A stretch of 64,000 nucleotides of DNA from Halichondria panicea (Eukaryota > Porifera > Demospongiae > Suberitida > Halichondriidae), in assembly GCF_963675165.1 (NCBI RefSeq), contig NC_087378.1:1299001-1363000 (forward strand), given 5' to 3'. Below are positions 1-64,000 of the stretch, piece after piece; positions within the stretch are counted from its first letter, which is position 1; each line of letters begins with the position of its first letter. The notes under the pieces are model-generated. The model searched no databases and was not told where the DNA came from. It saw only the letters and a program-made list of their open reading frames with translations. The translations under genes and the position numbers were made by a program.

Positions 1-651
1 GAGCTCAAGTCCTACTCCAAATGGACTTATATTTACATAAATTATGTAGGAACTACTTCCATCACCTGTCCTTAATTATCACATACTGTAAGCATTCTTC
101 GATGGGCTACTCTGCTTTTGGTATGGTCAAGTACAGCATAATGGTGTCCATACTTGGCATCCTTGGAGGGTGTGTGTGTACGTGTGGGGGGTAGTGGTGT
201 ATACATGTCGTTAGGGGTGTGTGTAGTGTATACATGTACATGTTGGAGGATACTTGACTCAAGAGAATTCAATCTTAATGTGTCTATGATAGTTGGCCAT
301 TATTCAATACCTCCAACTCTCTCTCGCCCTCCCTACTCGATTGATCCAGCCACACGTACACAATGCCTGCCAATAATCATGGTGTGTGTATGCATGGTGT
401 GGGTCTTGCTAATCAGTCTCTCTATGGAGTATGAATAGCTTCTCTAGTGAGTATTCACTGCTCCTCTCTGTCTAGTCATTGTTCTCCTACAAAGCAAATT
501 AATAGCACACAATTGTGAATATCTTGTGCATGAACACAAATTGGCTGTGCATTAAAGTAATAATAAACTCCCCCAAATCTTCTAAGTAGCATAATTATGA
601 ATATGAAGTGTACGGTCATGTATTTTAATTTTCCGATTTTTCGTTTTCCAG

Positions 652-1540
652 TATCGTCGAGAATTTGCAGATCCATTCTGGAACTCACAGAAAGAGGGAC
701 TTCTGATGTATGTGTTTTCTCTGATGACAAGCTGGGCCGTGGTCTGTGAAGTGTACTACCTTGAGCCCACCACTATTCAGGTACTATACATGCTTTGTAT
801 TCAACCCATTCTGTATATGTGCTTCAAAGGGTCCCCACTTAGAGTACTGTGTTAAGTGCATGTACTTGTGTATAGTGGCCTTTTAGATTTAACAAGTAGC
901 GGGTACATGTATAGAACAATGTGTCTGTGTTGTTATCACATTAGCTTTTGTTTTGTCAGCTCCTTTTACCTGCTCGTCCTCTTATGAGCATTGTGGAAGT
1001 ACAAATTGGTTTGTTTTGTACGACCACTTTCAGCTGGCATTGCTATAGTGCCTAATCTCTTTGTGTATATGAATGCCTTATTAGAAACTGGTACAGACAG
1101 TTTACATACATCTTTTTGTTTTAAAATAATAATTGCAGTGTTAATGTGAGGTTGTTGCACAATACAGGAAAATGAAACGGCTATTGAATTTGCACAACGA
1201 GTTAAAGCCAACATATGTCACCACGGAGGCCTTGTGGACCTTCCCTGGTGAGTTTTCTGGGAATGTGCTGCTCTCGCTCTATTTACTGTTAATTTGTGTT
1301 GCCTTTCAGTTTATCATGCATACCTAATTAAAATTTTAGTACGTGTATAATGTGCCCTGTGCGAGAGAGACTTCTCTTCTCTGCAGGGATGGTATGATTA
1401 AGAGACCGGGAAATGAGAGCTATCTCAGGAAGATGGTCGAAGAGGAACGAAAAGCGTACTGTGAAGTGTTGGAACTTGCGAGTGATGGAGTGCATGTAGC
1501 TACCCAATCTAGTGATAGTGAAACTGATTCTGAACAATAA
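652..1540 (+). CDS. Glycerol-3-phosphate acyltransferase 3/4-like, C-terminal three exons (5' part outside window)
   Basis: Three in-frame exons: 652-780, 1168-1247 and 1387-1540 (stop at 1538-1540), all with GT-AG junctions. The peptide contains DPFWNSQKEG, MTSWAVVCEVYYL, FAQRVKANI and GGLVDLPWDG. These match the C-terminal part of the ER membrane enzymes GPAT3/GPAT4 (AGPAT9/6), which add the first acyl chain to glycerol-3-phosphate in triglyceride and phospholipid synthesis. Family members end with the same block, followed by a short acidic or basic tail; here the tail is acidic and serine-rich (SSDSETDSEQ). The acyltransferase catalytic motifs (HxxxxD, FPEGT) must lie upstream; I saw no further exon in 1-650, which reads as intron. 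GPAT3 and GPAT4 cannot be separated from this fragment. Confidence 0.85.
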
Positions 1541-1830
1541 AGTAAACTCCTGAAATAATGACTGACCTAAGTGTGATTTCTGATTAATGTACCACAGGTA
1601 ATTACATTCTGTTGCCATGGAATTTCATATCCCGGAAGCTCATACTGTACTAAACCACAACAATCATAAAAGTGTTGCATTTGTAAGGGTTCACTCAAGT
1701 GGTAAAAGGAGTATTTCAACAGCAGTCACTGCACCAGTTGCATCACTTAGATCCTTGGCGACAATATCGCTTTTAGCTTAACAGCAACTCTCCTTATTTC
1801 TGAAAGTATAGCAACTTGCATCAGTGCCTT
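1541..1830. promoter_or_regulatory. Intergenic spacer between GPAT-like gene and NK homeobox gene
   Basis: About 290 bp with no supported coding sequence. It must hold the 3' UTR of the acyltransferase gene and the promoter/5' UTR of the downstream homeobox gene. I recognise no specific motif. Confidence 0.4.
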
Positions 1831-2830
1831 ATGAGTGCAGTAATGACTCCAACAGAATCGATCTGCTGCAGCACTCAGCCTGCAAAAGAATCAACTTGTC
1901 GTGGCCACACTGGACAGACCTCTGCAGTTACGTCTTTCATGATTGACGATATTCTGAACCCCTCAAGAAGCTCTCGCACCATCAGCTCAAGCAGTGGAGC
2001 AACAGAGGGGACTTGCTGCAGTGAAGAAGTTACAAGAAGAAGTGATTCACCAGTATCCATGTTTTCTGAAGAGACTGAAAGAGATGGCAGTCCTGATGGG
2101 TCTGACTCAGACACAGAGAGATCTAGCTCACAAGGTATGCACAGTGCAACATAATTTCATGCATAGTATAAAGTCATTAATTAGCATTACATAAGTGAAA
2201 TGTGTGCACTACAATGATATTCATGGACATGTTTTATTTCTTGCAGGTAGCAGTTCTTCACCTATGAAAACCAAGAAGAGACGACCAAGGGCACTTTTTT
2301 CGCACGCTCAAGTGTTTGAGCTCGAGAGACGATTCTCCATCCAAAAGTATCTAACAGCGCACGAGAGAGAACAACTTGCCAGTGCACTGCGTTTGTCTGA
2401 AACACAAGTGAAAATCTGGTTCCAGAATCGAAGGTACAAGAACAAACGTCAGCATATTGAGCAGCAACGGCTTTCCCCGAAATCTCTCCAATCCATGAAG
2501 TCACCTTCGACTAGTTTTGCTCTGACAACGATCCCACTTTTAAGTACCCATCAACCGGTACCCAGGAGTGTGCTACCACCATCCAGTCAGCATCAGCCTA
2601 TCTACAGCATCTCCAGTAGCGAGTATCTCCGCTATCCCCCGGGTCTCATCAGACCCAATATCACTATCTCCAACTCACTGTACTATCCTCATGCTGCTAC
2701 CATCAGTAGTGCCATTCGACCACTGACTCCTCTCACGACGCAAACACTGAATCCCTACCATCACCACCCTCTACCTCAAGCTCTCAAAGTGCCAGCTGCC
2801 GGTGGTGGCGATTCGTACGCTCATGCATAG
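1831..2830 (+). CDS. NK2/3/4-type homeobox transcription factor
   Basis: Two exons, 1831-2134 and 2247-2830, joined in phase 1, giving 295 aa. The start is the ATG at 1831; the open frame extends a few codons upstream but only to a TTG. The homeodomain (about residues 110-170) contains [35 protein letters not shown] and the tyrosine in QNRRYK that marks the NK2/NK3/NK4 group; FSHAQV resembles NK3/bagpipe. Near residue 40 is [11 protein letters not shown], an EH1/TN-type Groucho-binding motif. The middle is Ser/Asp/Glu-rich and the C-terminus is Pro/Tyr/His-rich with low complexity. It is a nuclear DNA-binding regulator, probably a repressor given the EH1 motif. It points towards the BarH-like homeobox gene 4.3 kb away, consistent with part of an NK cluster. 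Exact orthology (NK2, 3 or 4) is unresolved, as expected if it predates that split. Confidence 0.9.
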
Positions 2831-3127
2831 TGACTGATTTGCTCCTTTGATTCCCCCCGTTTTTTTCCCTTTGTTTCATTCCCACTTGTTCTTACTCCCA
2901 CTATATTTATGCGCATACCCAGTAGTTTTCATCACTTACAATACTCTTTCCAACAACAATAATTAGTTCCGCCAATTTTAAAATCAGCTCTATTTTGAAG
3001 CAACCTGATCACATATTATTAATCTTTATCATCCATATATTCAATTTTATAATTGTCAAGAAATTGTTCTATAACTGACTTAATTATTAATGAAACAGAA
3101 GGGGAATATATAAGTACTTACTATATA

Positions 3128-3187
3128 CAAGGGTGGTGTAGTGATAGGAAATCACTTACAAGGGTGGTGTAGTGATAGGAAATCACC
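3128..3187. repeat. Two-copy tandem duplication, unit about 29-30 bp
   Basis: The segment ACAAGGGTGGTGTAGTGATA followed by GGAAATCAC occurs twice, back to back, with a 2-base offset between copies. Confidence 0.8.
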
Positions 3188-3687
3188 ATCTCATCAAGCA
3201 CTTGTAATGGACTAAAGTGTTCACTTTATATTAGCTCCTCAAATGCCATTACTTCCATACAAGTGTATAGTGAGTGAAGTAATTTAGTGAGACTGTTACA
3301 TCGATCACCATAACACACTGTCAGCGTTAGGATGAAATATGTAGTACCACTCTCACTGTATCACATACTACACTCCAGGAATGATAACACATTATCATAG
3401 CCAGGGGATACAAAGTGGAGGCAAAGATGTCAGAAATGCAAACACACATCTGGGTTTATTAATCATTCACTCAGCCACTTTATCTGTTTAGTAAACTAGC
3501 ACTTTGTGATGCTGTATAAGGCAGTCCGATATCGATTAATCTATATCCCTCCATACGTAACAAGACAAAGCTATCAGTACGTATATAACATACTTTACTC
3601 CCAGCTGTACTTACCATAGCTACCAACCCACCAGCTGTAGTTCTGATACATCGCTGGAAAAATTCCCGTATGTACTAGTGGTGTACA

Positions 3688-3770
3688 AAGAGTCCATAAT
3701 AAAAGAGAGACTTTCTGTATACATCTGATTCAGAGTTCAATACTCTCTCTCTTTTATTACGGACTCTTGT
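3688..3770. repeat. Small inverted repeat (hairpin)
   Basis: Left arm AGAGTCCATAATAAAAGAGA at about 3690 and its near-perfect complement (TCTCTTTTATTACGGACTCT) at about 3750, spacer ~35 bp. No coding content. Either a foldback element relic or a transcribed hairpin. Confidence 0.7.
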
Positions 3771-6700
3771 GTACGTTGTAATATGGTTGAGACATCTTGG
3801 TAGATATTATATGTTGTCTTTCCTTGTTTCTCAGTTCACAACAGTTCAGTTATTGTTTGTATTTCATGGGAGCGAAAAGACAAACCCTAAGTGGTCAGAC
3901 TGTAAACAACACTTATTTTCAAGACTATACTAAATCTAGCTATATAGCCTATTGTTATAGAAAGTGTATGTAATGCAGGAGCAATTTAAAAAACCCATTG
4001 ATAAAATAAGGCGTGAAATTGTCTTCATAAAAATGCACCTCTGGACGTATGTTGTCTAACGCCCATACCTTAATGTCTACAATTGTTTCTTGTATTCAAA
4101 CTGTAAGCACATGTAGTGGTTTTCAAAACTGTGGATTATTGGATGATGGGTTGATACAGTCACACAATTTCAGTTATGTACAACAACGAACACAATCAGG
4201 GAAGTTGCAGAAGCTTTCACCTGTTCTGATGAAATGACAACTGGGTGACAGCATAATTGGTTAAAGGATTTGCAAGAAAGGTATTCGGTACCTTATTGTG
4301 TGTAGGAACATTCTCACCAACATTTTATAACAAACCTAAAAAGTTCTTTTTCGATTAAAGACATTATGTGTGTGTGTGGATGGATCTATATACAGAAAGG
4401 TCCTCGCCACATAATCTGACACAGCTGTGAATGTGTTTACCGGAATCATCTTGTGTACGTGTGTACTTCATCAAACTAGCGCCAAATCCCACTTACTGTT
4501 TTTAGTAATAGACAACAATTCTGAGCAATCAACAGTTCTTAGTAGATTAGTTGAAACACCACCACCTGGCCAAGGAAGACACATGCTTTACATTCCGTAC
4601 CACAACATTGCACGGTCTCTTTTGTTGTTGACCTATTTTCCCACCGCTACCAAGTGTGTTTGCAAATAAAAATGTACGCTTAATAATGTGATCAGTTGAA
4701 GTCTTTGTTGTTTTGGACAGGGAGAGGCTCGTCCAACAAATTCCAGATGATCTCAACTCCCTTTCAAGTTGACAATCACTTATGTACATCTTGTGGTGTG
4801 TTTGCCAAGAACCCCACTTTGTCAGAAAAGCCACAACTCTTCTCACACAATTAGTTGAGTGCCTACGCCCTTGACTAGTTGTCATAGTTCACACATACTC
4901 TACAATACCACCATGCCCTATTTTATATAGTTAGTGGTTTGTTAAAGCATTGTGCATGTACACAGCACTCAAATTGTTGCCTGGTAGCGTAATTTCTTCT
5001 CTAGCGGTTCTGGCCAAGATCACAAGTGCATGTTAGCTTTATATGGAGGGGGAATTTTGTACTTAACATACACACTAAGTGGTGGGTGGTTTACAACTAC
5101 TTGTGAAGTGGTGGTGCAGTACTTGGCTTGAGGGTTTCATAAGTACTAGCTCTCTCACTAGCGGTGAAGTACCAGACCACAACAATGTATATACAGTGTC
5201 ATAGTGATGGTGGAAATTTAGTGCACCAGCTAGAGTCCAGTCATTATGTTTGCTTATGGCTCATTAAAATTTACAATTACGTTATAGCTATAATAGTTCA
5301 GTGAGAAATTATTGCGCATTCATGTACAAGCAGCTCAGAATCAAGTGACAGGCAATTGCGATGAAATACGTTGTCTAGAAGGCACTCTAGGCTCATTTAA
5401 TTATGTACGCTCATCCTTAATTAACTGCCAATGCCCAAAGGTTGTTCTATAGATGTACACAAAATGTCAGCAGTTGGTCAGACTAATTAGCAGTTTCCCT
5501 TTGGCATGGTCCTGTTGTTAAACGTGTTGTTGGTACAAGATTATGCCTTTAGGCAGATTCCTTATCGATTATATAAGTCTTCTCTAGCTAGTCCTACAAG
5601 TGAAGGAAAAGAAGGTTCACTTTGCCAGAAAGTTAGCATTTCAAAATCCCCAATTAACGTTTCGGTTTCAAAGCACTCTGTTCAGGTCACACCTCTATGC
5701 CAAATACAGAACTAGGCGCACCACCACTGTATAAAAATGGAAGCACTAATTGGTTTAATGGACTGCCCACTCGAAAACCACTGGGAACAAAGGCTATCAC
5801 TGAGCAGCCAATCCACACACAGCTATCAAGTTACAATGCACCCACAAAATGGGGCACTATTGAAGCTAGTCAACCCACGGGTCTTGGGCATGCACTTAAA
5901 CTCAGACTTTTTGGAGTGGTACTTGGCAGATTACCAAATGGCAACTATATGTGCACTTGTATGTACAGAGCTACTAGGAAATTATCTACACCTCTGCAGT
6001 TTCAAAATTAGATTTAGCATTGAGTCTAGTCTTTGGTAATCACCCACACCCTTATGTAGAGGACCTGTCCCTCTGCAAATTTATTGTTTGTTGATAATAT
6101 AATTATGAGACTGAGGAGAGTGGTGGTTTCCTATAAAGCATGCAGCCATTTCAATACATGGAGATAGGGCATATAGTGAGTAAAGGTGGTGCTGGTGGTG
6201 GCAGAAGGCCATAGGAAGTTGACTGTGTTCAGACCTCAGACTGGTCTCATCAGTATCTCTGACTACCAGACAGACAACATTTGGTAATATAATCCAGCCA
6301 CAAATTACTTGCTTCTTTTTGTGGTGGGTCAGCTTGTAGTAAGCAAGATGGATAAGAGAAAGTGTTTTTGCAATCATCAGATAGACTGACCTAGGCAACA
6401 AAGGAACCAGGTTGTAAATTAATGATGAACAGATGTGTGCTTCCTGTAGGCAACACAGCCTCTGGTTGGACTTGCCTTTTCCTAAGGGTCTCTCTAACTG
6501 TGATTCTCTCTTCGATTTAGTGTTGGCACACAATTGCACTATATTACCTCACAACATAATAGCCTAATTAACCACAGCACACTTCATGACTGGTCTGTGG
6601 GGTGCCAATACAGCACTGTGGTCAACTGGGATACTTATCTACCCCCCCCCCAGCTGTGGTTTGGTGCTATCAAGGTCTATCATGACACTTCATTCAATGG

Positions 6701-7113
6701 CTGGCTATTGTGGGTGATAACCAGCCAGCTATACCCCATGTGGTGTCTTGTGGGACAGAGAATATGACCTCCACAAAATTACACATCCCATGCCAGAGAA
6801 TGCGCAATATTAGGTATAGATCCTTACTGCACATGTGAAGTATGAATTTAAAAGTAAAGATCGTTAATCACACTTGTGGAAATTAAGTTTGATACATTAT
6901 GCAATGGTGGTTTATTGTCATAATGAAATTGTCAACACACTCAGTACGGGTAGTTATGTAAATATGAGTATAAAAATTAATTGATTCATGATTGGTGATA
7001 CAAAAATAGTCTGATTATACTTAAGCACATTCATGTGTAAAAAATTGGTGAGCTAAAAAACTATTTGGGAATTGTATGTTTAAGTGATTTTAGTAGCCAC
7101 GATAGTTAAATAA

Positions 7114-8251
7114 TCATGGTGTTGTGACAGGAGGACTTGTAATAGACCTCTGCCAATCATGACCGACAAACGGTATGTGTGGGTACGTCCCCAGTCCAGA
7201 GTGGGTGGAGCCTGTATCCCCATTGTAGTACACCTGCTGGTACGACGAAGAGGGAGAGATGGGGGTGAGAAGACCGCCATTTGCAAAGTATGAGGTGGAT
7301 GGAGGGGCCGAACGAATCAGAGGAGACACTCCCCCGCTGTGTTTGTAGGGGCCGGCTGAGAGGGGGGCTAACATCGAGGGGGAGCTCATATCCAGCTGGG
7401 AGAATGGACCGTCCATACCCGGGGAGGGGGTTTGGGGGGATGAGCGAATATTGGAGGGATAGCCGTATGCCGGACTGTTTTGCATGTAACTATACATCAT
7501 GTTGCCGTAAGGCATGAAAGAGCTAAACGAGTATTTCGATGCTTTCATTTCCATTTCGGCTTCTTCTGATTGACGCTTGAATTTCATTCGTCGATTCTGA
7601 AACCAGGTCTTAACTTGCATGTCAGATAGTTTCAATTTCTCGGCCAATTCACCCCTTTCGTTTGACGAGAGATATTTTTTATCTTGGAACTTTTTCTCCA
7701 GCTCTGCAACTTGCTCTCTAGAGAAGGCTGTACGTGCTTTTTTCCTCTTCTGAAAGTAGTCATCGTCATCTTCAATGGTTGCATCACTGCTAGAACCTAA
7801 AAGAATACAGTATAAGTCTCTTGTTCTCTTGTTAGTAGCAATTCATATGCAATACATTATTCACATGCATGTACAGCTTAAGCTTATAGCTGTATACTGA
7901 TTATGCTCACCACGTTTTGTTCCAGTTTTTGCATCGGAATTACTGAATGCAGAGGTTGGATCTGACTTCTTATTCTGAGAAATAAGTACAGTATGTTGAC
8001 AGTACACACAATACCTAATAGTGACGGTAGCCTTAATTTACCTCAATCTTAGTAAGTTTTGGTGGTGGAACTGGGCCTATTCTGAATGCTCCAGCACCAT
8101 TGTCGGCGGGGTGAGTGAGAGTGAAGTGATCGGGTTGCTGCTGCTCTATTGCTTTCTGTCTGAGGAGGTCATCGATACGGAAAGACTGTTGGTAGGATGC
8201 AATAATGGAGTCCTTCTTTGATGCTCCTGATTTGAGGGTGTCCAGTGCCAT
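7114..8251 (-). CDS. BarH/Bsh-like (NK-linked ANTP class) homeobox transcription factor
   Basis: Three exons on the minus strand: 8042-8251, 7911-7974, 7114-7796; phases fit and total 318 aa. The homeodomain (about residues 108-168) contains [33 protein letters not shown] and [16 protein letters not shown]. The KYLS...LAEKL and [10 protein letters not shown] pattern is shared by BarH, Barx, Bsh and Vent families, so a basal BarH/Bsh-type identity is most likely. Exon 1 carries [10 protein letters not shown] near residue 25, an EH1-like Groucho-binding motif very similar to the one in the neighbouring NK2/3/4-like gene. The C-terminus is Ser/Pro/Tyr/Gly-rich. A run of acidic residues (EDDDDY) precedes the homeodomain. 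It sits tail-to-tail with the other homeobox gene and shares strand with VPS8, whose stop is 2.1 kb upstream. Confidence 0.9.
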
Positions 8252-10319
8252 GGTTACTGTTTAGGTATATCTGTGTGTGTGTGCATGTGTGTGGTATAAT
8301 TTAGTAATTAATTGAGGCGTATAGACTATACAGAATAGACTACAGTATTTAAGAATTAAGCAGCTGCATGCAGGATAAGTGCAAAGGAAAGTTAAAACAC
8401 AAAGATAACATAGCTATAGGAAACGCTTGAGGCATGCATGCATTGTTACACCCCCAGACACAATATCGGGCAAATGCATGCAGGGGGGGTGTAAGAATGC
8501 TCAGTCATTGTAAATCCTCAGGGAGTGCTGCATGCACATAAACAGTTAGCATGTCTACTCTAGAAATGTAAGGCTAGCTGGCATTGTGTTACAGCCTGCT
8601 ATGCTGTGTGTCCTGTGCATGGGTAGCAGCTATAGCACAGTTGCAAAGAAAACAACATTTTGCTGGTGTACTGGAGCATTCAAAATATGCACTTAGTTTG
8701 CTCACCCCACAACAGTTGGAATTCTTACTTTACTCTGATGATATTCTTCTATACCAACTATAGACTTACACACCTAATATGCCTATACCCTTATTAATAT
8801 GGGATACCAACAGGTAAGACACTAACTTATACAATTATTAGCAGCTATGAGGATTGACAAGTTAGTAGTTAATTGTTCAGTACTTACTGGGCCATTAACA
8901 AGTACCAGCTGATGGCAATAATCCACAACATTAACTTGGCAACAGTCACTAATCACTATCCGTGATGGCCACAATTGAGTGGACAATGGCTTGCTAATCA
9001 CCTCATATAACATTCAATCATTACCATACTCCGTACAACATGGTAATTGCACCGCTAATAATTATCCACAGAAATGCTAGATACAAATTGTGAACATGCA
9101 GGGGTTCTATGCCACCTACTTCTACACATAATCATAGCGAAAATCAAACACGCTTTTAGTACTACTTGATGTACAGTGTATATATATAGAGAGATGGGAA
9201 GCTTTTCTTATCTTATTACTAAATGGGGGTATATTTATGCGTAGCTCGGTACATCCTGGTGAAAGTCACAGGCTTATTAGTTTCAGGCGACTGGGTTTGA
9301 TCTCTCAACTGGAAACATTGCAATGCATAAATGGACTGTTGGGGTAGGCCTCCACAAACTGGGGGATGGCTACGTAAACTCAGTGGAAATTCTAGCAGCT
9401 ATATGTGCATGGAGGAGGAGTATATGTTATGAATATAGTTATCATTAGCTACTGTAGTCAGTTTCTAGCCAATTAATTGCCCTTAGGTGGTCTACATGTG
9501 GTCGTTATGGGAAAGGTAACGAAGTGGAAAAGATTCCATTTTTGTCACATATTAGCTTTGAAACAAAAGGTAATGAATTGGTGTTAATGTGTGGTCATTG
9601 GAAGCTGATGGTCCTCAAAGTTACAATGCATGAAATGATTCAATACTCCAGGCATGCACACATTTAATAGCTACATGTTAGTTACCCAAGTCTTACGCAT
9701 GCTCCTCGTAGTATTAAACCACAAACCCTTTGATCCAAATCATCAAAAGAGCATGTAGCTAAGTAAAGTACCCTCATAATTTTGACAATCAGACAGACTC
9801 AACCGGCCAGTTAATTGATTGTTATGCTGAATATTGGCTGATCTGCAGACAGCTGATCAAGCAGACATACATACTATTTTAATAACTGCAAACTCCTAGC
9901 AGAGCTCACAGCAAAAAATGGGGATGTGTCAATACTGGTAATAGAAATTGCAGCAGACATTGCACTCTTATTGGTGCAAGCAATATTTAACAGTGCAGCA
10001 GCTATTAATTGCACCAAAACTAATCAAACTCACTATTATTATTGCTTGTCTCCTTATCAAGTTGTCCTGCAGTTCATTCCGAGTATAACTGATCTCAGAC
10101 CTCCTGCACAGTCCAGCTCTTATACCTCTCCAGGCAAATTCCCCATTGAATGCACAACGCCCACTTGCTAATACCGCAGACATAATAACCTCCGTTACAA
10201 GCCGCAAATGGTTGATAAAAGATCATGACTTTCAAAAGCGAAAAACAGGGTAAAATTCAACAGACAATAGCTATAATAAAAGAGACACAAATCGATGCTA
10301 TTCAGTTGTCCGTGACTAA
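8252..10319. promoter_or_regulatory. Upstream region of the BarH-like gene, downstream of VPS8
   Basis: About 2.1 kb with no supported gene. It includes the promoter/5' UTR side of the BarH-like gene (a short GT-rich stretch at 8273-8293) and the VPS8 3' UTR. A tRNA-like segment near 9238-9310 is listed separately. I see no other convincing structure. Confidence 0.45.
9236..9312 (+). repeat. Possible tRNA-derived SINE head
   Basis: An A-box-like stretch (GCGTAGCTCGGTACAT) is followed ~40 bp later by a B-box-like GGGTTTGATCTC. Neither box is perfect and no cloverleaf can be drawn with confidence. If real, it is a decayed SINE rather than a tRNA gene. Confidence 0.3.
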
Positions 10320-13300
10320 TTAATCTGATAGTTTTGGGGGAGCAAGCCTCAGACTCACAGCTGCTTCCTGTAGCAACCAAAACACAGTATGAATGTACAG
10401 GAACAGGGGTGATAATAATAGCTCACCGTCTCAGGTCTGCCATGATACGATGCTCGGAAGTGTTTGAGATTTGCTTGCTGAGCTGGTTCCAACACAATCT
10501 CTTCTCTCTGTGTGATGAAATTCGTACTAGTTATTATAACAATAAAGTAATATAATTATATACTCACAATTTTCTTGTGTCCGCCTGAACTTGAGCTCCC
10601 AGAGCCCTGTACGAATAATAGAATAACGTATGAATATTGAACAGCCAGTCATCAAAAGGATACAAAGAATGAGCTTCCTAATTTTTGTGTAGTGCCACCC
10701 AAAATACTAATGCAGTGGGAAATAAACAAGTCAGCCCAGTGTGCAAATTGGGTCCACACAGTTACATGCAAAGACATTTCATACTAGCCAGACTGGACCA
10801 GCTTACACATCATATATCAAAAGACAACACAGACCCACACAATGATCTATAATGTACCTGTAGCTGGGTCCTGGCTGACGTGAGGTGTGGGGTGGAGGTC
10901 TTGTTACACACTACACAGGACATGTTTGAACTTTGCCCTCCGTGGTCAGTGATGCCAATGCAGGAGGCATGATACAGGTGCCCACAACTGTCGGTCGGGG
11001 GGTACAATACATACATTAATACCTCATCCGTTACTTTAGGTGTTTTGGATACCAGGAAAATGTATCTTTAATTAGTAGCATTGGGAGGTAGCACAGATTA
11101 TTGAGCATGTCTAATAATGCATGGAACAATGCATTAGCATGCTAAAGAGTACATGTACTCTCTTGGGTTGGGAATATATCTACACTAATGCCTAAGGCCA
11201 CCATAATTATTATACCAGGAAACCTTCAACTTTCAGGCAATCGTTTCTCGGAAAAATGTACATGTGTTTCACGGACAAGCAATTTGTAACATACACAAGG
11301 TAATTCATTGCCTACACCCAAAGTTGCTTGATGTATGGTAGCCTTCTCTCTACACGTATCTAGTGAGCTTGCAAATTTGTACCCTTCTGAAGGAGACCAC
11401 CTCCCTCCCTAATTTAACGGATTCTATGAAACGTACACTAGTAGCCCACCTAAACACGATGACATCGTCTTTGGTGCCATCAGCAAGTGACTCTGCGCTC
11501 CTCGTGCAAATGACACACAGTCGTGTGTGAGGGGAAACTCCCCTCTGTACGAGAGTCCGAAGGTTTGACATTGAGCCTCGTACATCGTGGATTAGGATGT
11601 GGTTAGTAGTCTTCAGGAGAGTCTGTGTGGGTGGAGAGGAGGGGTGAAACATTGAATGCAAAAAATCTTTGTTGTTTTGATACACACATTGCACAGAGAA
11701 GCTACGTATATATATATATACAGTCTGGCAATAATCACTGAACCATACCACATGTGCATGCAAGGAATTGAGGTCACACTTTCCCAGACACACACACTCT
11801 CTAGGAATGTGCACGTGACTCACCTCTTCGTAGTTGTAGCTGTCCAACATTCCCATAACAAGCTGCTTGATGTCCTTGAACTGGAAGCTCCCATCCTGTA
11901 CATGTGCAAAAATAAAACTAACTACTTACCAGATACACAATAATTATGCTCCTGCTACTCAAATACTGAGCAAATACTTGAGCAAAAGCCATTAGTATTA
12001 TTGTAATTATACCCATGTTAGAATTATGCTCTTATCCAAAGAAAAGTTATGTTCTTAAAATGCCTACTCCTCACAAACTCAGTGCCTACAGTAACGACTG
12101 ACCCACCTCCATGATCTTCTGTAGTATGTCCCTGAGGTCAATGTGGCCCAGCATGCTGTTCAAGAGGTTGCTGATCATCGACTTGTACACTGCATAGGGA
12201 GGGGGAAGAGGGTGGGGTCTAATATACATGTAGTCACTTGTCACATGCTTAAGGGTGGTTTTTACAATTACTGCAGCTTACTCTCGTTCAGCTTGTGATT
12301 GGGCGACTGCTCGTAAGTTTTCTGGAGGTTTCGTATCTTATCGAAAGTGGGGAACCACATAACCTGCAAAAGTAGCAAAATAATTCACACAAGTAACACT
12401 TCCGGCTATCAACCAACTGCCCCCCCTCCCAACTAGTCTAGTTGTACCTGCCCCGCCCTCCCAACTAGTCTAGTTGTACCTGCCCCGCCCTCCCAACTAG
12501 TCTCAGTTGTACCTGCCCCGCCCTCCCAACTAGTCTCAGTTGTACCTGCCCCGCCCTCCCAACTAGTCTCAGTTGTACCTGCCCCGCCCTCCCAACTAGT
12601 CTAGTTGTACCTGCCCCGCCCTCTCCTCGAGCTTGGTGGAGTTCCTCTGACAGAACTGGAGGAGTGCGGCCAGTATACCCTCCACCCTGTCCAGTCGTCG
12701 TGTCATCTCTCCGTCCATCTCCTCCTCAAAGCAGAGCGCCGTGCTCGTGGATTCAAGCTCCGTGGAGAATGTCTATGGGAAGAGGGGTGGAGTTAGGCGT
12801 GTCATTGGTCTTAAGTCAACTAAGTAATCACATTTTCAGTGGCTTGCCACATTTCTAAAGTCTCTAGCACAACCCGAGGAAACATTGAGAGCTACACATA
12901 TAACCAAGTCTGAGAATACGCATGATATAAATTTAGAGATTCAGAACAGCCTGGCACTATATATCTTTATAGATGCATGTATGCAGTACCTCTAGGATGA
13001 GTTTGAAAGCTCCCATGATGTCGCCACTTCTCTCCAAGAGATACGAGGTGGCGTCTAGGATACGAGCTTTAGAGCACACCTGTGAAAAAAGGGGATAAAA
13101 CAATTCAGTTTTGTCAACGGTGAAATATAAAGAACTTCGAGGAAGCAGTCAAATTCTTGGTTACACTGTACCCAGTTTCACTGTAATACAGTAAATACAG
13201 TGTTTGAGCAATAAACTAATTATTCAACAGTAGCTTAGCCTCTCCTACTTTTCACAGGCATAATGATGTATTAGGTAATCACTAAAATACTCAACAGCCA

Positions 13301-16300
13301 TGATCATGTGACCCACCTCGAGTGCCTCCTCCAGTCTGTAGTTGTCGTTGGCCTTGAGGAATGTGTAGACGGCCTCAGGCTGGTAGCGACAGAGCAGCTC
13401 CAGGTAACGCTCCACCACGTGAGAGGGAGGGGCTATCTCTTGCTTCGACTGAGACCTGTACAATAGTTAAGTTAAAAACTAAAGTGCCACACCTATTAGG
13501 CTATCAACAAGGTATCATTTGATACCCCTCTTACACAAAAACAGTCAGTCACAACTTGCACAGGAGAATGTGTGCAGTTTATACATGTACAGTAGCTGTA
13601 AGAAAGTGGAGAGAGTGGGGAACTTACTTAGGGTCAAAAATCCCCTGTAAGAAGTTGAATTGCATGGCTGCATCAGGTTGTAGCTTGTAGGAGACCTCGG
13701 CCAACTCCAGTGGAAAGTCGAGGAGAACAAGACGTGCAGTTCCTCGTACGTCCGTGTCTACGAGCAGATGGATACTCGCTAGTACCGCTCGAGTGAGTTC
13801 CTCTCTGTCTGGTTCTGTGTACTGGTCCTCGTTCATCACAGCGTGAATGTAGGCAAACGATTGTTGCTGCATACAGAGAAAGCATACAGTAAAACACACA
13901 CAGGTGGTATTGATGCAAAAATAGATCTAGCTCTCATTGAAAGCTAAACTAACCTGAGTACATGCATGTTGCAATAATTAGCTAGGTGCTATAAAACAGT
14001 ATAAAGGTCAATGCAACTGAGACTCACTATTCGATGCTTGTCTCTAAGATAACAAGAGAGCACTTTCCCAAACTGTCGCTTCTTCTCGTACAGTAGCTCA
14101 CACAAACGATAGCTGTACACACGGAGAACCTGATAATAAACTAAACATGTATATACACATGTATGCATGTGCTGCCTACCCCCTCCCCTCCCTTTGTGTG
14201 ATGACATCATACCCCCAACATCTTAAGGGATTAACTCACAATCTTGCACTCTCAGCTTTCACTAGAAGCTTCTCCTCGTCAAACTTCTTGAGGACCCCAG
14301 CATTCCATAGCTCCAGCAGTGCCTGCAGGTGGGGTGCATGTAATAATACCAATCAGAATCATTGTCGCAAGCTGAGTAAGGTATGTATCTAATGTACAAC
14401 AGCTATTTAACACTATTCTCATTTGATGTTTTTCATAGAGTCATTTGGGGAACCCCCTATAATCACCTGTTCTCTCTCCTCATTAACGAGGTCTTCGTCA
14501 GCATGAGTGATGTAGTTGAGCACCTGTAACCAGTGGCAACAGTGGTGAGAGGATACCGTCTCCAATAATGTGGGCGTACCTGATCATAGACGTGTTCGTC
14601 CACTCGAATACCAGCTCTGTACTTTGCACCCTGCCGAGCCAGGAAAGTAAACAAGGACCCCACCTGCGACGGCTGTACAGAGAGAAGGGGGGTAGGTAAT
14701 TAAAGTATTGCGTTGAGTCACGTGATTAATGAAAGCACTGGGAATGGTCTTACTAGCTAGTACTTTATCCCTCTGGATCTAATAACAATCCAACTACAGT
14801 GTATAGGCTCCTTAAGTTATGTCAGCTGAAGTCAGCTGTCAGTTAATTTTTTCTCTGGTGTATTTTTTACAAAGTGACTCACTGAAAAGGTGCTGTGTTT
14901 GTCGTGCACCATCACAATGAGCAGTATGTCCACCACTGCCTGTCTACTGGGGATACCCAGAGCTCTGCACATACGTAGTAACACAGCTGATACAACAATC
15001 TCTATATACATGTAGATGCACTGTCATGGCAACAACATAATTATGCTTTACTACAAGCTACAGTAGTGTACGTGGATCGTCCTCGTGTAGTGCTTATGCC
15101 TGTATATTTCATAAATGCTATATTTATTACACATGTACAGTATTGTGTTGGACACACTTACTCCGAGTCTGTGCTGTCGAAATCCTGCTCTTCAAAAGCC
15201 TGTATACAGTGTAGCCAGGGTAGAAAAAAGCAATATAATATATACAGTACAAATCAGAGGCATAGCTTTTTGGTAAGACAAAACCACACATAGAACACAT
15301 AAATCACTGTAGAATGTTTTAATAGTCTATCAGGAATTCTAGTAATGGCTCTCAAAGCAAGCTTGCTTGGTCTAACTCCTTCGAGTGGAACAAAGCAGTG
15401 AGTATATGTAATTAAGTAGATAGACTCACAAGAGCAATGACGTTGAGGAACTCTCGCGTGTCAAAGTTGAGCAGTGTTCTGATGTGAGGGTAGCTGGCCT
15501 TGTCGGTAGGGTTGTGCACGTTGGAGGAGTTCAGGAGAATCTCTAGTACCTGTACAAGAGGAGAGGAGGATGTGAATACTGATGCTGTGTCGTATAAAGC
15601 CATCTTGGTGGCCCTATAATCAAGTTCATGTACATTGAATAGTACACTGCACACTACAGTGCATTGCAGTACACTTGCAACAGAGAATTGCCCAACAGCA
15701 AAACCACAATTAGATAATAATTTCTAAGCCTAAACTTGCACCAAGCAAGAGTACTCTAGCTGTCTTGCACGTGTGTATGTGTATAAGCCCCTCAACAAAG
15801 GCCACCTCTGTATAATGGCCAACATTGCTCTCAAAGGTGTGACTCTGTTATAGATCCACGGACTGTACTGTCTAGGTAACATGTAAAAAGCAAACTGAAC
15901 TGATAACCATTTTTCAGCAGACTCTCCTTGAACCTCTCTAGGCATGGGCTTGCCCTTCCCCCCTAAAAATTACATGTACAGTCAGTCAAACCGTTGCAAG
16001 CATCGTTGAAATGTACATACTAAGCTTTTCAAGAATGCTATTCAGTTTGGCCCTAATGAAGAGCAAGTATACATGTAAAGCTAGAATGTGATAATAATTA
16101 TTATACTACACGGCAAGTGCACTGCAATCCACTGTATGTATCTGTATGTATGTATGTGATGACTAAGAAGTGTTAATGACTAGGGACAGAATAGGTGTGG
16201 CTTAGTGGTTAGGGTGGTGGCTTAGTAGATTAGATGATAGATTAGGCGTGGGTTCGATTCCCTCAGAGTATTATATTGATGTCAGCCTTCCCCTCCGTTC

Positions 16301-19300
16301 AGAGGATTGTTAATGATATTATTATTCATAACTGTAGTTTTGCTCTCAGGAAAATCTCTGTTGCAAGTGCACTGCAATCCACGCTATGAATAATTATTAT
16401 TGTACAGGCAAAATACTACTTCTTTGTTGGATGACCCTTTTCTTTAGCAGTAAAGATCATCTAACGAGTTGTTCAATAATAGACAGAAACCCCATCCATG
16501 GTAAAGGATCATCTAATTAATGAGTTCCTTACAAACACTTCATTCATGATAAAAAAAAATCACACCACTTTTCCCCCAGCGACTTACTGCTTGCTTGGCT
16601 CTGAGTACATTGTCAGGTGAGATGGTTCCCTTGGGGTAGGCCAGTCCAGCCAGAGTGCACCTACAGACAGGGGGCACAGTGTACGAGTTATGGCTTAGGT
16701 TGAGTCACTCACCTGATGTATACCAGTAGCTTGTAGCCAATCTTGAGGTAGCCATCTGAAAGTAAAGTAAAGTCACATTATATGCTGCACAACAGCTATA
16801 TCTTATGTACATACATTATACTTTTCACAGTGCATTGTTCAATTCAATATGAACAGTTACTATCAGCAGTTGTTGTGTAGGTCACAGGAAGGTCTGTAAC
16901 AACACGGATATATTATGCTGAGATGGGCTGATTTTGACTAAAACTAAGGCCTTCAAATGTCACAGCCCATAGCTTTATTTAAATCGGTCATACTGACTGT
17001 GCAGTTACTACAGTTACTACACAAAACTGTCACATCTACGGAGAGCAGCCTGGCTGAGAGACTAGCCAATTACCTGTTAGGGGTTTGCCTTTCTTGAGAG
17101 CGGCTCTTAACTGAAGCAGGAGCTCTATCAGTGGTGTACTGTAGTCATCCAGCCCGGCATTATAGACGTGGATCATGGCGTCAAACAGCTGCTGGGACCA
17201 ACACATCTCAATCACCTGTACAGGGAGGGAATGTGTGCACAGTTATGTGGGGAGGGGGTTCAAATTCATACACACATGGATAGATTTTTGCAATTAGTTT
17301 CCTAATGTATTTTAAGGTATCCACAGTTGCTACGAAACGGTACACAGGTAAACCAGAGGAGGTCCGACATGAGTACCTCGATTAGGCTGAAATACATGCA
17401 TCAATGACTTTACTGTTGAAGTTTGCATGTGACCAAGTCTAATCAATCGAGGTATACTCGTGTCGTATCTCCTCTGCAGGTAAACACTTGCGACGACACG
17501 TATATTTATAAAGTACTGTTTAGTGACTCACTAGTAGTACTGAGTTAATTACCTGGTGAATGTCCAGGCACTGTGGGTTCAGCTGCAAGATGCATGTCTC
17601 CAACAGCTCGTATTCCCCGCGCTGAGAGTAGTGCTCTGAGATCACATGACAGATGATCATTGCATAGCTATAGAGACACACTAGCTATAATAGCTCGATC
17701 AGGCCCTTAATCGCGAGGCAACGTTTTTGAAAAATGGAAACCTCTTTGTGAAGGCATATAAAGGGCTTATAACAAGAAGAAGGCACAGCATGCAACTCAC
17801 TATCTACCCTACGTACGACAACTGACCAATGAAATCCTTGGAAACGACCGTTCTGACTGAGCGTATCTTGTCGTCTTTGATATAGCGAGATAACTGCTCC
17901 AGAAACACAGCCTTGCTCAGATTGTCCTCGCTACTAAACGTGTCGTAGATACCACCAAACAGTAAGTCACTGCATGCAGTAAAGAGATAATGCACTTATA
18001 TATATTAGGCAATTAAGATGAGAAATGATGTAAGTACTAAAGAAATGTACACACAAACAGCTCTAGTAAATATTTGTATAGGGGAAGCAGTAGAAGTAGT
18101 ATCTGTTGAACTGAAAGATGACAAAAAACCGCCGGGAGTGGCAGGCATTCCAATAAAACTGTCGGTATACAAAACAAGTCTAGGTGCTACGTTGAAAGGT
18201 TTCACCAAAGTGTATTATATATAACAGTCACACAAAAGAATAGCATCAGTCTAGAGAAGTGAGCTGAAAACCAAGCAAAGCATGAATGTCAGAGTATTGG
18301 TAGGTGTCTACTGTCTAGTGGCAGCAGCTGCTCTTGCAGAGGTACAAGCCAGGGGAACCAAGGGTAAGCAATGCACTTACAGTTATGTAAGCTATACAGG
18401 CCTATAGCTCACTTGTCTGCAGTGGTTGACAAATAGAGTTCGTACTTTAGTAATGCTTTCTTCAGGGAAAACAAGAACAAGACCAGCAGGTGAATCTACT
18501 TTTCCCTTACCTACCACACCACCTAGAAATGTTTCACTACGAGTTACTACACCATCCATGAAAAAAGTTACTGGAGGGTCTAGTCAAGCACAAGCTACAA
18601 CAAACGAGTCTATTTCAAACCAGACAACTACAGCTGCAATGCACGAAACAGAGACCACTGCACATGCAGCTATGACCACAGTATCTACCATGAACGAGAC
18701 AGAAGCAGACAAATCGAGCTCTATAACTACTCCAACGATGGATACAGAGAGTGAGCAGATGACTCTAGTGATGGCAATAGTGGGGTCTGTAGTGGGGCTA
18801 TTGCTACTCCTCGTTGTTGTGGTATGTGTCATCACCATCTGTACTGCAGCTGCTTCTCGACAAAAGATCAAAACATCCCCAGGACTAAACAAGTGCGTTA
18901 AAATGCACTCCACACCTAAAACAGCTGCATTACTCCCACTAGTTATTTACAAGACATCCTGCAGCAATAGACAAATCACTTGTTTGAAATACCACACACA
19001 CACACATACATGCACACATTTTAAAAGTTAACAAACACACACACACACACACACAGTATCGACCATTCATTGGACAATCCAACATATGGCAACAAAGAGC
19101 AACAAGAAGAAGAGAGCGAAATGGGTGGAGCCAAGCCGGCAGAGGGACACATCTACCAGGTCTTAGAGCGACCACCACTACAGCCATCATCAGCTGCACA
19201 CGCCTATGAGATAGTGGACTGTGATACTGAAGATGACTCTAGTACTGGTACTGGTGGTGGATCACATGACTCCAGTACTGGGGTATCACAGTTGACCACC

Positions 19301-20657
19301 GCCTCATCTTGCAACAACTCATCAGACACTGAGAAGAAACGATGCACACATCACGAGTACGAGATTGTACCAAGTTTCAATAATGCTCCCAGGTCGAGAC
19401 TATCCAACTATGATCATTTGATAGAGAAAGATGGAGGAGCTACTAGCCACAGAAGACACTCGCTGAATGATCGTTTGAGTTTCAGCACAGCCACACACGA
19501 ATATGACACTATACACAAAAAAGAAATGATACAAAACACTATCAAAACGAGTGATGACTACTCTGCCCTGGAGGTCCATGGCTATGCAGTACTGAGACCA
19601 CACCCCTCTGCCACACGATCACCCGGGGGGAGGAGCATGAGCACAACACAAGACGGAGAGTACTCGCACCTTATGCATCACTAGTCACAATAACTATGCA
19701 TGCTACTATACGAAACATACAGCACTTCATAAAATGTTTGCACGCGTAACTATTATTTTGCTTATAATTATCATGCATATACCGTAACAAACAACACATG
19801 AATATAAGCACTTCTTTCACTTCCTTCAATGTTTACGATACAGATTTTCCCATAGATAGATAATTGCTAGGGAATCAATGTTTTGTTATTCAAAATTAAC
19901 TTTGTGTGTCCACAATAATTATGAAATGGTGATGTCACATGTACTACTCAATTACACCTACACACATGCACGTACCTCCTGTTGATTCTTAGACAAGCAT
20001 CGAATGCCCACTGCACCAAGGTCTGAAATAATATAATACCGACAGACATTGTAATGTGAAGTATGTGTTATCGTACATCCCTACAACACTAGGTCAAACA
20101 AAGCCAAAATAAGTGCATTATATAGACAAGCCATAATCACACAATTATAGTCCTGAAACAATAGATACAACCCAGGAAATACACACCCTACACCCTAGCT
20201 AGAGATTGGTAGCTATGAGGTTACCTTGTAGTGGAGTCGCAGCTGTCTCTCGTTAGAGGAGCTGGGTTTCTGCATCATGACCCCAATGTCCATGTACGCC
20301 TGGAGGATATCAATCACCTAGCAACAAGGGGGGAGATAGCAATCAGTAATGTCTCTGATTACAAGGTCTGCAATAGATAACTAGTTATACTTCGACAAGT
20401 AGTAAGAGTTGCTACAATGTACTACACACAACACACTAAGAAACCAACCTGCTCTGCTACTTGCTCCCTCTTTTTTTTAGGACTACCGGAAAGCCCTGAT
20501 AAATGAATAGAGAGATCATGTCACATGTTAACAACCTTGATTAGTATAGACATGCATGCACTCACCAACAACAGCATGTGCCTTTCCCTCGTACAACTCT
20601 AGCCCCAGCTGCAGGGCCTCCACAAACCGACCCTCCCTCACTAGGCGACCAAGACGC

Positions 20658-20694
<37 letters not shown>

Positions 20695-23600
20695 GTGTGT
20701 ATGTGTTGTGTTGTGTGTGTGTGTGTGTATGTGTTGTGTTGTGTGTGTGTGTGCATGAGAAGAGCTAGGTAAGTATAAGTAATGTAAGTAAAAACCCACC
20801 CATATTTACAAAACTGCAGCTATAGGGTAACATTTCTAAGAATGTCCATAAATTGGTGCCAATTCTCTAAGACAAAATAAAGGACATTATGGGATACATG
20901 TACAAAGAGCTAGACACACCTCTTTCCATGTCTTGATAGTGACAACGTGTACTGCCTTGAGCCCCAGTAAGAGTAGTTTGCTCTGGTAGCTCAGCACGGA
21001 GGAGTAGCAGGCGTGCTCACTGGCCACCATCTGACAGTAGGGTGGATGCATGGAAATATAATAATTATGACATAGATAGTAGTACTTCTAAGCTTTCAAA
21101 GAGTCAGAAAATCGTTGAAATTGGATCCAGTTACGGCAGCTAAAAGAGTCCCTGAACAATTGATTGTAGTTGAAAACATCTTTCAACAACTATAACTTTA
21201 TACTGTTGATACAATTTCAATAGCAATAGAAAGAGACCTTTCAAATGGTGCCATCAAAGTTTATAATTGAGAGACAAAATTCGGCCATACCATGCCCATG
21301 TTCAAGGCCGAAAAATGACAAATTATGGCCCCATCGAAATTTGGAAAGGTTTCTTTATAAAAATCATAACATTTTCGACATTGGATCACGTACTAAATAT
21401 GTGGTAGCACAGTGTGTATATTGTACAGAGTAAACCTTGTACAACACACTAATCAGACAAGGAGGCCTCCTCCTCCTCCTTGGACCTTGTAGCACAGTGT
21501 GTATATTGTACAGAGTAAACCTTGTACAACACACTAATCAGACAAGGAGGCCTCCTCCTCCTCCTTGGACCTTGTAGCACAGTGTGTATATTGTACAGAG
21601 TAAACCTTGTACAACACACTAATCAGACAAGGAGGCCTCCTCCTCCTCCTTGGACCTTGCAAGAACTCACCAGTGCTCGGCTGACATTGCCACCTGTCTC
21701 TATGGACTTGAAAAAGCTCGAGCTGTACACCAACTCCACCTGTTTCAGATCCAGCACCTGCACAACAAAACATTCACGATTGAAGCTAGTTAGTGGTATA
21801 GTTCAGGTACATAGGCCAAATGCACCATTGGTACATGTGCTGGTGCTGGTTAGAGCTTACCTCAATCTCACTGTCTGTCTTCACGCTGAGCAGGTGGATT
21901 CTCTCTGTTGTATCCATGGCAACCACAGTGTACGCATTAATCCACTGTTAGTAATCAAACAGCAGTGATCAATCATGACAACAACACAACACGTGTACAC
22001 TTACCCTGAAACTAGCAATCTCAAAACTGACTTCGAGTTTCCTAAGTAGTCGAAAGTTTGGTCCAGTTTTGCTGTTGAAGTACTGTGTGCAGAAACAACA
22101 GCATCACTAACACTACTACCCACACACACCCACACACACACGCACACACACAGACACAGTGTTTAACAACTACCATTCATGTGTTAACCACAACATGTCA
22201 CCTGAATGTAGTTTATCTTGTTCCCTTTTGCAGCAGCAAGGACCTGATAGTGAAAGTGAAACAGTACAAACTATATCAGCTAGATGTACATACAGCTGCA
22301 CTCACAGGGTCAACGGTGGTGTACTTCTTCTTGGTTGTGGAGGAACGATGCTCTATGACCACATGATGCCAGGCCAGCTGTGGCAGGCAATGCGGCTTGC
22401 CCTGGGGGGAGGGGGGTATGTATAAATGGCAAAAATTGAATTGAAGGCAATTAAATTACACTATCAAAGGGTAGGGAAGTGAGTACATGTTTGATTAGTA
22501 TTCATGCATGTACCGAATGTTTTGGCAAACTTTTGTGAACGTTGATCAATTCGCAAAAATAAAATTGCAAAACATAATTAGTACTGGTAATTACACACGA
22601 TCCTTTGCCAGAGCGCAATAGTTAGACCGCAAAGGATCAATTTTTCTGCTGATTTGGCTCATTTGCAAAGATTTTTCGCTCGCAAAATATTCTAGTGATA
22701 CGTACGGTATACCTATAGTTGATTCAGAATATTAAGTGCTTACTCTCAGAGGTAAAGAGATGAGGCCTTTCAGCTCCGGGGCTAGAGAGAGAATAAGAAC
22801 CTGTAAAGAGGGTGTGACCAGGTTAGCTTGAGGTGGAGGGATGCATGCAGGGAGAGTAGGAGTAATATATATACCTGGGTCACTGTTGCTATGGCAGCAA
22901 TAGAACAGTCTCTCAAAGGAGACTCCTCTCGATTTTCCAGGAGAAGGGGTTCAAAGGTCAAGGCCTCACCGTGACTACAAGGGAGTACAGTGTGAGTGGG
23001 ACGTGAAAATGTTACTCTCTCAAGAAGTGAAAACTTACCATCCTGAGAAGATGCACTCAGCGACCCATGACCTCACTAATGCACGTCTGTAGAGAGTGAT
23101 GTCATAGATACATGTTAGGCATGTACACATTAGTGTTGTGCTCACTTGAATTTAATCATGAAGATGTTACCACCTGTGTTGCTGAAGAGCACCAAGTTCG
23201 GATCATCAGTGAACTGGAGGGGGGGCACACAGTCTATACATGCAGTCATGCAGTTACAGCTAGTGTAGTCTAGGTGATAGACTTTACTATAATTATAGCT
23301 ACTAAATATACGTGCAGTAAATGGTCATCACAAAGACTGATTTTCATACATGTATACACATGCCATGCAGTCATGTAGAATGGTTTAACACTAATTGCTT
23401 GCTCAGGTAAAGCGCAAATGAGTTAAAGAACCTCTAGAACATGCTAGGATACCCACATGTGAGAATTAGGGACAGTGAAAATCTTAAGGCATTAATTAAG
23501 CATAGCAGAGAAATATTTCCCCACGCACCTTCACGTTGAGTACCCCGAACCCAGGAGGGTGGAGGTCTTCCATGAACCGCAGACACTTGTTTGTGGTCAC

Positions 23601-25727
23601 GTCCCAGTGTGTGATCTGATTGGACGACAGAGCATTATCACACTGCGAACAATATCAATTATAATCCCTCACCAGTCCCTTTGAGTGTCCGACTAACATC
23701 CTGGTACCATCAGCGCTGAGGTCCAGCGTTGACACCGCCCCAAACGCACCCACTGCACAGGGACACAGTCAACACCTTTATACAATTACATACCTGTATA
23801 CAATGGAATGTAGCTACATACACACTCAAAGGATGGAGAGGCTACTGGCTACTGGCTAGGTGTACTCACTGTCCACATTGGCTCCTCTAGTGTATGGACT
23901 CAACACACACTTGAGCTGTTCCTGAGAGTCTGCAGAGACAAGATGGTGGTGGTATGAATAAGTCTGACTCCAACCAACCAACTAAAACTATAGGGCCAAA
24001 TACAATTGTCAGTCATTACTCATTACATAATTGTGAGACATGCTAACACTGTGTGGTACACTGCACTACCATTCATCGTAGCTAGATCGCTTTACAGTTA
24101 AACTCACCAAACACGAGAACTAGTCCATGAGAGGTACCCACAGCGTAGTACTTGCCATTCGCAGCCTGGGGGCATGGAAACAGCTGTTATATTAGCGTGC
24201 CATAATTATTCTAATTGCAGCCAAATGGAACTCGCCATTCACTCAAATGCACTGTATGTAATTAATTGGGTGTGGTTTACCAGGGTGGTGGGGAGGCCAG
24301 CTTCACTGTGAGTCTGTGTACAGAGAGAATTCGTATTTTTAGTTAATACAAAGGAGCTTGTGGCTTGCCATAACAATACTGGTATTATATATAATGATGT
24401 GTACAACATGCACGGTTACAGTAATGTAACACAAGCTTTCTACCAGCTCAAGTTTGCTCAGCTGTATAGCAACCAGTCAGGAATGTGCTTCATGCAGTTG
24501 GTATGTTATAGCAGTTGCAGTAACTCACCGTGGCTTGAGACAGCTGGTTGGCTATCCCTTTCAGCACAGTCTGCCTCAGTATGGCACCCTCCATGCTGTC
24601 AGAGCTAGAGGCCACCTGGGTACTGCAGGGGGAATAACGGTACACATTATACACTTAAATTACAAGACGCTACAGCTAACTATGATTGCTGATAATTAAC
24701 TTGATGAGAATGTTCAATTTTACAGCTAAAAGATGCCTTCTGTAACTCTAAGAGACGTATATAATTATACCACATTTCACATTTTGTGTTTATATCAAGA
24801 AGATATGATGGGCTATAGATTTTTGGGATTCAATGTGTCACAGTGTATGAGCTGATAGAAGATTATCTTACATCTGTTCCTGAGGCTGGAAGCTTGCGGT
24901 GAGGCTGTCTTGTTCCCCCTCCACCAGTTCAGAGATGCCTAGCTCGTCCAGGGTGGGGGCGGAGCTCATATCCTGGCGGGGGGGGGGTAGAGGGAAAGGG
25001 TGTGTGTGCATGTCAGTAATATTGAATGCATTACTTCAAGAGTGTGGTATATACGCAATCAACTCTGTGTAAGAGTTAATAGGATAAGCAATTGAAGTCT
25101 GAGTACTATACTGAATTGACTACCTATAAGCATGCAGATACTTAATACAGCTCGAATAATTATGTGTAAACACACGCTATATAATTATGCTGGGTATTGA
25201 TTGCAAGGGCTCCATTACAGTTTTCACTTCCTGTGCACAGTAAACAAATTATACTCACCTCATTCAGGATGTCGTTGAGATCTGGCTGCTGGTCCAGGAC
25301 TGGGATATCGTCCTCAAAACTCAGCTACATACAAAATCAAACTGGCATGCACCGTGGTACAATCACGTATATCTCTATGACAACATGTGTAGGCTCGTGC
25401 AAGGGGGGGATCAATGTGGCAACTGAATGGCATCTTGACTCTACGGAACTCTATGAAATGATCCACCGACAGTTACGGACAATTTTTTTACACAGCTAAT
25501 ATACTCGATGTGTATCTACAGACTAGACTAAATCAGGCAGATTACACACGGCCCCAGCTAGAGAAGGTACGTGTACATTTATAAATACATACCTTTGCCT
25601 CTGCATCCTTGTCCAGGATAGAGTGCAGCTGGTGTGCTGCATTCAGATTGGCCGATATCTGAGAGAGGGAGCTCAACTGATCCATGGACTGGGCCTCCAC
25701 CCTGCTCTTTGATACAATGGTTGCCAT
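10320..25727 (-). CDS. VPS8: VPS8, CORVET endosomal tethering complex subunit
   Basis: Rebuilt as 46 GT-AG exons from ATG 25727 to TAA 10320-10322; exon lengths sum to 4143 nt (1380 aa), against ~1430 aa in vertebrates. VPS8 is the CORVET-specific subunit that tethers early endosomes with Rab5. Visible along the protein: acidic N-terminus with DLNDILNE; a beta-propeller region (GTSHGLVLVF, GHSKGL..ITHWDV, HPPGFGVLNVK, TGGNVSRAL); then the alpha-solenoid with strongly conserved blocks ASYPHIRTLLNFDTREFLNV (15430-15549), PSQVGSLFTFLARQG (14580-14672) and FYRLCELLYEKK (14028-14112). Near the C-terminus is a RING-like zinc finger: CVIC (exon 11450-11622), then CGHLYHASC and CVVC (10858-10987). 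The protein ends LRLAPPKLSD, like the vertebrate tail. The intron 17970-19975 contains a gene on the other strand. Several introns hold mobile elements, and one has a minisatellite that duplicates its splice donor. Starts ~305 bp after the GalNAc-transferase stop. Confidence 0.95.
12431..12621. repeat. Six-copy 32-33 bp minisatellite overlapping a VPS8 splice donor
   Basis: Six copies of AACTAGTCT(C)AGTTGTACCTGCCCCGCCCTCCC (given here as alternating pieces AACTAGTCT, AGTTGTACCT, GCCCCGCCCTC) lie end to end. On the coding (minus) strand each unit carries GGGGCAG/GTACAACT, identical to the true donor at the end of exon 12611-12772. The array thus multiplies the 5' splice site inside the following intron. 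Confidence 0.9.
16190..16385 (+). repeat. tRNA-derived SINE in a VPS8 intron
   Basis: TGGCTTAGTGG (about 16198) matches the RNA polymerase III A box and GGTTCGATTCC (about 16252) matches the B box, ~50 bp apart. The interval is tRNA-like but the stems are degraded, so it is not a working tRNA gene. A ~20-bp sequence (GCAAGTGCACTGCAATCCAC) occurs on both sides, at about 16114 and 16364, and could be a target-site duplication or an internal repeat. Lies between VPS8 exons 15430-15549 and 16588-16660. Confidence 0.65.
17354..17476. mobile_element. Foldback MITE, CAGAGGAGG family, copy 1
   Basis: Imperfect palindrome of ~123 bp. The left end CAGAGGAGGTCCGACATGAG is matched by a right end of CGTGTCGTATCTCCTCTG. 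Arms extend ~38 bp. Non-coding, in a VPS8 intron. Related elements occur at 32160, 32982, 53324 and 53458. Confidence 0.75.
18282..19684 (+). CDS. Nested gene: mucin-like type I membrane protein with multi-YxxPhi cytoplasmic tail
   Basis: Three exons on the plus strand (18282-18363, 18466-18892, 19057-19684), phases 1 and 2, 378 aa, inside one VPS8 intron on the opposite strand. Residues 1-24 form a signal peptide (MNVRVLVGVYCLVAAAALA). Residues ~30-125 are Thr/Ser-rich with several N-x-S/T sites (NVS, NES, NQT, NET), a heavily O-glycosylated stalk with no globular domain. One transmembrane helix follows (about 127-155: VVGLLLLLVVVVCVITI). The tail (~220 aa) begins with NPTYGN, a PTB-type NPxY motif, then has YQVL, YEIV, YEIV, YDHL, YDTI, YSAL, YAVL and YSHL, evenly scattered among Ser/Thr/His-rich linkers. 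Such motifs bind SH2 domains when phosphorylated, or clathrin adaptors when not. A signalling or endocytic adaptor receptor is inferred. I know no named family. The last 3' splice site is formed by a CA repeat ending in CAG. Confidence 0.8.
19031..19056 (+). repeat. AC microsatellite forming the 3' splice site of the nested gene
   Basis: About ten AC units run directly into CACAG, the acceptor of exon 19057-19684 of the nested membrane-protein gene. There is no ordinary pyrimidine tract next to the AG. Confidence 0.75.
20658..20756. repeat. GT-rich microsatellite at a VPS8 splice acceptor
   Basis: Interrupted (GT)n. Read on the VPS8 (minus) strand it is (CA)n ending in CAG, immediately followed by exon 20566-20656. 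Confidence 0.85.
21403..21660. repeat. Three-copy tandem repeat, unit 85-86 bp
   Basis: Copies start at 21403, 21489 and 21574 with GTAGCACAGTGTGTATATTG and end with CCTCCTCCTCCTCCTTGGAC. Nearly identical to one another, so recent. It ends ~10 bp from VPS8 exon 21671-21757, on its intron side. Confidence 0.9.
22511..22709. mobile_element. MITE with TACCG ends (family C), in a VPS8 intron
   Basis: About 200 bp bounded by TACCGAATGTTTTGGCAAAC on the left and GCAAAATATTCTAGTGATAC..GGTA on the right. Shares the internal string TTTTTCTGCTGATTTGGCTC with copies at 45208-45392 and 47918-48112. Non-coding. Confidence 0.75.
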
Positions 25728-26032
25728 CAGGTTTCTCTCTCACGTACATCAACGAGCTACTAGCTCCTCTCCAGCACAATTTATGGCTTGCAATCGACCT
25801 AGTCTAATAAGAGCTTGCTTGTAATGCTTTTTTACTGGTCAGAGATGATAGTACAGCCTCATTTGGGACTGGTAAACAACCTACAGAGCTAGAGACCTTG
25901 TCTCTTTTTATGAGTTTCAATGTTACTCTCAATATGAAATACTGATAATTAGACTAAAAAGAGAGGGCGGAGCTCAGCTCTGAAACTAAGGCAGGTTGTG
26001 AATAAAGATAATTTGTGATAATTGGAGTGATA
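25728..26032. promoter_or_regulatory. Short spacer between GalNAc-transferase stop and VPS8 start
   Basis: 305 bp that must hold the GalNAc-transferase 3' UTR and the VPS8 promoter/5' UTR, or lie within one transcript. An AT-rich stretch around 25990-26035 is the likely polyadenylation side. No clear core promoter motif seen. Confidence 0.45.
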
Positions 26033-32645
<6,613 letters not shown>

Positions 32646-32981
32646 TACTCTGGAAAATTGAATTGAAAGCTATTAATTTATGACAGCTTAATTAAAAAGA
32701 AGTCAAGCAGTCACTAGAATTAATACACTTGGACTTACCTACGGGTAGTATAATAGACAAATAGAATCCAACCTAGTATGACAGGGTCTTACTATATATA
32801 TAATATTATAGCTAGCTATGGACGTACGTGGACATGGGATCCGGGACGCGACGTACATGCACAGGGTATAGGTATCAATCGAAAGAGCTTTGTTTACAAA
32901 TGATCGTTACAGGAAAATGAGAAATGATATTAAATAATGGGCGTGGCAATAGGAGTGGCGTAGAACCATCATAGTATGCTG

Positions 32982-33675
32982 CAGAGGAGGGAGGACACGA
33001 TTAACCTTAGCTCTAATTAGCTAATTATCGCGACCTTTTAATTAATCACATTCTTTGAACGATTCATCTTTTCTTTCTTTATAACACAGAACATAGTCTG
33101 GCCACGCCCTGCCAAGAGGCTGGAAATCGAGACTACACAGAACAGTACTGTAGTATGAGTGACAGGCAATTCTTGTAGGCACAGAGCAAACCATACAAAT
33201 AAAGGGATGCTAGAAGCTGAGACTGTTAGTGTCATTGATGTTATTCATGTTGGAGACACTCTGAACTAAACAATTCCATGTTGCAGCTTTATCACAGAGA
33301 CAGGAGTGCCTGGGGTGCTTCTCACAGGGATCTTGGAGACAGGAGTGCCTGGGGTGCTCCTCATAGGGATCCTGTCTCCAGGATCAAGAGTGCTTCTCAC
33401 AGAGACAAGATCAGAGTGCCTGGGATGCTTCTCACAGAGATCTTAGAGATAGGAGTACCGGTACTTGAGGTGCTTCTTATAGGTCCTATTACCTTCAGGT
33501 CCTGACAACTTGGCAATAGGGGTTACCTCCAGTAGGAGAAAAGGCTCTAGCTAGCTCTTGTGTCCAATATGTAGAGGTTATAAAGAAAGAAAAGATGAAT
33601 CGTTCAAAGAATGTAATTAAAAGGTCGCGATAATTAGCTAATTAGAGCTAAGGTTAATCGTGTCCTCCCTCCTCT
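32982..33675. mobile_element. Large foldback element, CAGAGGAGG family, copy 3, with internal minisatellite
   Basis: 694-bp element with ~100-bp inverted ends. Left: CAGAGGAGGGAGGACACGAT then TAACCTTAGCTC, AATTATCGCGACC and TTCTTTCTTTATAA (to ~33084). Right: exact mirror from TTATAAAGAAAGAAAAGATG (~33578) to CCTCCCTCCTCTG. The middle (33290-33490) is a decayed ~38-bp tandem repeat built on GAGACAGGAGTGCCTGGGGT. No credible protein. It directly abuts a second inverted repeat. Confidence 0.85.
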
Positions 33676-33680
33676 GGCAA

Positions 33681-34680
33681 CAGCTATGGTGTGTAATCAG
33701 TGCCAAAATAGGAATGCAAAAATTAGAAGCAAAAGTTCACAAAATTGTGACCACAACCCACAGAACTGCAACCACAACTGACAAAACTGTAACCACAACT
33801 CAAAAATGGGTTCAACATCAATTGGATGCAAGGGCAGTGATAGCTGTGGACTTGAAATGAGAAAGGAAATGATGTAGTTACATGGAATAGAGACTTTGGG
33901 CACACGTCAGAGGATGTAGGACACACTTAACCTTTGGTGACCTTTTAATTAACATTACAGTTGTCAATTATACAGAGGCTATAAAAAAAGAGAAGATAAA
34001 CATTTTATCCATCAGGGGGAAAAGCTCTTGTTCACCTAGTGTACGTAACAGAGCCACTGTTCCCCCAGTTTGCTGCCCGCTTTCCGATGAACTATTCCAA
34101 CAGTTAGCTAATTCTGTTGACCCTCTAGATGGTACTGATTCTTGTCTAAAGGGTGTAGATCTTTATTGTAAGGCTTTAGAATTTTGTGTATCAATATGAT
34201 TGTGTAATGTTGATGCAGCCATACTTGAACTTTTGGCATAGATCGTTTTTAACAACAGTAATGGTCGATCATTACCCACTCTCTGAGTTTGCATGCTAAT
34301 GTGTGTATTATGTTATTAGCTTTGGCACCTCCACCGTGGCATCAGCACCCGTGAAACATCCATCTTCTCTTTTCTTTTTATAGCCTCCTTTTAAAAGGTC
34401 ACCAAAGGTTAAGTGTGTCTTACATCCTCTGATGTGCCCGAAGTCTCCATTCCATGTAACTGAATCAATTCCAATCATTTTTCCTATGTACTTTCCCATT
34501 TCAAGCCCACAGCTATCACTGCCCGTGCATCCAGTTTCATTGATGCACCCATTTTTTGAGTTGTGGTTACAGTTTTGTCAGTTGTGGTTACAGTTTTGTG
34601 GGTTGTGGTCATAATTTTGTGAACTTCTGCTTCTAATTTTTGCATTCCTATTTTGGCACTGATTACACACCATACACAGC
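33681..34680. repeat. ~1-kb inverted duplication with ~300-bp arms
   Basis: The left arm (~33690-33995) reads GTGTGTAATCAGTGCCAAAA through CCTTTGGTGACCTTTTAA; the right arm (~34370-34672) is its reverse complement with ~10% differences, spacer ~370 bp. Each arm contains tandem AACTGCAACCACAACTGAC-type repeats. In the right arm, read on the minus strand, an open stretch includes GCTGSDSCGLEMGKYIGK and GDFGHIRGCKTHLTFGDLL, which looks protein-like; the left arm has stops in that frame. I cannot identify the family. It could be an inverted copy of a gene fragment or a foldback transposon. Confidence 0.75.
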
Positions 34681-34889
34681 ACTGGGTGTGATAAAACAGG
34701 GAATGAGAAATGAGGAAATGAGAAATAAGAAATTCGGAAATTTAGAAATGAAGAAATAAGAAATAGGAAATGAAATAATTAATCATTACCATGGCATTAA
34801 TTTTCATACACAATAATTATGACATTGTCATAAATTATAGATGCACAAAAGTAATGACTGATATCAGCCAAGAAGCTAGTAGGTGACTA

Positions 34890-35505
34890 AGCATTTAGTA
34901 AATATATATAGTAGCACTGAGAAGGTTCATGTATATAGGCACCTCCACAGTACAGGTTGTCAGACACATTGTAAGAATTAAATTTTACCATTGCTGCAGA
35001 TGGCACGGTGAGCTTTCTTTCATTAAAGGTAGCATCAGCCTTCACTAAGCATTGCTTGTGAGAATGGTAATGGGAATTGCTTTCTTCACCCTGTAACGAG
35101 ATTGGATATGATACCAGTACAGTGTACTAATGTCATTACTTCCTGCAGCTTTACGACAGGACTGGCAGATTAGAAATTGCTTGAACAGTTTTGGAAGTTT
35201 CTTTGCTGTCGTACATGTAGATGTTGACATTGAGTCCAGTCCATTGACTATCACTTGCCCACCGGATTGTGAAATCGGTGAATATACTGCCAGTATATAG
35301 GTAAATTAATTGGGACTGTGGGACTCGGTGTAGGACAGTACATGTAAGTACCGTTACGTAGGTAGATCTGATGTCTAAACCATGCCAGTTCATGTTGTAC
35401 ATGGCACACAAGTAGGTAGAGGTAGAGAGTGTCACACCGTGTACCAGCTGACAGAGGAATAAGACAGTATGCCTGTATGGTGGCAGAGCACCAGGAGGTA
35501 CCTGT
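34890..35505 (-). CDS. Candidate exon series of a small secreted or membrane-anchored protein (uncertain)
   Basis: On the minus strand three blocks look coding and have plausible splice sites. About 35345-35500 reads PPGALPPYRHTVLFLCQLVH and YLCAMYNMNWHGLDIRS; about 35180-35288 reads IFTDFTIRWASDSQWTG and NVNIYMYDSKETSK after a TGGCAG acceptor; about 34900-35090 reads CLVKADATFNERKLTVPS and YNVSDNLYCGGAYIHEP after a TTACAG acceptor. Amino-acid make-up (Cys, Asn-x-Ser, aromatic residues) suits an extracellular beta-rich domain. I recognise no family, find no sure start or stop, and the area is full of repeats. It may be a gene fragment carried by mobile DNA. Confidence 0.35.
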
Positions 35506-35619
35506 AGCTCAGTAGATCATGCGCAGCTTCGTCTTCAGACTTGCTCTGCCTAAACAGCTTGTTCTCATTTCTTCATTTCCTCATTTCCTATTTCTTATTT
35601 CCTCATTTCAGTTCTTTCA

Positions 35620-37480
35620 CCGCCCCACAGCACTGCAGTGTGACAGTGCTTTGTATATGCAAGTAAACCAACCTGCTGCTACTGGTATTACATCAAGTGT
35701 CTAGACATGGATGACAAAGAATATGACAGTCTTCAAAGTCTGACCGAGCCTGCATGGTGCTGTAATCAATGCTACTCGGATGCACTACCTTTACATGGGG
35801 ACACCACCATCACATTATCTCCGAGCCCATCAATAGATGCAACATCACCTATACCTACCATCTCTCCACAACTCTCAACTCCTCCAGTTTGATACTAAGC
35901 ATGACAAGGAGTCGACCTAGTGTTCAATTGGAGACGGATCGGCCTGGGAACGAGGCTATCTGTAGGTACACTGAAGTGAAGTGTTATGTTATGGACCCGC
36001 CAGCAAATTGGACCCCGCTAGGCCATGCCCATTATTTAATTTCACTTCCGGTATTTTTCTTTTAGTGGCCTAACAGACACAAAACAAAACCGAATTTCCT
36101 TTTATGATGATGGAAGCGACTAGCAAACCGCAGACCTTAATTATATATGGGCTCCTGATATTCTTATTTTTGCTTAATTTTGTTTAATTATAAATCGAGT
36201 CTACATGTACAACTGATCTGTATGATAGCCTCGTGGAAGTACTCTGACTAGACTAGCGGGCCACTCTACGTTCTATTTGTGCGAAAATCATGTTGTATTA
36301 TAATTATGTGGAACCAGGAGTGCATGAATATGAATCCTGGTAGAACTGGATATTCGGTTAATATTATTTTTATCAATGACCTACCGGAGTGCATCTCATC
36401 TGCCAATCCATTTCTATTTGCGGACGACACAAAGCTAGTAAAGTGCATCACTTCTACGGAAGACCAATTGGAATTACAAACAGACATCAACCAGTTGTCA
36501 TCCTGGTGCACTACTTGGAACATGCAACTCAATGAAGGAAAATATAATGTGCTGCGCATAACTCATCCTAGCTGGCACGAAGACAACCCTAATACACTCT
36601 ACTCAATCCACAATTCTCACCTTAACTTTGCTACAAAAGAAAAAGACCTAGGCTTGTGCATAGCCAACAACCTCTCCTGGTCACTGCATTATAACCTCAT
36701 ATCGTCTAAGGCCTACCGAGCTCTTAACCTCATCCGACGGACGATTTCAATGAAATCAGAAACCAGCACAAAAAAATCGTTATATATAACCCTAGTTAGA
36801 TCCCAGGTCACCTACTGCTCCCAAGTCTGGAGACCAAATTTGATCAAGGACATTCAAAAACTAGAAAGAATCCAGAGGAGAGCCACCAAATTCATACTCA
36901 ATGATTACTCAAGCTCATACAGATCAAGGCTGTCCGATTTGAAGCTACTACCTCTAATGTACTGGTTTGAAATACAGGACATAATGTTTCTAGTAAAGTC
37001 ACTAAAGGAACCCTCGGACAACTTCAACATAAGAGATCACATCAAATTCGTTACTGGTCGCACCCGCTTCAGTTGCAACAACAAACTCACTGTACAAGCC
37101 AATCACTACAGCGCAAGCAGACACTTCTACCTCAATCGTATCACAAGGTTATGGAACTTGATGCCCACTATGCTGATGGATATCAGCGCACCACTAACTT
37201 CAACAAAGAATACACTCCACCATTACTTCTGGGAGCACTTCAAACAAAACTTTGTCTCTGACATCCCATGTACCTACCACTTAATGTGCCCATGCAACAG
37301 ATGCTACACACGTAATTATAGCTAGCTTCACATGTAATCATTAAATTATCCAGCTGTGTCGCTCAATGCGGCACAGTCTGTCAGCTATAGTCTTTGCTAC
37401 AACAATCACTTGTTTTTATATCATTCACGTTACAGGCTGTAAAGTCTTAATAATAATAAAATAAAAAATAATAATAATAT
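35620..37480 (+). mobile_element. Truncated non-LTR retrotransposon (CR1/Jockey-type reverse transcriptase)
   Basis: 35640-35770 reads YYIKCLDMDDKEYDSLQSL then AWCCNQCYSDALP, the second half of a PHD-like zinc finger found before the endonuclease in some LINE proteins. After a gap, 36340-37325 has one open frame starting at IFINDLPECISSANPFLFAD, with the FADD catalytic box of reverse transcriptase (YADD in most), and continuing through WNMQLNEGKYNVL, KDLGLCIANNLSW, LVRSQVTYCSQVW, LERIQRRATKFILNDYSS to the C-terminal HLMCPCNRCYTRNYS and a stop. The fingers/palm start and the endonuclease are missing, so it cannot move itself. It ends in an AAT/AAAT-rich tail (37440-37480), typical of LINE 3' ends. 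Confidence 0.85.
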
Positions 37481-37496
37481 ACATGCATACATGCAG

Positions 37497-38588
37497 TCAT
37501 GTAGATTTATTCTGGTATTGTAATTCCCTATTGTTAATAGAGAGTTCCTTTTCCATGAATTGGATCCAAATATCCAAATAAGCTTGAAGTCCAAGCTTGA
37601 CAGGATGCACAAAGTGTGCAGTAGTTGCCCTTTGCTTAATGGCTGCCATACTTTTATCGCCCCACAGATAACCATTCACCAATGTGGTTCTATTACGAGC
37701 CACAATATTCACGGCTAAAATAGTTGCAATTTCGCAAAATAGTTTGGCTGTGTTTATAATGTGGTCAAGTACGTGTGTCATGTCCGTAACAAGTGCTTGA
37801 GGGATGTAAATAATGTCAGAAGTACAGTAACTTTTGAAATGGTCCGGAAAACCAGCTGTCTTCACCAGTTGCTCCTTCCATTTGGCTGGTAAACTTTTGA
37901 TTACAATATCCAGGTTCTTTGCTCCGTTGGTCGGAGGACCCCACCATGGCCATTCGCAACCTGGATGGCCTAGATTCAATATCTTTGAGTAGCTGCATAC
38001 TTCACTGTCAACCATCCACAGCTTTGTAGTTGGTAGCTCGGCCATTTTTGTTAGGTTAATAAACATGTCGTCAGCAATGTACAGGAAACCTTTAGTCTCT
38101 TCAGAGCCACGTTGAATGCACGTTCGTATGCACTTGTGCTGATACCAACCAATATGAGAGTCACAACTGATGAAGTCCACTAACTCAGGCACATAGTCAG
38201 GCCTTGACCAGTATCCATCAAATATAAGGGTGATTTTTTTGAAGAATGGAAGATAGTAAGACATTAGAGTTTCAGTGACCTGTTTGTTTGGTTTTATTCC
38301 GTTTAGGTTGAAATTGATACACAGGTGGATCTTGTCTGTCCAGAGAGCTGATTTGGGGGGTAGATCAGACAGTGAGTAATTATTCTCTTGGAGACTTTGT
38401 TCCACAGGAGAGGAGTTGTTGTCTTCGAGACTTTGTTCCACAAGAGAGGAATCTAAACTTTTATTTGTTGCCATATGAAATGAATGTTGTGGTTGTGTCT
38501 GTCGTAGATCTAGTAGCTTGAATACAAATAGATCTAGCAGAGATATAAGAAAAACTAGCAAAATTACATGTAGGCATTTCAGCTTCAT
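37497..38588 (-). CDS. Intronless type II membrane protein, glycosyltransferase-like, with IADD motif
   Basis: Single uninterrupted frame of 363 codons in a region where almost every other gene is split. N-terminus MKLKCLHVILLVFLISLLDL is a short cytosolic start and membrane anchor, followed by a Ser/Asn/Gln-rich stem with two imperfect repeats (SLVEQSLEDNNSS / PVEQSLQENNYS) and then a ~270-residue domain. That domain has YYLPFFKKITLIFDGYW, GWYQHKCIRTCIQ, and KGFLYIADDMFINL, resembling the DxD metal/nucleotide-sugar motif of Golgi glycosyltransferases, plus several Cys and CEWPWWGPP. I cannot name the family; a Golgi sugar transferase is inferred from topology and the DD motif. It lies just beyond the LINE tail, so a retrocopy origin is possible, but there is no clear poly-A or frame damage. 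Confidence 0.65.
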   Translation of the reverse strand: MKLKCLHVILLVFLISLLDLFVFKLLDLRQTQPQHSFHMATNKSLDSSLVEQSLEDNNSSPVEQSLQENNYSLSDLPPKSALWTDKIHLCINFNLNGIKPNKQVTETLMSYYLPFFKKITLIFDGYWSRPDYVPELVDFISCDSHIGWYQHKCIRTCIQRGSEETKGFLYIADDMFINLTKMAELPTTKLWMVDSEVCSYSKILNLGHPGCEWPWWGPPTNGAKNLDIVIKSLPAKWKEQLVKTAGFPDHFKSYCTSDIIYIPQALVTDMTHVLDHIINTAKLFCEIATILAVNIVARNRTTLVNGYLWGDKSMAAIKQRATTAHFVHPVKLGLQAYLDIWIQFMEKELSINNRELQYQNKST

Positions 38589-38621
38589 CCTGATATATAT
38601 GGGGCTAGGCTAGCCTCAGAC

Positions 38622-38850
38622 TGGTCAAACTCGACTCCGTGTTGAGACTTGTGTTGCACATATGCACAGTCAGCATATCAGAAAATTCGCCTAACCGTTA
38701 TAAAAGCGAAAACTCGGCCTGGGACCGAGGCTAGAGTTTTCTAGTGAAACGTCACTATTGATCTGATCTTGTGGTAACCGCATGCGGTTAGTTGCCACCA
38801 ATATTGTGGCAAACCTTACACAAGTCTCAACACGGAGTTTGACCAATCCT
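38622..38850. mobile_element. MITE with inverted ends upstream of the glycosyltransferase-like gene
   Basis: GGTCAAACTCGACTCCGTGT then TGAGACTTGTG at about 38624-38655 is mirrored by CACAAGTCTCAACACGGAGT then TTGACC at about 38818-38844. Inside are GGCCTGGGACCGAGGCT, a string also seen in variants at about 35940 and 39157, suggesting a repeated family. Non-coding. Confidence 0.7.
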
Positions 38851-39664
38851 GTCCCTGCAACCCACACTTACGTCACCACAAATTGATCTCATTGGTCAAC
38901 AGCTGTAGGATATATATAGAATATTAGCATACAGCCCCAGGCATGCACAGTTTTTCAAGTTGTTTTTTAGTTTTTCATTTGTTCAAGAAAGTAAGCAAAG
39001 AGAAAAGAGCCATGCTTGACGGTACTAAGACTCAAAGCGATGGCAGAAACACGGAAGGTGCTCTCCAACAAGATGGCTAAGCTTCCTGCAACTCCAGTAA
39101 GGGACGTCGAATGGTCAACGCTTGGACCAAGGAAACTCTTGATTAAAAAAAATCGGCCTGGAGCCGAGGCTATAATGTTAGGTTAGCTATACTAGAGCAG
39201 GAAGATGTATAGATCTATCCTCAATACTTTAATTCGGTTCAACTGAACTCGAGAAAGTTGTGTTATTTGTTAACGGCTGGTCTCGAGGCTAGAAGACAGC
39301 CTCGAGTAAAGCACAGGCTGGGAATGGTTGAGGAGACAACTGATTGTCTTACTGTCAGTATAACAATCCTGCTGCTGATTTTAGACTTCATTTCCATGCT
39401 TGAGGCTATATGTGATCCAGGACACTACTTAGTTAGCTATAATTATTATAGGTGCATTGTCATATGACATCATCATTCCAAAATAGCTGCTAGAATATGT
39501 CTTACATTGGAAAATATGTTATAATTATAATTATGCATGGAACTATCTTATAATAATATTATGTTTCAGTTAAGATCTGAAATTTGTTGTGCAAGTACTT
39601 CATTACCTTGTGCAACTTTTGAGCTCCAGCGAAAGTGCAGGCTGTTAGTAGGTTCTGAGATACA

Positions 39665-40590
39665 CAGAATCAATCAATCAATCAATATGATTTTACAGCA
39701 ATAAACATTCACATGTACAGTGATAGATTTTGATATGATTACAGGGCAATCCTGATTGAACAGGTTACCAAAACTATTATATTTACTAGCTAACGCTTAA
39801 GAATGCATTTGCAACAAGGACATTTCAAATGATATGAACAAGGGTTTTCCGAGTCAAAGTTTGATATAAAGTGAGACCAGAAGAATTGTTTCAGATTGTG
39901 CTTAATTGTTGAGGTTGAAAGTGTTAAATCTGTGGAAGGTAAATTGTTCCATAATCTGGATATCCTGTTAAAATAGAAGTGATGGTGTTTACTCGAACTG
40001 GCAAACTTATGTTTGATGGTGGTTTTGTCAGAGCTCCTGTATAGAGATAGAGACATACTTACTGATGTCAAAACGATTTGATAGGTTTTTAAAAGATGTC
40101 ACAAAAAATACAACATCCAATAGCTCCAAATGATACATCAGTGGAAGTAGGTTCAATTGAATGAGCCTCTCTTTATATGACAGGTTAGAGTTGTATCCTA
40201 CTATGAATTTAGTTGCCCTGCGTTGAATCTTTTCAAGTGAAACAATATGCTTAATGAGCATTGGGAGCCATAATTGGAAGCCATAGGAGAGCTGGGACCT
40301 TACTAGAGAGAGGTACAGTTGTTTTTTAGTTGAGATGGAGTTTGAAGTAGAAAATGTTCTCTTAATTAAACCAAGTTTCTGGTAAGCCTTCGCTGATATT
40401 GAGTCGTAGTGATGATCCCATTTCAAGTTCTCTTGCAATATAATTCCTAGATCTCTATGGAAGTTTAGTTGTTTAACACTATTACCAGCGATGCATGTGG
40501 TAGGAAGAGTTGATGGATGGTTGAGAAGAGGAAAAATACATGCTAATACACTTTGAATCGTTGAAGAAGAGAGACCATTTCATAATTTTC
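39665..40590 (-). mobile_element. 5'-truncated, frameshifted non-LTR retrotransposon
   Basis: Minus-strand frames 40028-40438 and 39790-40071 overlap and together match the C-terminal part of the LINE at 36.3-37.3 kb: WDHHYDSISAKAYQKLGLIK, LVRSQLSYGFQLW, LEKIQRRATKFIVGYNS, FYFNRISRLWNNLP and ending HLKCPCCKCILKR. A frameshift near 40050 breaks it; the same reading goes on upstream to about 40590. The 3' end is followed by an ATTG repeat (39670-39690 on the plus strand as AATC units), as in CR1-like elements. Dead copy from a different subfamily than the first. Confidence 0.85.
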
Positions 40591-41295
40591 TAAATTTTTA
40601 GTAGGAAATGTATAGGCATTGATTTTTTGAGTTTATGCTAGTCTGATTTTTGAGGACCATGCATGTACTACAATAGTATACTTTTCATTTGTGCTAACTT
40701 ACAGGAGCTAGACCAGTCTCTTCTTTGCTAGAGCGGCCCTTCTTGTCAAAAATGGTGATAATTATTATAATTATACATGTACCAGTACAATTATAAATTA
40801 AGCTATCACACAAAATGCCATGCAACAAAATTATACATTAACCCTTTCATTAAAACAACAAAATTCATATATGTATATATTATGATCTAATGCATGATTT
40901 GAGAGCACATGAATTGTGTGTGTTCAGCGGTAAGGGATGACGTAAGTAAAATAACTCATACCACCCTGGGCCGGGCCATGCCTTGCCTCGAGACCAGGCC
41001 TGTTGACTTTACGTACCTCTCAGCTTTTGGAGTGATAGTTATTGCGCGTGTACAGTGTAACCTCGCGGACCCATGGAGACCCTGGCCTCTGGCTTGCGAG
41101 ACTATGTACAGTGTATGTTATAATTTTGGTGGGTAATTATTTTTCAAGGGTAGACTCTATAATGCATGAACAGGCAATTTTTGCGGTTGATATTTTCGCG
41201 GGTTGGTGCAATTTGTGAATTGCACATTGACAAAACATAATTATTAGCACTCAAAGATTATGCCCACCATAATTATACATGTACCATATAGGTAG

Positions 41296-41930
41296 ATATG
41301 CATGTGTGTGTGTGTGTGTGTGTGTGTCCACAAAGCTCCTTACATCAAGATAAATTCCTTACAAATGGCAGACTGTGAGTTGAGTGTGCATTGTTTGCAT
41401 GCGGTTATATGGGTTGCATGGTATATGTGCATGCGCCCTTTACGTAGAGATAAATTCATTACACATGCAGCGTCTGTTGTGTATACATGCATGTATATAC
41501 ATGTCCTTAAAGTTCCTTACATGAGTATAAATCCCTTACAAATATGTGTGCCGATCACACATACATGCATGCATGCATGTGTGTGTGCATGTGCATGTAC
41601 ATAATTATATATATATATGTCCCTGACAGTTCCTTACATAAGGAGAAATTGCTTACAAATATAATTATAGTTGCAATTTCGTTGTATATGCATGCATGCA
41701 TGCATGTGTATGTCCTGAAAGTTCCTTACAATAAGGAGAAATTCCTTACAAGTATTGTGTATCACACGTGTGCATCACATGTGTATATGCCTGAAAGTTC
41801 CTTACATAAGGAGAAATTCCTTACAAATAAATGATGGTGTCCAATTTATTGTATATCACATGTGGGTGCATGTGCATCACATGTGTGTATGCCTGAAAGT
41901 TCCTTACATAAGGAGAAATACTTTGTCAGG
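41296..41930. repeat. Degenerate tandem repeat built on TTCCTTACATAAGGAGAAAT
   Basis: Seven copies of a ~38-bp core (GAAAGTTCCTTACATAAGG then AGAAATTCCTTACAAAT) at about 41335, 41435, 41510, 41628, 41718, 41794 and 41894, separated by CATGTGTGTATG-rich linkers. The core has partial dyad symmetry (TTCCTTACATAAGG...). Later copies are more alike. A GT microsatellite sits at 41302-41327. Short ORFs here are repeat artefacts. Confidence 0.85.
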
Positions 41931-42469
41931 ATATTTTCGTGATAAATTCAGTATTATAGGACTTTCTACGGGAACAAATATATCCAATAATGTTGCGCAT
42001 GCGCAGCAGTCAGTAGCAGGCCTACTCTTCAGGGGACTGAGGGGAGGCTAGTGAACTCTTCAGAGGAGGCTATAGTGAAGGAGGCTATACATTTACATGC
42101 ATGTGAACGTTTTTAAAATATCATAACACACTCATACAACAGATGCTTCCTGCAGATATATAACAGTTTAAACGTAGGAAAAAATACGTGAAAAGTGCTA
42201 AAATGCTACAAGAATAGTGTCAATCGGGGCCAGTTAAGAGTTAGTGTGCATGCGCATCATCATCTAAACCTTTGGCCTTCAATCTTTGCATCCTAGGAGA
42301 TACTATAACCCAGCAATTAGTTAAAATGGCCGATCAAATAGACTAATTGCTCGGAAATTGACTGGTGACCGATTGTTATTTATATCTCTGCAACTGAAAA
42401 AATATAGTAGGATACATAACAGTATGCTTGTGTATGTAGAGCTCTATTAATATACTGTATGGCTACTTT

Positions 42470-43260
42470 TTACCTCCTATTTTGAAGAGTTGCACATCAG
42501 AGAAGGATCGAGACCTCATGCAAAGGAATGGGAATAATCTGTGAGACTTCTTGCTATAAAAGTATACTCTCTCATAGCTTGGTGTCGAGACATCTTTATA
42601 AACTCTCGGCTTCGTACCACCACCTGCATGTATAATATATACACGTGTTGTAAAATATACATACAGTGGCTCACATCAGCTGGCAGTGCACAGCCAATAG
42701 TATAGTGAGCACAGTGAACACATGCACGCAGCAGTATACCAGGAGATCACTTACTCTGCCCGATTTTGGAAGAGAGACAATTATGCATGTGTGCATGTTG
42801 ATGAGGGCAGCTCTATTTGTAGGTCATTGTACAGTCTCTCGTGATCCATAACCAGCACCACATCAACTATGCACAGAATGAGTGGGACATTGACATGCAA
42901 CCCCATTCAAACACTACTAGATCCACATGGTATATACATGCATGAAGATGCTAAAGCGTGCTGGTTCATGCATGCATGCACTATATAGAATGCTCACATG
43001 TAGCAACATGAATGAATGTGCATGCAGTACAGTATACAAAACAGATTGACAAATCATGGTGATTCAAGCTGAGTTGGAGTTTATGGAACACAAAGGGGGG
43101 GGGGGGGGGGTCTATAGCCTCGTCTCTATGCCACTGCAATCCAACCTCTTTTCTTAACGGAAGGTCAGGCCACGCTCAACTAACTGTTGCCCACGTCACG
43201 TCAGTACGACCCACCATGCACAAAACCTGGGACAAATCAACACTGTATCTATTAATTTCA
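42470..43260 (-). pseudogene. Partial, broken duplicate of CLP1
   Basis: 42470-42910 is ~90% identical to 46330-46740 of CLP1 (both exons and the intron between), and ~43185-43245 matches the start of the P-loop exon near 47795-47840. The copy of exon 46334-46475 has a 2-bp insertion (in the Tyr-Phe-Tyr codons) and other indels that shift the frame. Exons in between (47343-47549, 46856-46952) are absent. A run of 17 G (43094-43110) sits inside. Same orientation as CLP1 and downstream of it, so a tandem duplication that then decayed. Confidence 0.85.
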
Positions 43261-44007
43261 GGAGACCAAGCTCATTTACATGCGCATATAATTATAATTA
43301 TGCATGCAGTACCATGGATATAGTACATGTATGTTATATACGTACATGCAGTACAGGGTTCTGTCATAGAAAATTGTTGGTCTATTTATGCTAGATTCAA
43401 TTTGAGCAATTCAAGAGAGAAATTTTACCAGAAATACATTGACAAAAACATGCAAGTAGACTATAATTATCTAATACATTGAATCAATGATAATTATATA
43501 CATGCTGCACTTGCTGGCTCAACTGCATCATCTGACACTGGAATCACTTTCTAGTTCTTGGCATATCCTCTTCAGGCTCTTGCAACTAGGACCACTCTCT
43601 AGCTCTAAGTCTTTGGGACTAGATCTAGCATTAAAATAGTTGTCAGTGTACTGTACAGCTGAGCTTGAGACTCTGCTGTGGAATAGCCACGAATCCCAGC
43701 CGCCCTCGAAAATGAGACTATGCTGTATAGAGGAAATGCATGTTTTGTACTCAGTAGGGTGGCTGTAAGTCGTATGGGATCAGGGGACAACTGCCCTCCA
43801 GCCCCCCTGATTCTTACGGCCCTGAATATTATATACTACGATCATTCCTATGTAAACTGCACATTCTATTTGCAGGTGTGCTCTGGCTCAAAACATGATA
43901 ATTATTAGAACTACACCCATTGCAGTGGTAGTGTACAACTTGGCTACTCCTTTACCTCACTTCACAGAAATTTCACTTTGCATTTTGAAACGAACAACTA
44001 TAAGTGT

Positions 44008-44663
44008 TTACTCAAGGTCTAGGAATGTTATGTCACTTTGTAGGAGAAACTTTCTTGGTAATGGCCCCTGAGCAGGAGAGAGCACAGTCAGAGTCTTAGC
44101 CTCTTCATCAACTGCAGTACTGCATGGAATGAAAGCACACAACACTAAAATATAAATGGGGCAACTGAACAACAGTATATTTTCATGTACCAGTGGTCTT
44201 CGTAAATTAAAAAGATAATAATGCCATGCAACAAAACTAACATAATGAAAGCAACGCGGGTGCTGATGCCTCGGTGGAGGTGTCAAAGCTACATAACATA
44301 AAGCTACGCAATAGCTTATACACATTATATTATGATGAACATTTTTGCATTAAAAGAGAGGGAAATGATTGACATGGATGCCAAAAGTCCAAGTTTTTTT
44401 CTACGCACTCTTCTGAAAAGGCTGCAATGGCATTCCAAGTAGGCATAACTCGAGAACCAAGCAAATCTATGAATTAAAATCCGAGAAAACAGGACTAGAA
44501 GCGTATAGAAACTCTTACTTGCACTTCATTGATCCTTCAGCAGCTGTAGGAGTCCACACACACAAACCGTACACCGCGCACCGAGGCATAAATATAGCGT
44601 CATACATTAAAAGCTAGGTGTATAGTAAATTGCACAGGCTATATACTGCACATAATTATTGTA

Positions 44664-44723
<60 letters not shown>

Positions 44724-47700
44724 CACACACACACTTACATGCAGAGGAAACCAGCACTGGCGGTCACAGTGAGGTCTTCTTCCAAAGTAGTAGCCATGCT
44801 CAAACTAAATATACTGTGAACCAGACTGCGGCCTGCATAACCAATTGTAGGAGAAGCAATTTTAATTAAACGAATACATCATCAAAGGATTCATAATTAT
44901 GGCCATTGCCATGTAAATCATATAATTATATTATAGTTTGGGATACTACAGCAGTGCATTTGGGCTATGTTCATTTCTAATATTTGGAAGGAACGAGAAT
45001 GGACGCGGACGCACAATGTAGGCCTATTATATAGACAAGCTCACTTAGCATAATAATAACCGAGCCCATAGACCACACCCTCTACGTGAATTTGGAGGCG
45101 GATCTGGCTGCTAGCTGTTTCTGCAGAATCTGTTATAGCTTTGGAAGGAGGAACTGGAGCTGGGCGAGCTAGCAGTAACAAAACTCTCTACATGCACAAC
45201 ATGCCAGTACCGTTTTACTAGAAAGTTTGCAAGCATCAAACATATGTGAACTTTGATTTCGTAAAAATAAAATTGCAAAACCTACTGGTAATTACACACG
45301 ATCCTTGCCAGATTGCAATAGTTGGTCAATTTTTCTGCTGATTTGGCTCATTCGCAAAGGTTTTTTATCAGCAAAGTATTCTAAATACGGTACCCGACTC
45401 AAAGCATAGTAGTGCTTCCACATCCAAGCGTGCATTTTCACCGCAGAAAAACCTCACCATCAATCTCTCTATACCTAGAGTACTGAAGTGCAAACCCTCG
45501 GCGTTAATTTAGGGTTTAGTGAAGTCTAAACAGCCTCGAGTCAAAATGCTGGGGCTGCCTGCCCTCGAAAAACGCGAAATTTTGCACCTCCCGTTATGTC
45601 TCGCTATACGGTACTTCTTTTATAATCCACTTCCGTTCGTTGTGACGTCATTGTTTTACCTTTCATTTCTCCAGAAAGTAGGGACTTTGGTACTGTATAT
45701 ACCAAAGTCCCTACTTTCTGGGGAATAGGCGGTGCATGCGCAAGCAGTCGTCATCAGGCCCATTTCTGAGAGGAAGTGGGTGTGGGTCGAGGCTTTAGTG
45801 ATCCATAATTACACGGCTATACTATTTGAAGTAAATAGACCGTATTGATAGTCTAGAGAGATATACATGCATAAGATCATTTCATTAACTTACTTGCTTC
45901 CACTGGAATCAGTTGAGTGCTCCCGTCTTCTTGTTCCATTCCAATGGGAAGTGCTGACTCAGGAACAGCAGGGGCTATGGGGGGGAAGGCAGCGAGTGAA
46001 AAAAGCAGAGTATGGAATAATGTTCTACTAAGAGCGTAATTATACGTATGGGTATGAATATACAACTGACAAAATAATATTATACCGTATAGCGGGAAGT
46101 TTTCGCGGGTGCAAATGTTCGCTATTAAATTTTGGCTCCAGAGCCCTCAAAAGAAATGTTCGTGGGTTCTAATATTCGCGTTTCAATGCCAAAAAAACCA
46201 CACCCACCAATAGCTTTGAATGTGAAATACTGGTGCGTGGGAGTTTATCCCGGTTTTAATTTTCACGTTGCTACTGCTCTGCCCTCGAAAAACGCGAAAT
46301 TTTGCACCCGCTTTTACTTGGCTACTCATTTACCTCCTATTTTGAAGAGCTGCACATCAGAGAAGGAGACCTCAAAGGAGAATGGGAATAATCTGTGAGA
46401 CTTCTTGCCATAAAAGTACTCTCTCGTAGCTTGGTGTCGAGACATCTTTCTAAACTCTCGGCTCCGTACCACCACCTGCATATATAATATATACACGTGT
46501 TGTAAATATACATACAGTGGCTCACATCAGCTGGCAGTGCACAGCCAATAGTATAGTGAGCACAGTGAACACACATAGCAATATACCAGGAGGTCACTTA
46601 CTCCGCCTGACTTTGGAAGAGGGACAATGTGTGTTGACGAGGGCAGCTCTCTTTGTAGGTCATTGTACAGTCTCTCGTGATCCATAACCAGCACCACATC
46701 AACTATATGCACAGAATGAGTGGGACATTGACATGAAACCTCATTCAAACTACTACATGAAGATGCTAAAGCGTGTGTGTTCATGTACTACGTACAGAAT
46801 GCTTACATGTAGCAACATGAATGAATGTATGAAGTAATGCTTAATGCTGCCCCCACCTTCAAAAGCGTTTGCCACGTGTAGTAGTGCCTTGTAGCCACCC
46901 CCGTCCACCCAGCCACAACTGTTGATCACACAGCCACCAGTCTTGGCTACAATTAAGGGAAGACAAGAGAGCCATGACCTACATATGCTGACACGAATGA
47001 GGCCCGGGTACCAAAAATCACGGCTCATACTCAGCTCAACATACTACAGTGGAACCTCTGTTAACAACCACCTCCGAATAAAGGCCAGCTGTTATATAAC
47101 GGCCAGGCACCCAGGTCCCAAATGAACAGTTTGTGTGCAAAACAACCTCTCAACAAAGGCCACCTCTGTATAAAGGCCAAAACAATGTTCCCCAAAGGTG
47201 TCCGTTATAGAGGGGTTCCACTGTATAATAAAAAAAATTGCTAAAAAGCTACAAAGTGGTGTCTATCCTAGTTGGCTTTCATAATGTAGATATGTATGGT
47301 ACAAATCAAAATCAGCATTCACTAATGCCACTAATAATCTACTTACTCTGAGAGTTAGCTTGACATCGCTCCTTGAACATGCTAGCCAGCTCAGAGACTA
47401 TAGTCTTGTACAGCTTGAGGTTGGGTCCGGGGCTTGAGTGGCCATAGTGGTACACCAGACACGCTTTCTTACTGAACTCTCCAGTCTCTAAATCACACGG
47501 TCGCACTACAGGCAGAATTGCCATACTCCCAGGAATGCATATTGAACCCTGTGGAAATGTGGAAAACAATTCACAGCTTGCTAGATAGTTTTAATACCAT
47601 AGCTAGTGTATTCGATTTCAAAAAGTGTATTCTACAGTAGCGCTCTGTGTGTTAGAATCAAAGATCAGATGGTCAAATTCAACCACTTCTGAAATTAAGG

Positions 47701-49005
47701 CTCAACCTGCCCAATGTCCACATCCAGGAAGCAAGGGTGTCTGCCCATCCTCACAGCGTAGTTGAGCAAGGTCCTGCACAGAGTGCTCTTGCCCACGTCA
47801 GAAGGACCCACCACAAGAACCTGGGACAATCAACACTGCATCTAATCGAGGGTGACCAAAAAATAGAGCTACATTTACTTCTGTGAAATGGTATACACAG
47901 TAATACATGCAATAATATACCGTATTACTAGAATGTTTTGCGAGAATCAAACATATGCAAACTTTGCGAGGGTTGATCAATTCGCAAAACCTACTTGTAA
48001 ATACACGATCCTTGCCAGAACGCAATAGTTAAATAGCAAAGGGTCAAACTTTCTGCTGATTTGGCTCATTCGCAAAGGTTTTTCACCGGCAAAATATTCT
48101 AGTAATACGGTAGTATCTGTGGTAGTACCAAGCGATGTATACAGTTGTACTTAGTTTGTAAGAAGGCACTTCTCCTGCCAACAAAATGGCGTGGGAGCTA
48201 TCAAATGAATGACTGCATGATTACCCTATATAAAACAGTTGGTATCCCCCACCTTTGGCCCGATCCTTCCGTTTGCCTCGTACTTAGTTCTCAGCTGGTC
48301 TATAGCGGAGTGGGCGTTGAGGTACATAATCATGGGAGTCTCCCCAGACTGGTAGTGTACAGAAGGGCTCCCTATCACGTGCACCAGGTAGTCAAGGGAA
48401 TAATGTACATAAATCTATTTGCCCGAAAACAACAGAACAGTTATTATTAGCTGAGTAGTAGTTTATACAGACATGTAGTGTAGCTACCCTTGAAGCCTCA
48501 AGAGCAACGTTGTGTAATGCTGGTGAGGATCAGTGGGTGGCAATATCAATATAGGCAGGGCTACAGGATATCAGAGACATAGGGTGGGTCACTGATATGG
48601 GAGGCCCGGCCTCAGCACATTATAAAACTATATACACAACTTTGGAGCTACGTACGCTACACACACACACACACACTCACTCTCAATACAGTGTATCCCC
48701 ATTTATACTAAGTTAAAATGGAGAGGATATTCTCAAGGTACACCCGTACCAGGTAAACAATGCAATTTTGAGTCTGCTGCATATAGTGTAGACCTTTCCC
48801 ACAGCTAGCTCTGTGCCAAACACCTCCGCACTGCCACTGATGAGCTGCAGGGAACAGAGTAGGTAGGTAATGTGTGGGGGTTGTGTTCGATAGTGAGTAC
48901 CTTTATATCCAGTGTGTCATCGTTATCAACCTCCAACCTCAATTCAGTCTCTTTTTTGAGCACCCAGTCCTTGAATGAGCGACAGTCAACATCTTCGGGC
49001 TGCAT
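44008..49005 (-). CDS. CLP1: CLP1, polynucleotide 5'-hydroxyl kinase / pre-mRNA and tRNA processing factor
   Basis: CLP1 phosphorylates RNA 5'-OH ends and works in the CFIIm cleavage factor and with tRNA splicing endonuclease, in the nucleus. Exons on the minus strand include 48901-49005 (start in [27 protein letters not shown]), ~48724-48844 ([25 protein letters not shown]), ~48252-48362 ([17 protein letters not shown]), 47707-47820 with the P-loop GPSDVGKST, 47350-47545 ([32 protein letters not shown]), ~46857-46950 ([20 protein letters not shown]), 46602-46702 ([26 protein letters not shown]), 46334-46475 ([19 protein letters not shown]), 45894-45974 ([19 protein letters not shown]), ~44745-44815 ([15 protein letters not shown]) and 44008-44119 ([22 protein letters not shown], stop). 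Junctions after GC in exon 2-3 and before exon 44.8 kb are not settled. A non-coding 5' exon is likely near 49049-49060. Introns hold three MITEs. Divergent from ANGEL, 0.6 kb away. Confidence 0.92.
44662..44734. repeat. Compound (ACGC)n(AC)n microsatellite in a CLP1 intron
   Basis: About twelve ACGC units followed by eleven AC units. It abuts, within ~10 bp, the donor side of CLP1 exon ~44745-44815. Confidence 0.95.
45208..45392. mobile_element. MITE with TACCG ends (family C), in a CLP1 intron
   Basis: About 185 bp from TACCGTTTTACTAGAAAG to AGTATTCTAAATACGGTA, sharing the TTTTTCTGCTGATTTGGCTC core with copies at 22511 and 47918. Confidence 0.8.
45541..45614. mobile_element. Right-end fragment of a family B MITE
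   Basis: CCCTCGAAAAACGCGAAATT followed by TTGCACCTCC and TCGCTATACGGTA; the same block forms the right side of the element at 46083-46316. Left end missing. In a CLP1 intron. Confidence 0.7.
46083..46318. mobile_element. MITE, TACCGTATAGCGGG family (B), diverged copy
   Basis: Starts TACCGTATAGCGGGAAGTTT and mirrors its first part at the right (GCGAAATTTTGCACCCGC), but the final TACGGTA is lost. CLP1 intron between exons 45894-45974 and 46334-46475. Confidence 0.75.
47045..47225. mobile_element. MITE with TACAGTGGAACCTCTG ends, in a CLP1 intron
   Basis: 181 bp from TACAGTGGAACCTCTGTTAA to TTATAGAGGGGTTCCACTGTA, inverted ends ~20 bp. Inside are two CAACAAAGGCCACCTCTGTA-like repeats; a related fragment is at about 15785-15850 in VPS8. 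Non-coding. Confidence 0.85.
47918..48112. mobile_element. MITE with TACCGTATTACTAGAAT ends (family C), best copy
   Basis: 195 bp from TACCGTATTACTAGAATGTT to AAAATATTCTAGTAATACGG then TA; inverted ends ~24 bp. Best-preserved of three copies in the window. CLP1 intron. Confidence 0.9.
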
Positions 49006-49060
49006 CGAATATCTCCTGCACACACCCACTCACTCACATCATTCTTACCTCTGCTGACAT

Positions 49061-49614
49061 GGCTCTGTACTGTAATGTGCGTTGTCTCCTCTAGTATGAC
49101 ATTGGTTGAGCTGACAGATAGAGAGGGAGCTAGAGATACCAGGTACGTACGTAGAGGGGAGAGATAACTTTTCCTATCTTTTCCTATTGAAGCACCCTCC
49201 TCTCCAAGGTGGTCATTATAGGAAGCCATATTGTGTTCAAGGTTCAATGCTCTACTCTTGATCTGGACTAGACTCGACTGTCTGCTATTAATATAAAGTG
49301 AAGTTAATAGAGCTCGAGTTAGACAATAAATGTTCTGTGTGAATATGTAGTACACTCAACTGTCAGTTTTGTTACCCTCAGGCGCTAGGCTAGGCTAGGC
49401 ACTGCCTCTGGTCCTGTTGTCACCCGTGACAACAGGGTGACTTCTCAGAAGCGTGAGGATTGTCAGCATATCAGTGGAGCAGGTGTTTGCTCTGCAGTTT
49501 TAATAAATGGCCGGCTGGCTGTGTATGCAGTCGATAATTTATACTAATAATACGAAGGTGTGCTTTCATGTGTTTCTTATTTTGTACCCAATAGAATTGT
49601 CGTCGGCAGTAGCC
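49061..49614. promoter_or_regulatory. Shared upstream region of CLP1 (-) and ANGEL (+)
   Basis: About 550 bp between divergent genes, so a probable bidirectional promoter. Includes a short inverted repeat around CCTGTTGTCACCCGTGACAA (49413-49438). No gene here. A tiny upstream CLP1 exon with ATGTCAGCAGAG/GTAAG near 49049-49060 borders it. Confidence 0.5.
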
Positions 49615-52600
49615 ATGTCTGGTGGAAAATTCTTCCTTCCCCCCAAAAAGCCCAAATCTTCCAGTCCACCCAAGTCCAAACTTGCTCCACACCCACCCTT
49701 GTAAGCATGTATCCATTTTGACTGTGTATGTTCAAAGTATTCACTCCATGCAGAGATAATGAAGTCACAATGGTTAACGGATGCTACTTCGAACCTCAAG
49801 ATCGACCCATTCGCTCCACTAGGTCCTCTACATATAGTCGATCTGATTCAGCCTCAAGAACAATTCGCTCCACTAGGTCCTCCACATCCTCCACGTCTAG
49901 TCGACCTGATTCAGCCTCAAGAACGCATTCATCTTACTCTCCTAGACCTACCATCTCTTATCGACACTCCAAGTCGTATCCACCCTACTCACGCCCTCCC
50001 ACACATCCTCCCTCCTCTGATTATCGCGATGACGCTTTTCAGAGACGACCACCGAGGCACCAAGAAGACAGGTATCCAGTAAGAGGTATGCATGCTACCA
50101 CGTTATTTAATACCGGAAAAATAACCTATTTTACAGGCAATCATCGCCCTCCCCCTGACTTATTTCGTGGGCCACCAAGGTAATGTGTATGTGTAATATG
50201 CATATACTTAATTTCCATCCTTACACAGACCCCCCAGAGAGGGCTGGCCTCCACTACCCCCTCCATCCTTACACAGACCCCCCAGAGAGGGCTGGCCTCC
50301 ACCACCCCCTGAGCATTTCCAGCCCCCACTATTTCCCGATCCTCACCGGAGGCTGTGGCCTGGAGAGAGTGAGTTATTCGATACTTAGAAGAAACGACCT
50401 TACGATAGTACTGTATGTATTTCACAGGTCCGTATCCACGCAACATTCCCTTTGATAGGATTAAGCCACCCCCTCAGCCAAGGTGTGTGTCATAATTATG
50501 TAATATGTGTACAACTGGATTCGTAGATCAAAACCCCGTGAATCAACACATCGTTCTTTGTCACCTCCACGACAAGTTTCCCAACCAAAGAATGACAGTG
50601 GCCCCTCCAATCAGAAAGAGCCAGCTCCTCTTTCGAAGTCAGTTCCTTACGATGTAAGTAAATTTAACCATCACTGTATCTCTGTCCACCCAGGAAACAG
50701 CGTCCTGACCCAAGGTCCGAGAAAAGGAGACCACTCCCCCTTATGTACGGTTAGCTTTGATGCATGGTTAAATAATTGCTTTCCGTATTCTTTCATTACC
50801 ATAATACGTACCCTCTTGCCCAGGAGTCTGACTCTCCCTCCCCTGAGGCCCAAAGTGATTGTGAATCAGGAGCTCAACGCGTGCCACTCCCTCACACTGT
50901 CTGTGCTGTGTTACAACATTCTGGCCCAGGACCTCATTAAACGCAACATGTGTCTGTACTCCCAGAGGCTGCCCCACCATCTAGACTGGATGTTTAGGAG
51001 GAGAAACCTTGTCATAGAGCTGGATCAACAAAATGCTGATGTATGTTAAACGTTACAGCTTTTATGAAAGTTGAGTTTTATTCTACAGATCGTGTGCTTG
51101 CAAGAGGTACAGGAGGAAGCATACAAGTCTTTTTTCCTCCCACATCTAATCACACGAGGTAATCATGGCCGACTTATCTCGATGATGCATGTATATATAC
51201 ACTGTTACCTCTATGTACTGGCCTGCATGTGTAGTCTCATACACACACATACATGTATAACTTGAGTAAGGAACGTCCAATTTCAAAACAAAAAAAAACA
51301 TATTTGATAGTGCTGCAATATGGTGTGCTGTATCCTAAGGGTTGCTACATGTAGTGCAGTACTGAGCTGTGACAATCAATACCTCCCATGCATGATGCAG
51401 GGTTTGCTGGGCTGTACAAGAGAAGGACGGGGTCTCACACTGATGGCTGTGCACTGTTCTACAAGCAAGACAAGCTGACACTAATCGAGCACAGAAAGTT
51501 GGAGTACCGCAAGAGCTTCAAAGTTCTCAACAGGGATAATGTCGGAATAATTGCCAAGTTCTCTACAACGTGAGTTTGAAATGCTTTCCAACTGCTGTTT
51601 ATGTTTTTATAGCATAGCTCAGTCAGTTAAGAACCTGTAGAGTGTAGTTAGTTACATGTGCGTGTATTGTATAAGTAATTGTATATTTATAGCAATATAC
51701 AATACACGCGTAATTGACTCATTGTGTGTGTGTGTGTGTGTGTGTGTGCCTCAGAGGCTGCACTGGTGTGGAGGGTATGTTCTGTGTGGCCACCACTCAT
51801 CTTCTCTTCAATCCAAAGGCAGGGGAAGTGAAACTTGCACAACTTGGCTACTTGTTGGCTGAATTACATCGCATGGCAACCATTCCTGGTGAGTGCTACC
51901 CACTATAGTGCTTCAATGCAGAGTACATTGAACTGTAGTAGTTAATTATGAGCTACATGTATCCACTGTTGGTTGGTATGTTAAAGTTTTGTGCTACATG
52001 TATCCACTGTTGGTTGGTACATGTATCCACTGTTGGTTGGTATGTTCAAGTTTTGTGCATTCTTCCACTGTTAGAAAAGCACAATGTCATTGTATAGGCA
52101 GTATTGTACTGAGGTAATAAGTATGTTTGCACAAAAGATCAGCTTTTATGTAGCTGTGGTAATGAAACATCATCTTATTTATAGATTCTAGATTCTAAAA
52201 ACACACACATTCTTATCTACTCCTGCACACTGTATATTCGTATTAGCCTCGATTCCAGGCTGCTAAATTTACTGAGTTATGATAATAAGCCGGACGATGG
52301 AAGTTATCTCGATTTGATCTACATCTCCATACTTTTCTTCTAACTCCATAATACCATCCTCAATCTCTTTGTCAGTAAACTCTCTATAAAAGCTGTACAT
52401 CTTTCTTCGCATGAACTCGTACCAAAAGCTCTTGTCAATATTGTAGCGTTCATCAACAAGCTTCACTTCTCCTTTGAGACCAGCCTCTTCAATGAGCTTC
52501 AATGTAGGCTCTGTACTATCGACTCTGTTCTGAAGATAAGCTTCAGCTGCTCTGATCATAGGTAGCTGTGAACGGTGCGTTGTAATGACTGCACAGCCAT

Positions 52601-54868
52601 CTTTAGCAAGAATCTTTGCTATTCCTGAAAGCACGGCGGATTGCTTTTGAAAATGATGAAAACAGTTAGTTATGAGAATCACATTGAATACTTGTTGCTG
52701 GTTTGTTGCAATGTATTCTTCAGCAGTTGCTGTCTCTGTTGTCAAGCCTTCTTTACCGTTGGCTGCCCTTATCATATCTTCTGATGGTTCAACACAAACA
52801 ATAGATTTTTTCAATTCCATTGTTTTCCATATCATATGTGACAGCATGCCCGTTCCACAACCCAAGTCCAAAACTGCGTCATTCTCTCGTATTTTAACAT
52901 TTGCTTTCAGTGCGTTTAGAAAGAGCTTGTAGATGTACTGATAGTAGTGGTCATAGTCTTGTGCCACATCTCTGTAGTGCTCTGGTAGCTGCAAATATTA
53001 AATGTGTATCAGTTGGACTAATCTGGCTTTAGGCTACATACACATACCAATTAGTGATTTGTTTATGACTTTAATAATTGACCTCACCTTTTGTAAAGGA
53101 GTAGACATTTGGAAACTCTCTGTGTACAGTTGAATTACTATAGTGTCAATAGTTCATGAACTCTATATAGCTCTAGTGATCAGGCTTATGACATCATACC
53201 AGGAAGTTTGAGGTGTAAGGGGTCATGAATATACTATTATACTTCAGTACTGTCCACATGATCTCCAGCCAATCAGCTTATCTAAGAGTAGTCACATGGC
53301 CATGCTTTAAGTGTGCTTATTCACAGAGGAGGTACGACGTGGCATGCAGGAGCACTTGATTAGCTGACTCAGCATAGGCCTACATGTGAACGGAATGTAA
53401 TTAAAGTGCTCAATTAAGCCTAATTGATTCTGCATGTCGTACCTCCTCTGGCTTATTCAGAGGAGGTGGGACACCACTTGACCTTTCACTAACTGTGACC
53501 TTACATTCAGCCAAATTGCTTGACGTTTTATGCTGACTCAGCACACTTGATCTAGGTTGTATGGCTGTATGTGCTCATAGGAGGGTTAGATCCAGTATCC
53601 ATCACAACCACCATGCAAACACAACTATCAGTCGACAGATGTAGAAAGATAGTCTCATAAATCAGCCGCCCTCACATGAGTCTCAAAAGGCCATAATTAG
53701 TGAAGGGTCAAGTGGTATCCCAGCTCCTCTGGTGTGGATTACATAATACTTAAAACGCACCTAAGTGTTTAGATGGACTCGAGGTTAACGTGGTGCACGA
53801 GGCGCAACCGAGTGCATTACATAACCGAAAGTCTATCCGAGTGCACCAGCATTATGTAAAGGGTTTAGTGCTGTCACATGATTTTTAGCCTTGTGTACAG
53901 CCTGCCATTTGTACAGACCAATTTTGTACCTGGCTACATTTCGATCTGTATTGTTATTTCATAAAAACAGTAACTTAGACATGCATGTGTGCAATGCACT
54001 AGGAAGCTCGTATAAATAGCAGATACTCATGCGTGCATATAGTTCTACATCTGAGCACTAATGGTAAATCTTTTTCGCAGATAGGGACTGTCTCCTGCCT
54101 GTAATTTTGTGTGGCGACTTCAACAGTCTCCCCAACTCTCATCTCGTCAACTTTATCACCTCTGCCAAACTGGACTACTCTGAGATATCAGCAGCAGAGG
54201 TGGCAGGCTTCGGCAAACGACGCAGGAGCTCAGGACGTGATATTCCAAAGCCTCTGTTCCCCAGCACGATGGGCATAGATAACAACTGTTGCTATAGGGA
54301 GCCTCCTACCCGTACAGAGAGAATGGTGGTGGATGTCATTGATCTCACACTAGATGATGATGATGATGGACCTTCTCAAGGCAGTGGAACACCCAAAATA
54401 TTGGAGAGGCCACTGGCTCCCCCTGTTCCTACTCCACTACAAGACACTGTGTCAGCTTATGAGAAAATCGATTCCACTACTGTAACAATGTCATGTACAA
54501 ATGAATCACCATCCAATTCCAATGCTTCAAGTCAGCCACATACAACTACTACATTGAATCAACGTGTAGCCTCTTCTTGTGACAACATACCACAGGTCCC
54601 TGTCCACCTACTAACACACCCGTTCAATCTATTAAACTGTGTCTATCCCTATTCGCCTAAGTCAACTGTCACTACCTTCCATCAGTCTGCTTTCGAGATG
54701 GTCGACTACATCTTTTTTACTCCTCTCACTAATTCAAAAGGTTTTCGACTTCTACACAGGAAAGCTCTTCCTAGCACTGATGTACTGAAACAGTTCGGCC
54801 CTCAACCTCATGAGTTTCTTTCTTCTGATCATCTATTCCTTTGTGCAATGTTTCAATTGATATATTAA
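49615..54868 (+). CDS. ANGEL2: ANGEL-type EEP-family phosphatase/nuclease (ANGEL1/2 homologue)
   Basis: Twelve exons: 49615-49700, 49754-50085, 50137-50179, 50229-50368, 50428-50482, 50527-50653, 50701-50744, 50824-51040, 51089-51158, 51401-51569, 51755-51888, 54081-54868; 734 aa in frame. The N-terminal ~270 residues are disordered and rich in Ser, Arg and Pro, with internal repeats (RSTRSSTSSTSSRPDSASR; HRPPREGWPPPPPE). The catalytic EEP domain starts at LTLSVLCYNILAQDLI and has the metal ligand Glu in VCLQEVQEEAYKSFF, then GLYKRRTGSHTDGCALF, ATTHLLFNPKAGEVKLAQL, CGDFNSLPNS and the terminal FLSSDHLFL. ANGEL2 removes 2',3'-cyclic phosphates from RNA ends; ANGEL1 binds eIF4E. A ~150-residue low-complexity insert (LTLDDDDDGPSQ...) separates GDFNS from FEMVDYIFF. 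ANGEL1 versus ANGEL2 is not certain. The last intron hosts a methyltransferase gene on the other strand. Confidence 0.9.
50213..50310 (+). repeat. Two-copy 48-bp tandem repeat carrying a splice acceptor (ANGEL exon 4)
   Basis: CCATCCTTACACAG followed by ACCCCCCAGAGAGGGCTGGC and CTCCAC occurs twice, 48 bp apart. The first copy's CAG is the exon acceptor (exon from 50229); the second copy repeats the same acceptor inside the exon (next base 50277), in frame. Confidence 0.85.
51722..51754 (+). repeat. TG microsatellite at an ANGEL splice acceptor
   Basis: About 13 TG units followed by CCTCAG and then exon 51755-51888. Confidence 0.85.
51952..52056. repeat. Minisatellite in ANGEL intron 11
   Basis: TACATGTATCCACTGTTGGT plus TGGTA occurs three times, two copies followed by TGTTMAAGTTTTGTGC. 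Unit sizes 23 and ~48 bp. Confidence 0.85.
52269..53108 (-). CDS. Class I SAM-dependent methyltransferase nested in ANGEL intron 11
   Basis: Two exons on the minus strand: 53088-53108 (MSTPLQK) and 52269-52988, joined in phase 0, 246 aa. The longer exon's open frame starts upstream at a TTG only, and TTTGCAG/CTACC is a good acceptor, which is why the seven-codon first exon is used. Motif I is AVLDLGCGTGMLSHM, the acidic end of beta-2 is VCVEPSEDM (binds SAM ribose), and motif IV is ILITNCFHHF; the fold matches the Methyltransf_11/25 type. The N-terminal part LPEHYRDVAQDYDHYYQYIY suits small-molecule methyltransferases. Substrate unknown; histamine-type or thiol-type enzymes are possible but not shown. 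The whole gene lies within an ANGEL intron on the opposite strand, with two foldback MITEs just upstream. Confidence 0.85.
53324..53450. mobile_element. Foldback MITE, CAGAGGAGG family, copy 4
   Basis: 127 bp from CAGAGGAGGTACGACGTGGC to GCATGTCGTACCTCCTCTG, with inner mirrored ATTAGCT/AATTAAGC segments. ANGEL intron 11, upstream of the methyltransferase. Confidence 0.85.
53458..53731. mobile_element. Foldback MITE, CAGAGGAGG family, copy 5
   Basis: 274 bp from CAGAGGAGGTGGGACACCAC, then TTGACCTTTCACTAA, to its complement TTAGTGAAGGGTCAAGTGGT, then ATCCCAGCTCCTCTG. It begins 8 bp after copy 4 ends. Confidence 0.85.
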
Positions 54869-55106
54869 TCTTCAATGATGATCGAACACTTATTTATTTG
54901 ATCTATTTTATTCAACTATAATATTATTGGTGAGTCTTATATCAAGTACCAACTATAATTACAAAATGAATACCTAGTACCTGTGTGCAATCACTTCTAA
55001 ACACATTCATAAGCTAGCCCTGCCCACAAACGAGCCACTCCCCTTTTCTCATTTTCTCCTGACCCTATGTGTTTATTTTGGTATGCTCAAAAACGGCTAA
55101 CTAGCT

Positions 55107-56995
55107 ATGAGTGTATATTCAGCATTCTGCTTGTTACTGTGCCTCCTGTTGGTAATTGGTGAATCTTCATTGGAGAAAGATGGAGCACCTTGGAAGAGAA
55201 GCTCAAATGCAAACATCGCCCCACTCTCAGATGACATAGATGATAACTTCCAGTCAAATTTCAGACAAAGCCTGAGTGAAGTGGACACTCTACTGAGACC
55301 ATTTTTGATACACACACAAGTAAGCTAAAGCAAGCAAAATCTGCTTACCATATCTGTGTACATGTACATGTATATGCAAAGTTTGTGGGAGGGGCTGGCA
55401 CTTAAAGAAACTTTATCTCTGCAGGATGGCTTCCTTGTGCTAGTAAATGGAAGTCAAACAAGAAATTTGACCATTTCCACTACTGTCTATCAACATTTGA
55501 AGGTATAAGCTGGGTTTTTTGTAACTTGTAACCCCATGATAGTACTTGTCGTACTAACAGCTTCTCCTTTCCCGATCCCCCCACTAGGTGGTAAGTCATC
55601 TTCCAGTTAGTGCTGTATCCTTACTCCTACCAGAGCTCCTTGATGCCAGACGGGTGCTAACAAATTCAAGTGAAACACGACAGAGTCTTGTGGACCTTCG
55701 AGAATATGCTGAAAATCTGTACTCATTGATTAACTCAACATTGACAACATTTTTCACAAATCAGCAAGTAAGTACACACATCATTTATCTTGGACTATCT
55801 TACATTTTTCCTCAGTCCAATAGGCAGCAAGAGATCATTCAGATTGTCCTGGATTTCCTAACAAGGGTACTGGATGGATCCATCGACATCACTATGAAGA
55901 ACTTGATGTTTCTCATGGAGTCTTTGTCCGATCACCTTGCGGCCAACTCTCAAGACGCTGTGTTGGACTATCTTATATGGTAAACGATTTAGTAAAAGTG
56001 GTAAGCAAGTTACTACAACATGCACATCCGTTAATACACACACACACGCTACACTGCCTTTACTACATTATGTTTGTGTCCAACAGTTTGAACAGGACTA
56101 TATCAAGTCTGGGAGTGCCACAGAAGGTATTAACTGAGGAATTGGTTGTAATTCTGTCAGCTGATCCATTCTCTATCACTGGAAGTTTCGTACATCAGGT
56201 ATACATAAATTACCACACTGTATACACTTGATACAAAACACATTCGACCACAAATCATCATTTTAATCTCTATTGTTATGTTTCACCCTTATTTTACTAC
56301 ATGCAGACATAATTATTATAAGTATGACTACAAATCATCATCTTTAAAAAGTAACTCTCTATTGTTTATGTTTCGCCCTTATTTGCAGTACTACGTGCAG
56401 CTGCTGAATATCAACCCAGATTCACAAAGGTCAGCTCGATCTGTACACATTGTTGTGAAGAAACCCCATAATTATGATTCCCTTCTCTCTCTCTGTCTAC
56501 AGAATAATTTTGAGACCCCGTACTACCTCAACAAATTGCAGTGCTTCTCCTACTGACTCCTATCAGCCACAGCTGTTTGATACCACCCTGTTTCAATCCA
56601 TCAGCAATATCTTTTACAATGACAGTTTTACCTCTCTACATAGCGAACTATCTCAAGCAGCAGCTGGAATTATATGCTCAGACAATCTAACGTTATCATC
56701 ATGTACGACTGAGTCTGCAGTTAAAGGATTCTATACTCGACTGGAAAAAGGCTACATTGTGTTGATGATGATTTTTGGTGGTTTTGCAGTGTTCTTTGGA
56801 GTCATCGTGGGCTGTATTACATATGAAGACCGTGTAATGGCCTCTGAAAGGAAGACACAAGAAAAACAAACAAATTTCAAGTTGGAAGGGCCGAATGTGT
56901 TCACACCAGTCAGTTCCCTACGAGAAGATCAGGACTCAGTAGCATATCAACATTCTACAGAAACTATGAGCCCTTTATTAAGTATGAGTACGTAA
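55107..56995 (+). CDS. Type I membrane protein with N-glycosylated ectodomain, unrecognised
   Basis: Seven exons (55107-55319, 55425-55502, 55588-55767, 55816-55979, 56087-56198, 56389-56429, 56503-56995) total 1281 nt in frame, 426 aa. Signal peptide MSVYSAFCLLLCLLLVIG; ectodomain ~330 residues, mostly helical in appearance (SVSNFRQSLSEVDTLL-like and DLREYAENLYSLINSTL segments), with N-glycosylation sites NGS, NLT, NSS, NST, NRT, NDS; few Cys until CSDNLTLSSC near the membrane. One membrane helix (VLMMIFGGFAVFFGVIVGCI) and a ~65-residue tail ending PLLSMST, which includes YQHSTETMSPLL, a possible sorting signal. I recognise no family. The regular leucine-rich helices could be a stalk or coiled region. 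It follows ANGEL by 238 bp on the same strand. Confidence 0.75.
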
Positions 56996-57496
56996 CTCAA
57001 CCTTATAGCAATGTTTGTATAAACTTATGCGTATAATAATTATATACATACATGTAGCTACATCAATTGAGTGCTTAGTGTTGTAAAACTTGCATGTTTA
57101 CTTTGTGATTTTGTTTTATCGTTTGTTGACTCACATTAGATGCATGACATACTTGGTGTACAAAGTAATGTATACTGATCTACACGCATGACAGTACTAG
57201 TTTCGCTTATAGCACTTCCAAATGTGGGACACTGTACGTAACACACATTGTGAGAATGGTGAGGGCATGCATTTATCAAGACGGTCCATTTATATATGTA
57301 TGACGAAGGCCATTGATCAAGGCATTATTATATCTAGCAAGTTCACAATAATGACACTAGCTATGGATGTTCTCCCCGAGTTACCTGGCCATGGTATAAG
57401 CTCACTGTGCAGTGCAATTGTTTTTTTATCCTCTAATAATTGTTCATTAATTTGTACTGTGTATAAACAGGTTATTAAATAACACAAATCACAAAC
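56996..57496. other. Spacer between convergent genes
   Basis: About 500 bp, AT-rich, holding the 3' UTRs of the membrane-protein gene (+) and the SPAG7-like gene (-). No supported coding sequence; an 86-codon ORF here lacks any domain-like features. Confidence 0.5.
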
Positions 57497-59278
57497 TCAT
57501 AACTCTTCACTAGAATCTTTAGTTCTTTTAGTACTAGTGTGTTCTAAAGCATCATCAGTTTCTATTGTGTCCATTTTCGGTCTCTTTCTGGATTTCATAT
57601 CATTCAGAGTCTGTTCAATCGACCTCAAGTCTTTCTTATTGGAGCTAGGCACTGCATGAAAAGAAGGAACACTCTTAAAGTCACGGTGGGGCAAATGCTC
57701 ACAACACAACTATGACTGAATCAGATTCATCATATTCAAATCTGAGCAAGGCCACCCCACACCATAATTATTATTGTGAATCACATAACCATGGATTTAA
57801 CAAAAAGAGCTGTATTAGTTGCATAATCCAAAAAACAAATTCAGACACAGAGAGAAAAACTGACTAACCGTATCCAAAGGCTTTGTTGGGCTCCATTTTG
57901 ACTGCAGTTTTTTCAGTACAGTCTAGTCCACCGAGAAGATGCTTGTACTTCTCCTGATAATGAGGGGTTTCCCCGTAGCTAGGGGTGGAGGCGTGTCGAT
58001 CCTTTGCCTTGCTGCTGGGTTCAATGCTCACAGTAGCAGATGAGGAGGATGAGGCCATCTTCTCCTTTGAAGGATCATACTCCTGTAGCACGAAAAAGCA
58101 GGTAATAACTTCACTAAAAAGCAATCAATCAAAACTAAGAGATGCAATATGTAGCTCTTAGATCCCACTTGAGTGTGTCAAAACTGAAAATCATATGAAA
58201 GGGGGGGGGGGAGTGTAACGATTCTCAAGATTTAAACAGTGAACTGTTTCCTATTATACTTACCTCACCATTACGTAGTGCTCGGAACTCCTCCTCAGAA
58301 GGTGGGTTCTCCTGAACAACAACAGTCACTTAGTTACAACCAGGCACATGACTAACATTTAATGGGGGCACTTCTTACCTTCTTGAAAAACATTAAATAC
58401 CTATCAATTTCTTCTGTACCAAATGAATGTGCGATCAAGCCACCTGCTTCTGCGATCTCATGTCTGTATACATGTACAGTATATACATTACTATAATACT
58501 ATACAGTGGCTGAAGTAACTGATACATAATTTTATACTTACGCTAGAGATCTGTTATTTTTGCTAGCTGGAGGCAGCTTTAGACGAGTTGCTTTTTGATC
58601 GGCCATGAATTTCTCAACTTTAGAAGTCACCTAAAATATAGACAGTGACATGGTAATTCATTGTGCCATAAACATATATAAGTAGTGCTATAGCCTATTT
58701 ATAGTATACCGTAAGACCTCTAGTTAAATTAAGGCGACACTTTTTAATAATTACGAAGCCAGAAGTTGCTTCTTTTGGAGGTTGAAAAATTATGTTGAAG
58801 ATTGAAGACCTGGTGTCGCTTATTTAGAGGGTCGCATCTCAGTCTACTTGCCTCGATTTCTAGCCGCTTAAAAGCGTGTATTTTCCAGTGGGCTAGAATC
58901 AAGGCTAGGGTGTGGCTACATTTACCTCCATTTAGGGCGCGACATTAAAAAATAATTGTCAACATAGCTGTCGCTACTTTTAGAGGTCAGAAAATAGCCT
59001 GAGCTCGAGGGTGTCGCATATTTGGAGGGTCGCCTTAATTAGAGGTATTACGGTAGCGACAAACTTACTTCTAGTTTATACTTCTCTCTTTCCTTGTGTG
59101 ATTTCCTTTCAGCCATCTCTTTCTTTTCCTTAAATGCTGAGAAAATAGAAAATAGTTAATATTATATGAGATGGCGATGGTCTTTTTCGATAGATCTACC
59201 TTTCGCTATCTTCCGCTCCTTCTCACTAGCAGAGGGAGGCTTCTCCATTGAGCCCAGTATCGATCCCAGCAAATCCAT
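57497..59278 (-). CDS. SPAG7: SPAG7-like R3H-domain nuclear protein
   Basis: Seven exons on the minus strand: 59200-59278, 59069-59136, 58542-58630, 58379-58463, ~58272-58312, ~57870-58082 and 57497-57651. The N-terminus MDLLGSILGSMEKPPSASE is nearly the vertebrate SPAG7 start. Then come a Lys/Glu-rich helix (AFKEKKEMAERKSHKERE), an R3H single-stranded nucleic-acid-binding domain (HEIAEAGGLIAHSFGTEEID then RYLMFFKK), the PSEEEFRALRNGEEYDPSK block, HYQEKYKHLLGG, and DLRSIEQTLNDMKSRKRP near a Lys/Arg-rich end; all follow the family order. SPAG7 is a poorly understood nuclear protein tied to RNA or DNA binding. A Ser-rich run (MASSSSSATVS) is expanded here. Shares a short upstream region with RGS22. 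Confidence 0.92.
58707..59055. mobile_element. MITE with TACCGTAAGACCTCTA ends, in a SPAG7-like intron
   Basis: 349 bp from TACCGTAAGACCTCTAGTTA then AATTAAGGCGACAC to GGGTCGCCTTAATTAGAGGT then ATTACGGTA. Inverted ends ~30 bp. Inner AGGTGTCGC-type repeats. No ORF. Outer TACCGTA resembles families B and C. Confidence 0.9.
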
Positions 59279-59593
59279 GACACCTAAGATACTGACTGGT
59301 GTCCTCCCTGATTAAGGTTATAGAGAGCTGCTACAGCTAGTACAGCGCTAGCGCTAGGGAGCCTCTATAAATATACAGTAACCTGCAGCTAAATCACTAG
59401 AGTACAAGCATGTGGGGTTGGTTAGGTTGTTTATTTGTGTACTCCCCCTTTGATCACTAAGCCGGATACAGTAATCGCTTAGCAACGACAGCTAATACAC
59501 CCACACAACTTCTCACAGAACTTTGATGTGCTGTCATAAAATACATTGAAGTGTAGCTATGCGATTGGACTTTCCTAGAAAGCTTTGCTGAGA
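59279..59593. promoter_or_regulatory. Shared upstream region of SPAG7-like (-) and RGS22 (+)
   Basis: About 315 bp between the two start codons of divergent genes; a probable bidirectional promoter. No distinct motif recognised beyond a GCTAGCGCTAGG palindrome near 59346. Confidence 0.5.

Positions 59594-64000
<4,407 letters not shown>

Follow-up and report, generated by a model that had tools for sequence, protein, structure and literature searches.

The VPS8 locus and its nested gene

The window analysed here is a single stretch of 64,000 nucleotides of Halichondria panicea DNA (C2:1299001-1363000), and the genome searched comprises 131 Mb in 39 contigs. VPS8 lies on the minus strand of the window; its exons at 20317-20225, 20022-19976, 17969-17817, 17667-17553 and 17215-17074 give a single frame when joined. 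The five-exon join matches the Pfam family TPR_Vps8 (E 3.2e-28, query residues 68-175) and, in the structure library, Vps8 (8qx8_F, E 3.8e-11, query residues 66-172), both matches being confined to the three exons downstream of the intron that hosts the nested gene. The two exons directly upstream of that intron (A and B, 47 aa) find no match in Pfam when taken alone, and a 97-aa join spanning the intron has no match to Vps8; they are provisionally assigned to VPS8 by their frame and splice sites, from which the upstream edge of the host intron at 19975 is also predicted. Farther upstream, between 24186 and 20890, the minus strand has seven ORFs whose matches to the Vps8 beta-propeller profile follow its order, with E-values from 6.8e-6 to 0.081 and every score below the curated cut-off. 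Because VPS8 sequence occurs on both sides, the nested gene is placed within VPS8. An inverted repeat suspected by eye at about 17330-17480 was not found on test, and a search of the whole window against Rfam at gathering thresholds gave no match.

The sequence-only reading of this DNA had described a three-exon gene with exactly fitting phases on the opposite strand of a VPS8 intron of about 2 kb, and this description holds. The exons fit the 2,006-bp intron, the two GT-AG introns leave one open frame of 378 aa plus stop, and the coding part (18282-19684, plus strand) is antisense to VPS8 and lies entirely inside the host intron (17970-19975, minus strand) (Table 1). An in-frame stop stands immediately 5' of the ATG, and an alternative in-frame acceptor of intron 1, ending at 18450, would lengthen the product by 5 aa. 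Among the matches listed, the DNA of the nested gene has one full copy in the genome; the remaining ones listed fall on query positions 584-665, where the CA-rich stretch of intron 2 passes into the start of exon 3.

Table 1. Positions of the host intron and of the predicted features of the nested gene (numbered within the window).
Feature	Position	Strand	Basis
VPS8 host intron, holding the nested gene	17970-19975 (2,006 bp)	-	In-frame flanking exons 20022-19976 and 17969-17817; Vps8 homology downstream, beta-propeller ORFs farther upstream
TATA-like hexamer, candidate promoter, 66 nt upstream of the ATG	18216-18221	+	Sequence reading
Exon 1: ATG, predicted signal peptide, 27 codons + 1 nt	18282-18363	+	Hydropathy
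Intron 1: GTAAGC...TTCTTCAG, phase 1, 102 nt	18364-18465	+	GT-AG splice model
Exon 2: Thr/Ser-rich stalk, membrane helix, juxtamembrane part	18466-18892	+	Spliced frame, codon usage
Predicted membrane helix, residues 127-157	18762-18854	+	Hydropathy peak 3.29; coordinates derived
Intron 2: GTGCGT...(CA)n-AG, 164 nt	18893-19056	+	GT-AG splice model
Exon 3: cytoplasmic tail and stop codon	19057-19684	+	Spliced frame, codon usage
NPTY motif (NPxY, PTB-domain type), residues 177-180	19076-19087	+	Motif reading
Eight Yxx[LIV] motifs: Tyr 203, 220, 271, 288, 319, 338, 346, 372	span 19154-19672	+	Motif reading

Coding evidence

The longest spliced frame with at most two introns was computed by dynamic programming on both strands, and the host intron was compared with its own dinucleotide shuffles. 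Under loose rules, 60 shuffles gave a median of 175 codons and a maximum of 247 (stop included); under strict rules, 60 further shuffles gave a median of 98 and a maximum of 159 (stop included), and in both sets 0/60 shuffles reached at least 378. The real plus strand yields 465 aa under loose rules, with introns that differ from those of the model, and 383 aa under strict rules; the strict optimum uses the first donor and the second intron of the model, but takes the alternative first acceptor that adds the 5 aa. The real minus strand of the host intron yields at most 257 codons including the stop.

Codon log-odds were derived from a training set of 24 long ORFs at other loci, with the window's own loci and all N-containing loci excluded. 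By this measure the model frame ranks first of six in exon 2 and in exon 3, and fifth of six in exon 1 (82 nt, 27 codons), and in the VPS8 control exons the proper frame scores 0.143 against 0.170 for a frame with nine stops. Because the VPS8 control came second and exon 1 fifth of six, the codon measure is supportive rather than strong. The GC content is 45-51% in the exons, 39% in both nested introns and 32-35% in the flanking host intron.

It could be argued that the frame belongs to no working gene and is instead an old or decaying set of ORFs, or a wrong joining of frames, in the DNA of the VPS8 intron. AATAAA is absent from the 291 nt downstream of the stop, where only CATAAA (19728) and AATATA (19801) occur; the donors are ordinary, each matching 5/7 consensus positions; the acceptor of intron 2 is a repeat, a CA run with 6/12 pyrimidines; exon 1 is without codon support; and the genome contains no paralogue. 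These features would suit such an origin, but a length that no shuffle attains, a coding signal that is highest in the model frame of exons 2 and 3, and a motif enrichment limited to that same frame (see below) speak against it, and we regard it as very improbable.

Architecture of the predicted protein

From its sequence, the product of the nested gene is best read as a single-pass type I membrane protein with a mucin-like stalk of about 100 residues devoid of cysteines. Hydropathy and composition support the layout put forward earlier, namely a signal peptide, a Thr/Ser-rich stalk, one membrane helix and a 220-residue tail. The signal peptide was judged by its hydropathy (2.0) and offers small-residue positions for cleavage, for example after residue 19 or 23; the inner flank of the membrane helix reads SRQKIK, and the 220-residue tail that follows is likely disordered. 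Ser, Thr and Pro make up 44% of residues 25-125, a segment that has four N-glycosylation sequons and contains no Cys; this composition would also fit a structural or adhesive mucin-like protein in which the stalk is the working part and the tail a mere anchor. We consider this quite improbable, since a tail of 220 residues with tyrosine motifs specific to the +3 position exceeds what an anchor needs.

The earlier statement that the protein matches no known family is borne out by Pfam, which lists 15 families at E<=1, none of them above its curated cut-off. A sequence search of the structure library returned nothing below E 0.13, the only matches being sodium channel beta subunits (E 0.13 and 1.3). 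The best Pfam match, TMEM154 (PF15102; E 4.5e-5, over stalk and helix), was rejected, as it scores 23.8 bits against a cut-off of 30.3. With the first 200 residues TMEM154 scores 26.4 bits, compared with 14-20.6 bits for three shuffled-stalk controls and 22.5 bits for another receptor-like protein; because shuffled stalks largely reproduce the score, the match is largely one of composition. The Pfam family SIT was likewise rejected (E 0.12, far below cut-off), with 13.3 bits against 11.9-12.5 bits for three shuffled-stalk controls. Excerpts of the literature on sponge immunoreceptors, ITAMs, phosphotyrosine signalling and adaptors contain no description of this protein.

Tyrosine motifs of the cytoplasmic tail

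While the gene model and the surface protein of the sequence-only reading stand, its account of function was incomplete in that the tyrosine docking motifs of the tail had been missed. Of the nine tyrosines in the tail, eight are followed by Leu, Ile or Val at +3; the ninth lies in the NPTY motif, which is joined in frame by the splice model. With L/I/V making up 12.3% of the tail, the binomial chance of at least 8/9 at +3 is 4e-7 and none of 200,000 composition shuffles reaches 8 (the best gives 7, once), the enrichment being a post hoc one spotted on inspection. The excess lies at this position; the other offsets give 0/9 (+1), 4/9 (+2), 1/9 (+4), 1/9 (+5) and 0/9 (+6), and the background at +3 is 92/615 tyrosines in long ORFs of the fetched loci (the window's own loci and N-holding loci left out, simple repeats unfiltered). 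Five of the sites have the form HxYxx[LIV], for which the shuffle maximum is three. The observed enrichment is found in the model frame only, exon 3 having 1-3 such sites and 9-14 stops in each of its five remaining frames. With 8/9 of its tyrosines so placed, the tail carries, beyond chance, the several tyrosines in SH2-type contexts that characterize a multi-site docking tail. The ITAM pattern Yxx[LI]-x6-8-Yxx[LI] is absent from the tail, also when the spacing is widened to x6-12, and the textbook ITIM pattern [SIVL]xYxx[ILV] occurs at one site (SNYDHL, residues 286-291).

YxxPhi and NPxY are also possible endocytic signals, and the tail motifs could thus be mainly sorting signals (YxxPhi for clathrin adaptors, NPxY for PTB-type adaptors) of a recycling surface mucin rather than parts of a signalling scaffold. 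The joint occurrence of both motif types in the tail and the presence of PID/PTB domains in the genome agree with this explanation; on the other hand, eight sites over 170 residues are more than sorting is known to need, the +3 residue is L, I or V in 8/8 sites and Phe or Met in 0/8, and His at -2 is common to five of them. An endocytic role as the main one therefore appears rather unlikely. As the best explanation of the whole, we propose that the three-exon gene is real, single-copy and antisense within a VPS8 intron, and that its tail is a phosphotyrosine docking platform, a reading to which we assign a probability of about 0.62.

Other tyrosine-tailed proteins of the genome

A search of the genome with the tail found no relative, the only other match having E 0.82 and three stops. 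With the whole protein, the other matches are centred on the stalk and helix (E 0.017 and weaker); they comprise 17 stalk/helix loci (L012-L028), 16 of which were read for tails, L028 being omitted. Several of these matches, on C4, C10 and C11, have a helix exon followed by a tail with Yxx[LIV] sites. In one C11 tail 7/8 tyrosines are of this type, and the tail beside it has three further copies (75-79% identity) and one weak match; L016/L065 on C10 reads, by eye, as a receptor tyrosine kinase. Pooling 15 tail segments gives 56 Yxx[LIV] sites among 135 tyrosines against about 24 expected, with 2/15 segments at or below expectation, a pooled figure that is biased upward because the segments were picked by eye. 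Two membrane proteins of the same match list, L013 and L027, have no excess (1/24 and 1/16), indicating that not every membrane protein of this genome carries a Yxx[LIV] tail. Unlike the nested protein, several of the tyrosine-tailed proteins on C4, C10 and C11 have Sushi/CCP-, Ig- or kinase-like parts (by eye).

The C11 tails and the nested tail can be set in a three-row alignment with several common motifs, and for two of the 15 tails the similarity is reached by 4/500 and 2/500 full shuffles. Common descent with the C11 receptor tails finds no support: shuffles that preserve the motifs reach the similarity 195, 887, 235 and 32 times per 1000 for four tails, and the hhalign probability is 3.7.

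Phosphotyrosine readers and proposed mechanism

The genome has 71 SH2 matches, 30 of which (those returned as loci) were examined, and 9 PID/PTB matches, and some of the matches are parts of one domain. Exons of several types of reader were observed. Contig C2 carries Src-like SH2-kinase ORFs (named by eye). A Syk-type C-terminal SH2 domain with linker matches Syk in the PDB (E 1.1e-38), the exons seen being the SH2 part. A Shark-like arrangement is seen where an SH2 domain runs into ankyrin repeats and the same strand has another SH2 match about 1.6 kb farther on, the exons seen being the SH2 and ankyrin parts. At one locus, two exons encoding SH2 domains precede a PTP exon that reads HCSAGIGRTG, which is the layout of SHP-2/Corkscrew. 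According to excerpts of published work, two SH2 domains flank the ankyrin repeats of HTK16 and SHARK (PMC9486129), and sponges are reported to have kinases related to Syk (PMC9601881, PMC9486129), although a survey of kinomes places the emergence of Syk in vertebrates (PMC8662651).

According to excerpts of PMC8092387, Draper carries both an NPxY motif and an ITAM and works with Src42a, Shark and Corkscrew. Because of this precedent with its matching readers, a clustering and docking mechanism is proposed for the nested-gene protein. We infer that the gene is expressed and that clustering of its product, by whatever trigger, would lead a Src-type kinase to phosphorylate the Yxx[LIV] sites; tandem-SH2 readers (Syk- and Shark-type kinases and an SHP-2-type phosphatase) would be the likely partners docking on pairs of sites, and the NPTY site might serve a PTB adaptor or endocytosis. 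Judged from its sequence, the product would thus probably serve signalling as an orphan receptor or as a scaffold, and since it has no folded ectodomain, a role as co-receptor or clustering scaffold is probable.

On the features tested, the protein belongs neither to the ITAM receptors nor to Draper/MEGF10, the transmembrane adaptors or TMEM154. The adaptors LAT, PAG, SIT and LAX have a very short ectodomain, no signal peptide and a multi-tyrosine tail. They share with the nested protein a long tyrosine-rich tail without an enzymatic domain and little or no ligand-binding ectodomain, but the nested protein has a signal peptide and a stalk of about 100 aa. ITIM/ITAM immune receptors are likewise type I membrane proteins with Yxx[LIV] sites, and the tail studied here has its one textbook ITIM; it differs from them in having no Ig or lectin match in Pfam and no ITAM pair, and in that 5/8 of its sites carry His at -2, a residue excluded there by the ITIM pattern. 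Draper/MEGF10/CED-1 proteins are also single-pass, with cytoplasmic NPxY and Yxx[LI]-type tyrosines (excerpts of PMC8092387), and reader exons of the Src, Shark/Syk and Corkscrew/SHP-2 types occur in this genome. The nested protein, however, has neither EMI nor EGF among its 15 Pfam families at E<=1, is free of cysteines in its stalk, and lacks the ITAM spacing of Draper.

More specifically, we tentatively suggest that the protein may be a lineage-specific phosphotyrosine scaffold free of a ligand domain, with HxYxx[LIV] repeats and NPxY and without ITAM spacing, which would be read by Syk, Shark and SHP-2; LAT- or Draper-like in character and outside the known families, it would be one of a broad class of tyrosine-tailed surface proteins in this genome. 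Nested genes and membrane proteins with tyrosine motifs are both known kinds, and it is this orphan member that is new. If the proposal is true, the protein is a specific candidate for what feeds the Syk/Shark/SHP-2 machinery in an early-branching animal, and tails like this one could be a starting point for asking which sponge receptors feed such kinases.

The nested position and the retention of intron 2

Excerpts of PMC10282587 give annotated nested genes in numbers of 2,432 for Aphrocallistes, 3,358 for Amphimedon and 5,032 for Sycon, and of 83 and 0 for two other sponges, low counts that its authors attribute mainly to annotation programs. As nested genes are common in sponges, the position within VPS8 is ordinary and by itself no sign of function. 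Coupling or interference with VPS8 expression, suggested earlier from the antisense position, is a guess. In its strongest form, the locus would matter chiefly through an antisense transcript disturbing the transcription or splicing of VPS8, and the protein would be secondary. The antisense placement within the host transcript is what such an explanation would predict, yet the features of the protein look selected and nested genes are annotated by the thousand in some sponges (PMC10282587, excerpts), which makes it very unlikely that interference is the main function of the locus.

Within the nested gene proposed here, the acceptor of intron 2 abuts a CA run. CA runs are able to regulate splicing, and retention of intron 2 could, speculatively, act as a switch to a tail-less decoy. 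The retained form would measure 215 aa and lack the tail with the tyrosine motifs; the short tail that it has instead contains two tyrosines, 0/2 of them with L/I/V at +3.

Tyrosine-tailed membrane proteins elsewhere in the genome

On contig C11, locus L063 and its neighbours form an array of receptor-like genes for single-pass proteins, whose stalks are T-rich and whose tails carry many Yxx[LIV] motifs; one of these tails recurs in four strong copies inside ~25 kb, with one further weak match ~90 kb off, and another type repeats YSKL. The two long ORFs of the C10 locus, in which YxEI/YSEA-like and NPxY motifs are unusually abundant, look by eye like receptor kinases or juxtamembrane regions of such kinases.

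Other features of the window

Polypeptide GalNAc-transferase is the initiator of mucin-type glycosylation. The Glycosyl transferase family 2 exon, judged by eye to resemble such an enzyme, lies ~10 kb from the mucin-like gene nested in VPS8, and this closeness is probably a coincidence. The two homeodomain genes, ~4 kb apart, appear NK-like on inspection of their sequences, and the pair is thus possibly part of an NK cluster. A Pfam scan at 0.001 gave zero matches for the plus-strand reverse-transcriptase candidate. Several frames are open on both strands of the very long dinucleotide array.

Coordinates of the features (window positions unless a contig is given)
Feature	Position	Strand	Basis
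Homeodomain gene	2195-2830	+	Pfam PF00046, E 2.1e-20
Homeodomain gene	7114-7842	-	Pfam PF00046, E 4.4e-22
Glycosyl transferase family 2 exon	29690-30139	-	Pfam, E 9.7e-21
(TG/CA)n array, ~540 bp	~30650-31190		by eye
ORF, candidate LINE-type reverse-transcriptase remnant	36252-37325	+	by eye
ORF, candidate LINE-type reverse-transcriptase remnant	40028-40579	-	by eye
L063, one locus of the receptor-like array	G000:C11:5957500-5967400		
L065, two long ORFs	G000:C10:1709500-1719400
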